Origin: Streptomyces mirabilis
GTDB taxonomy: Bacteria; Actinomycetota; Actinomycetes; Streptomycetales; Streptomycetaceae
DNA length: 64,000 bases
Direction: 5' to 3'
NCBI RefSeq assembly: GCF_039503195.1
Contig: NZ_JBCJKP010000001.1
Coordinates: forward strand, 806,001-870,000
Positions 1 through 64,000 of this stretch are shown here, in pieces. A program made the translations under genes and the position numbers. The number at the start of each line of letters is the position of its first letter. The stretch's first letter is position 1. Under the pieces are notes generated by a model. That model made no database searches and was not told where the DNA came from. It saw only the letters and a list, made by a program, of their open reading frames with translations.

Positions 1-1089
1 GACCGCGGTCGAGCTCCAGGCCGGCTTGCACCCGGTACCAGGGGGCGTGGGCGTCGGGGTGGGGGTCGAGGAGGGCGGCGTGGCCCCGGCGAACGTCACC
101 GAGTACTTGGCGAAGTCCCAGGAGTTCTGCGCCACGCTGGAGCAGGTGCCCGAGGTCCGGCCGCCGTTGTCGGCCGGGGTGCACTGACGGTCGCGGTTGA
201 GGGACCAGAACGTGAAGCGGTCCATGTTGTGGCTGGTGGCGTAGTCCAGCACGGTCTGGAAGTCGGTCTGCGTGAAGAACTCGCCGGTGTCGCTGCGCCC
301 GTTCATCCCGGAGAAGCCCTCGTGGGCGTAGGCGGTCGCCTGGTCCCATCCGAAGGTGGACTGCAGGATCTGGTTGAAGTTGGTCAGCGCGCCGGTCTGC
401 GACGCGGCGCCGTTGAAGCCGCCGTCGAACGGCATGATGGAGAAGTTGTTCGGTGTGAAACCCTGCGACTTGGCCTCCAGCAGCATCTGCTTGCCGAACC
501 AGCCTGTGCCGTCCGCGGTGCCGGCGGTGGTGACGGAGACGTAGAGTCCGGGGTTGTTCTGCTGGAGGATCTTCGCGGCGCCGATCTCGTTCTTGATGGC
601 CGCCGTGTTCTCGTACTCCGGCTCTTCGAGGTCGAAGTCGATGGCGTGCAGACCGTACTTGGTGATGACCTGCTGGTACGCCGCCGCCGTGGCAGCCGCG
701 TCCGAGCACACCTGGCCGAGCTTGGTGCCGCCGTAACCGCCGATGGAGATGGAGACGTCGCCGCCCTTGGCGCGGATGGTGTTGACGACCGACTGCACGG
801 CGGTGTCCGAGGAGACCGGGGCCGTACCGCCCCATGTGGGGCTGCAGCCGCCGCCGTTGGGGGCGAGGACGAAGGCGAGCTGGAACGCCTTGAGGCCGGT
901 GGCGTCCATGATGGCGGCCGTGTCCGGCGGGTCGTTGTCGAGCGGCATCAGGTAGGGAGCCGCGGCGTACCAGCGGTTGCCGAGTGCGGAGGTCGCGCCG
1001 GAAGCGCTGCCCGCGACCAGTGCGGTCGTGCCCGCTGCGGCGAGTCCAACGGCGGCCGCCGCGCCCAGACATGCGCGAAGACGTCTCAC
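1..1089 (-). CDS. Secreted GH18 chitinase-like hydrolase with C-terminal chitin-binding module (partial)
   Basis: Reads off the left edge of the window, so only 363 N-terminal residues are present. A GTG start at 1089 has a GGAGG six bases upstream. Residues 1-35 look like a Sec signal peptide (MRRLRAC then an Ala-rich core). The body is a GH18 barrel: SISIGGYGG near residue 113, then DFDLE near 151-155, which fits the DxDxE catalytic motif with Glu155 as proton donor. SLNRDRQC is typical of Streptomyces family 18 enzymes of this type. After the barrel comes a Pro/Thr linker, then CKPAWSSTAV at the window edge, which matches the start of a CBM5/12 chitin-binding module. It should cleave chitin or related GlcNAc polymers outside the cell. 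Two DasR-like operators lie upstream. Confidence 0.9.
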   Translation of the reverse strand, partial: MRRLRACLGAAAAVGLAAAGTTALVAGSASGATSALGNRWYAAAPYLMPLDNDPPDTAAIMDATGLKAFQLAFVLAPNGGGCSPTWGGTAPVSSDTAVQSVVNTIRAKGGDVSISIGGYGGTKLGQVCSDAAATAAAYQQVITKYGLHAIDFDLEEPEYENTAAIKNEIGAAKILQQNNPGLYVSVTTAGTADGTGWFGKQMLLEAKSQGFTPNNFSIMPFDGGFNGAASQTGALTNFNQILQSTFGWDQATAYAHEGFSGMNGRSDTGEFFTQTDFQTVLDYATSHNMDRFTFWSLNRDRQCTPADNGGRTSGTCSSVAQNSWDFAKYSVTFAGATPPSSTPTPTPTPPGTGCKPAWSSTAV

Positions 1090-1157
1090 TGCGTGCCTCC
1101 AGGAGGTGGGGAGAGTCGCCCCAGCTTCCTGTAGGTGTTGCGCCCATGCCAATAGAT

Positions 1158-1190
1158 TGGCCTAGACCAGATAACTCTTGGACTAGACCA
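1158..1190. promoter_or_regulatory. Two DasR-like dre sites upstream of the chitinase gene
   Basis: TGGCCTAGACCA (1158-1169) and TGGACTAGACCA (1179-1190) each match the core of the Streptomyces dre consensus TGGTCTAGACCA at 11 of 12 bases. They are 21 bp apart, about two helical turns, and lie 70-100 bp upstream of the chitinase GTG. DasR is the GlcNAc-6-phosphate-responsive GntR repressor, so induction by chitin breakdown products is the expected logic. Confidence 0.75.
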
Positions 1191-1285
1191 TACGATTGCT
1201 TTACCTCTCCCCCGCTACCGGAGGAACCGAACACGGTGAGACATCACGGTCGACACACGCACCGCGGAGCGTGGCCTCCGCCGGG

Positions 1286-1984
1286 TCAGCCCCGCGCCTG
1301 CGCCCTGACATGTGCCGGGTACCACTTCGTGAAGCGGATCGCTGCGACCAGCAAGGCGATCGGGATGACCCAGTTGAGCCAGTCCGACCCGGACCTCACA
1401 TGCAGTGCGAGCAGCCCCAGCAGGGCCGTGACCAGGAACACCCCGCCCCACGTCGCCGTCAGGATCCTGTTGGTGCGCCGGAACAAGGGTGTGTCCCAGT
1501 ACTGGCGGGGCACCGACTCACGTGCGTACTGCTCGGTGAACGGTGTGAAGGCGAGGGAACCGAGTGCCACGACGGCGATCACCCCGTTGGCCAGCGTCTG
1601 CGCGTAGGTCTCCAGCCACATCAGGTCCTGGCGGTCCACCGCGAGCCCGAGTACGAAGAGGACGGCGAAGAACACCAGACTCGCCGCCTCCAGAATCTTG
1701 AAGCTCCCGCGCCTCAGGTCGGGGACATTGAGCACCAGGGCGGCGATGAGCGCCGCCAGTGCGGCGTACTTCCACGTACTGGGGCTCGCCACCACGTCAA
1801 AGATGATCCAGGGGGCGAAACCGAGGAAGACATTGTTGGTGCGCGGGGCTTCGCCGCTGGACACATCGGCCCGCACACCGGTCTGCGCATCGGCCGACGG
1901 CATTCCGGACGGCGTCATTCGGGACGGCGCAGACTCGCCGCTCCCCGTCGCTCCGAGGCCTCGATTCGCATCGGGTTGAGCCAT
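1286..1984 (-). CDS. Integral membrane protein of unknown function
   Basis: A 232-residue protein. The ATG at 1984 has a clear GGAGGT five bases upstream; the longer frame upstream lacks one and has no membrane character. The first 60 residues are polar and low-complexity. From about residue 65 there are roughly five or six hydrophobic stretches (for example FAPWIIFDVV, YAALAALIAALVL, ASLVFFAVLFVLGLAV, GVIAVVALGSLAF, WGGVFLVTALLGLLAL, WVIPIALLVAAI). Between the fourth and fifth lies a conserved-looking segment, FTEQYARESVPRQYWDTPLFRRTNR. No catalytic motif is visible and no family can be named with confidence. It stands alone, not in an operon. Confidence 0.75.
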   Translation of the reverse strand: MAQPDANRGLGATGSGESAPSRMTPSGMPSADAQTGVRADVSSGEAPRTNNVFLGFAPWIIFDVVASPSTWKYAALAALIAALVLNVPDLRRGSFKILEAASLVFFAVLFVLGLAVDRQDLMWLETYAQTLANGVIAVVALGSLAFTPFTEQYARESVPRQYWDTPLFRRTNRILTATWGGVFLVTALLGLLALHVRSGSDWLNWVIPIALLVAAIRFTKWYPAHVRAQARG

Positions 1985-2261
1985 CGGACACCTCCGCGGA
2001 TGGCGCCTCCATGTCGGAAACCGAGAGCGCGAGGAAACCCCCGGCCGCGCGCTGAGGCGAGGACCTCTGCTTCTCATGCTGCGACCGCCCCAACCCCGCC
2101 GCATCCGCTGCGGAAGTCCCCCGGTACTTGTTCGGGACTCCGTCTGCAGGCGGCGGACCTCGGCGTTTGACTGAAGGGTGACGGCCGACTGTCCGTCGGC
2201 GCCGGGACAGTTCGCCCACTCCCGCCGCGCCGGGAATCGTCATGGCCTCGCACCCGACCAC

Positions 2262-2530
2262 CACGTGGGACCCCACCCGCCTCGCACCTGCCGCACGACC
2301 TGGACGGGCCGTACCTCCGCAACCGGCCCCAATCCGCGCTTCAGCCCCATCGGCTCCTACCGCTGTCCGCTCGACGGCGACGGCATGCTGCACGGGGTGT
2401 GGACGATCCGTGATCGATCCGGCCGCCGGGACCATGCGGCGCACCCTGCTCGACGACTCGCACGTCGAGTTCCCGGGCGTCGACGACCGTCTGGCCTCCA
2501 GGGCACTGCCGTACGCCGGTCGTCCTTCAG
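2262..2530 (+). pseudogene. Relic of a carotenoid oxygenase (two fragments, frameshifts, internal deletion)
   Basis: Two short pieces of the RPE65/carotenoid cleavage oxygenase family lie head to tail. Piece 1 reads LPHDLDGPYLRN, then after a one-base insertion near 2326 continues GPNPRFSPIGSYRCPLDGDGMLHGVW, the family's N-terminal signature, ending near 2402. Piece 2, in another frame from about 2410, reads VIDPAAGTMRRTLLDDSHVEFPGVDDRLASRALPYAG, which fits the mid-protein segment around VEFPRIDxR. Roughly 250 residues that normally separate the two are missing. No start codon or RBS is convincing. This is a dead gene, not a short protein. The rest of the 1985-2593 gap shows nothing else. Confidence 0.7.
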
Positions 2531-2593
2531 ACAGGCGTCCCAGCGGCGTGACGTAGGGTGAGCGTCCGGGGTGGAAGACCAGAGGGGCAAGAG

Positions 2594-5488
2594 GTGGCGC
2601 CGGATCCGGTGCGGTTCGCGGTACTCGGCCCGGTTCGGGTCTGGCGGGCGGGGACGGAGCTGCACCTCGGACGTCCACAGGAAAGGGCTTTGCTGGCACT
2701 GCTGTTGGTACGGGCAGGTCAGCCGGTCTCCGTGAGCGAGGTCGTCGGCGCCCTGTGGGGCGGCCGTCCGCCGGACACCGCGGTCAATGTGGTCCACCGG
2801 CATGTAGGGGCACTGCGCCGCCTGTTGGAGCCCGGCCTTCCCACCCGTGCGACGGGCCAGTGGCTGCTCCGGGACACGGGCGGATACCGCCTGGTGGCCG
2901 ACAGCGACTCTCTGGACCTGTTGCGCTTCCGTGCGCTGCGGGTCGAGGCCCGGCGGGCCGCCTCGGACGGGGCACCCGAACGGGCCGTGGATCTCCTCAC
3001 CGAGGCATTGTCGCTGTGGCAGGGGCCGACGGCCCACGGGATCCCCGTGGAGGCGCGCGCACACCCGGCGTTCGTCTCGCTGGAGGACGAGCGCCTCGCG
3101 ACCGTGAAGGAGGCCGCCGATGTCGCGCTGCGTGCGGACGTGCCGGGTGTGGTCCTCCCCCGGCTCCGGGAGGCCGCTGCCGACAGCCCGTTGGACGAAC
3201 CGCTGATGGCCAGGCTGATGCTCGCCCTTTCGGCCACCGGTCGACGGCCCGAGGCGCTCAGCACATACGTCACCGTGTCGAACCGTCTCGCCGACGAGTT
3301 GGGCATCGATCCTGGACCGGAGCTGCGCGACGCCCACCAGGCGGTGCTGCGCGACACGGCATCCATGGCGGCCGGGCCCGCGGCCGGCGACTCCGAGGCG
3401 CGCACCGCCCAGGGTCCAGCGGCCTCGGACCTCGTCGGTCCGCGAGCGGCCTCCCTGCCCGTGCCCGCGCAACTGCCGCTCGACCTACCCACGTTCACCG
3501 GTCGGCGGGCCGAACTGACCGAGGTCCTCGCACCGCGGTCGAGCGAGGGGCGGTCCGCCGAAACGGTGGTGATCAGTGCCATCGGCGGAATGGCCGGAAT
3601 CGGAAAGACCACGCTCGCCGTGCACTGGGCCCATCGGGTCGCGGACCGCTATCCCGACGGGCAGCTCTACGTCAATCTGCGGGGGTTCGACCCGTCGGGG
3701 GCCGTCATGCGTCCCGACGAAGCGGTCCGCGGTTTTCTGGACGCGCTGGGGGTACCGCCGGACCGCGTCCCGTACGGTCTGGACGCCCAGGCCGCGCTCT
3801 TCCGCAGCATGCTGGCCGGACGCCGGTTCCTCGTCCTGCTGGACAACGCGCGGGATTCCGATCACGTGCGGCCGCTGCTGCCCGGCACGCCCGGCTGCCT
3901 CACGATCGTCACCAGCCGCGACCAGCTCTCCGGTCTGGTGGCCGCTCATGGGGCCCACTCCCTCACCCTGCGTCCGCTCGGCACCGACGAGGGACGGGAA
4001 CTCCTCATCCGCCGCCTGGGGGCCGAGCGGGTGTCCGCCGAGCGGGAGGCGGCGGCCGAGATCACGGCACTGTGCGCCGGTCTGCCGCTGGCCCTGGCCT
4101 GTGTCGCCGCCCGCGCGGCCACCCACCCGCACTTCTCGCTGTCGGCCGTCGCCGCCGAGCTGCGCGAGGCCCATGGCAGCCTCGACGCGTTCATCGAGGC
4201 CGACACGTCGGCCGATGTCGGCGCGGTCTTCTCCTGGTCCTCCCGCGCCCTCTCCCCCGCCGCAGCCCGCCTCTTCCGCCTGCTCGGACTGCATCCCGGA
4301 CCTGATTTCACCGCGCCGGCCGCGGCCGCCCTGGCCGGGCTCGCGGTGCGGGAGGCGCGGCTGTTGCTGACCGAGCTCTCCCGCGTGCATCTCATCAACG
4401 AGCACGCCCCCGGCCGGTACGCCTTCCACGACCTGCTCCGCGCCTACGCCGCCGAACTGGCGCACACCCAGCACGGCGAGGCCGGGTGTCGGGCGGCCGT
4501 GAACCAGCTGTTCGAGCACTATCTGTACACGGCGCACGCCGCCGGTCGGCTGATCGCACCGTACGTGGACACCATGCCGCTCCCGCCTCTCCCCGAGGGG
4601 ACCCTCCCCGAACCCCTCGCCGACGACGAGTCGGCCCTGGCTTGGCTCGCAGCCGAGTACGCGGTGCTGCTCGCCGTCATCGACGTGGCCACCAACTCGG
4701 GTTCGGACCGCCTTGTCTGCCTGCTCGTCTCGTCCTTGGAGCGCTTCTTCGACCGGCAGGGGCACTGGCACGACTGGGCGGCCGTCCAACGGACCGCACT
4801 CGAGGCCGCACTGCGGTTGTCCGACCCCGTCGTGGAGGCTCACGGCCTGCTCGGACTGGCCCGGGTGGCGGGCCGACTGGGCCTGCGCGACGAAGCCGGT
4901 GCCCACCTCGACCGTGTCCTGGGACTCTTCACCGAACTCGGAGACGACGTCGGACGGGCCTACGTCCATCTGAGCCTCGGCTGGGAGGCCGAGCAGCACG
5001 GTGACCTACCCGGCGCCCTCCGGCACGACCAACTGGCTCTGGATCTCTTCCGAGCCACCGGCCGGCAGGCCGCGCAGGCGACCGCCCTCAACGCGGTCGG
5101 CTGGGACCACGCGACGCTCGGGGATCACCAACAGGCCCTCGACCACTGCCTCGAGGCCTTGACCATTCAGAGGGATCTCGGAGACCACATCGGCCAGGCC
5201 GCCACCTGGGACAGCATCGCCTACGCCCACCACAACCTCGGCGACCACCCGCAGGCCCTCACCAGTTACCGCAACGCTCTCACCATCTTCCGGGACCTGG
5301 GCGTGCCGGCCGAGGAGGCCGGAACCCTCGTCCGTATCGGTGACACACACCGTGCGACAGGCGACCACGAGGCCGCCCGCGCCGCCTGGCGCAGCGCCCT
5401 CACCCTCTTCACCGAACTCGCCCACCCCGACGCCGAGCGCGTCCGTGTGCGCCTCGAGGAACGGGGCGAACCGCTGGGTGACGCGTGA
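2594..5488 (+). CDS. SARP-family transcriptional regulator with NB-ARC and TPR domains (AfsR-like)
   Basis: A 964-residue regulator. Residues about 1-95 form the OmpR-like winged helix of SARPs (VRFAVLGPVRVWR, then PQERALLALLL and VVHRHVGALRRLL). Residues about 105-260 are the bacterial transcriptional activator domain, ending in LADELGIDPGPELRDAHQAVL. An NB-ARC ATPase follows with Walker A GMAGIGKTT near residue 333 and Walker B FLVLLDNARD near 413. TPR-like helices fill the C-terminal 250 residues. The GTG at 2594 is preferred because AGGGG lies six bases upstream; the in-frame GTG at 2558 is an alternative. It is probably a pathway-level activator of secondary metabolism or another regulon. 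No biosynthetic cluster adjoins it, so its target is unknown. Confidence 0.92.
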   Translation: MAPDPVRFAVLGPVRVWRAGTELHLGRPQERALLALLLVRAGQPVSVSEVVGALWGGRPPDTAVNVVHRHVGALRRLLEPGLPTRATGQWLLRDTGGYRLVADSDSLDLLRFRALRVEARRAASDGAPERAVDLLTEALSLWQGPTAHGIPVEARAHPAFVSLEDERLATVKEAADVALRADVPGVVLPRLREAAADSPLDEPLMARLMLALSATGRRPEALSTYVTVSNRLADELGIDPGPELRDAHQAVLRDTASMAAGPAAGDSEARTAQGPAASDLVGPRAASLPVPAQLPLDLPTFTGRRAELTEVLAPRSSEGRSAETVVISAIGGMAGIGKTTLAVHWAHRVADRYPDGQLYVNLRGFDPSGAVMRPDEAVRGFLDALGVPPDRVPYGLDAQAALFRSMLAGRRFLVLLDNARDSDHVRPLLPGTPGCLTIVTSRDQLSGLVAAHGAHSLTLRPLGTDEGRELLIRRLGAERVSAEREAAAEITALCAGLPLALACVAARAATHPHFSLSAVAAELREAHGSLDAFIEADTSADVGAVFSWSSRALSPAAARLFRLLGLHPGPDFTAPAAAALAGLAVREARLLLTELSRVHLINEHAPGRYAFHDLLRAYAAELAHTQHGEAGCRAAVNQLFEHYLYTAHAAGRLIAPYVDTMPLPPLPEGTLPEPLADDESALAWLAAEYAVLLAVIDVATNSGSDRLVCLLVSSLERFFDRQGHWHDWAAVQRTALEAALRLSDPVVEAHGLLGLARVAGRLGLRDEAGAHLDRVLGLFTELGDDVGRAYVHLSLGWEAEQHGDLPGALRHDQLALDLFRATGRQAAQATALNAVGWDHATLGDHQQALDHCLEALTIQRDLGDHIGQAATWDSIAYAHHNLGDHPQALTSYRNALTIFRDLGVPAEEAGTLVRIGDTHRATGDHEAARAAWRSALTLFTELAHPDAERVRVRLEERGEPLGDA

Positions 5489-5495
5489 CGGGATG

Positions 5496-5526
5496 TGTGC
5501 CCCGGGAATCTCTGGCCCGGGGCACA
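5496..5526. terminator. Bidirectional hairpin terminator
   Basis: A perfect 11-bp stem, TGTGCCCCGGG and its complement, encloses a nine-base loop. It starts seven bases after the SARP stop and ends just before the stop of the converging broken gene. There is no T-tract, as usual for Streptomyces. Confidence 0.7.
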
Positions 5527-5530
5527 GCGG

Positions 5531-6240
5531 TCAGTTGAGTGAGCTGTCTATCGAGGACAACGGTACGGAGAACAGCACCCGTTGCGGAATCGCATGGTCG
5601 GTTCCTGTCCAGTGCCCTGTGCTGTCGGCCGCCCATTCGGTGAGCGTCCACACCCGGCCCGTACTCCACCAGTAGGACATGCTCTCGGTGTGCTGGCCCC
5701 AGCAGGCGTACACGATGTCCTGCCCGCAGTTGGCTGCCGCCGTGGCTCCGCTGGTGTTCTGCCGCCACAGGATGCCGTGCTGGCCGACACCGCTGCGCGC
5801 GTCGTCGACGTAGAAGTTCGGAGTGCCACCGCTGGTGACGCTGTGCGACAGCACGCCCTGCAGCCCGACGGCGTTCGTCTCGTACGCCGCCGAGGCGTTC
5901 ACGTGGCTGCTGCTGTCCGTGGCGAGGTAGCCGGGCTCGGAGCTGAAGTCGTACCGCCAGATGCGGGCCGGCTCCGTGCCGCCGGAGGAGAACCACTCGG
6001 TGGCGACCAGGCTGTCCGGCACGCTGCTGCGGTCCAGCGAGATGGAGCCGAAGCACGGCCGGGAGTCGTCGTTGGTCGAACTGCAGGCTCCTCAGGCGAG
6101 GCTGTAGAAGCCGACGGCCGGCATCACGTACTGGTAGCCGTCCGCCGACCACCCGCCACTCACCTTGCCGACCGCGGAACTGTTGACGGTCGCCTGGAGG
6201 ATGCGCTTCATGTCGAAGATGTACATCACCGACCTGATGC
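5531..6240 (-). pseudogene. Secreted-type protein gene interrupted by an in-frame stop
   Basis: One reading frame runs from SVMYIFDMKRILQATVNSSAVGKV near 6230 through GGWSADGYQYVMPAVGFYSLA, meets TGA at 6092-6094, and continues in the same frame as GACSSTNDDSRPCFGSISLDRSSVPDSLVATEWFSSGG to the stop at 5531. The downstream part (LVATEWF, YDFSSEPGYLATD, SVTSGGTPNFYVDD, NTSGATAAANCGQDIVYACWGQHTESMSYWWSTGRVWTLTEW) is coherent and Cys/Trp-rich, like a Streptomyces secreted protein. I see no signal peptide in frame upstream, so the 5' end may also be lost. The family is not recognised. A later restart at the ATG at 6022 lacks an export signal. Confidence 0.55.
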
Positions 6241-6334
6241 GTCCGTGGACGATCGTCGGCCGCGACGGCGACCACCACGACAGCGTCCACCGCGGTGGCG
6301 GCCACGGCCACTGACGGGATCGATCGACCCGCGT

Positions 6335-6369
6335 GTGCCGGTCCGCGCCCAAGGGGCCCGGACCGGCAC
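6335..6369. terminator. Hairpin terminator downstream of the alpha/beta hydrolase
   Basis: Perfect 11-bp arms, GTGCCGGTCCG (6335-6345) and its complement (6359-6369), lie about 90 bases beyond the stop of the minus-strand hydrolase gene. Confidence 0.55.
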
Positions 6370-6460
6370 CACTGATGAACAGGCCTAGGCGTACGGGAAG
6401 TTCGCCGGCGCTTCTCCGCGCGCTTCCGTGACCCCCTCGACGTGCTCGGCCGCTACAGCT

Positions 6461-7291
6461 TCACCCCGTCCGCCCCGCGCGGTCGAGGGTGGCGACCTCG
6501 CGTACGGCCTCGGCGATGGACGGGAAGTCCTTCTTGAGGATCGCGCCGTGGTTGCCGGCGACCTTCGCACTGATCTGGATGTTCGGGTTGCGGGCGGTCA
6601 CCGCGTCGAGGCCGGTGCGTATCCGTTCCTGCTCGTCACCGCGGCTTCCGAAGGACGTCCCCGAAGCGACCACGTACCGCACCGGGACGGTGATGTCGTC
6701 CAGCACGGGGCCCAGTTCGCGCTCGCGGGAGAGCCTGCCGAGCTCGATGTTGCTGTTCGCCTGCTGTTCGGCGGTCATCCGCGGGGCCAGGCCCGTCGGG
6801 CGCAGCAGCGGCAGGAACCAGCCCATCCGCCGGAACAGCTTCCGGATCCGCTGTTCCATGGCCTCGTCGAGCCAGTCGTAGGGAAACGCGCCGTCGACCA
6901 GGACCGCGCCCAGGGCACGCTCCGGGTTCCGGCCGGCCCAGTGCGCCCCGACGACCGCCCCGTAGGACCAGCCCACCACCAGCGCCCGGTCCACACCCCT
7001 GGCCGCGAGAACGGCATCGACGTCCCGGACGGCTGCTTCGAAGGAATAGTCCGCCGAGCGCTTCGATCTGCCGCGGGCCCGCTCGTCGTAGGTGATGTGG
7101 CGCCACCCCGTGCCCAGTTCGGCGATGACGCGCCGCCAGTACCCCTGCGTGGCGAACTGGCCATTGAGGTAGACCACGGGGATGCCGGGTCCGCCCATGT
7201 CGGTGACGGCCAGGGCCGTATCGTCGACCGACACCATGCCGGTCCACTTCGAACTGTTCGAACTCGTCGAGGACGTGCTGTTCTTCGTCAT
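6461..7291 (-). CDS. Alpha/beta hydrolase
   Basis: A 276-residue protein with the alpha/beta-hydrolase fold. The motif VVYLNGQFATQGYWRRV is at the oxyanion strand, GWSYGA near residue 108 is the nucleophile elbow (Ser in the GxSxG position), and AGNHGAIL near residue 255 places the catalytic His. An acid lies in the preceding strand region. A low-complexity Ser/Thr/Asn N-terminus (about 15 residues) precedes the fold. The start has GGGGGAA five bases upstream. The gene follows the DUF4097 gene by 33 bp in the same direction, so the two are probably one operon. Substrate unknown; the closest general type is the small esterase/haloperoxidase-like group. Confidence 0.88.
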   Translation of the reverse strand: MTKNSTSSTSSNSSKWTGMVSVDDTALAVTDMGGPGIPVVYLNGQFATQGYWRRVIAELGTGWRHITYDERARGRSKRSADYSFEAAVRDVDAVLAARGVDRALVVGWSYGAVVGAHWAGRNPERALGAVLVDGAFPYDWLDEAMEQRIRKLFRRMGWFLPLLRPTGLAPRMTAEQQANSNIELGRLSRERELGPVLDDITVPVRYVVASGTSFGSRGDEQERIRTGLDAVTARNPNIQISAKVAGNHGAILKKDFPSIAEAVREVATLDRAGRTG

Positions 7292-7324
7292 GTGTTCCCC
7301 CTGGCTGGTTCTGGTTCAGTTCGT

Positions 7325-7990
7325 TCAGAGGCTGCGGGCGGTGATGTCGCCGCGGGAGGTGGTGGCGCGGATGTCGAGTTCGGCGGTGCCGTCGTTCTTG
7401 AGGGCGTTGCTGACGCGGCCGTGGCCGGTGCCGGCGTCCAGGGCGGCGGAGACGCCGGCGGCGGCGCCGACCGAGATGTCGCCGGACTGGGTGCGGAGCA
7501 CGACCGTGCCGCGTACGGCCTCGGTGATCCGGATGTCGCCCCTTGCGGTGCTGATCTCCGCGGAGCCGCCCAGCCGGCCGACCTCGACGTCGCCGTCGAT
7601 CGCGGTGAGACGGACACTCGCGGCCTCGTCGATCTTGATCTGGCGGTACGCGCCTTCGAAGGCGACGTCGCCGAGGCGTCCGACGCCGCGGAGCTCGGCG
7701 CTGGCGGTCTTGGCCTCGATGCGGGAGCCGGCGGGCAGTTGGACGGTGACCTCCAGGGATCCGGAGGGGCCGAAGAGCTGGTTGTCGGAGGCCGAGGCCG
7801 TGATCCGCAGGACGCCGTCGGCGTAGGCGACTTCTGTCTGTTCGGCGGTCTTGGTGTCGCGGCTCTTGGAGGGGTCGGCGGGGAGGACCTCGACGGTGGT
7901 GTCGGCGCGGTCCGCGGCGATGAACTGGACGCGTCCGGCGGGAATGTCCAGGACGGCGGAGATCGGGGCGGGGGTGTCGAACTTCTGCAT
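7325..7990 (-). CDS. DUF4097 family beta-helix protein
   Basis: A 221-residue protein made of short beta-strand repeats (GDVEVGRLGGSAEISTARGDIRITEAVRGTVVLRTQSGDISVGAAAG), characteristic of DUF4097, an adhesin-like right-handed beta-helix found in bacteria. No signal peptide, so likely cytoplasmic. Of two adjacent ATGs the second, at 7990, has the better spacing from GGGAG (six bases). It is first in an operon with the alpha/beta hydrolase and is transcribed away from the regulator at 8229. The shared intergenic region is full of TTGCAA-type palindromes, which suggests the pair is controlled by that regulator. Biochemical role unknown. Confidence 0.85.
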   Translation of the reverse strand: MQKFDTPAPISAVLDIPAGRVQFIAADRADTTVEVLPADPSKSRDTKTAEQTEVAYADGVLRITASASDNQLFGPSGSLEVTVQLPAGSRIEAKTASAELRGVGRLGDVAFEGAYRQIKIDEAASVRLTAIDGDVEVGRLGGSAEISTARGDIRITEAVRGTVVLRTQSGDISVGAAAGVSAALDAGTGHGRVSNALKNDGTAELDIRATTSRGDITARSL

Positions 7991-8035
7991 CATGCTCTCC
8001 CGTGCTCGCTCGTTGTTTCTGACATCGGAAACGCT

Positions 8036-8163
8036 ACGTTGCTTTCCACTGTCAGACAACGAGCTTGTTGCATCGGATTGACATCTGCGCAGGTAGAGTT
8101 CAGGAAACTGTTGCAACGGTCTTGAGAGTAACGCAACGGCACCTGCCCCGTTCATTGCAATGG
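8036..8163. promoter_or_regulatory. Cluster of TTGCAA-type operator half-sites and palindromes
   Basis: The divergent intergenic region carries GTTGCAAC (8110-8117, perfect palindrome), CATTGCAATG (8153-8162, perfect palindrome), and related copies CGTTGC (8036), GTTGCATCGG (8067-8076) and AACGCAACGG (8130-8139). Five related sites in 130 bp between a regulator and its divergent operon strongly suggest a multi-site operator. Confidence 0.6.
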
Positions 8164-8228
8164 GTGAGATGTGAACGCTACAGTGGCGGGATCAGGGACC
8201 GCCACGAAGGACCACCGAGGAGATTGCG

Positions 8229-8984
8229 ATGCCGGGAGGCAGGCTCACCCAGCAGGAACGCCAGCAGATCGCGCTGGGGCTGGCCGACGGCCTCCCCTAC
8301 GCCGAGATCGCCCGACGCCTCGACCGCCCGACCTCGACGATCACGCGTGAGGTGATGCGCAACGGCGGCCCCACCGCCTACCGCGCCGACCTGGCCCACC
8401 GCGCCACCGAACGCCGCGCCCACCGGCGCAGGCCCGCCTCCTCCCGAGGACCGGAGTCAGTCACCCAACCGCACGGACGTGACGCCGAGGCCGTGGCCGA
8501 GTACGAGGAGACGTTCACCACCGTCCTCATGGCTTCGGGCCTGACCAAGATGACGGCCCGGGTGCTGACCTGCCTGTTCACCACCGACGCGGGCAGCCTC
8601 ACCGCGTCCCAGCTCGCCCAGCGCCTCCAGGTCAGCCCGGCGTCCATCTCCAAGGCGATCGCCTTCCTGGAGAGCCAGAGCCTCGTCCGCCGGGAACGCG
8701 ACGAACGCCGCCGCGACCGCTACGTCGTCGACGACGAACTTTTCTACCAGGCGACGATCGCCAGCGCCCGAGCCAACGACCAACTCGTCGAAACCGCACG
8801 CCAAGGCGTCGCCATCCTCGGCCCCCACACCCCCGCCGCCACCCGCCTGGAGAACATCGCCCGCTTCCTCGACTTCATCAGCGAAAGCATCACCCGCGCC
8901 GCCGAACAGGCCCGCGAAGTCCTCCACACCAAACCCGAAGCGACCTCGAGCGACACCGCCCCACCAGGTCCGGACCACGGATAG
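8229..8984 (+). CDS. GbsR/MarR-like regulator with an IS30-type HTH at the N-terminus
   Basis: A 251-residue protein with two DNA-binding modules. Residues 1-60 (LTQQERQQIALGLADGLPYAEIARRLDRPTSTITREVMRNGG) match the HTH_38 helix-turn-helix seen at the start of IS30 transposases. Residues about 85-165 (MASGLTKMTARVLTCLFTTDAGSLTASQLAQRLQVSPASISKAIAFLESQSLVRRERDERRRDRYVVDD) form a winged helix of the MarR/GbsR type. There is no transposase catalytic domain. The ATG has GAGGAG six bases upstream. It is divergent from the DUF4097-hydrolase operon and probably represses it and itself. The two-HTH layout recurs in actinobacteria, so it is a domesticated domain and not a broken IS. Confidence 0.88.
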   Translation: MPGGRLTQQERQQIALGLADGLPYAEIARRLDRPTSTITREVMRNGGPTAYRADLAHRATERRAHRRRPASSRGPESVTQPHGRDAEAVAEYEETFTTVLMASGLTKMTARVLTCLFTTDAGSLTASQLAQRLQVSPASISKAIAFLESQSLVRRERDERRRDRYVVDDELFYQATIASARANDQLVETARQGVAILGPHTPAATRLENIARFLDFISESITRAAEQAREVLHTKPEATSSDTAPPGPDHG

Positions 8985-9118
8985 ACAACCCTCTCGAGCG
9001 TCACAGCCATGAGACGAAGTCGGCTGCCTCCTCGGGGAAACATGAGGTTCCACCACGGCGGCCGTCCGCGACAGCGCGCGGAAATCTCCGCGCAGGCGAC
9101 CGCGCGACGCAGGTCGAT

Positions 9119-9150
9119 ACAGGGCCGCGAGACACCGCTCGCGGCCCTGT
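9119..9150. terminator. Bidirectional hairpin terminator
   Basis: A perfect 13-bp stem, ACAGGGCCGCGAG and its complement, has a six-base loop. It sits between the converging regulator and MBL-fold genes and can serve both. Confidence 0.75.
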
Positions 9151-9162
9151 TGCGTGTCGGAG

Positions 9163-10329
9163 TTACGGCTGCTGCTGGGCCGGAGCGGGGCGAGCGCCCG
9201 CCGGGCGGCGAGCCTTGGAGACGGTCGAGGCCGCGTCGGATGCGGGCGCTGCCACCGTGCGCCACCACGGGGCTTGAGGCAATTCGCCGCCAGGTTCGAA
9301 GGGTTGGCCCGGTATCGGCAGGGCAACCCGAGCACGTGCTTCAGCAGCGGCCGCGTACGTGCGCTCGGCGGGCTCCTCCCACGGATGCGGGGCCAGGTTG
9401 AAGGTGCCCCAGTGGATCGGCAGCAGCACGCCGTGCGGCTCGCCTCCGCCCAGGTCGAGGTGGGCGCGGAGACCCTCCTCCGGTGTCATGTGGATGTCCG
9501 GCCAGAAGTCGCTGTAGGCGCCGATCTGCATCATCACCGCGTCGAACGGACCGTGTGCCGCCCCGATTTCGGCGAAGCCGGGAAAGTAACCCGTGTCCCC
9601 ACTGTGGAAGACCTGGTGCCTGGGACCGCTCGCCACCCAGGATGCCCAGAGCGTGCGGCGGTGCACGGCCCGTCCGCAGAAGTGCCGCGCCGGTGTGGCA
9701 GTCAGTGTCAGACCTGCGACCTGCGCCGACTCGTGCCAGTCCAGTTCCGTGATCCGTTCGGGTGCGACTCCCCAGCGCTCCAGGTGCGCCCCCACGCCCA
9801 GCGGGACCGCGAACTGGGCGCCCGTGCCGACGAGAGCGCGAATGGTGGGCATGTCCAGATGGTCGTAGTGGTCATGGGAGATCACCACCACGTCCACGGG
9901 GCCGAGGTCCTCAAGGGGCAGCGGGACCGGGTGGAGTCGTCGGGGTCCCGCGAAGCCCACCGGTGAACAACGCTCGCCCCATACCGGGTCGAACAGCAGC
10001 CTCGCGCCGTCGATCTCGGTGAGAACGGTGGAGTGCCCCGTCCAGGTCAGGCGCAGACCGGATTCCGGCGCCGCGTCGGGTCCCGTGACGGCCGGTCGGT
10101 GCAGAGGGATCGCCGTGGCCGGCCTGCGACGGACGCGATCGGCACGGTGGACGTTCGTCCGGGCCAAGTCGAGCGCGGAGCCGGAGGCCATGGTCAGGGT
10201 GTTGGTCGGGTTGCGGAAGCTGCCGTCGGCGTACTGAGGAGATGCCTGCATACGCTCCAGTCGTGCACCGGTGGGGATGCCGCCGAAGGCGGCGGGGCGA
10301 AGCAACCGCCCGAGGCGCGGCAGAGGCAT
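9163..10329 (-). CDS. MBL-fold metallo-hydrolase (NAPE-PLD/UlaG-like)
   Basis: A 388-residue metallo-beta-lactamase-fold enzyme. LRLTWTGHSTVLTEIDGARLLFDPVWGERCSP opens the fold, SHDHYDHLD is the HxHxDH metal motif, HFCGRAVHRRTLWASWV and HSGDTGYFPGF supply further ligands, and LPIHWGTFNL gives the last His. This arrangement is the one seen in N-acyl-phosphatidylethanolamine phospholipase D-like hydrolases. The N-terminal ATG at 10329 has GGAG eight bases upstream; the longer open frame upstream is not credible. The C-terminal 40 residues are Ala/Pro-rich. Not in an operon. The long inverted repeat at 10447-10503 probably controls it. Natural substrate unknown. Confidence 0.88.
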   Translation of the reverse strand: MPLPRLGRLLRPAAFGGIPTGARLERMQASPQYADGSFRNPTNTLTMASGSALDLARTNVHRADRVRRRPATAIPLHRPAVTGPDAAPESGLRLTWTGHSTVLTEIDGARLLFDPVWGERCSPVGFAGPRRLHPVPLPLEDLGPVDVVVISHDHYDHLDMPTIRALVGTGAQFAVPLGVGAHLERWGVAPERITELDWHESAQVAGLTLTATPARHFCGRAVHRRTLWASWVASGPRHQVFHSGDTGYFPGFAEIGAAHGPFDAVMMQIGAYSDFWPDIHMTPEEGLRAHLDLGGGEPHGVLLPIHWGTFNLAPHPWEEPAERTYAAAAEARARVALPIPGQPFEPGGELPQAPWWRTVAAPASDAASTVSKARRPAGARPAPAQQQP

Positions 10330-10446
10330 GAGAGGTCTCCGTAGTGATAGCCGGGTGGGCCGAGGCTGAGAGGAGACGGAAGGTTCACTGTCGACCTGCC
10401 GCCTCGACCAACAGCCCTCGGGGTTTCCGCAGGATCTGCGCCCCTG

Positions 10447-10503
10447 AATGTAGTCACTGGAAACAATGATGTCAACGACAACAATGTCGCCAGTGTCTAC
10501 ATT
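10447..10503. promoter_or_regulatory. 57-bp dyad upstream of the MBL-fold gene
   Basis: The outer arms AATGTAGTCACTGG (10447-10460) and CCAGTGTCTACATT (10490-10503) are complementary at 13 of 14 positions. Between them are two AACAATG-like repeats and, on the minus strand, a TTGACA that could be a -35 element. This resembles a TetR-type operator placed over a promoter. No regulator gene adjoins it. Confidence 0.55.
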
Positions 10504-10553
10504 TTCTGGGCATGGCCATGCGCCGACCGGAGCACTCCCGTCGGGCGGGACGT

Positions 10554-11390
10554 TCAGGCGTCGTGCGGCCGCCGGATGTCGTGGACGAGCTCGGCCGTGG
10601 CCTCCCACAGCGCACGCTGAACCGCTTCACCTCTCCCGATCTCAGGGCACCGCAGGGGCTTTGCGGTCCTGGCGGCGAAGTAGCTGATGTCGGCCCCGTG
10701 CTGGGGGTTGCCGACGCCCAGCGCGGTGAGGGCCCTTTCCAGGGCACCGGCGAGAGGGAGTTCACGCCCCAGCCCGGTGGCGTTGAAGCCGGGACAGCAG
10801 CAGGTGACCGCGACGCCCGTGCCGTGGAGCCGGCGGCCGAGTTCCTGCGTGAACATGATGTCCATCAGCTTGGACCGGCCGTAGCGCGGGCTCGACCCGA
10901 TGCGCGTGAAGTCCGCGGTGTCGGTCAGGTCCAGCGACGGGTCGATGGTGTGGGCCCGCAGCGAGGCCCGGGAGGCGACCGTGACGATCCGGGCGGGTGC
11001 GGATGCGGTGAGCCTGTCACGCAGGGCGTCGGTGAGCACCCACGGCGCGAGGTAGTTCACGGCGGTCATCTCGGCGTACCCCTCCGAAGTGACCCGCTGG
11101 GAGAAGGCATGCAGGCCCGCGTTGTTGATCAGCACGTCGATCCGCGGATAGCGCGCAGCGATCTCCTCGCCCGCCCGACGGACCTCGGCCAGCAGGGACA
11201 GATCGGCCCGGAAGACGTCGATCGGGGTCCCCGGCGCCGCCCGTTCGATCTCTTCCCGCAGCGCATCGGCCTTCGGTCGACTGCGGGCGACGATGCCGAG
11301 GTGGGCACCGCGGCGGGCCAGGTCGAGAGCGGCGAGCCGGCCCATGCCGTTCGTCGCGCCGGTCATGACGATGACGGGCCGCAGATCCAT
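10554..11390 (-). CDS. SDR-family NAD(P)-dependent oxidoreductase
   Basis: A 278-residue short-chain dehydrogenase of the retinol-dehydrogenase/WWOX-like subgroup. TGATNGMG near residue 10 is the cofactor glycine motif, NNAG (VLINNAGLHAF) is near residue 88, a Ser lies in RIVTVASRAS, and YGRSK (YxxxK) is near residue 168. The start has GAGAGA upstream. It is transcribed divergently from the MarR gene at 11508, and the intergenic region holds two perfect palindromes, so it is the likely target of that regulator. Substrate unknown. Confidence 0.9.
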   Translation of the reverse strand: MDLRPVIVMTGATNGMGRLAALDLARRGAHLGIVARSRPKADALREEIERAAPGTPIDVFRADLSLLAEVRRAGEEIAARYPRIDVLINNAGLHAFSQRVTSEGYAEMTAVNYLAPWVLTDALRDRLTASAPARIVTVASRASLRAHTIDPSLDLTDTADFTRIGSSPRYGRSKLMDIMFTQELGRRLHGTGVAVTCCCPGFNATGLGRELPLAGALERALTALGVGNPQHGADISYFAARTAKPLRCPEIGRGEAVQRALWEATAELVHDIRRPHDA

Positions 11391-11414
11391 GCGGTTCTCT
11401 CTTCGAGTTGATAC

Positions 11415-11454
11415 TGAGGTACCTCATCAACGTAACATTCGCTGAGGTACCTCA
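11415..11454. promoter_or_regulatory. Twin perfect palindromes, probable MarR operator
   Basis: TGAGGTACCTCA occurs twice, at 11415-11426 and 11443-11454, 28 bp centre to centre. It lies between the divergent SDR and MarR genes, close to both starts. Confidence 0.75.
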
Positions 11455-11507
11455 CCAGTCCAGGGCCGGGAGAGAGAACCCGGACAGAGCCCCGAGGAGC
11501 GAAGGCC

Positions 11508-11948
11508 GTGCGTGGTCGGAAGGTGACCCCCGTAGAGGTCGGACTGCGGTATCTGTCGCTCGGGTACGACCTGCGCAGAGTGGTCGACGACAGCATGACC
11601 ACCGGCGGTCTTTCCCTTGCCCGTACGAAGGTCTTGCAGGTGCTCGACCGTCGGGGCACCGTACGTCAGTCGGTCCTGGCGCAGGAGCTCGGCCAGGCCC
11701 CACGGTCGGTCACCCAGTCCGTCGAGGCCCTGGAGCGTGAGGGACTGGTCGAGCGGACGGCGGATCCTCATGACGGGCGCTCCAAGCTGGTGCGCCTCAC
11801 CCCGGAGGGCACCAAGGCGCTCATCGCGGGGACCGCGGCGGGGGAACAGGTGTTGCGGGAGGTCTTCGGGGCGATGGGCCCCGACCAGCTGGGGAACTTG
11901 GACCAGTTGCTCGACGCCCTCCGGGCGGCCCTGTCGGGAGCCGCCTGA
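11508..11948 (+). CDS. MarR-family transcriptional regulator
   Basis: A 146-residue winged-helix protein. LSLARTKVLQVLDRRGTVRQSVLAQELGQAPRSVTQSVEALEREGLVERTADPHDGRSKLVRLTPEGTKAL contains the recognition helix and the DxRSK wing of MarR proteins. The GTG has GAGGAG upstream. It is divergent from the SDR gene over twin palindromes, the typical arrangement for an autoregulated repressor of its neighbour. Ligand unknown. Confidence 0.9.
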   Translation: MRGRKVTPVEVGLRYLSLGYDLRRVVDDSMTTGGLSLARTKVLQVLDRRGTVRQSVLAQELGQAPRSVTQSVEALEREGLVERTADPHDGRSKLVRLTPEGTKALIAGTAAGEQVLREVFGAMGPDQLGNLDQLLDALRAALSGAA

Positions 11949-11970
11949 CCTGCCGCGACGTGACGGGGTC

Positions 11971-11995
11971 GGGAGCTCCCGTTCGACGGGCTCCC
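11971..11995 (+). terminator. Possible terminator of the MarR gene
   Basis: GGGAGC (11971-11976) pairs with GCTCCC (11990-11995) across a 13-base loop, about 22 bases after the MarR stop. The stem is only six base pairs. Confidence 0.4.
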
Positions 11996-11998
11996 GCC

Positions 11999-12120
11999 TC
12001 AGACTTGTGCCATGCCGCCGTCGACGCTCAGTTCCATGCCTGCGCAGAAGCTGCTCTCGTCGGATGCGAGGAAGACGGCGGCCGCAGCGACTCCCTCGGG
12101 AGCACTCCTGTCGTTGTGAC
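11999..12120 (-). pseudogene. 3' fragment of an SDR gene
   Basis: The last 38 or so codons (APEGVAAAAVFLASDESSFCAGMELSVDGGMAQV, then stop) are the conserved C-terminus of a classical short-chain dehydrogenase. Upstream of about 12120 the frame loses all similarity, so only the tail remains. Confidence 0.7.
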
Positions 12121-12192
12121 GGCCCGACCCGGAAGGAGCCGCTTCCCCTCCGGGAGTGGGCCGGGAGGGGGCCGGGCCTGGGCCGCGCCGAC

Positions 12193-12645
12193 TCAGTCGC
12201 CGACGCCCGAGTCGACCTGGTGACCGTTGGCGGTCAAGGTGACGTCGATGTTGCCCCGGGTGGCGTTCGAGTAGGGACACACCTGATGTGCGGCCGCGAC
12301 GATCTGCGCCGCCTGCTCGGGATCCGAGATCTGTGGCAGGGTCACGTGGAGCTCCACGGCGAGTGCGAACCCACGATCCTCGGTCGACAGGAGGCTGACA
12401 CGGCTCTCGATCGAAGCGTCGCCGGTTTCGGCCCTTTCGCGACGGCCCACCACGCCGAGTGCGCCCTCGAAGCAGGCCGCGTAACCCACCGCGAAGAGCT
12501 GTTCGGGGTTCGTGCCGCCCCCGTCGCCGCCCATCTCCTTCGGCACACGGAGCTGGACGTCCAGGACACCGTCATGGGTGCGCCCGTGGCCGCTGACACG
12601 GCCGCCGGTCACGGTTGCCTCCGCCGTGTAGAGAACTCGTGCCAT
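12193..12645 (-). CDS. Organic hydroperoxide resistance protein (Ohr/OsmC family)
   Basis: A 150-residue thiol peroxidase that reduces organic hydroperoxides. The two redox cysteines are in AACFEGAL and HQVCPYSNATRGNIDV, the Ohr pattern. The start MARVLYTAEATVTGGR with GGGAG six bases upstream is the family's usual N-terminus; the longer upstream frame lacks one. No adjacent OhrR is present; the MarR at 11508 is separated by a relic and faces the SDR gene. The 260 bp upstream (12646-12906) shows no gene. Confidence 0.92.
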   Translation of the reverse strand: MARVLYTAEATVTGGRVSGHGRTHDGVLDVQLRVPKEMGGDGGGTNPEQLFAVGYAACFEGALGVVGRRERAETGDASIESRVSLLSTEDRGFALAVELHVTLPQISDPEQAAQIVAAAHQVCPYSNATRGNIDVTLTANGHQVDSGVGD

Positions 12646-12906
12646 CTCGATCTCCCTTCCGGACCCGCCGATCGCCCCGGCCCACGGCCGGGACCTTTCT
12701 CGCACCCCGAGGAACCCATCCGTTTCGAAGGCCCTGCCCTCTTCGGCCACAACCGTCTTCGGTTCTTCGGACGGCCGTAGAGAGCGATGCGGCATTCGCG
12801 GTGCGTGGCGCAGCTTCAGCCGCTGGAGTGAGTCCTGAGCACGTGTGGAGCTGTCGAATGGCGTCCGGACCAGCGTTGTCGTGCCGGCGGATTTCGGCGA
12901 ACGGTG

Positions 12907-13518
12907 TCAGCGAAGGGTGGCGACCGAAGTGCGGTAGAGGACTTCCTCGGCGCGCTCCCATGACCAGCCGTTCTCCACCACGAGCGTGCGCCAGCCGGTG
13001 GGACCGAACCAGTACCAGAGAAGGTCGGCCGTCTCCTTCACCGAGTGGGAGGGCGGCGGACTCAGGTGGTGCAGGTGCTGGGCGGTCGCGCGGAGCGCGT
13101 CCCGGTACGCCGCGGTCGCGCGCTCCCACAGGGCCTCGCCGTTCTCATGCACGGGCAGCGCCTTGCGGATCGCTTCATGCACGGCGAACTGCCCCTCGTT
13201 GCCCATCCGCGTGCCGTGGGCCAGGGCTTTCAGGACCGACTCCGGCGTCCGCAGGGCGAGCAGGTCCTCCATGGCCTGCTCGTAACCAGAAGCGATCACA
13301 CCCTGGTCGACGATCCGGTTCAGGATGTCGCTCTTGCTCCCGACACTCGCGAAGACGGTCTTCGAGGCGACGCCGGCCGCTGAGGCGATGTCGGCGACGG
13401 TCACGCGACCGTAGCCGTGCTCGGCGAACAGTTCCGTGGCCTGACCCAGGATCAGCGCCTGCGTCCGTGCGGCGGCCTGATCGCGCAGCGGAGAGACGTA
13501 GCGGCGCTTGGACGGCAT
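12907..13518 (-). CDS. TetR-family transcriptional regulator
   Basis: A 203-residue protein. The N-terminal HTH reads ILGQATELFAEHGYGRVTVADIASAAGVASKTVFASVGSKSDIL, typical of TetR repressors. The ligand domain is all-helical with no family-specific mark. It is divergent from the SnoaL-like gene at 13671, with repeats in the space between, so it probably represses that gene. Confidence 0.9.
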   Translation of the reverse strand: MPSKRRYVSPLRDQAAARTQALILGQATELFAEHGYGRVTVADIASAAGVASKTVFASVGSKSDILNRIVDQGVIASGYEQAMEDLLALRTPESVLKALAHGTRMGNEGQFAVHEAIRKALPVHENGEALWERATAAYRDALRATAQHLHHLSPPPSHSVKETADLLWYWFGPTGWRTLVVENGWSWERAEEVLYRTSVATLR

Positions 13519-13529
13519 GGCGTCATCCT

Positions 13530-13560
13530 AAGGCGTGAATTCATTAGGCGTGCTATAACC
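13530..13560. promoter_or_regulatory. Candidate TetR operator (repeated AGGCGTG around TGAATTCA)
   Basis: TAAGGCGTGA and TTAGGCGTGC form a direct repeat around the perfect palindrome TGAATTCA, in the space between the divergent TetR and SnoaL-like genes. AT-rich for this genome. Confidence 0.4.
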
Positions 13561-13670
13561 TCAATATCGCCGGTCGGCCTCGCGCTCGACCCCGGCTACG
13601 ACCGCACCGCCCGTCCCCCTCGGTCGGCGTCACCCCTCGGATCACACACCCGTCGAAAGGGATCAACGCA

Positions 13671-14249
13671 ATGGGCATGGATGCCACGGACCTGGCCCAC
13701 GGACTCTTCCGAGTCCTCGAGACAGGCGATCCGGCACTGGCCGCCGAGGTGGTGCACGAGGACTTCCACAATCGCGAGGCAGCCGTGTCGCCCACGGCCT
13801 GTGCACTGCCCGGACCGGCGGGAGTCCTTGCCTCGGGCGCGTGGATGCGCTTCGCCTTCAGCGGCCTGACCTTCCCCGTTCTCGCCATCGCCCGCAACGA
13901 CGAGCAGGTCTGGATACGGCTTCGCATGCAGGGCCGCCACACAGGTCCCTTCGTCCGCTTCCGTGACGGCGCTCTCGACCAGGCCATACCCCCCACCGGG
14001 CGTGACATCGACTTCGAACAGATCCACGTGCTCGAACTCCGCGACGGCCAGGTGGTCGGACACGAGGCGGTGCGCGACGACATGACCATGCTCGGCCAGC
14101 TCGGCGTCTTCCCGCCCGCTCCGGCCACCGCGCTGCGCATGGTCGCCTGGCGAGTGACCGGAAGGGCCACGCGCGCCGCGACCGACGTCACGGCGAAAGC
14201 CGTCGAGGCGGCCGACCGCTCGCAGGGCACCCCAAGACCGAGCCGCTGA
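13671..14249 (+). CDS. SnoaL-like ester cyclase / nuclear transport factor 2 family protein
   Basis: A 192-residue protein. Residues about 5-145 follow the SnoaL-like polyketide cyclase fold (VVHEDFHNREA, GAWMRFAFSGLTFPVLAIARNDEQVWIRLRMQGRHTGPF, RDIDFEQIHVLELRDGQVVGHEAVRDDMTMLGQLGVFP). Such proteins are cyclases, isomerases or binding proteins for small molecules. The C-terminal 40 residues are Ala/Arg-rich and probably unstructured. AAGGG precedes the ATG. Its divergent TetR neighbour is the likely regulator. Substrate unknown. Confidence 0.8.
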   Translation: MGMDATDLAHGLFRVLETGDPALAAEVVHEDFHNREAAVSPTACALPGPAGVLASGAWMRFAFSGLTFPVLAIARNDEQVWIRLRMQGRHTGPFVRFRDGALDQAIPPTGRDIDFEQIHVLELRDGQVVGHEAVRDDMTMLGQLGVFPPAPATALRMVAWRVTGRATRAATDVTAKAVEAADRSQGTPRPSR

Positions 14250-14291
14250 GCCACTGAACCGCTGGGTCGCTGAACCGAAAGCCTCCTAGAC

Positions 14292-14319
14292 GTCCCGGCA
14301 GGCCAGGCGCCGCCGGGAC
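14292..14319 (+). terminator. Hairpin terminator after the SnoaL-like gene
   Basis: A perfect 8-bp stem, GTCCCGGC and GCCGGGAC, with a 12-base loop, about 43 bases after the stop. Confidence 0.5.
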
Positions 14320-14502
14320 TACAGGGACAACGTTCACGCGACCACGCGACGACCGTGCGTTCCGGCCCCGGCCTGCCCGACCGACCCGGCCATTCGTCGG
14401 CGTCCCGCCGACCGATTCGCCCCCTCCCCTCGGCGGGAATATCCGACAATGATTTAGCACTCAACAATATGGACCTGATCGCCGACCGTATGGGAGGCTC
14501 GC

Positions 14503-15411
14503 ATGGGCACCACCGCCGAGATCGGGGATGGAACTATGTCTGAGCTGGGGCTCCTCGACACCGCTGGCATCCTGCGCCAGGCATGGGTCGCCCCGGACCG
14601 GACGAGCTCGGGTCTGGGCTGGGAGCACGCGTATCTGTCCACCCAGCGGGAAACGCCGTACCACTCGACCTTCGACGGTGCCCCCACTCATCTGCTGATC
14701 CTTCACCTCAGTGGCCCGGTGACCGTCCGACGCCGGTCCGGCCGGTCGATGCGGGCCCAGCGGATCCCGGCAGGGGGACTCTTCGTCCACCCGGCAGGCC
14801 GCGCGCTGGATGTCGAACTCCAGGGGGGCCTCGACACCGTCCACCTCTATCTCAGCGACTCGGCCCTCCAGGAAGCGCACGGCGGCCGTGAGGCGGTGGA
14901 ACTCGCCGAGGAACTGGGCAGCTCGGATCCCCTGATCGAGCAGGTCATGCTGACTCTGGACGGCGTCGTGCGGCAGTGGGAGCCCTCCGCGCGCACCTAC
15001 GTCGATCACCTCGTCGGCATGCTCGCCGCCCAGCTCGCCCACGCGCACACGGCCGGTCGGCCCGCGGCCCCGGCCGGCGCGATGTCGGGGCTGACCTCTC
15101 AGCAGCTCGTGTCCGCACGGGAGTTGATGGAGCAGCACATCTCCGATCCGCTGCGCGTCTCCGATCTGGCCGCGGCCACCGGGCTGAGTGCCAGCCAGTT
15201 CAGTCGGCAGTTCAGGACCAGCACCGGAAAGTCTCCGCACCAGTTCCTGTTGCAACTGCGGCTGGACCACGCACGCCGGATGCTGCGCACCACGGTCCTG
15301 CCCATCCCCGACGTGGCCGTCCACTGCGGTTTCTCCCACCAGGAACACCTGACGCGCGTGATGCGCGCCAAGCTCGGCACGACCCCCGCCGCGGTCCGAC
15401 GCGCGCGCTGA
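14503..15411 (+). CDS. AraC-family transcriptional regulator, probable activator of the hydroxyquinol cluster
   Basis: A 302-residue protein. The N-terminal part carries a cupin-like sensing domain (YHSTFDGAPTHLLILHLSGPVTVRR, GGLFVHPAGRALDVELQGGLDTVHLYLS). Residues about 200-302 are the double HTH of AraC/XylS (ISDPLRVSDLAAATGLSASQFSRQFRTSTGKSPHQFLLQLRLDHARRMLRTTVLPIPDVAVHCGFSHQEHLTRVMRAKLGTTPAAVRR). The ATG at 14503 has GGGAGG six bases upstream; an in-frame ATG at 14536 is the alternative. It lies directly upstream of, and points into, the aromatic degradation genes, so activation by the aromatic substrate is inferred. Confidence 0.9.
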   Translation: MGTTAEIGDGTMSELGLLDTAGILRQAWVAPDRTSSGLGWEHAYLSTQRETPYHSTFDGAPTHLLILHLSGPVTVRRRSGRSMRAQRIPAGGLFVHPAGRALDVELQGGLDTVHLYLSDSALQEAHGGREAVELAEELGSSDPLIEQVMLTLDGVVRQWEPSARTYVDHLVGMLAAQLAHAHTAGRPAAPAGAMSGLTSQQLVSARELMEQHISDPLRVSDLAAATGLSASQFSRQFRTSTGKSPHQFLLQLRLDHARRMLRTTVLPIPDVAVHCGFSHQEHLTRVMRAKLGTTPAAVRRAR

Positions 15412-15615
15412 CGCAGCGTTCCGCGGCCTGCCCCACCCCCACCTTTCCTCCGGCGCACCACAGGCATCGCATCCGCCCCGCGCCCCCGCCAGAGCCACCG
15501 CACCGCGCCGATCCTGCAGAAACACGCTCGAAACGTGCAGGAGTCCGAGGGCCCGCCGTCCCCACACTCGGTGTCAGAAATTCAGGGACCCACGGCAACG
15601 CGAAGGCGGACCCCC

Positions 15616-17607
15616 ATGAGGAATTTCGTGTACACCTCCCATCCCTCGCGGATCGTCTTCGGCACCGGAACGGTCGGCCAGGTCCGCGAGGAGGTCGAGC
15701 GACTCGGCTGTTCCCGAGTCCTCCTCCTGTCCACTCCGTCGGTGGCCAAGGCCGCCGCACGGGTCCGTGACGTCCTCGGTGACGTCGTCGTGGCCGAGTT
15801 CGACGGTGCCACCATGCACACTCCGGTCGAGGTGACCGAGCGGGCCCTCGACGTCCTTCGGGAACACTCCGCCGACTGCCTGGTGGCCGTCGGCGGCGGT
15901 TCCACCACGGGGCTGGCCAAGGCACTCGCGCTCCGCACCGATGTGCCGCAGCTGATCCTTCCCACCACCTACGCGGGTTCGGAAGTCACCCCCGTCCTCG
16001 GAGAGACACAGAACGGACGCAAGACCACGGTGGCCTCGCCCGCGATCCTGCCCGAGACCGTCGTCTACGACGTCGAGTTCACTCTCGGCCTGCCGGTGGG
16101 CCTGTCGGTCACCAGCGCGGTCAACGCCATGGCACACGCCGTGGAAGCCCTGTACGCGCCACAGGCGAACCCCGTCATCGACGCCATGGCGCTCGATGCG
16201 ATCGCGCTGAGCGCCCGCGCCCTGCCGGCTCTCGTGGCCGAGCCGTCCGACACCGCCGCACGCGCCGACCTCCTGCGTGCCGCGTGGCTGGCCGGTACCT
16301 GCCTCGGCTCCGTCGGCATGGGCCTGCATCACAAGCTGTGCCACACGCTGGGGGGCGCGTTCGACTTGCCGCACGCCGCGACGCACACCGTGATCCTGCC
16401 GCACGCGATGGCCTACAACGCCCCGGCCGCTCGGGACGCCATGAGCCGCATCGCCGGCGCACTCGGCGTGCCGGACGCTCCGAGCGGGATGTTCGACCTG
16501 ATCACCTCGCTCGGGGGCCCCACCTCGCTGCGCGAGCAGGGCATGGCGGAGGCGGATCTGCCGCGTGCCGCGCGGCTGGCGGTCGCCACGCCGTACCCCA
16601 ACCCCCGTGAGCTGACGCCCACGGGAATCGAGAGCCTGTTGCGCGACGCCTGGCGGGGCCGCCGTCCGACGGTTCCCGCGGCGCCGACTCCTGCTCCGCG
16701 AACCCCTGGACTGGCTGCCCCCGCGGCGCACGGAGTGGCGGCGGACGTGGAGCGCCTGACCGCCCAGGTGGTGGAGAGCTTCGCGGACGCACCCGATCCG
16801 CGGGGCAGGCAGCTGCTCAGCGACCTGGTGCGGCACCTGCACCACTTCGTGACGAGCAATGACGTCACCCAATCCGAGTGGGAGCAGGCCATCGACTTCC
16901 TGACCCGTACCGGACAGATCTCCACCAGCACCCGCCAGGAGTTCGTGCTGCTGTCCGACACACTCGGTGTCTCCAGCATCGTCGACCTGCTCACCCACTC
17001 ACGCACCCCGCAGACCACACCGTCAGCGGTCCTCGGCCCCTTCTACACGGACGGACCGCCGGAAACCGCACAGGGCGGCGACATCTCGCAGGGGGTGGCC
17101 GGCACTCCCCTGTGGGCCGACATCCTCATCACCGACACGGACGGACGGCCCGTGCCGGATGCCGTCACGGACGTCTGGCAGGCCAACAAGGACGGTTTCT
17201 ACGACGTCCAGTTGCCCGAGTTGGACGGCCCGGTGCTGCGGGGCCGCCTGCGCACCGACGAGCAGGGACGCCTGCGCTTCTGGACGACCCTGCCGGCCGA
17301 GTACCCGATCCCGGACGACGGACCGGTGGGACAGCTGCTCCAGGCCGTCGAACGTCATCCCTACCGTGCGCCCCACCTGCACTTCATGATCTCCGCCACC
17401 GGCCACCAGCGGCTGGTCACCCAGCTGTTCGTGAAGGGCGGCCACTACATCGACTCCGACACCGTGTTCGGCGTCAAGGAGGGCCTGATCGTGGATTTCA
17501 CCCCCCAGGTCGGACCGACCCCGGACGGCCGTGCCGTCGACGGGGAGTGGCGCAGCCTGCAGTTCACCTTCCGCATCGCCCGCCTGGCCGACGGCCCCGC
17601 ACACTGA
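15616..17607 (+). CDS. Maleylacetate reductase-hydroxyquinol 1,2-dioxygenase fusion
   Basis: A 663-residue bifunctional enzyme. Residues 1-350 are maleylacetate reductase of the iron-alcohol-dehydrogenase fold (IVFGTGTVGQV, VGGGSTTGLAKALAL, LPTTYAGSEVTPV, GLHHKLCHTLGGAFDLPHAATHTVILPHA), which reduces maleylacetate to 3-oxoadipate. After an Ala/Pro linker (about 350-375) comes an intradiol dioxygenase: a helical dimerisation segment (VESFADAPDPRGRQLLSDLVRHLHHFV), then the iron ligands Tyr in NKDGFYDVQ and EYPIPDDG and the His pair in YRAPHLHFMIS. That half cleaves hydroxyquinol to maleylacetate. So one chain performs two consecutive steps. AAGGCGGA precedes the ATG; the longer frame to 15535 is less likely. 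Confidence 0.93.
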   Translation: MRNFVYTSHPSRIVFGTGTVGQVREEVERLGCSRVLLLSTPSVAKAAARVRDVLGDVVVAEFDGATMHTPVEVTERALDVLREHSADCLVAVGGGSTTGLAKALALRTDVPQLILPTTYAGSEVTPVLGETQNGRKTTVASPAILPETVVYDVEFTLGLPVGLSVTSAVNAMAHAVEALYAPQANPVIDAMALDAIALSARALPALVAEPSDTAARADLLRAAWLAGTCLGSVGMGLHHKLCHTLGGAFDLPHAATHTVILPHAMAYNAPAARDAMSRIAGALGVPDAPSGMFDLITSLGGPTSLREQGMAEADLPRAARLAVATPYPNPRELTPTGIESLLRDAWRGRRPTVPAAPTPAPRTPGLAAPAAHGVAADVERLTAQVVESFADAPDPRGRQLLSDLVRHLHHFVTSNDVTQSEWEQAIDFLTRTGQISTSTRQEFVLLSDTLGVSSIVDLLTHSRTPQTTPSAVLGPFYTDGPPETAQGGDISQGVAGTPLWADILITDTDGRPVPDAVTDVWQANKDGFYDVQLPELDGPVLRGRLRTDEQGRLRFWTTLPAEYPIPDDGPVGQLLQAVERHPYRAPHLHFMISATGHQRLVTQLFVKGGHYIDSDTVFGVKEGLIVDFTPQVGPTPDGRAVDGEWRSLQFTFRIARLADGPAH

Positions 17608-17621
17608 CCTGGAGCAGTCTC

Positions 17622-19385
17622 ATGGACTCGACCCACACCTACGACACCGACGTCCTCGTGGTCGGCAGTGGCCCCGCCGGTGGATCCGCGGCCCTGCTCC
17701 TGGCCACGTACGGCATTCGCACCCTGCTCGTCACCAAGTACGGCTGGCTGGCCGACACCCCCCGTGCGCACATCACCAACCAGCGCACCATGGAGGTACT
17801 GCGCGACCTCGGCGTGGACGGCGAGGCCGCCGCGGCCGGGAGCCCCGCCGAACTCATGGGCGACACCGTTCTGTGCACCGCCCTGGCCGGCGAGGAGATC
17901 GGCCGCATCCGCAGCTGGGGCACCGGCCCGCACGCGGCGACCGAGTACGGTGCCGCCAGCCCCGCGCAGATGATCGACCTTCCGCAGACCTTCCTGGAAC
18001 CGATCCTGGTGAAGAACGCCGCGGCGCGGGGAGCCAAGATCCGTTTCGACACCGAGTTCCTCAGCCTGGAACAGGACGCCGACGGCGTCACCGCCCGGCT
18101 CCGGGACCGGGTGCGCGGAGACGAGTTCACCGTGCGAGCCCGCTACCTGATCGGTGCGGACGGCGGTCGCAGCGGCGTCGCGGAGCAGATCGGACTTCCG
18201 ATCGCCGGGCAGAGCGGCAAGGCCGGCAGCATGAACATCGTCTTCAAGGCCGACCTGTCCCGGCACGTGGCCCACCGCCCGAGCGTTCTGTACTGGGTGA
18301 TGCGTCCCGGCGCCCACATGGGCGGCATCGGCATGGGGCTGGTGCGCATGGTGCGGCCGTGGAACGAATGGCTGCTGGTGTGGGGATACGACATCGACCA
18401 GCCCCCGCCGCACATGGACGAGGCGACCGCCCGTGACATCGTCCACGACCTCATCGGCGACCGCGACATTCCCGTCGAGATCACGTCGAGCTCGCTGTGG
18501 ACGGTCAACCACAGCTATGCGACGACGTATTCGGCCGGGCGGGTCTTCTGCGCCGGGGACGCGGTGCACCGGCACCCGCCGTCCAACGGCCTCGGTTCCA
18601 ACACCTCGATCCAGGACTCGTACAACCTCGCCTGGAAGCTCGCCATGGTCATCCGCGGTCAGGCCGGCCCGGGGCTCCTCGACACGTACACCGCGGAGCG
18701 GGCACCGGTCGGCCGGCAGATCGTCGATCGCGCCAACCTCAGCCGTGACCAGTTCGGCCCGATCTTCCAGGCGCTGGGACTCGACGAGTACAGCGAGGAG
18801 GAGGACATCGTCGACGGTCTCGCCGCGTGCCGCAGCGGGACGGCCGAGGGCACCAAGCGACGGCAGGCGCTGGAAGAGGCCATTCAGTTGAAGAACTACG
18901 AGTTCAACGCCCATGGCGTCGAGATGAACCAGCGCTACGACTCCTCCGCTGTCGTCCAGGACACCGGCGCCGCCGAGGAATGGACCCGGGATCCGGAGCT
19001 CTTCCACCAGCCGACGACCCGCCCCGGCGCGAAACTCCCGCACGCCTGGCTCGTCGACGGCAACGGCCACCGCCTGTCCACGCTGGACGTCGTCGGCAAG
19101 GGAACACTCACGCTGATCACCGGCCTGTCCGGGGGCGTGTGGGAGTCGGCCGCGGCCGACTGCGCCGAGGCCCTGGGGATTCCCCTGAAGTGCGTCCGCA
19201 TCGGCGCCGAGGACAGCCGCGACGCCTACGGCGAGTGGCGCCGGACATCGGAGGTGGCCGAGGACGGGTGCCTGCTCGTCCGCCCGGACGGACACATCGC
19301 CTGGCGGGCCTCCTCGGCGCCGGACGCCGACTCCGCGGCGTACGGCGAGCTGCTCGAAGCCCTGAGGACCGTACTGCACCGTTGA
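17622..19385 (+). CDS. FAD-dependent phenol/resorcinol hydroxylase (TfdB family)
   Basis: A 587-residue group A flavoprotein monooxygenase. VLVVGSGPAGGSAALLLA near residue 10 binds the FAD ADP moiety, RYLIGADGGRSGV is the DG motif, and FCAGDAVHRHPPSNGLGSNTSIQDSYNLAWKLAMV is the GD motif in the form seen in 2,4-dichlorophenol 6-monooxygenase and related phenol hydroxylases. The C-terminal part has the thioredoxin-like domain of this group. GGAG lies nine bases before the ATG, 14 bases after the fused dioxygenase stop. In this context it most likely makes hydroxyquinol from resorcinol or a related phenol; the exact substrate is inferred. Confidence 0.88.
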   Translation: MDSTHTYDTDVLVVGSGPAGGSAALLLATYGIRTLLVTKYGWLADTPRAHITNQRTMEVLRDLGVDGEAAAAGSPAELMGDTVLCTALAGEEIGRIRSWGTGPHAATEYGAASPAQMIDLPQTFLEPILVKNAAARGAKIRFDTEFLSLEQDADGVTARLRDRVRGDEFTVRARYLIGADGGRSGVAEQIGLPIAGQSGKAGSMNIVFKADLSRHVAHRPSVLYWVMRPGAHMGGIGMGLVRMVRPWNEWLLVWGYDIDQPPPHMDEATARDIVHDLIGDRDIPVEITSSSLWTVNHSYATTYSAGRVFCAGDAVHRHPPSNGLGSNTSIQDSYNLAWKLAMVIRGQAGPGLLDTYTAERAPVGRQIVDRANLSRDQFGPIFQALGLDEYSEEEDIVDGLAACRSGTAEGTKRRQALEEAIQLKNYEFNAHGVEMNQRYDSSAVVQDTGAAEEWTRDPELFHQPTTRPGAKLPHAWLVDGNGHRLSTLDVVGKGTLTLITGLSGGVWESAAADCAEALGIPLKCVRIGAEDSRDAYGEWRRTSEVAEDGCLLVRPDGHIAWRASSAPDADSAAYGELLEALRTVLHR

Positions 19386-19502
19386 CCACCACGACGCGAC
19401 ACCCGCGTACAGCCACACACTCACACCCCCCACACGGAAACCCGAACAGAGGCAGACACCGCTCGGGGCGAGTCTGCCGGACCGGAACGGAGCGCAGTGC
19501 AC

Positions 19503-20285
19503 ATGGACAAGGTGGTTGCCACGGCCGAGGAGGCACTGGCAGGCGTCGTGGACGGAGCGTCCCTGGCCGTGGGCGGCTTCGGCCTCAGCGGCGTCCCCGA
19601 CGTGCTGATCCACGCGCTGTACACGACCGGCGTGACCGGGCTGAGCGTGGTCTCCAACAACTGTGGCGTGGACGGCGGCGGCCTGGGCATCCTGCTCGCC
19701 GCCGGACGCATAGCCCGCGTCACCGGCTCGTACGTCGGCGACAACAAGGAGTTCGCCCGCCAGTACCTCTCCGGTGAACTGCTGGTCGAACTGACGCCGC
19801 AGGGCACGCTCGCCGAGCGCCTGCGCGCCGGCGGATGCGGCATCCCCGCCTTCTTCACGCCCGCCGGTGTCGGTACCCAGGTCGCCGAGGGCGGCCTGCC
19901 CTGGCGCTACGCCCCCGACGGCACCGTGGCCGTCACCTCACCGCCCAAGGAGGTACGCGAGTTCGACGGCCGGCGTCATGTGCTCGAGCACGGCATCACC
20001 ACCGACTTCGCACTGGTGCGGGCGGCCAGGGGCGACCGCCACGGCAACCTCGTCTTCCACCGCTCGGCCCGTAACTTCAACCCGCTCGCCGCGATGGCCG
20101 GCCGCGTCACGATCGCCGAGGTCGAGCGGTTGGCCGAGCCCGGCGAGCTCGACCCGGACGAGATCCATCTCCCCGGCGTCTTCGTCCAGCGTGTGGTGGA
20201 ACTGACGCCGGAACAGGCCGCGGACAAGCACATCGAACGGCGCACTGTCTCCGCGCCGTCGGCACGAGGGACGGTGCGGCACTGA
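19503..20285 (+). CDS. 3-oxoacid CoA-transferase subunit A (probably 3-oxoadipate)
   Basis: A 260-residue alpha subunit of a family I CoA transferase. [25 protein letters not shown] is the glycine-rich CoA site, followed by [19 protein letters not shown] and [47 protein letters not shown]. Together with the next gene it should move CoA from succinyl-CoA to 3-oxoadipate. The ATG at 19503 lies ten bases from GGAG; a GTG at 19497 is only four bases away and is less likely. The stop overlaps the start of subunit B (TGATG), so the two are translationally coupled. Confidence 0.9.
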
Positions 20286-20929
20286 TGCCATGGACCAGGA
20301 ACGAGATGGCCGCACGCGCGGCGGCGGAGATCCAGGACGGCGACTACGTCAACCTCGGCATCGGACTGCCCACGCTGGTGCCCGAGCACGTGGCCGAAGG
20401 AGTGCACGTGGTGCTCCAGTCGGAGAACGGCGTCCTCGGTGTCGGGCCGTACCCGGCCGAGGAGGACGTGGACCCCGACCTGATCAACGCCGGCAAGGAG
20501 ACGGTCACCGTACTGCCGGGTGCGAGTTTCTTCGACTCCGCGTTGTCCTTCGGAATGATCAGGGGCGGTCACATCGACACCGCCATTCTGGGAGCCATGC
20601 AGGTCTCCGCCACCGGAGACCTCGCCAACTGGATGATCCCGGGCAAGATGGTGAAGGGCATGGGCGGTGCGATGGACCTCATCCACGGCGCCCGCCGAGT
20701 CGTCGTCGTCATGGACCACTGCGCCAAGGACGGCAGTCCGAAGCTCGTCGACGTGTGCTCCCTGCCCCTCACCGGCGTGGCCTGCGTCGACCGCGTCATC
20801 ACCGACCTCGGCGTGCTGGACGTCACCGAGGACGGACTCGTCCTCGTGGAGACCGCTCCCGGCGTCAGCACGGACGAGGTCGTCAGCCGTACCGCCGCGC
20901 CCGTGCGCGTGCCGGACGCCGTCGGCTGA
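20285..20929 (+). CDS. 3-oxoacid CoA-transferase subunit B
   Basis: A 214-residue beta subunit. Early on it has [16 protein letters not shown], then [12 protein letters not shown], whose Glu is the catalytic residue that forms the enzyme-CoA thioester. [41 protein letters not shown] and [28 protein letters not shown] are classic for the subunit. The start overlaps the subunit A stop. Next to a hydroxyquinol route and a thiolase it is best read as the 3-oxoadipate:succinyl-CoA transferase. Confidence 0.92.
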
Positions 20930-20979
20930 CCCCGCTTCAGCCCTCCCCTGCCCAACTCCCCCCACCACAAGGAGTCCCG

Positions 20980-22170
20980 ATGAACGAGCGCCTGCGGGAC
21001 GTCTACGTCGTCGACGCCGTCCGCACCCCGATCGGCCGCTACGGCGGTGCCCTGTCCGCCGTGCGCCCCGACGACCTCGCCGCCGGAGTCGTACGTGAAC
21101 TGCTCCGCCGCAGTCCCGCCCTGGACCCGTCCCTCATCGGTGACGTGTTCTTCGGAAACGCCAACGGTGCCGGGGAGGACAACCGGGACGTCGCCCGTAT
21201 GGCCGCGCTGCTGGCCGGTCTTCCCGTGACGGTCCCCGGAACCACCGTCAACCGGCTGTGCGGCTCGGGGATGGAGGCGGTCATCCAGGCCGCCCGCGCG
21301 GTGGCGCTCGGCGACGCCTCCGTCGCCGTGGCCGGCGGAGTGGAGTCCATGAGCCGCGCCCCGTGGGTCCTGCCCAAACCGGGGCGGGCCTTCCCGGTCG
21401 GCAACCAGGAGCTGTACTCCACCACCCTCGGCTGGCGGATGGTCAACCCGCGGATGCCCGAGGCGTGGACCATCCCGCTCGGCGAGAGCGCCGAGCTGAT
21501 CGCCGACAAGTACGGCATCACCCGCGAGGCCCAGGACGCCTTCGCGCTCGCCAGTCACGAGAAGGCCGCCCGGGCGTGGAAGGTGGGTGCGTACGACGCC
21601 GAGGTGGTCCCCGTCGAGAGTGTGGACCTGCCCCGCGACGAGGGGATCCGGGACGACACCTCACTCGAAGCGCTGGCCCGCCTCAAGCCGGTCTTCCGTG
21701 CGGGCGGCACGGTCACGGCCGGCAACGCCTCGCCTCTCAACGACGGCGCGGCTGCCCTGCTGCTGGTCGACGAGGCCGGGCTGGCCGAGACGGGCCGTGA
21801 GCCGCTGGCCAGAATCCGCGCCAGTGCGGTGACGGGCATCGAGCCGCAGTACTTCGGCCTCGGCCCGGTCGACGCCATCCGCAAGGCCCTGGCGAAGGCG
21901 GGCCGCACCTTCGACGCCCTGCACACCGTCGAACTCAACGAGGCATACGCCGCCCAGGCGTTGGGCTGTCTCGCCGCCCTGCCGGAACTCGACTCCGGCA
22001 TCCTCAACCCGAAGGGCGGCGCCGTCGCCATCGGGCATCCCCTCGGCGCCTCCGGCGCTCGCATCACCGGAGCGGTCGCCCATCAGCTCGCGGAAGCCGG
22101 CTCGGGCACGGGCCTGGCCGCACTCTGCATCGGAGTCGGGCAGGCCCTGGCCCTGGTCCTGGAGCGCTGA
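20980..22170 (+). CDS. Thiolase, probable 3-oxoadipyl-CoA thiolase
   Basis: A 396-residue thiolase. NRLCGSGMEA near residue 89 holds the nucleophilic Cys, VELNEAYAAQAL carries the NEAF-type motif, GHPLGASGAR near residue 348 the His, and CIGVGQA near residue 380 the second Cys. AAGGAG lies five bases before the ATG, so the start is firm. It is last in the operon and would cleave 3-oxoadipyl-CoA to succinyl-CoA and acetyl-CoA. Its stop is only 16 bp from the end of the converging MarR gene. Confidence 0.92.
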   Translation: MNERLRDVYVVDAVRTPIGRYGGALSAVRPDDLAAGVVRELLRRSPALDPSLIGDVFFGNANGAGEDNRDVARMAALLAGLPVTVPGTTVNRLCGSGMEAVIQAARAVALGDASVAVAGGVESMSRAPWVLPKPGRAFPVGNQELYSTTLGWRMVNPRMPEAWTIPLGESAELIADKYGITREAQDAFALASHEKAARAWKVGAYDAEVVPVESVDLPRDEGIRDDTSLEALARLKPVFRAGGTVTAGNASPLNDGAAALLLVDEAGLAETGREPLARIRASAVTGIEPQYFGLGPVDAIRKALAKAGRTFDALHTVELNEAYAAQALGCLAALPELDSGILNPKGGAVAIGHPLGASGARITGAVAHQLAEAGSGTGLAALCIGVGQALALVLER

Positions 22171-22186
22171 GGCGACCGCCAGCGGG

Positions 22187-22648
22187 TCAGGGTGTCGTCG
22201 CCACGCGTTCGAGGGCGGCGGTGAGTGCCGCGAGGTCATGACCTGCGAGGTTGTCGAGGACGTGCCGTCGGATGCTGGCCAGGTGGGCGGGCCAGGCCTC
22301 CTGGAGACGGGCGAGACCGTCGTCGGTGAGGACGGCGTTCCAACCACGCAGGTCTTCCTGGCACTTGGCTCGTTGGACGAATCCCTGCTTCTCGAGGCGG
22401 TTGACGACACGGGTCATGCCGCTGAGCGAGAGATTGCAGGCGGTGGCGAGCTCACTCATCCGCATCCGGCGGTGGGGCGCCTCGGACAGGAACATGAGCG
22501 GCGTGTACTCGGAAAGGGGCAGCCCTCCGTCGCCGACCATGTCCGCGTCCACCAGTCGGGGCAGGGCCATCATGACGTGGGCCAGGGCGCGCACGAGTGA
22601 TTCCTCGGTCTGGTCCAAGGGGCGCAGGGGCTGTTCGTCGTAGGGCAT
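22187..22648 (-). CDS. MarR-family transcriptional regulator
   Basis: A 153-residue winged-helix protein. LSEYTPLMFLSEAPHRRMRMSELATACNLSLSGMTRVVNRLEKQGFVQRAKCQEDLRGWNAVLTDDGLARL spans the DNA-binding helices and wing. A Cys in the wing (RAKCQEDLRG) could be a redox sensor, but that is speculation. It is divergent from the FMN reductase gene; the 28-bp direct repeats between them are the likely operator. It converges on the thiolase gene and may not belong to the hydroxyquinol cluster. Confidence 0.9.
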   Translation of the reverse strand: MPYDEQPLRPLDQTEESLVRALAHVMMALPRLVDADMVGDGGLPLSEYTPLMFLSEAPHRRMRMSELATACNLSLSGMTRVVNRLEKQGFVQRAKCQEDLRGWNAVLTDDGLARLQEAWPAHLASIRRHVLDNLAGHDLAALTAALERVATTP

Positions 22649-22665
22649 GCCTCACACCCTATCTC

Positions 22666-22717
22666 CTTGACACGGCAAGCACTCATACATTTACTTGACA
22701 CAGCAAGCACACATACA
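22666..22717. promoter_or_regulatory. Long 28-bp-period direct repeat between MarR and FMN reductase genes
   Basis: CTTGACACRGCAAGCAC followed by an ACATACA-like tail occurs at 22666 and again at 22694 (R is G in the first copy and A in the second). Each copy holds an imperfect dyad, CTTG...CAAG, and a TTGACA that could serve as a -35 element. Confidence 0.65.
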
Positions 22718-22733
22718 AGCGAAGGTGCACACC

Positions 22734-23294
22734 ATGACAAGGATCGGCATCATCCTCGGCAGCACGCGCCCCGGACGCAACGGCGAGGCCGTCGCCCACT
22801 GGGTGCACGAGCTGGCCACGCGGCGCACCGACGCACAGTACGAGCTCGTCGACCTGGTGGACTACAAGCTGCCGCTGCTGGATGAGGCCTTTCCGCCGGC
22901 GATGGGCCAGTACAGCCAGCCGCACACGCAGCAGTGGGCCGCGAAGATCGCCTCGTTCGACGGCTTCGTCATCGTGACCCCCGAGTACAACCACTCGGTG
23001 CCCGGCGCGCTGAAGAACGCCATCGACTTCCTGGCGGCCGAGTGGGCCAACAAGGCTGTCGGCTTCGTCAGTTACGGCTCCACCGGGGGCGTCCGCGCCG
23101 TCGAGCACCTGCGCCTGATCGCCGGTGAACTGCAGATGGCGGACGTCCGCTCCCAGGTGGCGCTCTCCCTGTTCACCGACTTCGAGAACTTCAGCGTCTT
23201 CAAGCCCGCCGAGAGCCACCGTGACGCCGTCACCGCCACCCTCGACCAGGTCGTGGCATGGAGCAACGCCCTCGCTCCGCTGCGCGCCGCCTGA
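22734..23294 (+). CDS. NADPH-dependent FMN reductase
   Basis: A 186-residue flavodoxin-like reductase. IGIILGSTRPGRNGEAVAHWV binds FMN phosphate, VIVTPEYNHSVPGALKNAIDFL is the family signature, and VGFVSYGSTGGVRAVEHLRLI completes the fold. GAAGG precedes the ATG. The next gene is a luciferase-like monooxygenase, so this protein probably supplies it with reduced FMN. The divergent MarR gene and the direct repeats upstream suggest chemical induction of the pair. Confidence 0.92.
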   Translation: MTRIGIILGSTRPGRNGEAVAHWVHELATRRTDAQYELVDLVDYKLPLLDEAFPPAMGQYSQPHTQQWAAKIASFDGFVIVTPEYNHSVPGALKNAIDFLAAEWANKAVGFVSYGSTGGVRAVEHLRLIAGELQMADVRSQVALSLFTDFENFSVFKPAESHRDAVTATLDQVVAWSNALAPLRAA

Positions 23295-23325
23295 CGCGCG
23301 GCATCACGGGGCGCCGCCCACCCAT

Positions 23326-23365
23326 GCCCCGCACCGGCGTCCGACACCGGCGCGGGGTGCGGGGC
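23326..23365 (+). terminator. Intercistronic hairpin between FMN reductase and monooxygenase genes
   Basis: GCCCCGCACC (23326-23335) pairs perfectly with GGTGCGGGGC (23356-23365); the loop has an inner CCGG repeat. It lies 43 bases before the monooxygenase start. It could be a terminator, an attenuator or an mRNA-stability element that sets different levels of the two proteins. Confidence 0.5.
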
Positions 23366-23407
23366 CTGAGCCCCCTTTCGACCGTTACGGGAAAGAGAAA
23401 TCCGCCG

Positions 23408-24472
23408 ATGTCAGAACGTGCTGCCTCCCCCGCGGGCGGGCACCCGATCACGCTTGGACTGGACACCTTCGGCGACGTGACCGACGACGCCCAGGGCCGA
23501 CCGCTCTCGCACGGCGAGACGATCCGCAACCTGGTGGCGGAGGGTGTCCTCGCCGATGAGGTCGGACTCGACCACTTCGCCATCGGTGAGCACCACGTCG
23601 ACTGGATGCCGCTCTCGGCGGCGGATGTGGTGCTCGGGGCGATCGCGTCGCGTACGTCGCGCATACGTCTGGGATCCGGTGTCACCGTCATCAGCTCGGA
23701 CGACCCCGTCCGGGTCTACCAGCGGTACGCGACCCTCGACGCCGTGTCCGACGGCCGTGCCGAGGTGATTCTCGGCCGGGGCTCGAGCACGGAGTCCTTC
23801 CCGCTGTTCGGCTACGACCTCGGCGACTACGACACCCTCTTCGAGGAGAAGGTCGGTCTCTTCGCCGAACTGCGCAAGGAGAAGCCCGTCTCCTGGTCCG
23901 GCAGCACCCGGCCGGCGCTGGCGAACCAGCCCGTCTACCCGCACAGCGAGTCCGGAGCGATCCCCACCTGGATCGGCGTCGGCGGCAATCCTCAGTCCGT
24001 CGTGCGTGCAGCACGCTACGGATTCCCGCTGATGCTCGCGATCATCAGCGGTCCGACCGCGCGCTTCGCCCCCTTCTCGCAGCTCTTCCGCCAGGCACTG
24101 GAGAAGTTCGACCGGCCCGATGTGCCGGTCGGCGTGCACAGTCCGGGGCATGTGGCCGCGACCGACGAGCAGGCGGTGGAGGAGTTCTGGCCGTACTACG
24201 AGAAGACCATCCGCATGATGGCCCGGCAGCGAGGATTCCGCGTCCCGACATTCGAGCACTTCATGAACGATGTCGGTCCCGGCGGCGGGCTGTTCGTCGG
24301 ATCACCGGAGACCGTGGCACAGAAGATCGTCACCACCCTCCGGGAGCTCGACGCGAGCCGCTTCGACCTCAAGTACGGGATGAACGGTCTGCCGCACGAG
24401 ACGCTCATGACGACCATCGAGCTCTTCGGCACCAAGGTGGCCCCGCGGGTGCGGGAGCTGATCGCCTCGTGA
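23408..24472 (+). CDS. Luciferase-like (LLM class) flavin-dependent monooxygenase
   Basis: A 354-residue TIM-barrel oxidoreductase of the bacterial luciferase superfamily. ADEVGLDHFAIGEHHVDWMPLSAADVVLGAIASRTSRIRLGSGVTVISSDDPVRVYQRYATLDAVSDGRAEVILGRGS is the family N-half, and TWIGVGGNPQSVVRAARYGFPLMLAIISG and GLFVGSPETVAQKIV the C-half. The ATG at 23408 gives the usual length; the longer frame runs through the hairpin. Paired with the FMN reductase upstream it looks like the oxygenase part of a two-component system. Substrate unknown. Confidence 0.9.
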   Translation: MSERAASPAGGHPITLGLDTFGDVTDDAQGRPLSHGETIRNLVAEGVLADEVGLDHFAIGEHHVDWMPLSAADVVLGAIASRTSRIRLGSGVTVISSDDPVRVYQRYATLDAVSDGRAEVILGRGSSTESFPLFGYDLGDYDTLFEEKVGLFAELRKEKPVSWSGSTRPALANQPVYPHSESGAIPTWIGVGGNPQSVVRAARYGFPLMLAIISGPTARFAPFSQLFRQALEKFDRPDVPVGVHSPGHVAATDEQAVEEFWPYYEKTIRMMARQRGFRVPTFEHFMNDVGPGGGLFVGSPETVAQKIVTTLRELDASRFDLKYGMNGLPHETLMTTIELFGTKVAPRVRELIAS

Positions 24473-24547
24473 GGTGTTCCACCCAAGCCGACCGGCGTCG
24501 CCGTCCAAGCCGCCTGCACCCCCGTGATGGCTGACACGGCTGCAGGA

Positions 24548-24600
24548 GGGTCGCGACTGTGGGAGCACGCGACCCATCGGACACGGCCGTAGCCGTGTCC
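24548..24600 (+). terminator. Two tandem hairpins after the monooxygenase gene
   Basis: GGGTCGCG (24548-24555) pairs with CGCGACCC (24568-24575), and four bases later GGACACGGC (24579-24587) pairs with GCCGTGTCC (24592-24600) over a CGTA loop. The second has nine perfect pairs and a tight loop, a strong terminator shape. Confidence 0.75.
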
Positions 24601-24833
24601 TTCGGGGCGGTATCCGTGGCCCGCGCACTGAGTGCGCGACGGAGGGCCGACGGGTACCGCCCCTTCCCGTCGCTGACGCCGCAACCTTCGTTCCCGGCCA
24701 TGCGTCCAGCTGACAGCATGGTCCACGGACAGGCTCATCTGAGCCGTGGTGTCCGCGCCCACCGATCCCGACTGGGCCGACTGACCCGGTCTCGCGTGCG
24801 GGAGTCTGGCCGCGTTCGTGACCTTGGTGGCCG

Positions 24834-24992
24834 TCATGCACATACCGGCCGGCCCCCGGCGCGCGTGACGTTCAGCCGGGCGGTACGCAGTGGACAACCC
24901 CGACCCGCCGGGCCTGCCTGTGCGCTTCCCGCGCCCACGACTCCCAGCGTCAGGGCGGCAACCGTGGCCAGGACGTGCAACTGCCGCCGCAT
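24834..24992 (-). CDS. Possible small secreted peptide
   Basis: A 52-codon frame: MRRQLHVLATVAALTLGVVGAGSAQAGPAGRGC... The first 25 residues have the charge, hydrophobic core and AQA cleavage site of a signal peptide; the mature part would be only about 26 residues with two Cys. No good RBS. It could be a genuine small exported peptide or the stump of a larger secreted protein. Otherwise the 24473-25101 gap holds only the hairpins. Confidence 0.3.
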   Translation of the reverse strand: MRRQLHVLATVAALTLGVVGAGSAQAGPAGRGCPLRTARLNVTRAGGRPVCA

Positions 24993-25101
24993 GACGACGT
25001 TCTTCACGCGATGATCAACGAGCCTTGGCCGACTTCGTCGCGTCACCGCCCGCGCCGCACCGCGAATCCGACCGCGGGCCCCGACCACGGCATCCGGTCA
25101 C

Positions 25102-26298
25102 CTACACCGGGTGCTCCGGTGCCTGGGCACTCGGGCACCTCACCGCGAGGGCCGCGACGTCGTCGTTGAGCCTGCCGCCGCTGTAGTGCAGCAGGTCCTG
25201 GTGAAGCCGGTCGAGCAGCTCACGCGGCGGCCGCGGGCCCTGCCGCCGCATCCAGTCCGGGAGCGGGAAGAACTCGCCGGTGCGGCCTCGGGTCTCCGTT
25301 ACGCCGTCGGTGTAGAGCAGTAGCTGGTCGCCCGGGGTGAAGGCGACGGTGTCGACGCAGTAGTGGTCTCCGAGGAGCGCCGCGAGGTGGAGAGGCGGCG
25401 AGGGGGCGGTGGGATCCAGGACGCGGATCTTCCCGCGATGCGCGAGCAACGGCGGAGGGTGCCCACAGTTGAGAAGTCTGACGTGGCCGCCGCCGTGCGG
25501 GATCTCGGCGATGAGAGCGGTGGCGAAGCGCTCCGGCAGGTCCTGCGCCGGAAACCCGGCGCTGTAGCGGATGATGCTGACCTCCAGACGGTGGATGACA
25601 CCTCTCAGGTCGGGCTCGTCGTACGCGGCTTCCCTGAAGCAGCTGATCACCGCCGAGGCCGCCCCCACCGCGGACAGGCCCTTGCCGCGTACGTCGCCGA
25701 TGAGCAGCCGGACCCCGTACGGCGTGGCGGCGGCTTCGTAGAAGTCACCACCGATCCTGGCCTGTTGCTGAGCCGCCAGATACAGCGACTCGATCTCGAC
25801 GTCGTCCATGCGGCGTGGCAGAGGGCGCAGCAGTACCTTCTGGGCCGCGTCGGCGACGAGGCGGATGTGGAAGAGCACCTCCTCCCGCTGAAGTCGGACA
25901 TGGCTGGCGTAGGCCGCCGCCAGGGTGACCGCGACGATCGCAGCCGCGGTGTACTGCGTCCCCAGGTCGGTGTAGACGAAGCTGAGGCCGATCATGACCA
26001 GCAGGCAGAACGTGCCCAGCAGGATCGTGGGGAGTACGGGCCACATCGCGGCGGCCAGGGCGGGGGCGGCAGGCAGGAGTCGGCTGACGGCGATCTCCCT
26101 CGGCGTGGAGAACGCCAGGCAGGTGATGAGGACGGTGAGGACCACCGGTGACAGCGGGGCAGCTTCCCACCAGCCACCACCGAGGGAACGACGGCGCCGC
26201 AGCCGTCCGGACGTGATCACAAAACGCATCATATCGGTCGAAGTGGATATGGAGCGGGGCACCAGGCGGTGGGGCCAGACTCCGGACCTCAGACGCAC
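25102..26298 (-). CDS. Membrane-anchored SpoIIE-type PP2C phosphatase
   Basis: Up to 398 residues. About four hydrophobic segments (VVLTVLITCLAF, PALAAAMWPVLPTILLGTFCLLVMIGLSFVY, YTAAAIVAVTLAAAYA) precede a SpoIIE phosphatase domain. IGGDFYEAAATPYGVRLLIGDVRGKGLSAV gives the first metal-binding Asp residues, LNCGHPPPLL the mid motif, LLLYTDGVTE the TDG motif, and LNDDVAALAVR the final Asp. It would dephosphorylate a serine protein such as an anti-anti-sigma factor. The start is uncertain: GTG at 26298 or the double ATG near 26232, neither with a good RBS. Confidence 0.85.
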   Translation of the reverse strand: MRLRSGVWPHRLVPRSISTSTDMMRFVITSGRLRRRRSLGGGWWEAAPLSPVVLTVLITCLAFSTPREIAVSRLLPAAPALAAAMWPVLPTILLGTFCLLVMIGLSFVYTDLGTQYTAAAIVAVTLAAAYASHVRLQREEVLFHIRLVADAAQKVLLRPLPRRMDDVEIESLYLAAQQQARIGGDFYEAAATPYGVRLLIGDVRGKGLSAVGAASAVISCFREAAYDEPDLRGVIHRLEVSIIRYSAGFPAQDLPERFATALIAEIPHGGGHVRLLNCGHPPPLLAHRGKIRVLDPTAPSPPLHLAALLGDHYCVDTVAFTPGDQLLLYTDGVTETRGRTGEFFPLPDWMRRQGPRPPRELLDRLHQDLLHYSGGRLNDDVAALAVRCPSAQAPEHPV

Positions 26299-26360
26299 GG
26301 CGGGACAGCGGTCCGAAACGTTCGGCGCCGACGAGTGTCGATCTCGTTGGCCGACATTGC

Positions 26361-26400
26361 CTCCCTTAATCGAACGGACTAGTCTGTTCGATTAAGGGAG
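26361..26400. promoter_or_regulatory. 40-bp near-perfect palindrome over the TetR ribosome-binding site
   Basis: Centred at 26380/26381, the arms 26361-26380 and 26381-26400 are complementary at 19 of 20 positions; the core reads TTAATCGAACGGACTAGTCT. The right arm ends in the AAGGGAG of the TetR gene's own Shine-Dalgarno, so the element covers both the operator position and the translation start. Confidence 0.8.
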
Positions 26401-26410
26401 GTGCCCGCAC

Positions 26411-27010
26411 ATGGCGACGCGCACGAGAAGGACGAACACGGTCGAGAAGATCCTGGACACGGCGGCCGAGCTGTTCTACGCGAACGGCCTGCGGGGCGTC
26501 GGCGTGGACCAGGTGATCGCCGCCTCAGGGGTGGCGAAATCCACCCTCTACGTCCACTTCCGCTCCAAGGACGAGCTGGTCGCGGCCTACCTGCGCAGAA
26601 CCGACATATCCTGGCGCGCGCAACTGGAGGCGGCCGCCGAGCGGGCGGGCGGCGACGCGGCGGCCCGGATCACCGGGCTCTTCGACGCACTGGCCGACGC
26701 CTTCGACCGGCACGGCTTCTTCGGTTGCCCTTTCGTCAGTGCCGCCGTCGAGACCGCGCTCGACTCCGAGGCCCGGGCCATCACCGTGCAGCACACCGAA
26801 CGACGTCACACCTGGCTGACACGGCTCAGCACAGAGGCGGGCGCCGTCGACCCCGACTCCCTCGCCCGTCACCTCGGCCTCCTGATCGACGGCGCCCTCG
26901 CGTCCGGACGTCTGCTCCAGGACCGCGCGGTGGTGGATCAGGCCAGATCCGCGGCCCGGCGCCTCCTCGCCGACCACACCCGCCGTGACATGACCGACGA
27001 CCTCCCGTGA
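26411..27010 (+). CDS. TetR-family transcriptional regulator
   Basis: A 199-residue repressor. ILDTAAELFYANGLRGVGVDQVIAASGVAKSTLYVHFRSKDELVAAYLRR is the HTH. The C-terminal domain includes HGFFGCPFVSAAVE, the CxF segment seen in a TetR subgroup that commonly controls reductases. The start has GGGAGGTG upstream, inside the palindrome, so strong autoregulation is expected. The quinone oxidoreductase follows 88 bp later on the same strand and is the likely co-target. Confidence 0.9.
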   Translation: MATRTRRTNTVEKILDTAAELFYANGLRGVGVDQVIAASGVAKSTLYVHFRSKDELVAAYLRRTDISWRAQLEAAAERAGGDAAARITGLFDALADAFDRHGFFGCPFVSAAVETALDSEARAITVQHTERRHTWLTRLSTEAGAVDPDSLARHLGLLIDGALASGRLLQDRAVVDQARSAARRLLADHTRRDMTDDLP

Positions 27011-27098
27011 CCGGCCACCGGGCACACCCGTGACCGTGAGACGCCCCACGCCTCCGGCTCCGTACTGACGAACAACTTCCAGGAAGGAAGGCAGGGCC

Positions 27099-28100
27099 AT
27101 GCGCGCAGCGATCCTCGAACAGTTCGGGGCACCCCTGATCCTCAAAGACCTCCCCCGGCCCACCCCCGACCGGGGCGAGGTCCTGGTGAAGATCGCGGCC
27201 AGCGGAGTGAACCCGCTCGACATCAAGATCCGGGCGGGGAAGGCCGCACACGCCCGGACCGTCCTGCCTGCCGTACTCGGCCTCGACCTCGCCGGTGTCG
27301 TCGAGCAAGTCGGTGCCGACGTCACCGGAATCGAAGTCGGCGACGAGGTCTACGGACTCACCGGCGGGGTCGGCGACCTCCAAGGCTCCCTCGCCCAGTA
27401 CGCGGCGGTCGACGCCCGGTTGCTGGCCGTCAAACCCGCCGCCCTGTCCATGCGCGAGGCCGCCTCGCTGCCGCTGGTCTTCATCACCGCGTGGGAGGGC
27501 CTGATCGACCGGGCCCGAGTCCGTCCCGGACACAAGGTCCTCATCCACGGCGGAGCCGGCGGCATCGGACACGTGGCCGTCCAGATCGCCCGCGCCCACG
27601 GCGCCGACGTCTACGCCACCACCTCCCCCGCCCACGCCGAGACGGTCGCGCGCCTCGGCGCCACGCCCATCGACCGCACCGCGATGTCCGTGGCGGAGTA
27701 CGTCGGCAAACACACCGGCGGCGAGGGCTTCGACATCGTCTTCGACACCGTCGGCGGTCCCGTGCTCGACGCCTCCTTCACCGCCGTGCGCACGTACACC
27801 GGCCACGTCGTCAGCGCACTCGGTTGGGGCACCCACGCCCTCGCTCCCCTCTCCTTCCGGGGCGCCACCTATTCCGGCGTGTTCACCCTCATGCCATTGC
27901 TCACCGGCAGCCACTGCGCGCACCACGGCGAGATCATGCGCGAGGCCACCGCCCTCGCCGACGCGGGCTCCCTCAAGCCACGGCTCGACCCACGCACCTT
28001 CACCCTCGACTCCGTCGCCGACGCACACGCGGCGGTCGAACAGGGCACCGCGGCAGGAAAGGTCGTGGTGGACATCGCCCAGACTCCCGGCGGACCGTGA
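27099..28100 (+). CDS. Zinc-independent NADP-dependent quinone oxidoreductase (MDR family)
   Basis: A 333-residue medium-chain reductase. MRAAILEQFGAPLILKDLPRPTPDRGEVLVKIAASGVNPLDIKIRAG is the usual N-terminus, LGLDLAGVVEQVGADV and VGDEVYGLTGG follow, and HGGAGGIGHVAVQIARAHGADVYAT is the nucleotide-binding AxxGxxG region. The cysteine and His pattern for catalytic zinc is absent, placing it with quinone/enone reductases. AGGAAGG precedes the ATG. It follows the TetR gene and probably detoxifies an electrophile that this regulator senses. Confidence 0.9.
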   Translation: MRAAILEQFGAPLILKDLPRPTPDRGEVLVKIAASGVNPLDIKIRAGKAAHARTVLPAVLGLDLAGVVEQVGADVTGIEVGDEVYGLTGGVGDLQGSLAQYAAVDARLLAVKPAALSMREAASLPLVFITAWEGLIDRARVRPGHKVLIHGGAGGIGHVAVQIARAHGADVYATTSPAHAETVARLGATPIDRTAMSVAEYVGKHTGGEGFDIVFDTVGGPVLDASFTAVRTYTGHVVSALGWGTHALAPLSFRGATYSGVFTLMPLLTGSHCAHHGEIMREATALADAGSLKPRLDPRTFTLDSVADAHAAVEQGTAAGKVVVDIAQTPGGP

Positions 28101-28424
28101 GTCGCGCTCCGTATTCCGCCTGTAGTGCTCGCGCACCTTCCCCGTCGAACGCTCGACCGTGCGGAAAGGAATGCGGAAAGGAAGGGAGTGAGGATGGGAG
28201 AGTGCGGCCGTATCGCCGCACGAGAAAGCGACCGGCGGCCCGACGCGATCCGACGCGAGAACTTCCTTTCCGGCCGCGTGCGGCAGCGTTGTGGCCCTCC
28301 GTACATGGTGTCCTGAGGGTCTTGAAGGTCTTCAACGCGCCAGGGCGACCGGACCATCAGCTCTGCGAGCTCCTGGATGGTCGGCCGGTACCTTTCCGGA
28401 GGGCGTGGCGGAGAAGAGCACCCC
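28101..28424. other. Intergenic gap with no recognisable gene
   Basis: A 324-base gap. It contains purine-rich GGAAAGGAA-type runs near 28155-28190, and short frames that match nothing I recognise. No hairpin or operator stands out. Confidence 0.4.
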
Positions 28425-28977
28425 GTGAATCACCTGACGCAGCGACTGCGCTCTCCCACCGCTCCGACAGTCGACGCCCCCGCGCGGGCAGCGGTCTCCG
28501 CCGCTGACTGCGGTCAGCTTCTCATCAGACTCACGTTCGGCCTGCTCATGGCAGGACACGGTGCCCAGAAGCTCTTCGGGATATTCGGTGGCGACGGCCT
28601 CACCGCTACGGGCAAGGGATTCGCCGCGCCGGGGTACCGTCCCGGAAAGGTGTACGCCGCCATGGGCGGCGGCTCGGAATTCCTGGGCGGGATCGGCTTC
28701 GCTCTGGGGCTGTTCACGCAGCTGGCGGCGGCTGCGCTTGATCGGCGTGATGATCAATGCGATGGCGACCGTGAGCGGGGCGCATGGATTGTGGGACACC
28801 CAAGGCGGTGTGGAGTACAGCGTGTGTATCACTGTCACCGCACTCGCCGTCGCGGCCATCGGCCCGGGAAAGCTGGCCGTCGACCGTCTTTTCCCGTGGG
28901 GCAAAGGAGGTTGGACCGAAGCGGCCCTCGCTCTGTTCCTGGGCGGAACAGGCGCCGCGATCGTCCTCATCCTCTAA
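28425..28977 (+). pseudogene. DoxX-family membrane protein, frameshifted
   Basis: The GTG at 28425 opens a DoxX frame: LLIRLTFGLLMAGHGAQKLFGIFGGDGLTATGKGFAAPGYRPGKVYAAMGGGSEFLGGIGFALGLFTQLAAAA. At about 28737-28741 (GCGCTTGATCGG) one extra T shifts the frame. The expected continuation, LIGVMINAMATVSGAHGLWDTQGGVEYSVCITVTALAVAAIGPGKLAVDRLF...AALALFLGGTGAAIVLIL, lies in the next frame to the stop at 28977. DoxX proteins are four-helix membrane subunits of uncertain redox role. The rest is intact, so this is either very recent inactivation or a sequence error. Confidence 0.8.
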
Positions 28978-28999
28978 CCATCCGCCAGTAGCCGTTCGC

Positions 29000-29055
29000 C
29001 AGCCGTCAGCCGTCAGCCGTCAGCCGTCAGCCGTCAGCCGTCAGCCGTCAGCCAT
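29000..29055. repeat. Heptanucleotide tandem repeat (CAGCCGT)
   Basis: Seven perfect copies of CAGCCGT run from 29000 to 29048, followed by one variant CAGCCAT. It lies in the space between the DoxX relic and the converging LysR gene. A short variable-number repeat of this kind usually arises by slippage. Confidence 0.95.
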
Positions 29056-29087
29056 TTTCCAGCCGTGCCACGGAGTCATTCCGCGGA

Positions 29088-30017
29088 TCACGCGGGAGGG
29101 CCGGCCTCAGGACTCCCTGGGGCGGGAGCCGTGAGGTGGGTTTCGGCGTATCGGCGGAAGGCGGTCACGAGACGGCCGTGCTCGCCGGCGCGGGTGGCCA
29201 GCACGACGTGGCTGGGTTCGACACCGTCCAGCGGGATCGTGGTGAGGTCGGGACGCAGGCTGTTGATGCGGGCGCAGGCCGGGACGATGGCCACGGCCTG
29301 CCCGCCCGCGATGAGTTCGATCTTGTCCTCGACGGTCCCCTCGATGAGCGGACCATCGGGTGCCGGGCGTCCGTCGGGTCGGGGATCGACTCGCCAGAAG
29401 GCGTTCCAGATGGGGTCGAGCGTCCGGGACAGGGGTTCGTGGGCGATGTCGTCGAGGGTGACCGATTCCTTGCCGACCAGGCGATGGTCCAGGGGCACCA
29501 GCAGCGCCCGGGGTTCGTCGTAGAGGACCGTGACGTGCAGTTCGTCGGTGGGAAACGGCAGCCGGGCCACCGCCACGTCCACCCGGTGATCGAGCAGCGC
29601 GGCCCGTGGTTCGTTCCAGGGCAGGTGGACGGAGCGCACCTCGGCGTCGGGGTGCCGCCGGCGCAACTCGCGCACCGCCGGAGTGACGATGATGTTCGCG
29701 ATGTAGCCGATGGTGATCCGGGCCGGCCGGGCGGCGGCCCGGGCCCGTGCCGTGGCCTGGTGGGCGGAGCGCAGGAGTGCTGTGGCGAGCGGGAGGAAGA
29801 CCTCTCCGGCCTCGGTGAGCCGGCTGCCCTGCGGGGTGCGGTCCAGCAGTTGGGCGCCCACGAGCTGTTCGAGACGACTGATCTGCCGGCTCAGCGACGA
29901 CGCGGTGAGGTGCAGGGCGGTGGCCGCGCGACCGAAGTGCCGGTGCTCGGCGACGACGGTGAAGCACCGCACGAGCTTCAGGTCGAGGTCCTGGGCAGGG
30001 GGTGGCGAGTCGGGCAC
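29088..30017 (-). CDS. LysR-family transcriptional regulator
   Basis: A 309-residue protein. LDLKLVRCFTVVAEHRHFGRAATALHLTASSLSRQISRLEQLVGAQLLDRTPQGSRLTEAGEVFLPLATALL is the LysR HTH and linker helix; ITIGYIANIIVTPAVRELRRRHPDAEV opens the periplasmic-binding-like sensor. The GTG at 30017 fits the family N-terminus (LDLKLVRCF soon after), although its RBS is weak. It is divergent from the LLM oxidoreductase gene, the classic LysR layout, so that gene is its likely target. Confidence 0.9.
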   Translation of the reverse strand: MPDSPPPAQDLDLKLVRCFTVVAEHRHFGRAATALHLTASSLSRQISRLEQLVGAQLLDRTPQGSRLTEAGEVFLPLATALLRSAHQATARARAAARPARITIGYIANIIVTPAVRELRRRHPDAEVRSVHLPWNEPRAALLDHRVDVAVARLPFPTDELHVTVLYDEPRALLVPLDHRLVGKESVTLDDIAHEPLSRTLDPIWNAFWRVDPRPDGRPAPDGPLIEGTVEDKIELIAGGQAVAIVPACARINSLRPDLTTIPLDGVEPSHVVLATRAGEHGRLVTAFRRYAETHLTAPAPGSPEAGPPA

Positions 30018-30205
30018 ATCTGCAGCGTAACCCCTCGCCGATCGACGTACGCCCGAATGGCCGCCGCGAACTGGGGTGTTGCGCAGACCGGGATGCGTAT
30101 GGCGAAACATTCATTGGACCTGGAGTGCACGGGGGTCACACAGTGGAATCACCGGTCGGACACCGTCGAGCTCCGTGTCGGGCCGACGATCCGAGGAGGA
30201 TATTC

Positions 30206-31144
30206 ATGGGGTCCACGGGGACCACTACCGTGATCGACGCGGCCCGCCGGGCCCTGGGGCCGGTCGGCGTGACCCTGCCGGTCTCCTTCACCACCCCCCT
30301 GTCCATCGATCTCCAGCGCGAGGCCGTCCACCGCCTGGAACGCGTCGGCTACCACGCCGTGTGGACCAACGAGGTCATCGGGGGCAAGGATGCCCTGGTC
30401 CAGCTGGCCGTGCTGCTGTCGGCAACGGAGCGGCTGGCGTTCGGCACCAGCATCGCGAACATCTGGGCCCGGCAACCGCAGACCCTGCACGGTGCGGCGG
30501 CCGTACTCGCCCAGGCCCATCCCGGCCGGTTCGTGCTCGGCCTGGGGGTCGGCCACCCGCAGCAGGCGGCCGACGTGGGCCAGGAGTTCGGCAGCCCGCT
30601 GGCCACCATGCGCGACTACGTGGAACGGATGGCCGCCCCGACCCAGCCGCCCGCGCCCGACGTCGCCGTTCTCCGGATCATCGCCGCGAACGGTCCGAAG
30701 ATGCTGGCATTCGCCGGCGAGATCGCCGACGGAGCGTTGCCCGCCGTACAGCCCCCCGAGTTCACCGCGCAGGCCCGGCAGGTGCTCGGCCCGGACAAGC
30801 TGCTGGTCGTGGGACTGTCCGTGGTCCCCGACAGCGACCGCGACCGGGCGCGGGCGATCGCGCGGGAGCGGGTGTCGGCCGGCCTCGGCCAGTTGTCGTA
30901 CGCCGCCGGGCTGGCCCGGCTGGGCTACTCGGACCAGGACATCGCCGAGGTGAGTGACCGGCTGGTGGACGCGATCATCGCCCACGGCGATCCGGCCGCG
31001 ATCGCGGCCAAGGTACGCGAGCACCTGGCCGCCGGAGCGGATCACGTGACGCTGCTGTCGCAGGTCGGCACCGACTTCTCGGTCGGCGTGGACCAGTTGG
31101 AGTGGCTCGCCCCGGCGCTGGCCGGCGTCGACACCTCAGGTTGA
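30206..31144 (+). CDS. F420-type LLM class oxidoreductase
   Basis: A 312-residue luciferase-superfamily barrel. LERVGYHAVWTNEVIGGKDALVQLAVLLSATERLAFGTSIANIWARQPQTLHGAAAVLAQAHPGRFVLGLGVGHPQQA is the pattern of the actinobacterial F420-dependent subgroup (TIGR03620-like), and the C-terminal AAGADHVTLLSQVG closes the barrel. GAGGAGG lies upstream of the ATG at 30206. F420 use is inferred from the subgroup, not proven. Divergent LysR control is likely. Substrate unknown. Confidence 0.87.
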   Translation: MGSTGTTTVIDAARRALGPVGVTLPVSFTTPLSIDLQREAVHRLERVGYHAVWTNEVIGGKDALVQLAVLLSATERLAFGTSIANIWARQPQTLHGAAAVLAQAHPGRFVLGLGVGHPQQAADVGQEFGSPLATMRDYVERMAAPTQPPAPDVAVLRIIAANGPKMLAFAGEIADGALPAVQPPEFTAQARQVLGPDKLLVVGLSVVPDSDRDRARAIARERVSAGLGQLSYAAGLARLGYSDQDIAEVSDRLVDAIIAHGDPAAIAAKVREHLAAGADHVTLLSQVGTDFSVGVDQLEWLAPALAGVDTSG

Positions 31145-31168
31145 ACCGGCGTTGTCCGGCGGTCCGGT

Positions 31169-31196
31169 CCCGGTGCGCCCTCAGACGTGCACCGGG
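31169..31196. terminator. Hairpin between converging LLM and MarR genes
   Basis: CCCGGTGC and GCACCGGG form a perfect 8-bp stem with a 12-base loop, 24 bases after the LLM stop. Confidence 0.5.
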
Positions 31197-31218
31197 GCGG
31201 CGCCGGCCGATACCGCCG

Positions 31219-31668
31219 TCAGCCCTTGAGCTTGAGGAGAATGCGGGCCAGTTCTTCGAGTTCGGCCGGGTCCAGCCTGTCCGCCAGGACCGGCGACAGG
31301 GTTTCGCGGCGGGCGGCGTCCGCGCGCTCGAAGAGGTCGCGGCCCTGCGGTGTGATGGTCACCTCGACGGACCTGGCGTCGGTGGCCGAGGGGGCACGGG
31401 TGACCAGTTCGCGGGCCTGGAGGGCGTCGATCACCCGGGAGACCTGGCTGCGGCTGATCAACGCACAGGAGCCGAGATCGGTGGCCGACAGCGGCCCGTC
31501 CTGGTGGTAGAGCCACAGCAGTACCTCGAACCAGGAGGCCGGCAGGCGGAAGTCCTCCTCCAGCCGGGCGCTCGCGCGTGCGGTGAGGGCACTGCTCACC
31601 CCTACGAGGCGGTAGTACGCCTGGTCCTCGACAGGCAGTTCTGCCTGCTTGAGCCTGATGTCCGTCAC
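31219..31668 (-). CDS. MarR-family transcriptional regulator
   Basis: A 149-residue winged helix: LPASWFEVLLWLYHQDGPLSATDLGSCALISRSQVSRVIDALQARELVTRAPSATDARSVEVTITPQGRDLF. The GTG start at 31668 has no clear Shine-Dalgarno and lies 18 bases from the inverted repeat at 31686, so the mRNA may be nearly leaderless. Divergent from the SDR gene at 31746, which it probably represses. Confidence 0.9.
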   Translation of the reverse strand: MTDIRLKQAELPVEDQAYYRLVGVSSALTARASARLEEDFRLPASWFEVLLWLYHQDGPLSATDLGSCALISRSQVSRVIDALQARELVTRAPSATDARSVEVTITPQGRDLFERADAARRETLSPVLADRLDPAELEELARILLKLKG

Positions 31669-31685
31669 CAGGCGAGTCTACCAAT

Positions 31686-31730
31686 TTGCGTGCACGCACA
31701 CACAACTCTAATATGTGTGTGTACACGCAA
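31686..31730. promoter_or_regulatory. 45-bp imperfect inverted repeat, probable MarR operator
   Basis: The outer 17-base arms, starting TTGCGTGCACGCACACA on the left, match at 15 of 17 positions. The left arm contains the perfect palindrome TGCGTGCACGCA. It sits between the divergent MarR and SDR genes, ending 15 bases before the SDR start. Confidence 0.7.
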
Positions 31731-31745
31731 CCATGGAGGTTCGTC

Positions 31746-32573
31746 ATGAAGATCGCCCTCGTCACTGGCACGTCGACCGGCATCGGTCTGGAAACCGCCG
31801 TACTCGCCGCAAAGGCGGGCTACGGGGTCGTCGCCACCATGCGGAACACCGCCAAGGCCGCGGCACTGCTCGAGCGGCTGCCCGACGCCGACGTCCGACA
31901 GCTCGACGTGACGGATCCGGACTCGGTCAGGGCCTGCGTCGACGGTGTGATCGCCGATCACGGACGGCTGGACGCGCTGATCAACAACGCCGGGGCCGGA
32001 CACCTCGGCACCATCGAGCTGGAGAGCGTCGACGACGTCCGCGACGTCATGGAGGTCAACTTCTTCGGAGTCGTCCAGGTCACCAAGGCCGCGCTGCCGC
32101 ACCTTCGCGCTGCCGAAGGGCGTCTGATCACGGTCACCAGCGTGGGAGGCGTGGTCGGCCAGCCGTTCAACGAGGCCTACTGCGCGGCCAAGTTCGCGGT
32201 CGAGGGCTGGATGGAGAGTCTCGCCCCGGTCGTCGGCAAGCTCGGTGTCGCGGTGAGCGTGATCGAGCCCGGCGCGGTGGCCACCGAGTTCGTCGCGAAC
32301 GTGCGGGCCGACCGGGACGTCGAGGCCCTGGTCGCCGAAGCCGGGGACTACCAGTCGGTGATCAACAGCTATCTGGCCCGCACCCAACAGGCGTTCTCCG
32401 CGGCACAGTCGGCCCGGGAGTGCGCGGAGACCGTCGTGGGCGCGCTCACCGCCGTCGAGCCCCGGTTCCGCTACCAGAGCTCCGAGTCCGCGGCCGGCTT
32501 CACCGCGGTCAAGCTGGCCGACGCCGACGGCTCGGCCGTACAGGCCCTGACCACCTCCTGGCTCGGGGCGTGA
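31746..32573 (+). CDS. SDR-family oxidoreductase
   Basis: A 275-residue classical short-chain dehydrogenase. VTGTSTGIG near residue 7 binds the cofactor, LINNAGAGHLG follows near 82, Ser is in TVTSVGG, and YCAAK is the YxxxK motif near residue 152. IEPGAVATEF continues the family pattern. GGAGG lies seven bases before the ATG. It is divergent from the MarR gene across a strong inverted repeat. Substrate unknown. The 222 bp after it contain nothing recognisable. Confidence 0.9.
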   Translation: MKIALVTGTSTGIGLETAVLAAKAGYGVVATMRNTAKAAALLERLPDADVRQLDVTDPDSVRACVDGVIADHGRLDALINNAGAGHLGTIELESVDDVRDVMEVNFFGVVQVTKAALPHLRAAEGRLITVTSVGGVVGQPFNEAYCAAKFAVEGWMESLAPVVGKLGVAVSVIEPGAVATEFVANVRADRDVEALVAEAGDYQSVINSYLARTQQAFSAAQSARECAETVVGALTAVEPRFRYQSSESAAGFTAVKLADADGSAVQALTTSWLGA

Positions 32574-32795
32574 GAGCTGCAGGTCGACGACCACCTTGTC
32601 CACGTCGGCTCCGGCGACCGCTCCAACATGCCGCCTCAAGTGATGGCGCGTCACCCACGGCGGACGCCGGGAGCCAAAGGCGCCGTAGAAGCCCCGTCGG
32701 CCTGCGAGCTGGTATCCGGACAGTCAGACGGTGCGCCTCAGTTACGGCTTCCCCAAGTCATGGTGACTTCGTGGTGAGCTGGGCATGATTCGTAC

Positions 32796-33191
32796 ATGAC
32801 GTTGGCCTTGCGCGCCATGGCGCAACTGGCGAGTTGGCCGGACCTCACGGAGACACCGCCCAGCTGTGGCACGGGGCGGGCGCTGCGCACGGTCCACAAC
32901 GAGATCGTCCACTTCCATACGGACCAGGACGTTGACCTGCACCTCACCGCCCGCGCCATCCGGCGTTTCGAAGACCACCTCAGGGGCGCGACCGCGGTCC
33001 GTCTGGTGCCCGGTTCGCGGTGGGTGACGATACACCTCGAAGTCGAGACGGACATGGATCTGCTGCTGACCCTGGTGAGCCTCGCTCTTCAGGCCCATCA
33101 GGCGTGGCCGGTTTCCCGCGATGCGCCGTCGGCCGAGTGCAATGATCACCACGACTTGGCGCTTCCGCGTGACCATTCCAGCGGAAGCTGA
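32796..33191 (+). CDS. Small luciferase-domain (DUF5519-type) protein
   Basis: A 131-residue protein. ALRAMAQLASWPDLTETPPSCGTGRALRTVHNEIVHFHTDQDVDLHLTARAIRRFEDHLRGATAVRLVPGSRWVTIHLEVETDMDLLLTLVSLALQAHQAW matches the short family that databases label luciferase or DUF5519; it is not a monooxygenase barrel. Function unknown. The last 25 residues (DAPSAECNDHHDLALPRDHSSGS) look like read-through beyond the conserved part. The next small frame overlaps this end. Confidence 0.65.
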   Translation: MTLALRAMAQLASWPDLTETPPSCGTGRALRTVHNEIVHFHTDQDVDLHLTARAIRRFEDHLRGATAVRLVPGSRWVTIHLEVETDMDLLLTLVSLALQAHQAWPVSRDAPSAECNDHHDLALPRDHSSGS

Positions 33192-33219
33192 GGAGTACAT
33201 CCTTCGGGCAGGGGACGTC

Positions 33220-33426
33220 GTGGCTGTCGAGACGCACGAGGAAGACGCCATCCGCGGAGTCGTCGAACGTCTCACGAGCGCCTACGACGAGACGTGTACG
33301 TCCGAGCAGCTCGAGGCGGCTGTAGCCACGGCTCACGCCGCCTTCAGTGAGCGGCCCGTGCGCGACTTCGTTCCGGTCCTGGTCGAACGCACGGTGCGCG
33401 CCCTCTTGAACGAGGCCGCGGGCTGA
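33220..33426 (+). CDS. Three-helix-bundle dimerisation domain protein
   Basis: About 68 residues from a GTG at 33220 with GGGG six bases upstream: AIRGVVERLTSAYDETCTSEQLEAAVATAHAAFSERPVRDFVPVLVERTVRALLNEAAG. This matches the small helical dimerisation domain found at the N-terminus of some actinobacterial arsenate reductases and as stand-alone proteins. The frame stays open upstream to 33121, so the start is not certain. Function unknown; a regulatory or scaffolding role is possible. Confidence 0.6.
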   Translation: MAVETHEEDAIRGVVERLTSAYDETCTSEQLEAAVATAHAAFSERPVRDFVPVLVERTVRALLNEAAG

Positions 33427-33429
33427 CTT

Positions 33430-33515
33430 CGCGCTTCGCACGGCGAAACGCATCCTTGTGGCGGGTCTCGAGCTGTTCGCCGAGAAGAGGTTCAGCGGGA
33501 CCTCGAGGAGAGCAC
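33430..33515 (+). pseudogene. 5' relic of a TetR regulator gene
   Basis: LRTAKRILVAGLELFAEKRFSGTS is the first helix and turn of a TetR HTH. The frame then degenerates. No start codon with an RBS and no recognition helix remain. Confidence 0.55.
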
Positions 33516-33659
33516 GCGGACGACCCGACCGAAGGAGAACTGTCCGTAGCCGAAGGGACGTTGCGGTACTGGCAGCGGCCCCCTCACGGCGATCGCCGCA
33601 CACGGCATCACCGCTTCCTGGATATCGTTCCGCGCGGTGGCCCGGCACCTGCCCGCCTA

Positions 33660-33965
33660 GTGGACCATGTACGCGCGTGACCCACGCGGTCGCGGCGGCA
33701 GTGCCGCCGTGCCCGGCCCCTACGTCATCGGTCGGCACGCGGCCGATGTGTGCCGCGGCGGCCGATGTGTGCCGCGCCGCAGAGGAGTTCGGGCACGGCC
33801 GTCCGGTCGCGTTGACCGGGCAGTCGCTGGGCGCGTACGTCGCCCTGCGCGGTGCCGCCGACAAGCCCGAGCTCTTCGACCGGCTGCTGCTCATGACGGC
33901 GGACCGCACCAAGCCCGAACCGACGCCCGCCCGGCCCCACCGCATGTCAGCCTGGGAGCAGTCGC
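33660..33965 (+). pseudogene. Alpha/beta hydrolase relic with a 19-bp tandem duplication
   Basis: DPRGRGGSAAVPGPYVIGRHAADVCR in one frame continues in another as AADVCRAAEEFGHGRPVALTGQSLGAYVALRGAADKPELFDRLLLM, the nucleophile-elbow region of an alpha/beta hydrolase. The switch happens exactly at a tandem repeat of GCGGCCGATGTGTGCCGC (33739-33756 and 33758-33775, period 19). Removing one copy restores the frame. A second disruption follows LLLM. Both ends of the gene are missing. Confidence 0.7.
33739..33775. repeat. 19-bp tandem duplication
   Basis: GCGGCCGATGTGTGCCGC is present twice with one base between the copies. It causes the frameshift in the hydrolase relic around it. Confidence 0.9.
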
Positions 33966-34571
33966 TCACGCGTCCTTGCGGGTGCCGGGCTGATCGGAAC
34001 TGCCGCCGAGGACTTTGTCGATGTAGGCCGCGAGTGAAGAGCACAGGCCTTCGGGCGTCATCTTCTGATCGTCGATCAGGTGCGCCACGAGGTCGGCGCG
34101 GATGGCGGCCAGCAGGGCGTGGGCGGTGAAATCCGCGTTGTGGACGCCGGGCACCTGTTCCAGTGCCGCACGGAGGATTTCGTGCCACCAGCCGTAGTGC
34201 TCGGCCTGGTAGGGGCTGCTGAGTCCGGCGTCCTCCGCGGCCGTCATCAGGTTGCGGTTCTCGATCTTGAAGCGCAGGGAGACGTCGAGGAGGTCCAGCA
34301 CCCGCTGCCGCGGTGATGATCCGGCCGCGTCCTGCGCTTCCCGCACGGCTCGCTGCAGGGGGTCGAGACGGGAGGCGATCACAGCGCCGATCAGGCCGGC
34401 ACGGTCGCCGAAGCGGCGGAAGAGGGTGCCCTTGCCCACACCCGCGGCCGCGGCGATGTCGTCCATCGACACGCTGTGAGGGCTGCTGCTGGCCGCGAAG
34501 AGGGCGTCGGCGGCAGCCAGGACGGCTTCTCGGTTGCGCAGGGCGTCCGCGCGTTCTGTGCGCTGGGCCAC
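33966..34571 (-). CDS. TetR-family transcriptional regulator
   Basis: A 201-residue protein. REAVLAAADALFAASSSPHSVSMDDIAAAAGVGKGTLFRRFGDRAGLIGAVI is the HTH, with the F-type third helix common in this family. GGAGG lies four bases before the GTG at 34571. It is the last gene on the strand after the NTF2-like, NmrA-like and dead hydrolase genes. It may bind the twin GCGGAC dyads at 36616-36662, though that is inference from the layout. Confidence 0.9.
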   Translation of the reverse strand: MAQRTERADALRNREAVLAAADALFAASSSPHSVSMDDIAAAAGVGKGTLFRRFGDRAGLIGAVIASRLDPLQRAVREAQDAAGSSPRQRVLDLLDVSLRFKIENRNLMTAAEDAGLSSPYQAEHYGWWHEILRAALEQVPGVHNADFTAHALLAAIRADLVAHLIDDQKMTPEGLCSSLAAYIDKVLGGSSDQPGTRKDA

Positions 34572-34709
34572 GGGGCCTCCTTGGTCTTCGGCCTGTCCCG
34601 GCCCCCGGAAATGATATGCGGTGGGTTCGCGTCAGTGGCGGCTCGCGCCCGCCTTGCGCCTCCCGCGCACAGGGGCTGCAGCCGAGCGTTCCGCGTGACG
34701 CGCAACGGG

Positions 34710-35236
34710 TCAGATCGTGCCGTCGAGCCAGTCGAAGGTACGCGCGACGGCCAGACGGAGGGCACCCGGGTGGCAGTGGGCGTCGCCGCCTTCCTCCTCG
34801 GTGAAGCCGAGAAGCGTCTTGGGTGCAGTGAGGTGCCGGTACAGCTTGCGCGGATCGGATTCCTCGGTGGTGGAGTAGAACAGGTCGTCGGTCACCTCGC
34901 AGACCAGCACGGGGCAGGTGGTTCCCGGCGCTCCCGTCCTTGAAGCTGTAGCGGGCGTCCTCGGCCAGGAACTCGCGGTTGTTCGAGGTCCTCGTGACGT
35001 AGCGGCCGTGGTCGAAGGCCCAGCGCGGGATCGGGCTCCGCGTGCCTCGGCCTCCAGGCGTTGCGTTCGGCGGTGGAGAGCCAGGCGTCGTGCCAGCCGT
35101 CGTAGTCGCCGGGAGTGACGCGGGAGGCGGTGGCGATGACTTCGCCGACGTCCGAGCCGCCGTAGGCGGCGAGACCCAGGGTGCGCAGGGTCTCGAACCA
35201 GAAGGGTGGATCGTCGTGGAACATCAGCTGTTTCAT
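34710..35236 (-). pseudogene. Alpha/beta hydrolase (dihydroxypseudooxynicotine-hydrolase type), internally deleted
   Basis: The N-terminus is intact: MKQLMFHDDPPFWFETLRTLGLAAYGGSDVGEVIATASRVTPGDYDGWHDAWLSTAER. The C-terminus is also recognisable: WAFDHGRYVTRTSNNREFLAEDARYSFKDG, then in a third frame PVLVCEVTDDLFYSTTEESDPRKLYRHLTAPKTLLGFTEEEGGDAHCHPGALRLAVARTFDWLDGTI. The central catalytic part, including the nucleophile elbow, is missing (normally about 180 residues), and there are at least two frame changes. The start overlaps the NmrA-like stop as ATGA, so it was once translationally coupled. Confidence 0.8.
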
Positions 35237-36072
35237 GACAACTCCCGTTCGGCGAAGGCGCGGAACGTGCCCGGAGGGCGGCCCGTGAGGCGCTGGACGG
35301 TGTCCGAGGTGCGGTCCTCCGCGCCGTCGGCGATGGCACGGTCCATGCCGGCCAGCATGGTGGCGAACTCCAGTGGTATCTCCGCCGCCCAGCGGTCGCG
35401 CAGCTGGTCGAACGTCAGATGCCGGTGCACGACGGGCCGGCCGCCGACCTCGGTGATGATCGCGGCGACGTCGTCGTAGCTCAGGGCCTGCGGACCGGTC
35501 AGGATCAGGTCGGTGTCGGGGGCCTGCTCGTCGGTCAGGGCGCGTACGGCGACGGCAGCGATGTCCTGCGCGTCGACGAACCCGACGCGGCCGTCTCCCG
35601 TGGCCGTCAGGACGACGCCGTCCTCGCGGATGCTGCGCGCGTGGGGGGTGAAGCCGGCGAAGTTCTGCATGAACCAGGACGGCCGCAGCACCGCCCACTG
35701 CTCGAACAGGCCGGGCAGGGCCTGGTGGACCTGTCCCACCGCAGGACCGCCCGCGGGGATCGCCGATGAGCTGAGCAGCACCGCGCGGTGCACGCCGGCC
35801 GATCGGGCCCGGCGGAGGAAGGGCAGCATGACCGCGGCCGGGTCCGAGGAGCCGATCGGCGGGATGAGATAGACGCGGTCGACGCCGTCGAGGGCCTGAT
35901 CGAAGGTGGCGGGCTCGTTCCAGTCGAAGCGGACAGGCTCCGCACCCTCCACCGGGGTGGCGCTTCGGCCGGCCGCCTTGACGCGGTGGCCCTCGGCGAT
36001 CAGCCCGGCGACGACACGGCTACCGGTGGTGCCGGTGGCCCCGATGACCAAGGTGGCACTGCGGGCGTTCAT
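35233..36072 (-). CDS. NmrA-like NAD(P)-binding protein
   Basis: A 279-residue Rossmann-fold protein: TLVIGATGTTGSRVVAGLIAEGHRVKAAGR binds the dinucleotide, and LSSSAIP, LRPSWFMQNFAGF, VGFVDAQDIAAVAVRALTD follow the NmrA/quinone-reductase-2-like pattern. It is an atypical SDR without the YxxxK pair. GGAG lies upstream. The start overlaps the NTF2-like stop (TGATG), and its own stop overlaps the start of the dead hydrolase. Role unknown; either a redox sensor or a reductase. Confidence 0.9.
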   Translation of the reverse strand: MNARSATLVIGATGTTGSRVVAGLIAEGHRVKAAGRSATPVEGAEPVRFDWNEPATFDQALDGVDRVYLIPPIGSSDPAAVMLPFLRRARSAGVHRAVLLSSSAIPAGGPAVGQVHQALPGLFEQWAVLRPSWFMQNFAGFTPHARSIREDGVVLTATGDGRVGFVDAQDIAAVAVRALTDEQAPDTDLILTGPQALSYDDVAAIITEVGGRPVVHRHLTFDQLRDRWAAEIPLEFATMLAGMDRAIADGAEDRTSDTVQRLTGRPPGTFRAFAERELS

Positions 36073-36494
36073 CAGTGGGCTCCTACGAAGTCGGCGCCGG
36101 GCTGCTGAACGGCGAGGGGGTTCCAGTAGTCGCGGTAGGAGGTGATGCGTCCGTCCCTGACCGTGACCACGGCGATGTAGGTCATGTCGAAGGGGCTGTC
36201 GGTCTCGACCAGGCGGCCGACTCCGCGCATCTCCACCACGATCGTCTCGGGGACGGTGGTCTGGTGAATCGTCACGTCGGGGAAGTCGTGGACGTCCACG
36301 TGGTCGGGGTAGTGGCGCATGTAGTCCCCGATGGCCTGCCGGCCCTCCAGCCGCTGGGGCCAGCCCTGGGGCGCGAAGGGGAACTCGAGGACGCCTGCCT
36401 CGTCCCACAGGTCCACCCAGCCGGGGACGTCCTTCTCCACCAGCAGTCGCAGACCGTGGCGGAACAGCTCAGCGGCCGTCATCGGCATTGCCAT
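36072..36494 (-). CDS. NTF2-like / SnoaL-like protein
   Basis: A 140-residue protein. MTAAELFRHGLRLLVEKDVPGWVDLWDEAGVLEFPFAPQGWPQRLEGRQAIGDYMRHYPDHVDVHDF and TYIAVVTVRDGRITSYRDYWNPLAV match the NTF2-like fold seen in small isomerases and in proteins paired with SDRs and NmrA-like enzymes. The ATG at 36494 is preferred; an ATG at 36488 is equally plausible. First gene of the operon, coupled to the NmrA-like gene by TGATG. Confidence 0.85.
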   Translation of the reverse strand: MAMPMTAAELFRHGLRLLVEKDVPGWVDLWDEAGVLEFPFAPQGWPQRLEGRQAIGDYMRHYPDHVDVHDFPDVTIHQTTVPETIVVEMRGVGRLVETDSPFDMTYIAVVTVRDGRITSYRDYWNPLAVQQPGADFVGAH

Positions 36495-36615
36495 GATCAA
36501 GGTTTCCGTTCTGCTCGAAGACACGGCGATCCCAGCCCGTGGGGTACGGCCACTCGTCACGAGAAGCGCGCTATCCAGTGATGACGGTTCCCCGCGACGG
36601 GCCACTCGAATGAAA

Positions 36616-36662
36616 GCGGACCGACAGTCCGCATGTACCGCAGCATACGGACCGCCAGTCCG
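36616..36662. promoter_or_regulatory. Two GCGGAC-N5-GTCCGC dyads, probable TetR operator
   Basis: GCGGACCGACAGTCCGC (36616-36632) and CGGACCGCCAGTCCG (36648-36662) are 31 bp apart centre to centre, about 120-170 bp upstream of the NTF2-like gene and between it and the MFS relic. Both have the form typical of TetR sites. Confidence 0.65.
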
Positions 36663-36699
36663 CTTCGCAAGCGTGAGCGCGACCGGTGACGCCGACGGG

Positions 36700-37606
36700 T
36701 CACGGAGGGGTGATACGGGGCGCCAGTGCGGCGGCGTCGAGTCCCGACAGTTCCTGCAACGACCGTCCGCGCGGCTCGATGCGGAAGAGGTACGTCACCA
36801 GGAAGCCGAGCGCGCTGGTGATCGCGCCTCCTGGCGTTCCCGGTCGGCACCGGTCACCGTCACGGGTCCACCCGCGAGTGCCCGACCGATCTCGCAGGCT
36901 TCCTCCTCGTGTCCGTTCCGGGCGAGCCAGCGCGGACTCTCCGGCACCGCGCGCCGCAGCCAGATGATCAGGAGGGCGGGCAGCACGCCGAACCCCAGCA
37001 TGATCCGCCAGGAGTCGACCTCGGGCCGGACGTTGAGGACCACGACACCGACCACCGCGCCGAGCAGGATCCCCGCGGCCTGCAGACTGAACGCGCCCAC
37101 CAACCTCCGCCCGCGGTTCTTGGACGGCAGGATCTCGGCGAGGCAGCCGGCGGCGATGGGGTGGTCGAGACCGACCGCCGGCCCCAGAGCGAATCTGCAC
37201 GCCGCCGGCGACCAGGCGTCCCAGGCGAGGGTGCAGGGTGCACAGCACCGAGAAGACCACGAACACCCACAGGTCCAGCCGGAAGATCCGGCTTGCGGCC
37301 GATCCGGTCCCCCAACGGCCCCAGCAGCGCGGCGCCGCACATCGCACCGACGATCGCGGCGGCCGAGACCAGTTCCTGCAGCGCGGAACCGATCGTGAAG
37401 TCCTTGGCGACCAGCGGATCGGCCACCCCGATGATGAAGAAGTCGAAGCCGTCCAGCAGGATGCCCAGTCCCGCCAGCAGCCAGAACCGGACATGGAACC
37501 GGGACATCGGCGCGCCGTCCAGCGCCTCGCCCAGCGGCATGGCACGAACGGCGGCATGGTCGGTCGCCGTCGCGGAATCAAGACGTCTCTCACTCGAGCA
37601 CGACAT
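36700..37606 (-). pseudogene. MFS transporter relic with several frameshifts and C-terminal truncation
   Basis: The ATG at 37606 opens a sugar-porter-like MFS frame: FHVRFWLLAGLGILLDGFDFFIIGVADPLVAKDFTIGSALQELVSAAAIVGAMCGAALLGPLGDRIGRK. The protein then continues in a second frame (IFRLDLWVFVVFSVLCTLHP), a third (GLDHPIAAGCLAEILPSKNRGRRLVGAFSLQAAGILLGAVVGVVVLNVRPEVDSWRIMLGFGVLPALLIIWLRRAVPESPRWL), and finally GAITSALGFLVTYLFRIEPRGRSLQELSG. At least three shifts are needed, and most of the second six-helix half is absent. Confidence 0.85.
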
Positions 37607-37895
37607 TCCAGGAATCCCCCGGGAGATCGTGCGGGAGCCGACCCGCCACCACCATCGCCACGGACAGGTGGCGGACCGCGACGCTCGAACGGGTCACCTC
37701 CCCTCCCCCATTCGACCGCCCGACATCCGCACGGCGGGGTCAGCCCTCCGACCAGCGGGATCCGCACGCGCGCGCCGGGGCATCTCGTCACACCGGGGAT
37801 TCTCGTGAAGTTGAGGCGTTGTTCACCCGAACTCCGGGCGGCGGCCGGGACAGTACGGCATCAATCCATGTCAGTCCCCCAAGGAGTTGCGCCTG

Positions 37896-40004
37896 ATGCC
37901 GAGCACCACGCCCGCCGAGGTCCGTACCACCCCAGCGGGCGGCAGAACCGCACCACGAGGCCACTCGTCAAGGTTGGACATCCAGGGGCTGCGCGCGGTG
38001 GCCGTCACGCTCGTGGTGCTCTCCCACGCCGGGGTGCCTCAGGTCAGCGGCGGATACGTCGGGGTCGACGTCTTCTTCGTGATCTCCGGCTTCCTCATCA
38101 CGTCCCTGCTGCTGCGCGAACTCGCCACCACCGGCCGCTTGTCGGTCCGCACCTTCTACGCCCGCCGTGCGCTGCGGCTGCTGCCCGCGTCGTCCCTGGT
38201 CATCGCGGTCACGCTGGCCGGGTCATGGCTGTTCCTGTCGAAGGCGCGGCTCGCCGAGTACGCGGGCGACGCCCTCGGCAGCGCGCTGTACGCGGTCAAC
38301 TTCCGGCTGGCGGCGGCCGGTACGGACTATCTCGCCCAGAACAGTCCGCCTTCGCCGTTCCAGCACTTCTGGTCGCTCGCCGTGGAGGAGCAGTTCTACC
38401 TGGTGTGGCCGCTGCTCCTGCTGCTCAGCTGGCGGGCCGCCCGCGGCCGGCGCCGACCGATCGCGCTGGTGCTCGGGGCGCTGTGCGTGGGGTCGTTCGT
38501 GGTCAGCGTCCTGGTGACGAACTCCTCGGCGCCCTGGGCGTACTTCGGCTCCCCCACCCGGGGCTGGGAGCTCGGCGCCGGCGCGTTGCCGGCGCTTGCC
38601 ACGGCCCGGCTGGGACGGCTGCCCGCCGCCCTCGCGGTCCCGCTGACCTGGCTCGGCCTGGCCTGCGTCGCGCTGGCGGCGGTCTGGTACGACGACGAGA
38701 CGCCCTTCCCGGGCTACCACGCCCTCCTGCCGGTCCTCGGCGCCACGCTCGTCCTGGCCGGCGGCTGCGCGCCCGCCTCGCACGGCGCGGGGTGGCTGCT
38801 CGGGCGGCGGCCGATGGTGTGGCTGGGCGGGCTCTCGTACGGCTGGTACTTGTGGCACTGGCCGCTGCTGGTCGTAGCCCCGGTGGCGCTGGGCCTCACG
38901 GACGGCACCGCCGGGGTGCCGCTCGCGCTCGGGCTGTGCGCGGTCGCGCTGGGCCTGGCCTGGCCGACGCTGCGCCTCGTCGAGAACCCGGTCCGCTTCC
39001 ACCGGGCGTTCCGGGGACGGCCGAACCGGGCCCTGGCGCTCGGCGTCGGGCTGTCGGCGGGGGCGACGGTGCTGGCGCTGACGGCGGCGGCAGTCCCGCC
39101 GACGATCGAAGTCGGCGGCCCCGCGCCCGTACTGGCGCAGGAACTGGCCGGCGCATCGGACCCGCAGGCGCGGCTGGCCGAACTCCTGGCCGCGTCCTCC
39201 GGCAGCCTGCCGAACAACCTCGCCCCGGCCCTGCCGAAGGTGAAGTCCGCCCGGTCCGCGGTCTACCGGGACGGCTGCCACGTCGACTACGACAGCACGC
39301 GGAATCCGCCGTGCGTCTACGGCAACCGCGCGTCCTCACGGACCGTCGTGCTGTTCGGCGACTCCCACGCGGCCCAGTGGTTCCCGGCTCTGCAGGGCCT
39401 CGCGACCGAGCGCGGATGGAAGCTGGTCTCACTGACGAAGGCCTCCTGCAAGGTCGCCGGCGTGACCATCATCAACCGCCACAAGCCGTACACGGCCTGC
39501 GACACCTGGCGTTCCAACGCCGTGGCGAGGATCAACGCCCTTCACCCTGCCCTGGTGGTCGTCTCCTCCTCGGACGCGGGCGACCCCGCCGAGCCCGCCG
39601 ACGACACCCTGCGGCAGTGGACCACCGGCTTCGAGGACACCTTCCGGGACCTCGGCACCTCCGGCGCCCATGTGGCCGCCCTGCTCGACACCCCATGGCC
39701 CAAGGGCGACCCGGTCGACTGCGCCGCCGACAACTCCCTGCAATTGCACGCCTGCGCGAACCACCTGCCGGGCGCGATCCACGATGCGACCCGCCAGTCC
39801 GCCATCCGCAGCGCCGCCGCCGTGACCGGCGCCACGGTCGTCGACCCCCGCTTCTGGGTCTGCGCGGTCCGCACCGGCATCTGCCCCGTCGTCGTCGCCA
39901 ACACCGTCGTCTACCGCGACGAAAGCCACCTCTCCGAGGCTTACGCCGCGGCCCTCACCCCCGTCCTCGCCGACTCCTTGGGCCGCCTCGTCGGTTCGTC
40001 CTGA
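37896..40004 (+). CDS. OatA-like membrane acyltransferase with SGNH domain
   Basis: A 702-residue protein. Residues about 30-380 are an acyltransferase-3 domain with ten or so membrane helices (LDIQGLRAVAVTLVVLSHAGV holds the conserved RxxA and His; GGYVGVDVFFVISGFLI follows; FWSLAVEEQFYLVWP is the family motif). A linker leads to an SGNH hydrolase-like domain outside the membrane: VVLFGDSHAAQWFPAL (Asp-Ser nucleophile) and YRDESHLSEAYA (catalytic Asp and His). Such enzymes O-acetylate peptidoglycan or other surface glycans. AAGGAG is nine bases before the ATG at 37896; a TTG at 37887 is unlikely. Confidence 0.9.
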   Translation: MPSTTPAEVRTTPAGGRTAPRGHSSRLDIQGLRAVAVTLVVLSHAGVPQVSGGYVGVDVFFVISGFLITSLLLRELATTGRLSVRTFYARRALRLLPASSLVIAVTLAGSWLFLSKARLAEYAGDALGSALYAVNFRLAAAGTDYLAQNSPPSPFQHFWSLAVEEQFYLVWPLLLLLSWRAARGRRRPIALVLGALCVGSFVVSVLVTNSSAPWAYFGSPTRGWELGAGALPALATARLGRLPAALAVPLTWLGLACVALAAVWYDDETPFPGYHALLPVLGATLVLAGGCAPASHGAGWLLGRRPMVWLGGLSYGWYLWHWPLLVVAPVALGLTDGTAGVPLALGLCAVALGLAWPTLRLVENPVRFHRAFRGRPNRALALGVGLSAGATVLALTAAAVPPTIEVGGPAPVLAQELAGASDPQARLAELLAASSGSLPNNLAPALPKVKSARSAVYRDGCHVDYDSTRNPPCVYGNRASSRTVVLFGDSHAAQWFPALQGLATERGWKLVSLTKASCKVAGVTIINRHKPYTACDTWRSNAVARINALHPALVVVSSSDAGDPAEPADDTLRQWTTGFEDTFRDLGTSGAHVAALLDTPWPKGDPVDCAADNSLQLHACANHLPGAIHDATRQSAIRSAAAVTGATVVDPRFWVCAVRTGICPVVVANTVVYRDESHLSEAYAAALTPVLADSLGRLVGSS

Positions 40005-40010
40005 GCGCAC

Positions 40011-40038
40011 GGGGCGATTGAAACCGTTCAATCGCCCC
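40011..40038 (+). terminator. Strong hairpin terminator after the acyltransferase gene
   Basis: GGGGCGATTGAA (40011-40022) and its exact 12-base complement (40027-40038) enclose the four-base loop ACCG, seven bases after the stop codon. Confidence 0.85.
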
Positions 40039-40150
40039 CGTCTCGGACGTGTCGGGCTCCACCCGAAGCACGTGCTCACCCGGAAGCTCAGCAAGAAAAT
40101 CCCGCACACTCATTGACCTCCACCCCGCACGCCCCTACGTTCACCGCCGT

Positions 40151-40162
40151 GAATCGATTCAT
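40151..40162. promoter_or_regulatory. Candidate LacI-type operator upstream of the rhamnosidase gene
   Basis: TGAATCGATTCA is a perfect 12-bp palindrome, 23 bases before the start. Palindromes of this form, with CG at the centre, are typical of LacI/GalR repressors of glycoside hydrolase genes in Streptomyces. No LacI gene is present in the window. Confidence 0.5.
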
Positions 40163-40184
40163 CGTTTCTACGTGAGGGGCCCCA

Positions 40185-43100
40185 ATGATCAGCAGGAGGA
40201 ACTTCCTGGCGGCATCGGCGGCCACAACGGCCGCGGCCGTCGCCGACACCGGATCAGCAGTGGCCGCAACGGCGTCCGCACCGGCCCGAACGGGTGCGTC
40301 ACGCGGTGCCCTGCGCATCACCACGCCCACCGTCGAGTACGTTCAGCACCCCCTGGGCCTCGACGCGCAACACCCGCGGCTGAGCTGGCCGATGGCCTCG
40401 GACGATCCGGGGGTGCGCCAGAGTGCCTATCAGATCCGTGTCGCCTCCAGCGCATCGGGCCTCCCGCATCCGGATGTCTGGGACAGCGGGAAGGTCACCT
40501 CCGGTGAGTCCGTACTCGTCCCGTACGCGGGCCCCCAACTGAAGCCGCGGACGCGCTACTTCTGGTCCGTACGTGTCTGGGACGCCAAGGGCGACGCCTC
40601 CGCCTGGAGCGCGGCGGCATGGTGGGAGACGGGCCTCATGGACGCCGCGCAGTGGTCGGCGGAATGGGTCTCGGCCCCTCCGGCTCTCACCGACGCACCG
40701 TCGCTGGAGGGCAGCGCCTGGATCTGGTTCCCCGAGGGCGAACCGGCCAACAGCGCGCCCGCGGCCACCCGTTGGTTCCGTCGCACCCTCGATCTCCCGG
40801 ACGGCGTCACGGCGGCGGCCCTGGCCATCACCGCCGACAACGTGTACGCCGTTTCCGTGAACGGCACCGAGGTGGCCCGTACCGACCTGGCGACGGACAA
40901 CGAGGGCTGGCGCCGGCCGGCCGTGCTCGACGTCCTCGCTCAGGTGCGCTCCGGGAAGAACGTCCTCGCGGTCTCGGCGACGAACGCGACCGAGGGACCC
41001 GCCGGTCTGGTCGCCGTTCTCGTCCTGCACACGGCGACCGGCGAACAGCGGATCGTCACCGACGACTCCTGGAGGTCGACGGACAAGGAGCCCGCCGCCG
41101 ACTGGCGCGAGGCGGACTTCGACGACAGCGGCTGGCCGGCGGCGAAGGAGGCCGCCGCCTGGGGAGCCGGGCCTTGGGGGCGGGTCGTCCCGGCGTCGTA
41201 CGCGGCCAACCAGCTGCGCCACGAGTTCAGGCTCCCGGGCAAGAAGGTGGCCCGCGCCCGCCTGTACGCCACGGCTCTGGGCCTGTACGAAGCCCACCTC
41301 AACGGCCGCCGCGTGGGCCGCGACCAGCTTGCTCCCGGCTGGACGGACTACCGCCAACGCGTCCAGTACCAGACGTACGACGTCACTACGCTCCTGCGGC
41401 CCGGGGCCAACGCCGTGGGCGCGTACGTGGCCCCGGGCTGGTACGCGGGCAACGTCGGTATGTTCGGACCCCATCAGTACGGCGAACACCCCGCGCTGCT
41501 CGCGCAGTTGGAGGTCGAGTACACCGACGGGACGAGTGAGCGCGTCGTCTCGGGCACGGACTGGCGGGCCGCCTCCGGACCGATCGTCTCCGCCGACCTG
41601 CTGGGCGGCGAGACGTACGACGCGCGCAAGGAGACCTCCGGCTGGACCTCACCCGGCTTCGACGACCGTACCTGGCTCGACGTCCGCGCCGCGGGCGACG
41701 CCGCTCCCGGCCTGATCGTCGCGCAGGTGGACGGCCCGGTCCGGGTTGCCGGGGAACTCACGGCAAAGACGGTGACCGAACCAGAACCGGGCGTCTTCGT
41801 CTTCGATCTCGGCCAGAACATGGTCGGATCGGTACGGCTGCGCGTCTCGGGCGAGGCGGGAACGACCGTACGTCTGAGGCATGCCGAGGTGCTCAACCCC
41901 GACGGCACCCTCTACACCGCGAATCTGCGCACCGCCTCGGCCACCGACACGTACACCCTCAAGGGCGGCGGCGAGGAGACGTACGAGCCGCGCTTCACCT
42001 TCCACGGGTTCCGCTACGTCGAGGTGACCGGGTTCCCCGGCACTCCCCCGGCGACGGCCGTGACCGGCCGCGTCATGCACACCTCCGCGCCCTTCACCCT
42101 CGACTTCGAGACCGACGTCCCGACGCTCAACAAGCTGCACAGCAACATCACTTGGGGACAGCGCGGCAATTTCCTGTCCATCCCGACGGACACACCCGCG
42201 CGCGACGAGCGCCTGGGGTGGACGGGCGACATCAACGTCTTCGCACCCACGGCGGCGTACACGATGGAATCGGCCCGCTTCCTCACCAAGTGGCTCGTGG
42301 ACCTGCGCGACGCACAGACTCCGGAGGGCGCCTTCACGGACGTGGCACCCATGGTCGGCACGGTCGGCAACGGTGTCGCCGGATGGGGCGACGCGGGCGT
42401 CACGGTCCCCTGGTCCCTGTACCAGGCGTACGGGGACCGACAGGTCCTGGAAGATGCCTGGCCCTCCATCCAGGCCTGGCTGAAGTACCTGGAGAAGAAC
42501 AGCGACCACCTGCTGCGGCCGGCCGGCGGTTACGGCGACTGGCTGAACGTCTCCGACGAGACTCCCAAGGACGTCATCGCCACCGCTTACTTCGCGCACA
42601 GCGCCGACCTCGCGGCCCGCACGGCCAAGGAGCTCGGCAAGGACTCCGCCCCCTACCTCGACCTCTTCGAGCGCGTCCGCGCCGCTTTCCAGAACGCCTA
42701 CGTCACCGCCGCGGGCAGGGTGAAGGGCGACACGCAGACGGCCTATGTCCTCGCCCTGTCGATGAACCTGCTGCCGGAGGGGCTGCGCAAGGCGTCGGCC
42801 GACCGCCTCGTCGCGCTCATCGAGGCCAAGGACTGGCACCTTTCGACGGGCTTCCTCGGCACACCCCGGCTGCTGCCCGTCCTCACCGACACCGGCCACA
42901 CCGACGTCGCCCACCGGCTGCTTCGGCAACGCTCCTTCCCCAGCTGGGGCTACCAGATCGACAAGGGCTCCACCACGATGTGGGAGCGCTGGGACTCCAT
43001 CCAGCCCGACGGCAGCTTCCAGACCCCGGCCATGAACTCCTTCAACCACTACGCGTACGGCTCGGTGGGCGAGTGGATGTACGCCAACATCGCCGGTATC

Positions 43101-43394
43101 TCGGCGGGCCGGCCCGGCTACCGCGAGATCGTCATACGCCCCCGCCCGGGCGGCGACGTCACCTCCTCCCGCGCCACGTTCACCTCCGGCTACGGCCCGG
43201 TCTCCACGCGGTGGCGGCAGCGATCCGGCGAGTTCGTCCTGAGCTGCGCCGTGCCTCCCAACACGACCGCGGAGGTGTGGGTCCCCGGGGAAGACCCGGA
43301 CGCGGTGACCCACACCCACGCGACGTTGCTGCGGACGGAGGCCGGCTGCGTGGTGTACCGGGTCGGCTCCGGCGAGCACCGCTTCACGACGTAA
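40185..43394 (+). CDS. Secreted alpha-L-rhamnosidase (GH78)
   Basis: A 1069-residue exported enzyme. A twin-arginine signal peptide (ISRRNFLAASAAT) is followed by the Bac_rhamnosid_N modules (TVEYVQHPLGLDAQHPRLSWPM; RLYATALGLYEAHLNGRRVGRDQLAPGWTDYRQRVQYQTYDVT), a beta-sandwich (FDLGQNMVGSVRLRV) and the alpha/alpha6 barrel (IPTDTPARDERLGWTGDINVFAPTAAY; STTMWERWDSIQPDG; NSFNHYAYGSVGEWMY). DERLGWTGD carries the conserved acidic residues. It releases terminal L-rhamnose from plant glycosides or pectin-type polymers. AGGAGG-like sequence precedes the ATG. No transporter or rhamnose catabolic gene adjoins it. Confidence 0.95.
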   Translation: MISRRNFLAASAATTAAAVADTGSAVAATASAPARTGASRGALRITTPTVEYVQHPLGLDAQHPRLSWPMASDDPGVRQSAYQIRVASSASGLPHPDVWDSGKVTSGESVLVPYAGPQLKPRTRYFWSVRVWDAKGDASAWSAAAWWETGLMDAAQWSAEWVSAPPALTDAPSLEGSAWIWFPEGEPANSAPAATRWFRRTLDLPDGVTAAALAITADNVYAVSVNGTEVARTDLATDNEGWRRPAVLDVLAQVRSGKNVLAVSATNATEGPAGLVAVLVLHTATGEQRIVTDDSWRSTDKEPAADWREADFDDSGWPAAKEAAAWGAGPWGRVVPASYAANQLRHEFRLPGKKVARARLYATALGLYEAHLNGRRVGRDQLAPGWTDYRQRVQYQTYDVTTLLRPGANAVGAYVAPGWYAGNVGMFGPHQYGEHPALLAQLEVEYTDGTSERVVSGTDWRAASGPIVSADLLGGETYDARKETSGWTSPGFDDRTWLDVRAAGDAAPGLIVAQVDGPVRVAGELTAKTVTEPEPGVFVFDLGQNMVGSVRLRVSGEAGTTVRLRHAEVLNPDGTLYTANLRTASATDTYTLKGGGEETYEPRFTFHGFRYVEVTGFPGTPPATAVTGRVMHTSAPFTLDFETDVPTLNKLHSNITWGQRGNFLSIPTDTPARDERLGWTGDINVFAPTAAYTMESARFLTKWLVDLRDAQTPEGAFTDVAPMVGTVGNGVAGWGDAGVTVPWSLYQAYGDRQVLEDAWPSIQAWLKYLEKNSDHLLRPAGGYGDWLNVSDETPKDVIATAYFAHSADLAARTAKELGKDSAPYLDLFERVRAAFQNAYVTAAGRVKGDTQTAYVLALSMNLLPEGLRKASADRLVALIEAKDWHLSTGFLGTPRLLPVLTDTGHTDVAHRLLRQRSFPSWGYQIDKGSTTMWERWDSIQPDGSFQTPAMNSFNHYAYGSVGEWMYANIAGISAGRPGYREIVIRPRPGGDVTSSRATFTSGYGPVSTRWRQRSGEFVLSCAVPPNTTAEVWVPGEDPDAVTHTHATLLRTEAGCVVYRVGSGEHRFTT

Positions 43395-43492
43395 CGGGCA
43401 CGCGGACCTGCCCGTGGCTCGGGAACCGCGGGCGGGTGTGTGTCCGTGAGACTGCTCCACCTTTCCGTGCGGCAGGACGCGCGCGTGCCCAG

Positions 43493-43648
43493 TCACCAAT
43501 AGTGGCGGCGACCACCGACAGCGTGTCCGGCAGCCCCGAGGATCCACAGGACGAGTCCGATGACCGCAAGGATCACGCCGATCGTCCAAAGAATGCTGAT
43601 GCCCGTGACGAAACCGACGACGAGCAGAATGATGCCGAGGACAAGCAT
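43493..43648 (-). CDS. Small hydrophobic protein (DUF6131-like)
   Basis: A 51-residue protein, MLVLGIILLVVGFVTGISILWTIGVILAVIGLVLWILGAAGHAVGGRRHYW, with two membrane helices and a short basic/aromatic tail. GGGAGG lies five bases before the ATG. Small proteins of this kind are common in Streptomyces and may be stress-linked, but the function is unknown. Confidence 0.8.
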   Translation of the reverse strand: MLVLGIILLVVGFVTGISILWTIGVILAVIGLVLWILGAAGHAVGGRRHYW

Positions 43649-43707
43649 GGCAACCTCCCGCAATGAGCCCCCCTCGTGCCCTCCGTGTACCACCGCAGGG
43701 CAACTCC

Positions 43708-43751
43708 TAACGCGGTCGCGGCAGGCGATTAACGCGGTTGCGGCAGGCGAT
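43708..43751. repeat. 22-bp tandem duplication at the 3' end of the phosphatase gene
   Basis: TAACGCGGTCGCGGCAGGCG plus two bases (43708-43729) is repeated at 43730-43751 with one difference. It doubles the last codons and stop of the gene that ends at 43729, so the coding product is unchanged. Confidence 0.85.
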
Positions 43752-45132
43752 CGGGGGAGCTCTCCGACTCCTGCGGCGGGGGTGGGCTCTTCGCGGGTAC
43801 GAGTTCGGTGAGCAGGAGCGTACGGTCGTCCGCTCCGTCGTTGGTGGCCGACGTGCCGCGCAGCAGCCGCCGGCACAGCGACTCCAGGGTGTCCGGGCCG
43901 GTGACGCGGTCGGGGTCCTCGCCGTCCGTGTCGAGAAGGCCCGCGAGGCGGGCGATGCCCTGGTCGATGTCGGTGTGGCGGGACTCGACCAGGCCGTCGC
44001 TGTAGAGCAGGAGCAGCACCGGGTCGGGCACGTGCAGAACGGTGGGTTCGTACGTCCCCATGCCGAGTCCGAGGGGCAGACCCGGGCTGGTGAGAGTGAC
44101 CGGCCCGGTTTGTCCGCCCGGATCGCGGATCAGCGGCGGCGGATGGCCGGCTCCGACAAAGGTGCAGATACGGCGCCTCGCGTCCCATTCGGCGTACATG
44201 CACGTGGCGAAGGAAGCTCCCGGTGTGTCACAGGCGAGCGCGTCGAGACGGTGCATCAACTCGGCCGGGCTGATGTCCAGCCCCGCCAGGGTACGGACGG
44301 CGGTGCGCAGCTGGATCATGGCGACGGCCGACTCCGGACCGTGCCCCATGGCGTCCCCGACGATCAGACTGACGCGGCCTCCCGACCGGGGCAGTACGTC
44401 GAACCAGTCACCGCCGATGATGTTGTCATGCCCGGCGGGGAGGTAGCCGTGGGCGATACGGCATCCCTCGAACACCTGCTCGGTGGCGGGGAGCAGGCTT
44501 CGGCGGATGGCGAGTGCCGTACGGCGTTCGCGTTCGTACCGGCGCGCGTTGTCCAGGGCCACGCAGGCGCGCGCCGCCAGCGACTCCACGGCCTCGGCTT
44601 CGGCGGGCAGGAAGGGCGCCCGGTCCGGGCCGCGCGTGCAGGCGACGAATCCGACGGCGATACCACGTAGATGCAGCGGGACGACGAGGAAGGAAGCCGT
44701 GCGCAGGAGGACGTCCATGCGGGCGTCGCCGCCGCCGGAGGTGCTGAGCCGCGCGGACGTATGGGCGTCGACCGTGTCGAGCAGTTGCGTCTCAAGAGTG
44801 GCGGTGGCACGTGTGTAGGGCGTCCCGCGTGGAAAGACGATGACCTCGCCGACCGGCAGCAGCCCCTCCCAGTCCTCCGGCGCGTCCGTTCCGATGCGCA
44901 GCGCGAGTCGACGGGCCTCGATCTGGGGTGGTTCCGCGGAGGCGTACGCGTTCTCCTCCAGCAGCCAGCGCTCCAACAGGTAGACGGAGGCCGCGTCGCA
45001 GAACCCGGGCGTCAGCGCGTCGACGACATGGCTGCCGGTCAGGCGCAGGTCGAGTTCCGAGCCGATGGCGTCGGCCGCGGGGGAAAAGACCGGCCGGCGG
45101 GGTGAACGCGCGGCGGCGGGTTCGTCGTCCAT
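43729..45132 (-). CDS. GAF-SpoIIE type PP2C phosphatase
   Basis: A 467-residue soluble protein. Residues about 20-210 form a GAF-like sensor (VVDALTPGFCDAASVYLLERWL, LLRTASFLVVPLHLRGIAVGFVACTRG, ARACVALDNARRYERERRTAL). Residues about 215-450 are the SpoIIE phosphatase: LLPATEQVFEGCRIAHGYLPAGHDNIIGGDWFDVLPRSGGRVSLIVGDAMGHGPESA, VGAGHPPPLI, LLLYSDGLVE and DDRTLLLTEL supply the metal-binding acids. It lacks the ATP-binding kinase-like domain seen in some relatives. The ATG at 45132 is assumed; the longer frame overlaps the divergent gene. Likely acts on an anti-sigma antagonist. Confidence 0.88.
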   Translation of the reverse strand: MDDEPAAARSPRRPVFSPAADAIGSELDLRLTGSHVVDALTPGFCDAASVYLLERWLLEENAYASAEPPQIEARRLALRIGTDAPEDWEGLLPVGEVIVFPRGTPYTRATATLETQLLDTVDAHTSARLSTSGGGDARMDVLLRTASFLVVPLHLRGIAVGFVACTRGPDRAPFLPAEAEAVESLAARACVALDNARRYERERRTALAIRRSLLPATEQVFEGCRIAHGYLPAGHDNIIGGDWFDVLPRSGGRVSLIVGDAMGHGPESAVAMIQLRTAVRTLAGLDISPAELMHRLDALACDTPGASFATCMYAEWDARRRICTFVGAGHPPPLIRDPGGQTGPVTLTSPGLPLGLGMGTYEPTVLHVPDPVLLLLYSDGLVESRHTDIDQGIARLAGLLDTDGEDPDRVTGPDTLESLCRRLLRGTSATNDGADDRTLLLTELVPAKSPPPPQESESSPDRLPQPR

Positions 45133-45274
45133 GGGACAGTGCGCTTCGTTCCGCAGGGTTGTGCCTTTCCGGTGGGGCGCGACTCCGGCAGCGTGGCCTG
45201 GGCATCGTCCCGCCACACATGGTCGGCAACTATATGATGGAGCGTCAAGATCACGGACATGACAGGGAGTTGAG

Positions 45275-46086
45275 TTGGCCGACAACGACGGTCTCCCGCA
45301 GGGGATCGATCCCGACAAGGCGAGCGTTGCCCGGATGTACGACGCGATGCTCGGCGGACAGCACAATTTCCCCATAGACCGGGAGGCGTTGGCGGCCTTC
45401 ACGGCGATCGACCCCCAGGTGCGCACGCTGGCGCGGGCCAATCGCGCCTTTCTCGGCCGGGCCGTGCGTTTTCTGATCGAGGTCGGGGTACGGCAGTTCA
45501 TCGACCTCGGATCGGGCATCCCGACACAGGGCAACGTGCATGAGGTGGCCCAGGCGGCCAGCCCGGACGCCCGGGTGGTCTACGTGGACAGCGACCCGGT
45601 GGCCGTGGCCCACAGCACCGCCCTGCTCGCCGACAACCCCGGCGCGGACATCGTCGACGCCGACATCCGCCGGCCGGCCGACATCCTGTCGTCCCCGCAG
45701 GTGCGGAAACTGATCGACTTCGAGCAGCCCGTCGCGGTGCTGATGATCACGATCCTGCACTTCATCACGCCCGAGGAGAACCCCGCCGGCATCGTGGCCG
45801 CGTTCCGGGACGCCCTCCCGGGGGGAGCTGGCTGGCGCTCACGCATGCGACGAACCAGGATCGCCCGGACACGGCCGCCGCCGTGGGGCAGCTGTACCGG
45901 TCCAAGGCCACGTCACCGGTGACCGCCCGCTCGCACGGCGAGATCCGGGATCTCTTCAACGGCTTCGACCTCGTGGAGCCCGACCTCGTCTACGTACCCC
46001 TGTGGCGCCCGGCCCCTGACGACCACGTCCCGGAGAACCCGTCGGAGTACTGGGTGTACGCGGGCGTCGGTCGCAAGCGGGCGTGA
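45275..46086 (+). pseudogene. SAM-dependent methyltransferase (PF04672 type), frameshifted
   Basis: A TTG start with GGGAG upstream opens MADNDGLPQGIDPDKASVARMYDAMLGGQHNFPIDREALAAF, typical of the large Streptomyces SAM methyltransferase group formerly DUF574. FIDLGSGIPTQGNVHEVAQ and VVYVDSDPVAVAHS are the SAM-binding motifs. After AAFRDALPGG at about 45826 one base is missing from a G run. The true continuation, SWLALTHATNQDRPDTAAAVGQLYRSKATSPVTARSHGEIRDLFNGFDLVEPDLVYVPLWRP...YWVYAGVGRK, is in another frame and ends at 46086. Otherwise full length (about 270 residues). It may be real decay or a homopolymer sequencing error. Confidence 0.8.
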
Positions 46087-46105
46087 CGGGACCAAAGGCC
46101 GGGCG

Positions 46106-46510
46106 TCAGAGTGGGTCCGACGACAGGTCGCGACGTCGGTCGGACATGGGCGGCGTGTCCTTGTCACCGTCTGCGTGTGACGTCCGGTCGACGGGAGGGG
46201 TCCACCCGGCGCTCGCATGGTTGGGGGCATGGGGACCGAGGACTTCGGCGACCGCCGCGGACACGTGTTGCCGGAGCGGGTCGGGAAGCGGATCGCCATT
46301 GACGGCGGCGACCAGGTCTTCGGCGACATGGTGGACTTTGGTGTTGGCGTGCTGGGACACCTCGACCAATACGTTCCAGGCGTCGGCGGCGCTCAGGCCG
46401 AACGAGGCCATCAGGACTCCCCGGGCCAGATCGATGACCGGCCGGGTCTGCATGGCCCGTTTGAGCTGGACGACTTCGGTGCGCAGGTCCTGCTCGGCGT
46501 CGTCGCTCAA
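46106..46510 (-). CDS. ANTAR-domain protein
   Basis: A 134-residue protein: LRTEVVQLKRAMQTRPVIDLARGVLMASFGLSAADAWNVLVEVSQHANTKVHHVAEDLVAAVNG is an ANTAR RNA-binding domain, which acts in transcription antitermination at paired stem-loops. TTG start with AAGGAGG upstream; the start overlaps the stop of the STAS-like frame (TTGA), so the two are coupled. In relatives STAS and ANTAR segments may be one polypeptide; here they are separate. Confidence 0.85.
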   Translation of the reverse strand: MSDDAEQDLRTEVVQLKRAMQTRPVIDLARGVLMASFGLSAADAWNVLVEVSQHANTKVHHVAEDLVAAVNGDPLPDPLRQHVSAAVAEVLGPHAPNHASAGWTPPVDRTSHADGDKDTPPMSDRRRDLSSDPL

Positions 46511-46743
46511 CCCGTCCTCCTTGTGCGCTCAGTCGTTCTTGCCGGGATGCCCGTCACGGCCGTCGGCGGTCCGCCGATCGACCGCGTAGGGGCTTCGCAC
46601 AGCGAGCGCTGGAGTTGGTGCTCGGTGTCGATGTCACCGGAGATCCCGACGGCCGCCCGCCCACCCGCCGAACGTGCCACGACCTTCAGAAGCCGGCCAA
46701 AGCCTTCGCTGCCGACCTGGACGGAGAGTGGACGTTCGTGCAT
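46507..46743 (-). CDS. Truncated STAS-like protein upstream of the ANTAR gene
   Basis: A 78-residue frame with GGAG before the ATG. MHERPLSVQVGSEGFGRLLKVVARSAGGRAAVGISGDIDTEHQLQRSLCEAPTRSIGG resembles the first half of a STAS (anti-sigma-antagonist) domain. The part that carries the phosphorylatable Ser is missing; the frame ends in an unrelated Thr/Arg tail. It is either a reduced functional peptide that couples translation of the ANTAR protein or a relic of a longer STAS-ANTAR gene. Confidence 0.5.
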   Translation of the reverse strand: MHERPLSVQVGSEGFGRLLKVVARSAGGRAAVGISGDIDTEHQLQRSLCEAPTRSIGGPPTAVTGIPARTTERTRRTG

Positions 46744-46875
46744 GGCAGTCGCTCCTGGGGCATCCGCCTATCTCACTACTCCAAGCGTCGACCTTCGGAT
46801 CCTCACACGTCAAGAGATACAGGAACTTTCTTTCACCCTTTTGAATGCGCGAATGCCGAGCCGTATCCTCGAGAC

Positions 46876-47250
46876 ATGGGTGAAGTACCGCAGGGACATA
46901 CCGGCTGGACCTTTCTCACCAACCACGCCCGAGTGCTGGCCGCGATCTCCAGGGATCAGGGAACCCGTATTCGCGACATCGCCGCACGGTGCCGACTCAC
47001 CGAGCGCGCCGTTCAGAAGATCATTTCCGATCTGGAACAGGACGGCTACCTCACCCACACCCGCCAGGGCCGCTGCAACGTCTACCACATCGAACCGGGG
47101 ACCATCCTCCGGCACCCGGCGGAGGCCGGGTTGAGCGTAGAGGGCTTGCTGACCCTCCTCGACCAGCACGAGGCACGGCGCGACGGCAGGCCCGAGCCCG
47201 AGCACCACTCGCTGGCGTTCGACCGTCCCGCTCGGCACGCGACGGACTGA
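46876..47250 (+). CDS. Small winged-helix transcriptional regulator
   Basis: A 124-residue protein. GWTFLTNHARVLAAISRDQGTRIRDIAARCRLTERAVQKIISDLEQDGYLTHTRQGRCNVYHIEPGTILRHP is a MarR/DeoR-like winged helix in the form common to small actinobacterial regulators. RBS weak. Divergent from the STAS-like/ANTAR pair. No ligand-binding domain. Confidence 0.85.
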   Translation: MGEVPQGHTGWTFLTNHARVLAAISRDQGTRIRDIAARCRLTERAVQKIISDLEQDGYLTHTRQGRCNVYHIEPGTILRHPAEAGLSVEGLLTLLDQHEARRDGRPEPEHHSLAFDRPARHATD

Positions 47251-47311
47251 CCTCCGCGGCCGGAACGAGAGCTGCGGCCAACCGGCGTGTCGCCGGGGGC
47301 TGTTGAGGGAG

Positions 47312-47640
47312 CCGGACATCGACGCCGTCACCGACCCCGCGCTGCGTGACCTGACCATCGCGGGCGTGGCCAAGGACCCCGGACGCCGCGAGCGCCGTAC
47401 CGGACCCGCGTCAGTGGCCGCGCACCGCCGACCCCAGCGGCCAGGGCTTCGGACCTCACCGAGCCGGGGTGGACTCAGCAGATCGCCGCCCCGGAGACCC
47501 TCCGGCATCCGGACACCTTCGCCACTCAGGCCGCTCCGCCGCCGTCTCCTCACCACCCGTATCCGCCCACACGGGTGGACGCCGCACAGCCGCCGCCCCA
47601 CGACAGGACCGTCGAAGCCCGGCCGTCCGACGCGGGGACC
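47312..47640 (+). pseudogene. Possible 3' relic of a Ser/Thr protein kinase
   Basis: EPDIDAVTDPALRDLTIAGVAKDPGRR resembles the end of the kinase C-lobe (the usual form is LRDLIxxCLAKDPxxRP). In another frame TPAARASDLTEPGWTQQIAAPETLRHPDTFATQAAPPPSPHHPYPPTR resembles the Pro-rich juxtamembrane linker that follows such kinase domains in Streptomyces. The match is short, hence tentative. The rest of 47251-47844 shows nothing. Confidence 0.35.
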
Positions 47641-47844
47641 GTGGCACACGTACCCGCCGGACCCTTCTCCGGAAACGCGTCCGCGGTCAAGGAAACCGAT
47701 CCGCTCGGCCCGCGTCGAAGCCCTGCGGTGCGGCGCCGGGGGCCCGACCCGGGGGAAGAGGCCCCGGTTGACATGCCCCCTGGGCATGGCAGGGTTGAGG
47801 CAGTGACAAAACGACCACAAGCTGCGTGCTGGGAGGCGGCTGAC

Positions 47845-48153
47845 ATGGTCAACGTCGGCTTGTGGGTCCGGGTCCAGGCCAAACCCGGCAGGGAGAGGGA
47901 CCTCGCGGAGTTTCTGACCGGCGCTCGGGCCGTCGTCGAGGATGAACCCGAAACGGTGGCGTGGTTCGCCGTGCAACTGGACGAGTCCACCTTCGCCATC
48001 TTCGACGCGTTCCCCGACGACGCCGGCCGCCGGGCCCACCTGGTCGGCGGCGTGGGCAAGGCACTCTCGGAAAAGGGACCCGAACTGCTCCGTGAACCGC
48101 CCTCCATCGAGTACGTCGGCGTGCTCGCGAGCAAGCTCCCCGGCCGCGCGTAA
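47845..48153 (+). CDS. Antibiotic biosynthesis monooxygenase (ABM) domain protein
   Basis: A 102-residue ferredoxin-like-fold protein: VNVGLWVRVQAKPGRERDLAEFLTGARAVVEDEPETVAWFAVQLDESTFAIFDAFPDDAGRRAHLVGGVGKALSEKGPELLREPPSIEYVGVLASKLP. GGGAGG lies eight bases before the ATG. The family includes quinone-forming monooxygenases and simple stress proteins; it cannot be assigned further. No partner gene. Confidence 0.85.
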   Translation: MVNVGLWVRVQAKPGRERDLAEFLTGARAVVEDEPETVAWFAVQLDESTFAIFDAFPDDAGRRAHLVGGVGKALSEKGPELLREPPSIEYVGVLASKLPGRA

Positions 48154-48352
48154 TCCCGCGGCCCATGGGGCCCCCGGGCCCTGTGCCCGGAGGAATACGT
48201 GACCGGTTACGTGACGACTCCGCAGGCAGGCTCGGGAGTTGGGTGTCCCTCCTGGTGGCAGGGAGTCCGCCGGCAGGTTGCGTGGGCGCTTGCTCGCAGG
48301 CATATCTCGCGCAGGACGGGCGGCTCCGGCTCGGTCATCGGATCCTGGTCGG

Positions 48353-49454
48353 TCAGATCTCGCAGTTGATCTCTACGTCGGTCCCCTGCTCGCCGTCGCA
48401 GTCGTCCCTACCGGTGTTGCCGTTGAGGAGATCGGCGTTGGGGCCGCCCCTGAGGATGTCGTCCCCGGCTCCCCCGTCGATCGAGTCGCCCCCGCCCACT
48501 CCCGGGACGCTCCGGGTGTTCTGGTCGATGTTGTCGCCGAACAGCAGGTCGTTGCCACCGCGCCCGTAGATCACATCGCGCCCGACGGTCGCCCCGGTGG
48601 CGTCCCCCAGGGAACTGTCGCCGACGATGAGGAACTCCCCCGCGCTTCCTCCCGCGATCCGGTCGTTGCCGGAGCCGACCGCGGTGCCCCCGGAAGCGGA
48701 GTGGTCCCCGATCGCGATCGTGCCGCCGTCCTCGCCGAGGTCGATGACGTCGTCACCGCCGGCCCCACTCGCGTTCCCCGAGACCGCGACGCTGTCGCCC
48801 GTCGCGTCACCCAACTCCCCGGGCCCCTCCAGGAGTACGTCGTCACCGGCCCCCGAGGCGCCGAAGAATCCCAAGGCGTCCCCGATGAGGCTGTCATTGC
48901 CGTCGCCGCCCTCGAGATGGTCGTTCGCACCCCCGGAGGCGGTGTCGCCCCTGCTGTCACCGACCATGCTGTCGTCTCCGGGGCCGCCGAACAGGCGGTC
49001 GGCCGAGGCGCCGACCGCGGCGCCCTGCTGAGCGGAGTTGTCGCCCACCAGAGTGTCGTTCCCGGCACGCCCGAACAGCAGGTCCCGGCCTGTGGCGGCG
49101 TTCACGGCTCCGGTGGCGCCGAAATTGTCGCCGATCAGGCTGTCGTCACCGTCTCCGCCGTCGAGGGAGTCGGCACCCGGTCCACCGATGAGACGGTCGT
49201 CCCCGCCCAGACCGCAGATCAGGTCGTTGCCACCGCGGCCGTCGATGACGTCGGCGCCCGCGGTACCGATGATCACGTCCGGCCCCGGTGTCCCGCTGGT
49301 GCCCGTGGCCGTCGCCGGGCCGGCCGAAACAGGTGAGCACCCGCACGGCGGCCTGCGCCTCCCGCGCTCCTACGAGGGCGGTCGCCGCGAGGACGACGAC
49401 ACTGCAGGACAGGACGCCCAGACGCCCCGGTCCCTTCCGACGGTTCTCCGGCAC
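48353..49454 (-). pseudogene. Secreted RTX-like calcium-binding protein, frameshifted
   Basis: GTG at 49454 with GGAG six bases upstream opens a signal peptide (LGVLSCSVVVLAATALVGAREAQA) followed by VRVLTCFGRP. One extra C near 49318 shifts the frame; the protein then continues in the next frame as ATATGTSGTPGPDVIIGTAGADVIDGRGGNDLICGLGGDDRLIGGPGADSLDGGDGDDSLIG and about 250 more residues of RTX-type GGxGxDxLx nonapeptides, ending NTGRDDCDGEQGTDVEINCEI. The repeats bind calcium and fold as a beta-roll outside the cell. Without the shift the product would be about 366 residues. As read, the repeat frame has no export signal. Confidence 0.8.
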
Positions 49455-49699
49455 GGATGCTCCACGGGGGTCGTCGCGATGACCTGACGCGGGATCCCTT
49501 CCAGGGCGCGTCGCCCGGAGCAGCCCGGCCGGGGTCGTTTTCATCCTTTCAGTGGCGTGGCGCACCTGGGGTTGCACGGCACACCGGCCGGACATAGTGA
49601 CCGGTACAGCCCCCCTCGGCTTGTACGACAAGAGTATGAACGTGATTACAGATGGTTAATCTTCTCATCACATGATGAACCCGCTCAAAGGAGGCACTC

Positions 49700-51151
49700 G
49701 TGACCACATCGTCGCAGCCACGGGTATCGGGTCTGGAAATCCGCTCCATCGACTACGTCCCCCTCGACGAGCGGCACGGAAAACTCTGGCACCTGGGGCC
49801 TCTGTGGTTCATGTCCAACGCGCAGATCGCCACCCTGGCGGTAGGGCTGATCAGCATCACCGAGGGCGGCAACCTCATCTGGTCGCTGATCGCGATCGCC
49901 GCGGGCACCATCCTCGGCACGTTCTTCATGGCCTTCCACTCCGCGCAGGGCCCGCAGCTGGGACTGCCGCAGATGATCCAGTCACGGCCGCAGTTCGGCT
50001 ACGTCGGGGCTCTGCTCGTATGGCTGTTCGCCTATGTGCAGTACGCGGGGTTCAACGTCTTCAACACGATCCTGGCCGGTGAGGCCCTGCACACCACAGT
50101 GCACGGCGGCGTCAAGCTGTGGGTCGTCGTGGTCACACTCGTCGGGTTCGTCATCGCGCTGGTGGGCTACGACGTCATCCACCGCGCCGAGCGGATTCTC
50201 ACCTACACCTTCCTGGTCGTCTTCGGGATCTTCACCGTGGGCATCCTGCTCACCCTGCACTATCCCCCGGGCTCCTTCGACCTCGGCGGCTTCCAGTGGA
50301 CCCCGTTCCTCGCGCAGTTCGGCGTGGTCGCCGGATACCAGATCAGCTGGGCCATCTACGTCTCGGACTACTCCCGCTACCTCCCGCCGGACGTGACCGT
50401 CCGCAAGACCTTCTACTGGACGTACTTCGGGTCGGCGCTCGGCGGCATCTGGCTGATGTGCCTCGGGGCTCTGCTCGCCGCGTGGGCGGGCAAGGACTTC
50501 GAGACCGTCCGCTCGATCAACGCGGCGGGCGACAAGGTCTTCAGCGGCTTCGGCGCGATCGTCCTGCTGTTCTCCGCCCTGGGCCTGATCTCGGTGACCG
50601 CCCTGAACATGTACGGCGGGTCCCTCACACTCATCAGCGCGATCGACTCGTTCAAGAGAGTGCGGCCGACCGTCGCCGTACGGCTCGTGACGATCGGCCT
50701 CACCGCGGCGCTCTCCGTGGTGGGGGCACTGGCCTCCACCGCCCATTTCCTCGAGAACTTCAACAACTTCCTGCTGTTGGTGCTCTACCTGTTCATTCCG
50801 TGGACCGCCGTGAACCTCATGGACTACTACGTGGTGCGCCGCGGCCACTACGCGGTCGCCGAGATCTTCAACCCGCACGGCATCTACGGCCGCTGGGGCT
50901 GGCACGGCATCATCGCCTACCTGGTCGGCTTCGCGGTCATGGTGCCGTTCTTCTCCGTCGGCACGCTCTTCGTCGGACCCGCCGCCCACGCGCTCGGCGG
51001 TGCGGACATCGCCCTGTTCATCGGGCTGCCCGTCTCCGCGGTGCTCTACTGGCTGCTCACCCGGTCGATCGACGTCGATGCCGAGGCCCGCCTGGCCGAG
51101 GCGGAGATCGCGACGCTGGAATCGGCGGCCCATGAGCACCGAGAGCCATGA
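49700..51151 (+). CDS. NCS1-family nucleobase/cytosine permease
   Basis: A 483-residue membrane protein with about 12 helices. IDYVPLDERHGKLWHLGPLWFMSNAQIATLAVGLI and GPQLGLPQMIQSRPQFGYVGALLVWLFAYVQYAGFNVFNTILAG match the NCS1 cation-nucleobase symporters; FNNFLLLVLYLFIPWTAVNLMDYYVVRRGHY is the family's C-terminal motif. AAAGGAGG lies five bases before the GTG. Substrate could be cytosine, another purine or pyrimidine, or allantoin; no catabolic gene nearby decides it. Confidence 0.9.
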   Translation: MTTSSQPRVSGLEIRSIDYVPLDERHGKLWHLGPLWFMSNAQIATLAVGLISITEGGNLIWSLIAIAAGTILGTFFMAFHSAQGPQLGLPQMIQSRPQFGYVGALLVWLFAYVQYAGFNVFNTILAGEALHTTVHGGVKLWVVVVTLVGFVIALVGYDVIHRAERILTYTFLVVFGIFTVGILLTLHYPPGSFDLGGFQWTPFLAQFGVVAGYQISWAIYVSDYSRYLPPDVTVRKTFYWTYFGSALGGIWLMCLGALLAAWAGKDFETVRSINAAGDKVFSGFGAIVLLFSALGLISVTALNMYGGSLTLISAIDSFKRVRPTVAVRLVTIGLTAALSVVGALASTAHFLENFNNFLLLVLYLFIPWTAVNLMDYYVVRRGHYAVAEIFNPHGIYGRWGWHGIIAYLVGFAVMVPFFSVGTLFVGPAAHALGGADIALFIGLPVSAVLYWLLTRSIDVDAEARLAEAEIATLESAAHEHREP

Positions 51152-51286
51152 CCTTGCCATGGACGCCGACCTTGCGATGGGCGCCCGGAGCTACGGGCCG
51201 GGAACCGCAGGGCACTTTTATGCGTCCTGTCCGTCTTGCGGAGTGACGGCCGCCGCTCGGGGCGCGAACAACAGCAAAGGGTGATC

Positions 51287-51730
51287 ATGAGGCGGAGACG
51301 GGTGCTCGCCGCAGTCGTGGTGTTTCCGGTGGCTTTCGTGGGGTGGATCGCCTGGACGGTCTTCACGGCCCTCACCGCCGACCCGATGACCCAGGTGGAA
51401 GCCGCCTCGTGCGAGGACGCCCTGCGCTACGCGGACCAGGACGGGCTGCCCAAGGGGGCTCAAGACGCGAAGTGCACCGTCCGCGCCTGGCTGGACACGG
51501 AATACCGGGCCCGATTCACGATCACACGAGCGGATCTGGACGCGTGGCTGAAGGAGGCCTATCCCGGCACCCGTCTCACGTCGGAGTACTGCTCCGGGAC
51601 ACCGGTGGACGTCTGCGCTCACATCGATCTGCACCCTGAAGCCGAAGGCGGGGCGATGGCGGTAGACATCACCGTGCAGTACGGCGAGGACTCGACAGCG
51701 GTCGTCGATTTCTCGGCGTACGACGTGTGA
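51287..51730 (+). CDS. Membrane-anchored or secreted hypothetical protein
   Basis: A 147-residue protein. MRRRRVLAAVVVFPVAFVGWIAWTVFTALTA is a signal-anchor; the rest is exposed, with four Cys (SCEDALRYADQD, KCTVRAWLD, YCSGTPVDVCAHI) that could form two disulfides. AAGGG lies six bases before the ATG. Family not recognised. Confidence 0.75.
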   Translation: MRRRRVLAAVVVFPVAFVGWIAWTVFTALTADPMTQVEAASCEDALRYADQDGLPKGAQDAKCTVRAWLDTEYRARFTITRADLDAWLKEAYPGTRLTSEYCSGTPVDVCAHIDLHPEAEGGAMAVDITVQYGEDSTAVVDFSAYDV

Positions 51731-51804
51731 CGCAGCCGACGCCGCCTTCCGCACGAGCGGTTGCCACTGCCCTTCCGCCCCGACCGACCTGTGCGGTCAC
51801 AGAA

Positions 51805-52362
51805 CTAGACCGCCGCGAGCATCGGCGCGACCAGACCTCGCGCCCACTCGCCGGACGCGGGCTCCCCGCTGAAGATCGCGCGGTAGTACAGCGGACCGAG
51901 CAGTCCGTCGACGGCCCGCTCCACGCTCGGCACCTTGCCTCCTCGAGCTCGCTCCCGCTCGATGATCGCCCCGAGCTGAGCGTGCCGGTCGGCCGTGCAG
52001 GCGCTGCCGCCCTCCGGGCCCGAGCCGATCGTCGCCCGCATCAGGGCGAGGACGTCGGGATCGGCGAGGTCGGTGGCGACATCGCCCGTCCACCGCTCCA
52101 GGTCACCCACCAGAGAGCCGGTGTCCGGCACCACGACGTCGCCACTGAACCGACTCGTGGCGACGTCGGCCAGGAGCTGCGCCACTGAACCCCACCGCCG
52201 GTACACCGTGGTCGCGTGCACGCCGGCGCGCGCCGCGATGGCGGGAATGGTCAGCGCCTCGGCCGGCTCATCGGCGAGCAGTTCCCCGACCGCGCGGTGA
52301 ACGGCCGCGCGTACCCGCGCGGATCGGCCGCCGGGACGGGGTTGGACTGTTGCTTCGGTCAT
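51805..52362 (-). CDS. TetR-family transcriptional regulator
   Basis: A 185-residue protein. RAAVHRAVGELLADEPAEALTIPAIAARAGVHATTVYRRWGSVAQLLADVA is the HTH, followed by the TetR_C-type ligand domain (LERWTGDVATDLADPDVLALMRATIG; GLLGPLYYRAIFSGEP). Divergent from the MFS gene at 52438 over a perfect 15-bp inverted repeat, so it almost certainly represses it. Confidence 0.92.
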   Translation of the reverse strand: MTEATVQPRPGGRSARVRAAVHRAVGELLADEPAEALTIPAIAARAGVHATTVYRRWGSVAQLLADVATSRFSGDVVVPDTGSLVGDLERWTGDVATDLADPDVLALMRATIGSGPEGGSACTADRHAQLGAIIERERARGGKVPSVERAVDGLLGPLYYRAIFSGEPASGEWARGLVAPMLAAV

Positions 52363-52378
52363 GCGGAAATTATCGCAC

Positions 52379-52418
52379 TGATCGCTGCGTTAGGGGAGAA
52401 CTGCTAACGCAGCGATCA
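52379..52418. promoter_or_regulatory. Perfect 15-bp inverted repeat, TetR operator for the MFS gene
   Basis: TGATCGCTGCGTTAG (52379-52393) and CTAACGCAGCGATCA (52404-52418) flank a 10-base spacer, between the divergent TetR and MFS genes, 20 bases before the MFS start. Confidence 0.85.
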
Positions 52419-52437
52419 CTGCATTCGGAGAGAGCGC

Positions 52438-53736
52438 ATGCCTGACGTATCCACGTCCCACAAGAAGGTCCCGTCGGCCTCAGCCCCAGGTGGCCCGCCG
52501 TCCGGTCGTGTGCGGCGGGGGCTGAGCCGACCGGTGGCCTTCGCCTCCATCGCGGCCGTCTTCGTCCTCTTCATGGCCGCGTCCAGCGCGCCGTCGCCGC
52601 TCTACGTCATCTACCAGCACGAGTGGAGCTTCTCGGCGACCACGCTGACCACCGTTTTCGCGGTGTACGTCGTAGGAATGATCGGGGCACTCCTGGTGCT
52701 CGGCGCGCTGTCCGATCACATCGGCCGCCGACCGGTCCTGGCATCGGCCATCGCCCTCGAAGCGTTGGCGATGGCACTGTTCATCGTCGCCGACGACGTC
52801 TCGATCCTTCTGACAGCCCGCTTCGTCCAGGGCATCGCCACCGGCGCGGCCATGACCACGCTCGGGGCGACCCTCGTCGATCTCAACCCGCCCCACGCAC
52901 CGCACCGCGCCGGCGTCATCACCGGTGCGGCCCCCACGTTCGGGCTGGGCCTCGGTGCACTGGGCTGTGGTGTCCTCGCGGAGTACGGGCCGCACCCGAC
53001 CCGACTGGTCTACGTGCTGCTGCTCGCGGCTCTGGTCCTCGCCGGTCTGCTCATCGCCCTCATACCCGAGACGGCACAGCGCCGGCCCGGCGTCGTACGG
53101 TCGCTCCAGCCGCGCCTCGGCGTCGCTCCGCGGCTGCGCACGGACCTGATGGCACTCGTCCCGATCCTGGTGGCGAGCTGGGCACTCGGCGGACTGTATC
53201 TCTCACTCGGTCCGTCAGTGGCCGCCAACCTGTTCGGCCTGTCCAGCCATGTCATCGGCGGCCTCGTGGTCACCCTGCTCTGCGTGCCCGCCTCGATCAC
53301 GGCGTTCGCGCTGCGCGGCTGGCCCACCGAGCGCACGCTCGCCCTTTCGGCCACCTTGCTGCTGCTCGGCACGGCCGTGGGTCTGGGCGGCGTGGAGGCG
53401 AACTCGCTCACCATGGCCGCGTCCGGCACCGCCCTCGCGGGAGTCGGCTTCGGCGGCTCGGCTCTCGCCAGCTTCGGCACTCTGGCCCGGATCGCCGAGC
53501 CGGCCGAGCGGGGCGAACTGTTCGCGGTCGCGTTCGTGATCTCCTACCTGGCCTTCAGCATCCCGGCCGTGGTCGCAGGGATCGCCGCCACGAACGTCGG
53601 CCTGCACGAGACCTCGGTCGTCTACAGCGCGGCCGTCATCGCCTTCAGCGCCCTCGCGCTCGCCGCCCAACGGCTCCGCACGGGACGGGCCAGGAACACC
53701 GGCCAGTGCGGCCGGCCCGCCACGGCCCACCACTAG
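52438..53736 (+). CDS. MFS efflux transporter
   Basis: A 432-residue protein with 12 predicted helices. SIAAVFVLFMAASSAPSPLYVIYQHEWSFSATTLTTVFAVYVVGMIGALLVLGALSDHIGRRPVLASAIAL contains the motif A loop (GALSDHIGRRP); ARFVQGIATGAAMTTLGATLVDL follows. GGAGAGA lies a few bases upstream. With its divergent TetR it is a typical drug or metabolite exporter. Substrate unknown. Confidence 0.92.
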   Translation: MPDVSTSHKKVPSASAPGGPPSGRVRRGLSRPVAFASIAAVFVLFMAASSAPSPLYVIYQHEWSFSATTLTTVFAVYVVGMIGALLVLGALSDHIGRRPVLASAIALEALAMALFIVADDVSILLTARFVQGIATGAAMTTLGATLVDLNPPHAPHRAGVITGAAPTFGLGLGALGCGVLAEYGPHPTRLVYVLLLAALVLAGLLIALIPETAQRRPGVVRSLQPRLGVAPRLRTDLMALVPILVASWALGGLYLSLGPSVAANLFGLSSHVIGGLVVTLLCVPASITAFALRGWPTERTLALSATLLLLGTAVGLGGVEANSLTMAASGTALAGVGFGGSALASFGTLARIAEPAERGELFAVAFVISYLAFSIPAVVAGIAATNVGLHETSVVYSAAVIAFSALALAAQRLRTGRARNTGQCGRPATAHH

Positions 53737-53796
53737 AGAAACCCCGACACGGACACCCTCACCACCCATCCATGACGGGTGGCGGGCACACGAAGC

Positions 53797-53827
53797 CCCC
53801 GGCAGGCACAGAGGCCCACTGCCGGGG
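53797..53827. terminator. Rho-independent terminator
   Basis: CCCCGGCAG (53797-53805) pairs with CTGCCGGGG (53819-53827), extended by AGC/GCT with a bulge, then AGCTTTGATTT on the plus strand. It lies between the converging MFS gene and the small gene at 53911. Confidence 0.75.
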
Positions 53828-53910
53828 AGCTTTGATTTCCAGACGAACGACACGACCGCGCCCAGGACCGTCGTCACCACCGATGCCCGCGACGGCATCG
53901 GCGCGGAAGG

Positions 53911-54102
53911 TCAGCGGTCGGCGATGTCCTCGCGCAGGCCGTCGGAGAATTCCCACCATGACAGCGGAAGCCAGTCGCCGTTGACGAAGCCGTCGACCGT
54001 AGCGCCTCGGCCGCGGACCGTCACGGTCGTTCCCGGCGGGTAGGTGGTGCCGGACAATCCCGGCACGGGAACAAGCAGCGTTCCCAGTCGCTGTGCTGAC
54101 AT
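53911..54102 (-). CDS. Small conserved-looking hypothetical protein
   Basis: A 63-residue protein, MSAQRLGTLLVPVPGLSGTTYPPGTTVTVRGRGATVDGFVNGDWLPLSWWEFSDGLREDIADR. GGGAGG lies seven bases before the ATG, strong support for translation. Resembles small beta-barrel (SH3-like) proteins; function unknown. Divergent from the dehydrogenase gene. Confidence 0.7.
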   Translation of the reverse strand: MSAQRLGTLLVPVPGLSGTTYPPGTTVTVRGRGATVDGFVNGDWLPLSWWEFSDGLREDIADR

Positions 54103-54278
54103 CTTTCGGCCTCCCTCTCCACTGCATTTCTCTGCACGGCACCGGGCAGTTATTCACATCGACGGTACCGGCTTGTCCGATCGCCCAGGACGGAGAATCA
54201 TGAGAGATGGGTCACGCGGAGAATGTGGGCGGGGGCGTGGACATCACATACATGCGTCACCGAGCGGAGGTGGCAGCC

Positions 54279-55412
54279 GTGAAGGCCGTCGTTTACAAAG
54301 GGCCGTTCAGCGTTGCGGTCGAAGAGGTTGAAAAGCCCAGCATCCAGCATCCGAACGATGTGATCGTACGGGTCACTTCCACCGCGATATGCGGATCCGA
54401 TCTGCACATGTACGAGGGCCGTACCGCCGCCGAGCCCGGCATCGTCTTCGGCCACGAGAACATGGGAATCATCGAAGAACTCGGCCAGGGCATCACCTCG
54501 CTCAAGGAGGGCGACCGTGTGGTCATGCCCTTCAACGTCGCCTGCGGGTTCTGCATGAACTGCGTCGAGGGATTCACCGGTTACTGTCTGACCGTCAATC
54601 CCGGTTTCGCGGGCGGCGCGTACGGATACGTCGCCATGGGCCCCTGGAAGGGCGGCCAGGCCGAATACCTGCGCGTACCGTTCGCCGACTTCAACTGCCT
54701 GAAGCTGCCGCCGGGAAACGAGCACGAGAGTGATTTCATATTGCTCGCCGACATTTTCCCCACCGGATACCACGGTTGTGAGCTCGCCCAGGTCCGCCCG
54801 GGCGAGAGCGTCGCGGTGTACGGCGGAGGGCCTGTCGGACTCATGGCCGCCTACTCGGCTCTGCTGCGCGGCGCGAAGAAGGTCTTCGTCGTGGACCGGG
54901 TCCCCGAACGGCTGCAGAAGGCCGCGGAGATAGGCGCGGTTCCGATCAACTTCTCCGAGGGCAACCCGATCGAGCAGATCAAGGACCAGACGGACGGCAT
55001 CGGCACGGACAAGGGCATTGACGCCGTCGGCTACCAGGCGACAGGGCACGGCACGGACCGCGAAGAACCGGCGACCGTCCTGAACTCGCTCGTCGGCACG
55101 GTTCGAGCCACCGGAGCGCTGGGCGTGCCCGGCCTCTATGTGCCCTCCGACCCCGGCGGCCCGGACGAGCAGGCCAAGCAGGGCAAGCTCCTCGTCTCGA
55201 TCGGCAAGCTCTTCGAGAAGGGCCTGCGGATGGGGACGGGACAGTGCAACGTGAAGCGCTACAACCGGTACCTGCGCGACATGATCATCGGGGGCAGGGC
55301 GAAGCCCAGTTTCGTCGTCTCCCACGAACTGCCCCTGGATCAGGCACCGTCGGGCTACGACAAGTTCGACAAGCGGATCGAGGGCTACACGAAGGTGATA
55401 CTGCACCCGTAG
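54279..55412 (+). CDS. Zinc alcohol dehydrogenase, glutathione-independent formaldehyde dehydrogenase-like
   Basis: A 377-residue medium-chain dehydrogenase. AICGSDLHMYEGR and GHENMGIIEELGQGI supply catalytic-zinc ligands (Cys, then His-Glu); CGFCMNCVEGFTGYC holds structural-zinc cysteines, fewer than the usual four-Cys spacing but typical of this subgroup; VAVYGGGPVGLMAAYSALLRGAKKVFVVDRVPERL binds NAD. The long insertion and PSDPGGPDEQAKQGK are the formaldehyde dehydrogenase/dismutase pattern. GTG at 54279 with GGAGG eight bases upstream. It may oxidise formaldehyde or other aldehydes. Confidence 0.9.
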   Translation: MKAVVYKGPFSVAVEEVEKPSIQHPNDVIVRVTSTAICGSDLHMYEGRTAAEPGIVFGHENMGIIEELGQGITSLKEGDRVVMPFNVACGFCMNCVEGFTGYCLTVNPGFAGGAYGYVAMGPWKGGQAEYLRVPFADFNCLKLPPGNEHESDFILLADIFPTGYHGCELAQVRPGESVAVYGGGPVGLMAAYSALLRGAKKVFVVDRVPERLQKAAEIGAVPINFSEGNPIEQIKDQTDGIGTDKGIDAVGYQATGHGTDREEPATVLNSLVGTVRATGALGVPGLYVPSDPGGPDEQAKQGKLLVSIGKLFEKGLRMGTGQCNVKRYNRYLRDMIIGGRAKPSFVVSHELPLDQAPSGYDKFDKRIEGYTKVILHP

Positions 55413-55619
55413 CCCTGCGGACCGCGGCCTCCGGCCACTGCCGCTCGCCGGCTGTCGCGATGTGATGTCCTGCCAGATGCGCCGGGAGTTTCCCGGCGGG
55501 CAGGGAACGTCGGCGGACGGTGCGTCAGTGAGCCTGGCCCCGCCACTCCCCATGCGTGAGGTCGCTTTCGGCGACGGGAGCCAAGGCGGTGAACCCCCTC
55601 CGCTCGCGCACCGGACGAC

Positions 55620-55657
55620 GGCGGGCCCCGGCGGAACAGAATCCGCCGGGGCCCGCC
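55620..55657. terminator. Perfect 16-bp hairpin near the argG 3' end
   Basis: GGCGGGCCCCGGCGGA (55620-55635) and its exact complement (55642-55657) enclose ACAGAA. It is 30 bases past the argG stop on the minus strand. The rest of 55413-55686 is empty. Confidence 0.85.
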
Positions 55658-55686
55658 ACCCGGGTACGTACGACCGGTGACCCGCG

Positions 55687-57171
<1,485 letters not shown>

Positions 57172-57278
57172 GCCACTCTGCCGACGGTCAGGCGTCCCGC
57201 CGACGAGGAAGTGACCGAGACCACAAAGAAAACGATGCCGTTTCGATAGCACCGGAGCTACGCTGATGCCATCGAAGT

Positions 57279-57297
57279 GAACGAAACCGTTTCGTTC
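57279..57297. promoter_or_regulatory. 19-bp palindrome upstream of the response regulator gene
   Basis: GAACGAAAC and GTTTCGTTC flank a single C, giving a perfect dyad. A related AAACG...CGTTT lies at about 57228-57243, and TACGCT between them could be a -10 box. Confidence 0.6.
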
Positions 57298-57369
57298 ATG
57301 GGGAGTGCGGTGGCGGACACCCGACCCACGTCGGCGGGCGCGCCCCCACCCTCACGAAGGGCGCCCGTC

Positions 57370-58068
57370 ATGACCTCCGTACTCGTCGTGCACAGCCAGT
57401 CCCTGCACCGGCTCGGTCTGCACATGCTGCTGGCGGCCGAGGCCGACCTGACCGTCGTCGGCCAGGCGACGAGTGGCACCGAAGCGGTCCCCATGAGCGC
57501 CGCGCTCGGTCCCGACGTCGTCGTGATGGGTGACCACGCAGCCGATCCGAACGGCGTCGAAGCCATCCGTCGCATCACCCGGCCCCTCACCCCGCTTCCG
57601 GCGCCCGAGCCCGTCAGAGCCGGCGGGCGCCCCCCGCGCGTACTGGTCCTGACCCCCAGCGGCCACGAGGGGTACGCCTACGCGGCACTGCGCGCCGGAG
57701 CCGGTGGGTTCCTCCCCCAGGACGCCACCCCCGACGAACTGGCCGCGGCCGTCCGTATCGTGGCCGCCGGAGACGCCGTCACCACTCCCAGCGTCACCCG
57801 TGCGCTCATCGACGCCGTCCGCCAGGAGCGCCCGGCCCGCACCCCCGAGCAGGAAACAGGGCTCGACATGCTCACCGAGCGGGAACGCGACGTCCTCACC
57901 GCCGTCGCCTCCGGCTGGTCCAACGCCGAGATCGCCACGCGGCTGTCCATCGCGCCGACCACCGTCAAGTCACACGTCAGCCACATCCTCGCCAAGATCG
58001 GGGCCCGCGCCCGCGTACAGGCGGTGGCCTTCGCCTACGAGTCGGGCCTGGTGCGACCGGCCGCCTGA
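57370..58068 (+). CDS. Atypical LuxR-type response regulator lacking phosphorylation residues
   Basis: A 232-residue protein with a receiver-like domain (MTSVLVVHSQSLHRLGLHMLLAAEADLTVVGQATSGTEAV) and a C-terminal NarL/LuxR HTH (LTERERDVLTAVASGWSNAEIATRLSIAPTTVKSHVSHILAKIGARARVQAVAFA). The receiver has lost its key residues. The acidic pair after strand 1 is His-Ser (VVHSQ), the phospho-Asp position is Gly (VVVMGDHAADPNG, with Asp one residue later), and the conserved Lys is Gln (GGFLPQDATPDEL). Thr in VLVLTPSG remains. No histidine kinase adjoins it. It probably acts without phosphorylation. AAGGG precedes the ATG; ATG 57298 or GTG 57277 upstream are alternatives. Confidence 0.88.
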   Translation: MTSVLVVHSQSLHRLGLHMLLAAEADLTVVGQATSGTEAVPMSAALGPDVVVMGDHAADPNGVEAIRRITRPLTPLPAPEPVRAGGRPPRVLVLTPSGHEGYAYAALRAGAGGFLPQDATPDELAAAVRIVAAGDAVTTPSVTRALIDAVRQERPARTPEQETGLDMLTERERDVLTAVASGWSNAEIATRLSIAPTTVKSHVSHILAKIGARARVQAVAFAYESGLVRPAA

Positions 58069-58199
58069 CGCCGACCCCCACCGCACGGCCGGCGACTCCG
58101 CGAGCAGGTCCGGGTCGCGGTACCACTCCCCGCAGGCCACGCCTCCCCCTCGCGCCGCGCCCCGACCGAGGCCGCCGCGACCCCAAAACGCGCCGCTGT

Positions 58200-58217
58200 T
58201 GACCTCCACGGAGGTCA
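58200..58217. promoter_or_regulatory. Orphan MerR-like dyad
   Basis: TGACCTCC and GGAGGTCA flank AC, preceded by T to give TTGACCTCC. It resembles a MerR-family operator but lies between converging genes with nothing to control. Confidence 0.3.
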
Positions 58218-58281
58218 GGCCGTTCTCCGACCTTCGCCGACCGCGAGCTGGGTGGGCCACTGGGGGCGCCCGAGCGTGATG

Positions 58282-59070
58282 TCACCGTCCGCCGAGCGTC
58301 ACCTTGGCGGCCTTCGTGCGCCCCAGGTCGACCAGCCGCACGCTTCCGCCCGTGCAACGGCCGCGGGTCGAGCGTTCGTACGTGGAGCCGTATCGGTAGG
58401 TGCCGTTGCCCTGTGCATTCGCCGCGGGCTGGGTGAAGTAGGCGACCGACCGAGGCACCTTGTCGCAGGCGACGGCGGTGCCGAAGTACTCGCTGAAGTT
58501 GGACGGGACGCCGAGCAGGGTCTGGTTGCGCGGCACCCGGAGACTTCCGATGGCGGTGTCGACACCTGTCCTCATGTTCCGGATCCACGCGCCCCACCAC
58601 TGCCCGCCGGCGTCCGCGTTCAGGCGCCACACCCGGAACCGGTAGTCGGTCTGCCGGTCGATGGCATAAGCGAGCCGGCAGCTGAGTCCCGTTCCCTCGC
58701 CGCCGAACGGCCCGCAGCTCCCCCTGCCGGCGTTGGCGTTCCACAGCGAGAAGATCGCCGTCTCACCGGTCGTGTGGTTGAAGCGCGTCCCGTCGGTCTG
58801 CAGGCCCATGTACCCGCCGTTGCCCGGTGTGGCCGTGAAGTCCCACATCACGGCCCAGTACGAGTGGTTCGCCTTCTGTGTGATCTGCACCCGCTGGTCG
58901 ATGTTCCAGAACCCGTTGGCGCCGTGGAAGTTCCATATCGCGTACTCGTTGGCGTCCTGGTGTTGTGCGGCCTGTGCCGGCGCGGTGCTCAGCATGAGCA
59001 CCGCGCAGACGGCCGCGACGAATCCCAGAACCCCGCGCGCCCGAGAGCGCCGACCCCGTGGGCGTGCCAT
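58282..59070 (-). CDS. Secreted protein of unknown function (DUF3472-like)
   Basis: A 262-residue protein. MARPRGRRSRARGVLGFVAAVCAVLMLSTAPAQAAQ is a Sec signal peptide with an AQA site. The mature part is Trp- and Tyr-rich: NEYAIWNFHGANGFWNIDQRVQITQKANHSYWAVMWDFTATPGNGGYMGLQTDG and DYRFRVWRLNADAGGQWWGAWIRNMRTGVDTAIGSLRVP look like a beta-sandwich, possibly carbohydrate-binding, close to DUF3472. Paired Cys later. The ATG at 59070 is a choice; a GTG about 24 bases upstream is possible. Confidence 0.75.
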   Translation of the reverse strand: MARPRGRRSRARGVLGFVAAVCAVLMLSTAPAQAAQHQDANEYAIWNFHGANGFWNIDQRVQITQKANHSYWAVMWDFTATPGNGGYMGLQTDGTRFNHTTGETAIFSLWNANAGRGSCGPFGGEGTGLSCRLAYAIDRQTDYRFRVWRLNADAGGQWWGAWIRNMRTGVDTAIGSLRVPRNQTLLGVPSNFSEYFGTAVACDKVPRSVAYFTQPAANAQGNGTYRYGSTYERSTRGRCTGGSVRLVDLGRTKAAKVTLGGR

Positions 59071-59297
59071 TGCGCTGTTGATCGTCCCCACCCCCCTGTT
59101 CACGCCGACCACCCCCGCGTCGGCGGTCCGGACCCGGCGGTGGTCGTGCGCCACCACGCTAGGCGAACGGGCATAGAAGACATAAGGGGCGTGAGGAGAA
59201 GTAAGGGCACGCTGCCCGAGTGCTCCGTCACGCCCCCTCTACGACGTCCACGCGCCGCACTTGCGCGTATTCGTCCACGTCCTTCCGTGCGGTCGCG

Positions 59298-60629
59298 TCA
59301 GTCCTGCCGCTGGTAGGGAAGCTCTTCGCGTACGTTTCCGGAGTGGTCCCGGGCGACCAGGACGGCCGTGACGGGGCCGCGTTCCGGCAGGTCGGTGAGG
59401 TCGGGCCCCGCGATGAGGAACGTCCCTCCGGTGATGCGTGCCGCCAGGTCGGGCATGCCGTCGCGGCGCAGCACGACCGAGGCGATGTGGGCGTCTTCCA
59501 CCAGGCCCACAACCGCGATGGTCCCACTGGCGCCGTCCGCGAAGTCGTAGTACATCCGGGTGGCCGCGATGTTCCTGCCGACCACGGCGAAGTCCCGAAC
59601 CGGGCCCTGTTGAGGAGTGAAGTCGAACACGAACGGGTCCTCGGCACTCGGTCGGTCACCGGTGGTGTGCCAGACGAGCAGTTTGCCGTAGCGGCCGAGC
59701 CGGACTCGTTCGCGCGGTGTGAGATCGGCGTGAGCACCGGGTCGCCACTGCTCCGGATCGACGATCGGAGGTGCGTCGGCCGCCGCGAGAACCGCGCTCA
59801 GATCCTCGGTGGCGAGCGCGGGGTCCTCGACGGCCGACGCGGGCCGGTCCACGACGGCGGTCGCGCGCGCCGGCAGGGCCGCGACGGGCACGATCTCGCC
59901 CTTGGGGCTGCCGTTGGTCCGCAGCACGAGGCCGGTGGCGTCGACGAGGAACGCGTTGGGAGCCACGAACACACCGTCGGCGACCACCGTCCATCCCAGC
60001 GGGCGCCGGTCCGCGGGCCGTTCCACGACCAGGCTGCCGACCTCGGGTGCGGCAACGCCCGCGATGGTGCCGAACTCGGTGTGGAACGTCACCGACGCTC
60101 CTTCACCGGCCGACGCGCCGACGGCTGGCCGGGACAACGTGACCCGCTTCGGGGTGAGTTCCGCGAACACCACTCCGTCCGGCGAGCCGAATGCGATCGC
60201 CCTGATGCCGTTGCGGCCCGCGGTGAACAACGGCTGCCAGTCGGCCGGATCGGGATGCGCGCGCGTCGCGGCCGCGGCGCAGCGGCGTACGTCCGCCGTG
60301 GAGGCCCACCCGGTCCGCAGACGGTAGAAGTCCTCCACCTGACGAGTGCCGGAGCGTGGTTGGTCACCGGACGCCCCGGCATGCGCGGCGAGGTGCTGCC
60401 GCAGGCGCGGCCAACTCGGGAATCCATGCAGGCGGGCGATCACCAACTGCGCGGTGTCGAGGTTGAATTCGGCCAGTGGATCCCGACTCTCGGGCGCGTG
60501 CCGCGCGACGAGCGCCAAGGCGGTGGGCTGCTGGGAGCGCACGGCCCGCCGCAAGTCCTTCGCCCGCTTCCTGAGCTGTTCCAGACTGGCGCGCTCGGGC
60601 AGGGGCACGGGCGTTGGTGTGGTCGGCAC
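59298..60629 (-). CDS. Large hypothetical protein with N-terminal ankyrin-family leader
   Basis: A 443-residue protein with AAGGAGG five bases before the GTG. LPERASLEQLRKRAKDLRRAVRSQQPTALALVARHAPESRD...TAQLVIARLHGFPSWPRLRQHLAAH is the leader often found before ankyrin-type repeats in actinobacterial proteins. The remainder (IRAIAFGSPDGVVFAELTPKRVTLSRP; VVADGVFVAPNAFLVDATGLVLRTNGSPKGEIVPV; RMYYDFADGASGTIAVVGLVEDAHIASVVLRRDG) looks beta-rich and is not a family I recognise. Not secreted. Function unknown. Confidence 0.8.
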   Translation of the reverse strand: MPTTPTPVPLPERASLEQLRKRAKDLRRAVRSQQPTALALVARHAPESRDPLAEFNLDTAQLVIARLHGFPSWPRLRQHLAAHAGASGDQPRSGTRQVEDFYRLRTGWASTADVRRCAAAATRAHPDPADWQPLFTAGRNGIRAIAFGSPDGVVFAELTPKRVTLSRPAVGASAGEGASVTFHTEFGTIAGVAAPEVGSLVVERPADRRPLGWTVVADGVFVAPNAFLVDATGLVLRTNGSPKGEIVPVAALPARATAVVDRPASAVEDPALATEDLSAVLAAADAPPIVDPEQWRPGAHADLTPRERVRLGRYGKLLVWHTTGDRPSAEDPFVFDFTPQQGPVRDFAVVGRNIAATRMYYDFADGASGTIAVVGLVEDAHIASVVLRRDGMPDLAARITGGTFLIAGPDLTDLPERGPVTAVLVARDHSGNVREELPYQRQD

Positions 60630-60839
60630 GGAGCCTCCTTCGGTGAACCGGTGGTCCGCCGAACCGGCCGAAGGGACGGTAGGCCGTCATGACGCCCTCG
60701 TGTACACCAGGTGGGCTCTGCCCTTCCCGCGGACCCGGAGGCGCCCCGCGCGCCCGTTCGACCACTCTACTGCGTCCCTTGTTCCGTCCGTCGACGATGC
60801 CACCGTCGAGGTCGCCGCCGAGGTCGATAGGGTGCGGGC

Positions 60840-61620
60840 GTGCGCGCACCCGAAGAGCTGAACGAGGTGGACTGGGCGGCCCTTGAGCATGCCTATGGGC
60901 CGGCCGGCGACGTTCCGGAGATGATCCGCGTCCTGTACGCGGAAGAGTCCCCGGAGACGGAGCGCGGCGAGAGCGTCGGTGAGGAGCTGATCAACAACCT
61001 CAACCATCAGGGGTCGTTGTATCCGGCGACGGTGGAAGCGGTACCGTTCCTGGCCCATCTGGCGCTGCACGTGACCTGGCATCGAGAAGCTGTCCTGGAC
61101 GATCCGTGAACTCGCCGGACACATCCGGTCGACATCGTTCCTGCCGCCGCCGGTGCTCGCGGACCACGCCGCCGCCTTCGACGAGACCCTGCGCGGCCTG
61201 CTGCGTACGCCGTCCCCGCCCGGCATCCTCCCTGCCGTCGGGCGGCTGGGCCCGCTCGCTGCGCCACTCGCGCCGGAGGTCGTCACGTTGCTCAACGACC
61301 CACGGGAGTACGGCCGTTCGCAGGCCGCCGACGCCTACTGGCGCATCACCGGCAACCCGCGGCCCGTGCTCCCCCTCCTCCTCACACGGGCCGCACCCAC
61401 CACCACCTACGCCTCGAACGACACCGCCTGGTACGACCGCCGTGATGCCCTGCGCGTCCTTGCCGGCATGCGGACAGCCGGCGCCCTCGCGACCACCCCG
61501 CCGGAGCTGCGGCCCCTGCTGGAACTCTGTGCCACCTCTCCGCGTCGCGTCACGTGGAAGGACGACGACGAGCTGCGCCGCCTCGCCCTCACCCTCCTCG
61601 ACGAGCCGATGCCATCCTGA
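60840..61620 (+). pseudogene. HEAT-repeat protein gene disrupted by an inverted 89-bp insertion
   Basis: GTG at 60840 opens LNEVDWAALEHAYGPAGDVPEMIRVLYAEES...LINNLNHQGSLYPATVEAVPFLAHLALHVTWHREAV, the usual N-terminus of a HEAT-repeat protein, up to about 61095. Bases 61096-61184 are an exact inverted copy of 61758-61846 in the methyltransferase gene. After it the HEAT protein resumes in another frame with ETLRGLLRTPSPPGILPAVGRLGPLAAPLAPEVVTLLNDPREYGRSQAADAYWRITGNPRPVLPLLL to a stop at 61620. The first part stops at LDDP inside the insert. The middle is missing. Confidence 0.85.
61096..61184 (+). repeat. 89-bp inverted repeat, copy 1 (inside the HEAT gene)
   Basis: Identical over all 89 bases to the reverse complement of 61758-61846. 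It begins CTGGACGATCCGTG and ends CCTTCGACG. The flanks differ completely on both sides. Confidence 0.97.
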
Positions 61621-61656
61621 AGCAACCCACAACCCACCACCGCGGCCCGCCTGCTT

Positions 61657-62476
61657 TCACGCCCGTGCCGGCTTGCGGGCCAGTTCGTAGGCGAAGCCGA
61701 CCGTCTCGGTGAGGCGGTCGTCGGCCGTGTGGCGGCCGAGTTCGGCGGTGAGGTCGGCGTCGAAGGCGGCGGCGTGGTCCGCGAGCACCGGCGGCGGCAG
61801 GAACGATGTCGACCGGATGTGTCCGGCGAGTTCACGGATCGTCCAGTGGTGCTCGACCGAGAACTCGTGGCGTCCGGCGGGCTCGAACCCTGCGCGGGAC
61901 ACCACGTCGTGGTCAGGGTCCCGCTGCCTCGGCCGGTCCCAGCCGGGCGGATGGCGTCCGGCCGCGCCGAGGACGTTCCGCCCTGTGCGCGGCACGCCGG
62001 CGAGCGCCCGCTGCCAGTCCCGGGAACCCGCCCAGGGCGAGGCCGACCAGCACAGTGCGAGGCAGCCACCGGGCCTGAGCCAGGTGTGGGCGAGTCCGGC
62101 GACCGCGGCGCGGCGGAGCCGGTGGAAGGCATTGCCGATGACGATCGACTCGAAGCTGTCCGGCCCGGCGGGCAGATCCTCGGCGCCGACGGTGATCGCG
62201 CGAATGTGTGTCGCGCCCACGGCGATCGCCTTGGCGCGGACCACTTCGGTCATGTCGGGCTCGGCGTCCACGCACCACACCTCCGCGGGAGCCGCGCAGC
62301 GGGAAGGCGAGTTGGCCGGTGCCGCAGGCCAGGTCGAGCAGCCGCCCACGCCCCGAGGGGGCTGCCCGGCGTACGAGATCGGCGATCATCGCGTCGGGGT
62401 AGGGAAGCCGGAACCGGTCGTAGTAGTGGGCCGTACCGCGGTACAGATCGGGCTCGAATCTCACGTCACCTGCCAT
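61657..62476 (-). pseudogene. Class I SAM methyltransferase, frameshifted
   Basis: ATG at 62476 opens MAGDVRFEPDLYRGTAHYYDRFRLPYPDAMIADLVRRAAPSGRGRLLDLACGTGQLAFPLR, with the SAM motif LDLACGTGQ. A one-base shift near 62298 moves the rest into another frame: AAPAEVWCVDAEPDMTEVVRAKAIAVGATHIRAITVGAEDLPAGPDSFESIVIGNAFHRL...WTIRELAGHIRSTSFLPPPVLADHAAAFDADLTAELGRHTADDRLTETVGFAYELARKPARA, ending at 61657. Otherwise complete (about 272 residues). It is the donor of the 89-bp segment found in the HEAT gene. Sequencing error is possible. Confidence 0.8.
61758..61846 (-). repeat. 89-bp inverted repeat, copy 2 (in the methyltransferase gene, donor)
   Basis: In this copy the sequence encodes WTIRELAGHIRSTSFLPPPVLADHAAAFD in the methyltransferase frame, a normal part of that family, so this is the original and 61096-61184 the copy. 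Confidence 0.95.
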
Positions 62477-62487
62477 GCGAGCACCCG

Positions 62488-63345
62488 TCAGGTAGTGGCC
62501 ACCAACAGATCTTCTCCGCTCGACGGGCGAAGGTCGTCGGTCCGATCGGCGAAGTAGCGTTCGGCGAGGACGGTTCCCGACACGTGGTGGACGTCCTTGA
62601 AGCCGGCGTCGCGGGCCAGCGCCAGCATCTCCTGCGGGGCGTAGAAGCTGATGAACGGCGTTCCGGCCGCCTGCGCCCGTGGCTTGGTCGCCTCGAGCGC
62701 GGGGCGGTCGGCGTCATCGACGAGTTCGGCCGGCAGCATGAAGGTCACGGCGAGCGTCGAGCCGGGGGCGAGCAGGGCGAGTCGCCGCAGGGTCGCCGCG
62801 GTGGCGTCTTTGGTGAGGTACATGGTGACGCCGGTGCAGGCGACGACCGTCGGCCGGCCGGGATCGAAGCCGGCGTCGGACAGTTGCTCCCACCAGTCCG
62901 CGCCCGCCTCGAAGTCGACCGGCACGAGTCGCAGCCAGTCGGGGATCCCGTAGCCGAGTTCGATCAGGCGTCGGCGCTTCCAGGCCTGGGTGCCCGGCTG
63001 GTCGATCTCGAACACCCTCAGGCGGGCGGCGATCTCGGGCCTGCGCTGGGCGAAGGTGTCCAGACCGGCGCCCAGCACGACGTACTGGGCGACGCCGTGG
63101 CCGGCCCGCTCGGCCACCAGGTCCTCGATGAACCGGGCTCGGGCCACGATGGCCGCCCGGAACCCGCTGGTGCCCCGCGGATCCATGTCCGGGCGGCGCT
63201 GCCATCCCTCGTCAGGTGCCGCCAGTCGCAGCCCGATCTCGTCCTCGATCACGTGGGGCGGCGAGTCGACCCGCACGTGCATCGCCCGCCAGAGGGCGAC
63301 GCGCACCGCGGTGCTGTCCGGCACCTCGCTCTGCTCGTCCGCCAC
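62488..63345 (-). CDS. Class I SAM-dependent methyltransferase (TIGR00027/PF04072 type)
   Basis: A 285-residue protein. STAVRVALWRAMHVRVDSPPHVIEDEIGLRLA, FIEDLVAERAGHGVAQYVVLGAGLDTFAQRRPEIAARLRVFEIDQPGTQAWKRRRL and CTGVTMYLTKDATAATLRRLA are the signature blocks of the leucine-carboxyl-methyltransferase-like group common in Streptomyces and mycobacteria; GAGLDTF is the SAM loop. GTG at 63345 has GGAGAGG upstream. The frameshifted methyltransferase starts 12 bp after it, so the two form an operon. Substrate unknown. Confidence 0.9.
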   Translation of the reverse strand: MADEQSEVPDSTAVRVALWRAMHVRVDSPPHVIEDEIGLRLAAPDEGWQRRPDMDPRGTSGFRAAIVARARFIEDLVAERAGHGVAQYVVLGAGLDTFAQRRPEIAARLRVFEIDQPGTQAWKRRRLIELGYGIPDWLRLVPVDFEAGADWWEQLSDAGFDPGRPTVVACTGVTMYLTKDATAATLRRLALLAPGSTLAVTFMLPAELVDDADRPALEATKPRAQAAGTPFISFYAPQEMLALARDAGFKDVHHVSGTVLAERYFADRTDDLRPSSGEDLLVATT

Positions 63346-63470
63346 GATGCCCCTCTCCTTGCGGTCAGTCTCCGAGTCGGCCGTGGACGACCGCGACGTG
63401 GGTTCCCGGCGCACCGGGCGACAGCGTCGCGATCAGTCGGGGCCACGACCATCCCACACGCCGGGGCGCC

Positions 63471-64000
63471 TCAGTAGCCGAAGCTCGTGGTGTAGGCGCA
63501 CTCGGTGTAGATGTAGCCGGACCGCAGCTCGGCCGTGTCCGAGGCGGGGGACTTCCCGGTTCCGCTCCGGGCCTTGTGCACGAAGTACGTGGTGCCCGCG
63601 GGCAGTCGGATGGTCCGTTGCGGATAGTTCTTCCCGCTGTCGTTGCACGGTGTGAAGCCTCGCACCAGCGTGCTGGCGAGGGAGTAGGACGTGCAACTCC
63701 CGCAGGCCTTGAGAGGGAAGCTTCCCGTCACCGGCCCCGTGTACATCACGGTGATGTCGTCGGGGCTGTCGTTCTTGACGGTGACGGAGATACTGCCGCC
63801 GGACGCCGTCGTGGGCAGCCTCTTGCCCGCGGCGGGCACCGTCTGGGCGATTTCCGCCGCGATGGCGATCTTCTGGGCGCGGGCTCGGTTCGTGTGGTGC
63901 GGATGGTTCTTGACGAAGTCGTTCATCGTGGTGACGGCCTCGTCGAAGCGTCCGTTCTTGTACTGGTCCACTCCGCAGGCGTACGTACCCGCGTCCGCGG
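63471..64000 (-). CDS. Exported-looking protein, partial at the window end
   Basis: The frame stays open to the right edge, so the start is outside. About 176 residues are visible: AGTYACGVDQYKNGRFDEAVTTMNDFVKNHPHHTNRARAQKIAIAAEIAQTVPAAGKRLPTTASGGSISVTVKNDSPDDITVMYTGPVTGSFPLKACGSCTSYSLASTLVRGFTPCNDSGKNYPQRTIRLPAGTTYFVHKARSGTGKSPASDTAELRSGYIYTECAYTTSFGY. The first part is TPR-like; the second is a beta-sandwich with several Cys that fits an extracellular location. Family not named with confidence. Confidence 0.7.
   Translation of the reverse strand, partial: ADAGTYACGVDQYKNGRFDEAVTTMNDFVKNHPHHTNRARAQKIAIAAEIAQTVPAAGKRLPTTASGGSISVTVKNDSPDDITVMYTGPVTGSFPLKACGSCTSYSLASTLVRGFTPCNDSGKNYPQRTIRLPAGTTYFVHKARSGTGKSPASDTAELRSGYIYTECAYTTSFGY

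Follow-up and report, generated by a model that had tools for sequence, protein, structure and literature searches.

Related systems and the present locus

The closest described scars come from Streptomyces itself. Repair of I-SceI breaks in S. ambofaciens leaves scars of NHEJ type with deletions of 191–23,591 bp, with microhomology of 1–6 nt in 50% of the scars, and two clones are described with insertions of 42 and 83 bp that came from near the break; only one clone with such a nearby insertion derived from a kuA mutant (PMC5869714). In animals and plants, Pol theta is described as copying within a stem-loop from two 3′-terminal pairs, which leaves inverted repeats; Drosophila favours 1–3 bp of pairing and a 6-nt loop, and the inverted insertions of mammalian cells measure 3–30 bp (PMC11292364). 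Nascent-strand switching at quasipalindromes has been described in E. coli, where it perfects an imperfect palindrome that is already there (PMC7202029), and for complex events in humans MMBIR has been put forward as a model (PMC2621351).

The scar reported here lies in the window, that is, the whole 64-kb stretch of DNA that was analysed (G000:C1:806001-870000, from a genome of 11.14 Mb in two contigs, which its nearest named relatives place in Streptomyces). It shares with the S. ambofaciens scars the genus, a kilobase-scale deletion, microhomology and a nearby insert, but those were induced and lay in the core region, whereas this one is natural, inherited and situated in a chromosome arm (PMC5869714). 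The snap-back form of synthesis-dependent microhomology-mediated end joining (SD-MMEJ) by Pol theta is matched in the inverted copy from behind one end, in the 2-bp priming and in the second microhomology used for joining; the differences are the bacterial host and an 82-nt tract copied over a loop of ~590 nt, both far longer (PMC11292364). With the E. coli switch it has in common the local inverted copying that a template-switching strand performs, but here the ancestor offered only 5 + 2 bp, and the event also removed 1.4 kb (PMC7202029). FoSTeS/MMBIR likewise joins a deletion to a templated insert with microhomology at the joints, although it was described for human copy-number changes, which are usually far larger. 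A search of the literature by titles and abstract openings, which is weak evidence of absence, found no natural bacterial case of this exact form.

The inverted pair and the ancestral gene

A letter-by-letter check shows that the segment 61095-61183 (+) is the reverse complement of 61758-61846 at 89 of 89 bases, with a spacer of 574 nt between the arms. The initial annotation, made from the window alone, had placed the second arm correctly, the first arm one base off (61096-61184) and the intervening distance at 570 bp. The pair is the sole inverted repeat of at least 36 bp reported in the window by a scan with 16-base seeds, and the window has no other exact one that measures 30 bp or more within 10 kb; the computed expectation of an exact 89-mer match by chance is negligible. 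Elsewhere in the window, at ~29000-29053, a short tandem array with a 7-bp period matches itself exactly over 47 bp when shifted by 7, over 40 bp when shifted by 14 and over 33 bp when shifted by 21. The features of the locus, and two further inverted pairs from the same genome, are collected in Table 1.

Table 1. Features of the scar and its surroundings (window coordinates), and inverted pairs found elsewhere in the genome.
Feature	Coordinates	Strand	Remarks
HEAT-repeat gene, 5′ remnant	60840..61099	+	Codons 1 to ~86 of 710
Left junction microhomology, CTGGA	61095..61099	+	5 bp exact, common to HEAT gene and donor
Inverted templated insertion	61100..61181	+	82 nt, in place of 1,434 bp of the HEAT gene
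Right junction microhomology, CG	61182..61183	+	2 bp exact; CGACG vs CGTCG = 4/5
HEAT-repeat gene, 3′ remnant	61182..61620	+	145 codons, ETLRG (61183) to stop
SAM-dependent methyltransferase gene (Methyltransf_25/11)	61657..62476	-	Convergent with HEAT gene, frameshifted
Donor segment	61758..61846	-	Retained within the adjacent methyltransferase gene
Pair A	G000:C1 10850525-10850569 / 10850853-10850897 (L138:2778-3150)		45-bp arms, 98%, 283 nt apart
Pair B	G000:C1 10861956-10862756 (L138:14209-15009)		48 bp, 98%, 705 nt apart, right arm

The ancestral state is preserved in S. olivochromogenes DSM 40451 (L038), in which an intact HEAT-repeat gene of 710 aa, with HEAT_2 repeats, occupies L038 1306-3438. 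The window aligns with it at ~93% identity on both flanks (59546-61099 with L038 1-1565, and 61179-62468 with L038 2997-4301), and by the exact junctions it has lost L038 1566-2999, corresponding to residues ~87-565 and to two thirds of the gene. The protein is continuous in 13 of 13 full-length aligned proteins (L038 and P0001-P0012, the chimeric P0013 being left out), and the protein database held, among 42 hits, 11 proteins of 709–710 aa with 88–96% identity to the L038 protein. The frame of the 5′ remnant stops inside the insert (ORF 60840-61109, 89 aa), and the 3′ remnant can be read from a GTG at 61153, also within the insert, as an ORF of 155 aa. Since the first 85 residues of the 5′ remnant match intact P0009 at 85/85 (P0005 at 84/85), and the last 145 residues of the 3′ remnant match intact P0005, from Streptomyces sp. 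AK02-04a, at 144/145, the gene was intact until recently in the lineage of the window. Thus, the initial reading of a broken HEAT-repeat gene whose middle is lost, by a recent event, agrees with the comparison with L038 and with the near identity of the remnants to the closest intact proteins. The gene is dead as a result of the event.

The donor is present, and the sense copy absent, in the DNA of all three related loci: L038, S. diastatochromogenes ATCC 12309 (L039) and genome G394 (L049). That relatives might natively carry the segment within the HEAT gene is contradicted by its absence from the L038 DNA and from the 12 further full-length proteins. A search of the genus with window 60660-61700 (E ≤ 1e-20) gave matches in 3 of 392 genomes, the window's own included; G032 matched upstream of the gene only, and G394 only in the 3′ end of the gene and the donor. 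Among the same 392 genomes, a search with the HEAT protein found nine with distant relatives only (42–44% identity), and the species-genome collection, scanned with the 155-aa 3′ ORF, gave two loci.

We consider it almost certain that the deletion and the inverted nearby copy are the scar of one mutational event. Transposition was rejected, there being neither terminal repeats nor a target-site duplication and the insert sitting at a deletion; the initial annotation had likewise seen no insertion sequence, and the insert is indeed flanked by a deletion, not a duplication, and has its source in part of a methyltransferase gene. The feature looks like an ordinary, though unusually readable, repair mistake, not like a mobile element or a working device.

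Junctions

Both joints carry microhomology, at 61095-61099 and 61182-61183; the initial annotation had proposed to look for it at 61090-61100 and 61180-61190, and its description of an inverted templated copy from nearby combined with a deletion, as the footprint of repair or template switching, is upheld. At the left, the base that follows CTGGA is C in the window and in the donor and G in L038; Glu is kept at this point in 14 of 14 aligned proteins, with G or A, not C, as the base. At the right, the base preceding CG is A in the window and in the donor; in the ancestor it is T, given that Val, Leu or Ile stands at this point in 13 of 13 full-length proteins. Therefore, both microhomology bounds are exact, the relatives encoding Glu on the left (not C) and Val, Leu or Ile on the right (T, not A). 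In 200,000 draws of random L038 breakpoints, a shared stretch of 5 bp or longer turned up in 1.2% and one of 2 bp or longer in 22%; by these rates, the right microhomology is unremarkable alone and only the left exceeds chance.

Direction and age of the copy

Copying in the reverse direction, from the HEAT gene to the methyltransferase gene, was rejected, as the segment is in the methyltransferase gene of L038, L039 and L049 and the HEAT copy is in none of the three. Over its 89 bases, the donor differs from the window's at 2 positions in L038, 1 in L039 and 7 in L049. Position 25 of the arm is the informative one, with A in both window arms and in the L039 donor and G in L038 and L049; most simply, this base changed on the common branch of the window and L039, and the copying came later. 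The window and L039 are 97.1% identical, a distance of 2.9%. The probability of zero differences in 89 bp would be 0.41 at 1% divergence of the copies and 0.08 at 2.9%. The donor segment is a collinear part of the methyltransferase gene, but that gene is not the normal one that the initial annotation had supposed: a net loss of 2 nt near 62287/62288 shifts its frame in the window. It is open in L038 and L039, and in G394 the same gene has an in-frame stop.

A second carrier is known at the protein level. P0047 (259 aa) can be aligned across both junctions, in a single frame, to the translation of window 61034-61300, and 88 of the 89 residues agree. It comes from a contig of 10,540,314 bp (the window's has 10,967,747 bp), and further frame changes on both sides show that it represents a different assembly of a decaying copy. 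P0043 is the window's own 155-aa ORF and stands for nine member sequences, which may mean more carriers.

Mechanism of formation

We propose, with a probability of about 0.5, that the scar was made by synthesis-dependent microhomology-mediated (snap-back) end joining of a double-strand break. The break would have occurred in the HEAT gene, and 5′ resection would have exposed the lower strand as single-stranded DNA to the right of it. The right-hand 3′ end, at L038 position 3000, would then fold onto its own strand at 3589-3590, priming on the 2 bp of CG, and would copy the 82 nt lying ~0.59 kb behind it, as far as L038 3677, before being released. The new 3′ end, now the complement of CTGGA, would pair with the left end, and the two would be joined, the likely joiner being the Ku/LigD machinery that the genome encodes. 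The geometry fits this pathway because the side and the orientation of the donor are those of a segment copied “behind” the adjacent 3′ end; the donor (L038 3589-3677) lies outside the deletion, in the retained flank to the right of the breakpoint at L038 3000. A mirror route, with priming from the left end, would depend either on a fork or on the very strand that is lost to resection.

Profile searches of the genome gave seven Ku domains (six over the cut-off), five ATP-dependent ligase domains (all over the cut-off) and two LigD polymerase domains, one of which adjoins a Ku gene at 6.83 Mb. By these matches, the host encodes the bacterial NHEJ set of Ku, ATP-dependent ligase and LigD polymerase domain, which may have acted at the scar. 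Extra Ku-domain genes, some of them short or interrupted, lie towards the chromosome ends (G000:C1 4043, 183436, 9710843 and 10888590).

Against snap-back priming, it must be said that about one random junction in five has 2 bp by chance alone. Short fills are the usual role given to the LigD polymerase, and the portions of the literature covered gave no bacterial polymerase shown to do such snap-back copying. By analogy, a bacterial enzyme would have carried out Pol theta-like copying over a ~590-nt loop; such a loop, and an 82-nt tract, are far above the norm given for Pol theta (PMC11292364).

A close rival of snap-back copying is template switching at a replication fork, either FoSTeS/MMBIR-like or as a long-range quasipalindrome switch, in which a stalled nascent strand would move to a template on the opposite strand nearby, copy 82 nt and go back to its first template 1.4 kb away. 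It predicts two microhomology-bounded switches and an inverted copy equally well, it has the E. coli switching and the MMBIR model as precedents, and a second local inverted copy in the genome, described below, came without a large deletion, which a fork switch permits. The E. coli reporters, however, rely on an existing quasipalindrome, of 18 bp (PMC7202029), whereas here the sites had no more than 5 and 2 bp in common before the event, the switching strand would have to jump 0.6–2.1 kb, and the 1.4-kb deletion has to be produced too. The published Streptomyces scars of this type follow induced breaks (PMC5869714). A single event does not discriminate between fork switching and the repair of a break; on balance, we regard the fork route as possible but rather unlikely. 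In its strict E. coli form, the switch was rejected, the L038 junctions sharing 5 + 2 bp with the donor in place of a prior imperfect inverted repeat.

Streptomyces hyphae are multigenomic, and a free fragment of 82–89 bp from a sister chromosome might have been ligated into the break by NHEJ, with no templated synthesis. The retained donor is compatible with a sister-derived fragment, and repair in S. ambofaciens is described as having taken up a 30-bp piece from a remote locus and inserts of up to 18.8 kb (PMC5869714), so that capture may occur there. Yet such capture does not need microhomology, and the left junction has 5 bp of it, a value reached by chance in 1.2% of draws; nor would it be expected to prefer a donor ~0.6 kb from the break. 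We therefore find capture improbable.

The perfect identity of the arms might instead suggest a functional inverted repeat that is maintained, as an invertible switch, a hairpin or a conversion pair. Identity is, however, what a recent copy would show (P = 0.41 at 1% divergence), both arms share the derived A at position 25 with L039 and not with L038 or L049, and the HEAT and methyltransferase genes are both disrupted in the window, all of which makes such maintenance very unlikely. Gene conversion, which the initial annotation had offered as an alternative, is not needed, as the derived base shared with L039 fits recent copying; the inversion that it had envisaged between the arms finds the window and P0047 both in the ancestral orientation. 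Conversion and an invertible switch were rejected on these grounds. So was a local hairpin, since a single arm has no unusual fold (z = 0.71), and the analysis gave no evidence of a function for the hairpin between the arms that had also been suggested. Least credible of all is an assembly artefact, a chimeric read or contig that flipped and duplicated the segment, although it had been named as what would undo the finding: P0047, from a different contig, reads across both junctions, the flanking DNA otherwise runs collinear with that of L039, and artefacts do not typically remove 1.4 kb and leave exact microhomology where the ends meet.

Repeated decay of the locus

The locus is a fast-decaying stretch of chromosome arm, in which the HEAT gene has been broken independently elsewhere. 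In L039 (L039:3006), a simple deletion removes the equivalent of window 60850-61238, and its junction, read by eye, shares ~1 bp. The L039 remnant matches intact P0003 at 125/126 and the window's remnant at 120/126, and the window's matches P0005 at 125/126; the two lesions look independent because the remnants resemble different intact proteins. G394 (L049:8335) retains only the 3′ end of the gene, from 61490. By eye, P0013 is chimeric from about residue 380 on, and P0049 has an internal deletion that joins residues near 78 to the 3′ part. L038 has deletions of its own relative to the window and L039 (62469-63017 and 63138-63210); in the alignment of L038:4299-4530 with window 62469-63446, these fall in an LCM-type methyltransferase gene whose frame is open in the window (62488-63414, -). 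Such decay agrees with published accounts of the chromosome arms as variable (PMC5869714).

Other local inverted copies in the genome

A scan for sister scars covered 1,664,000 bases of the 11.14 Mb and listed exact inverted repeats that measure 30 bp or more within 10 kb: 13 rows in 0-800 kb, 1 in the window, 0 in 5.0-5.4 Mb and 9 in 10.57-10.97 Mb, many of the rows being pieces of longer imperfect repeats. Isolated short inverted repeats are thus found in both arms, and none that is exact in the 400-kb core sample; in the scan for imperfect repeats, a single pair, at 91%, appears in the core. The two pairs that were followed both come from the right arm (Table 1).

Pair A lies inside a transposase gene with rve domains, and its left-hand arm, the donor, is in the 3′ part of that gene and has a counterpart in related copies. 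All 17 matches that span the site, in four genomes (G010, G011, G019 and G024), are 36–49 bp shorter, and in all four matches that were aligned, the gap falls at the right-hand arm; the insertion is of ~41 bp, with approximate breakpoints, the relatives being 68–79% identical. Local inverted copying has therefore happened at least twice in this genome. Pair A came without a large deletion and does not favour either break repair or fork switching. For Pair B, no relative was found by which to polarise the repeat.

Implications

The scar is of a known kind, and what is new is a well-polarised example that is natural and present in two assemblies. Because an intact relative, the donor and a further carrier have been found, each breakpoint can be placed to the single base, and the case connects the scars of laboratory-induced breaks in Streptomyces with a natural mutation. 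It also supplies a signature that can be searched for, an isolated exact inverted repeat that is absent from relatives, and a first search of part of one genome has already given Pair A.

Beyond this, the locus suggests that bacterial end joining may have a snap-back branch, which can be tested. It is tempting to suppose, though we would put it somewhat short of an even chance, that Streptomyces, and perhaps other bacteria with Ku and LigD, possess a true branch of end joining that works by snap-back synthesis, a counterpart of the inverted templated insertions of Pol theta. If so, broken ends would copy tens of bases from hundreds of bases behind them, and perfect short inverted repeats would be left through the chromosome arms.
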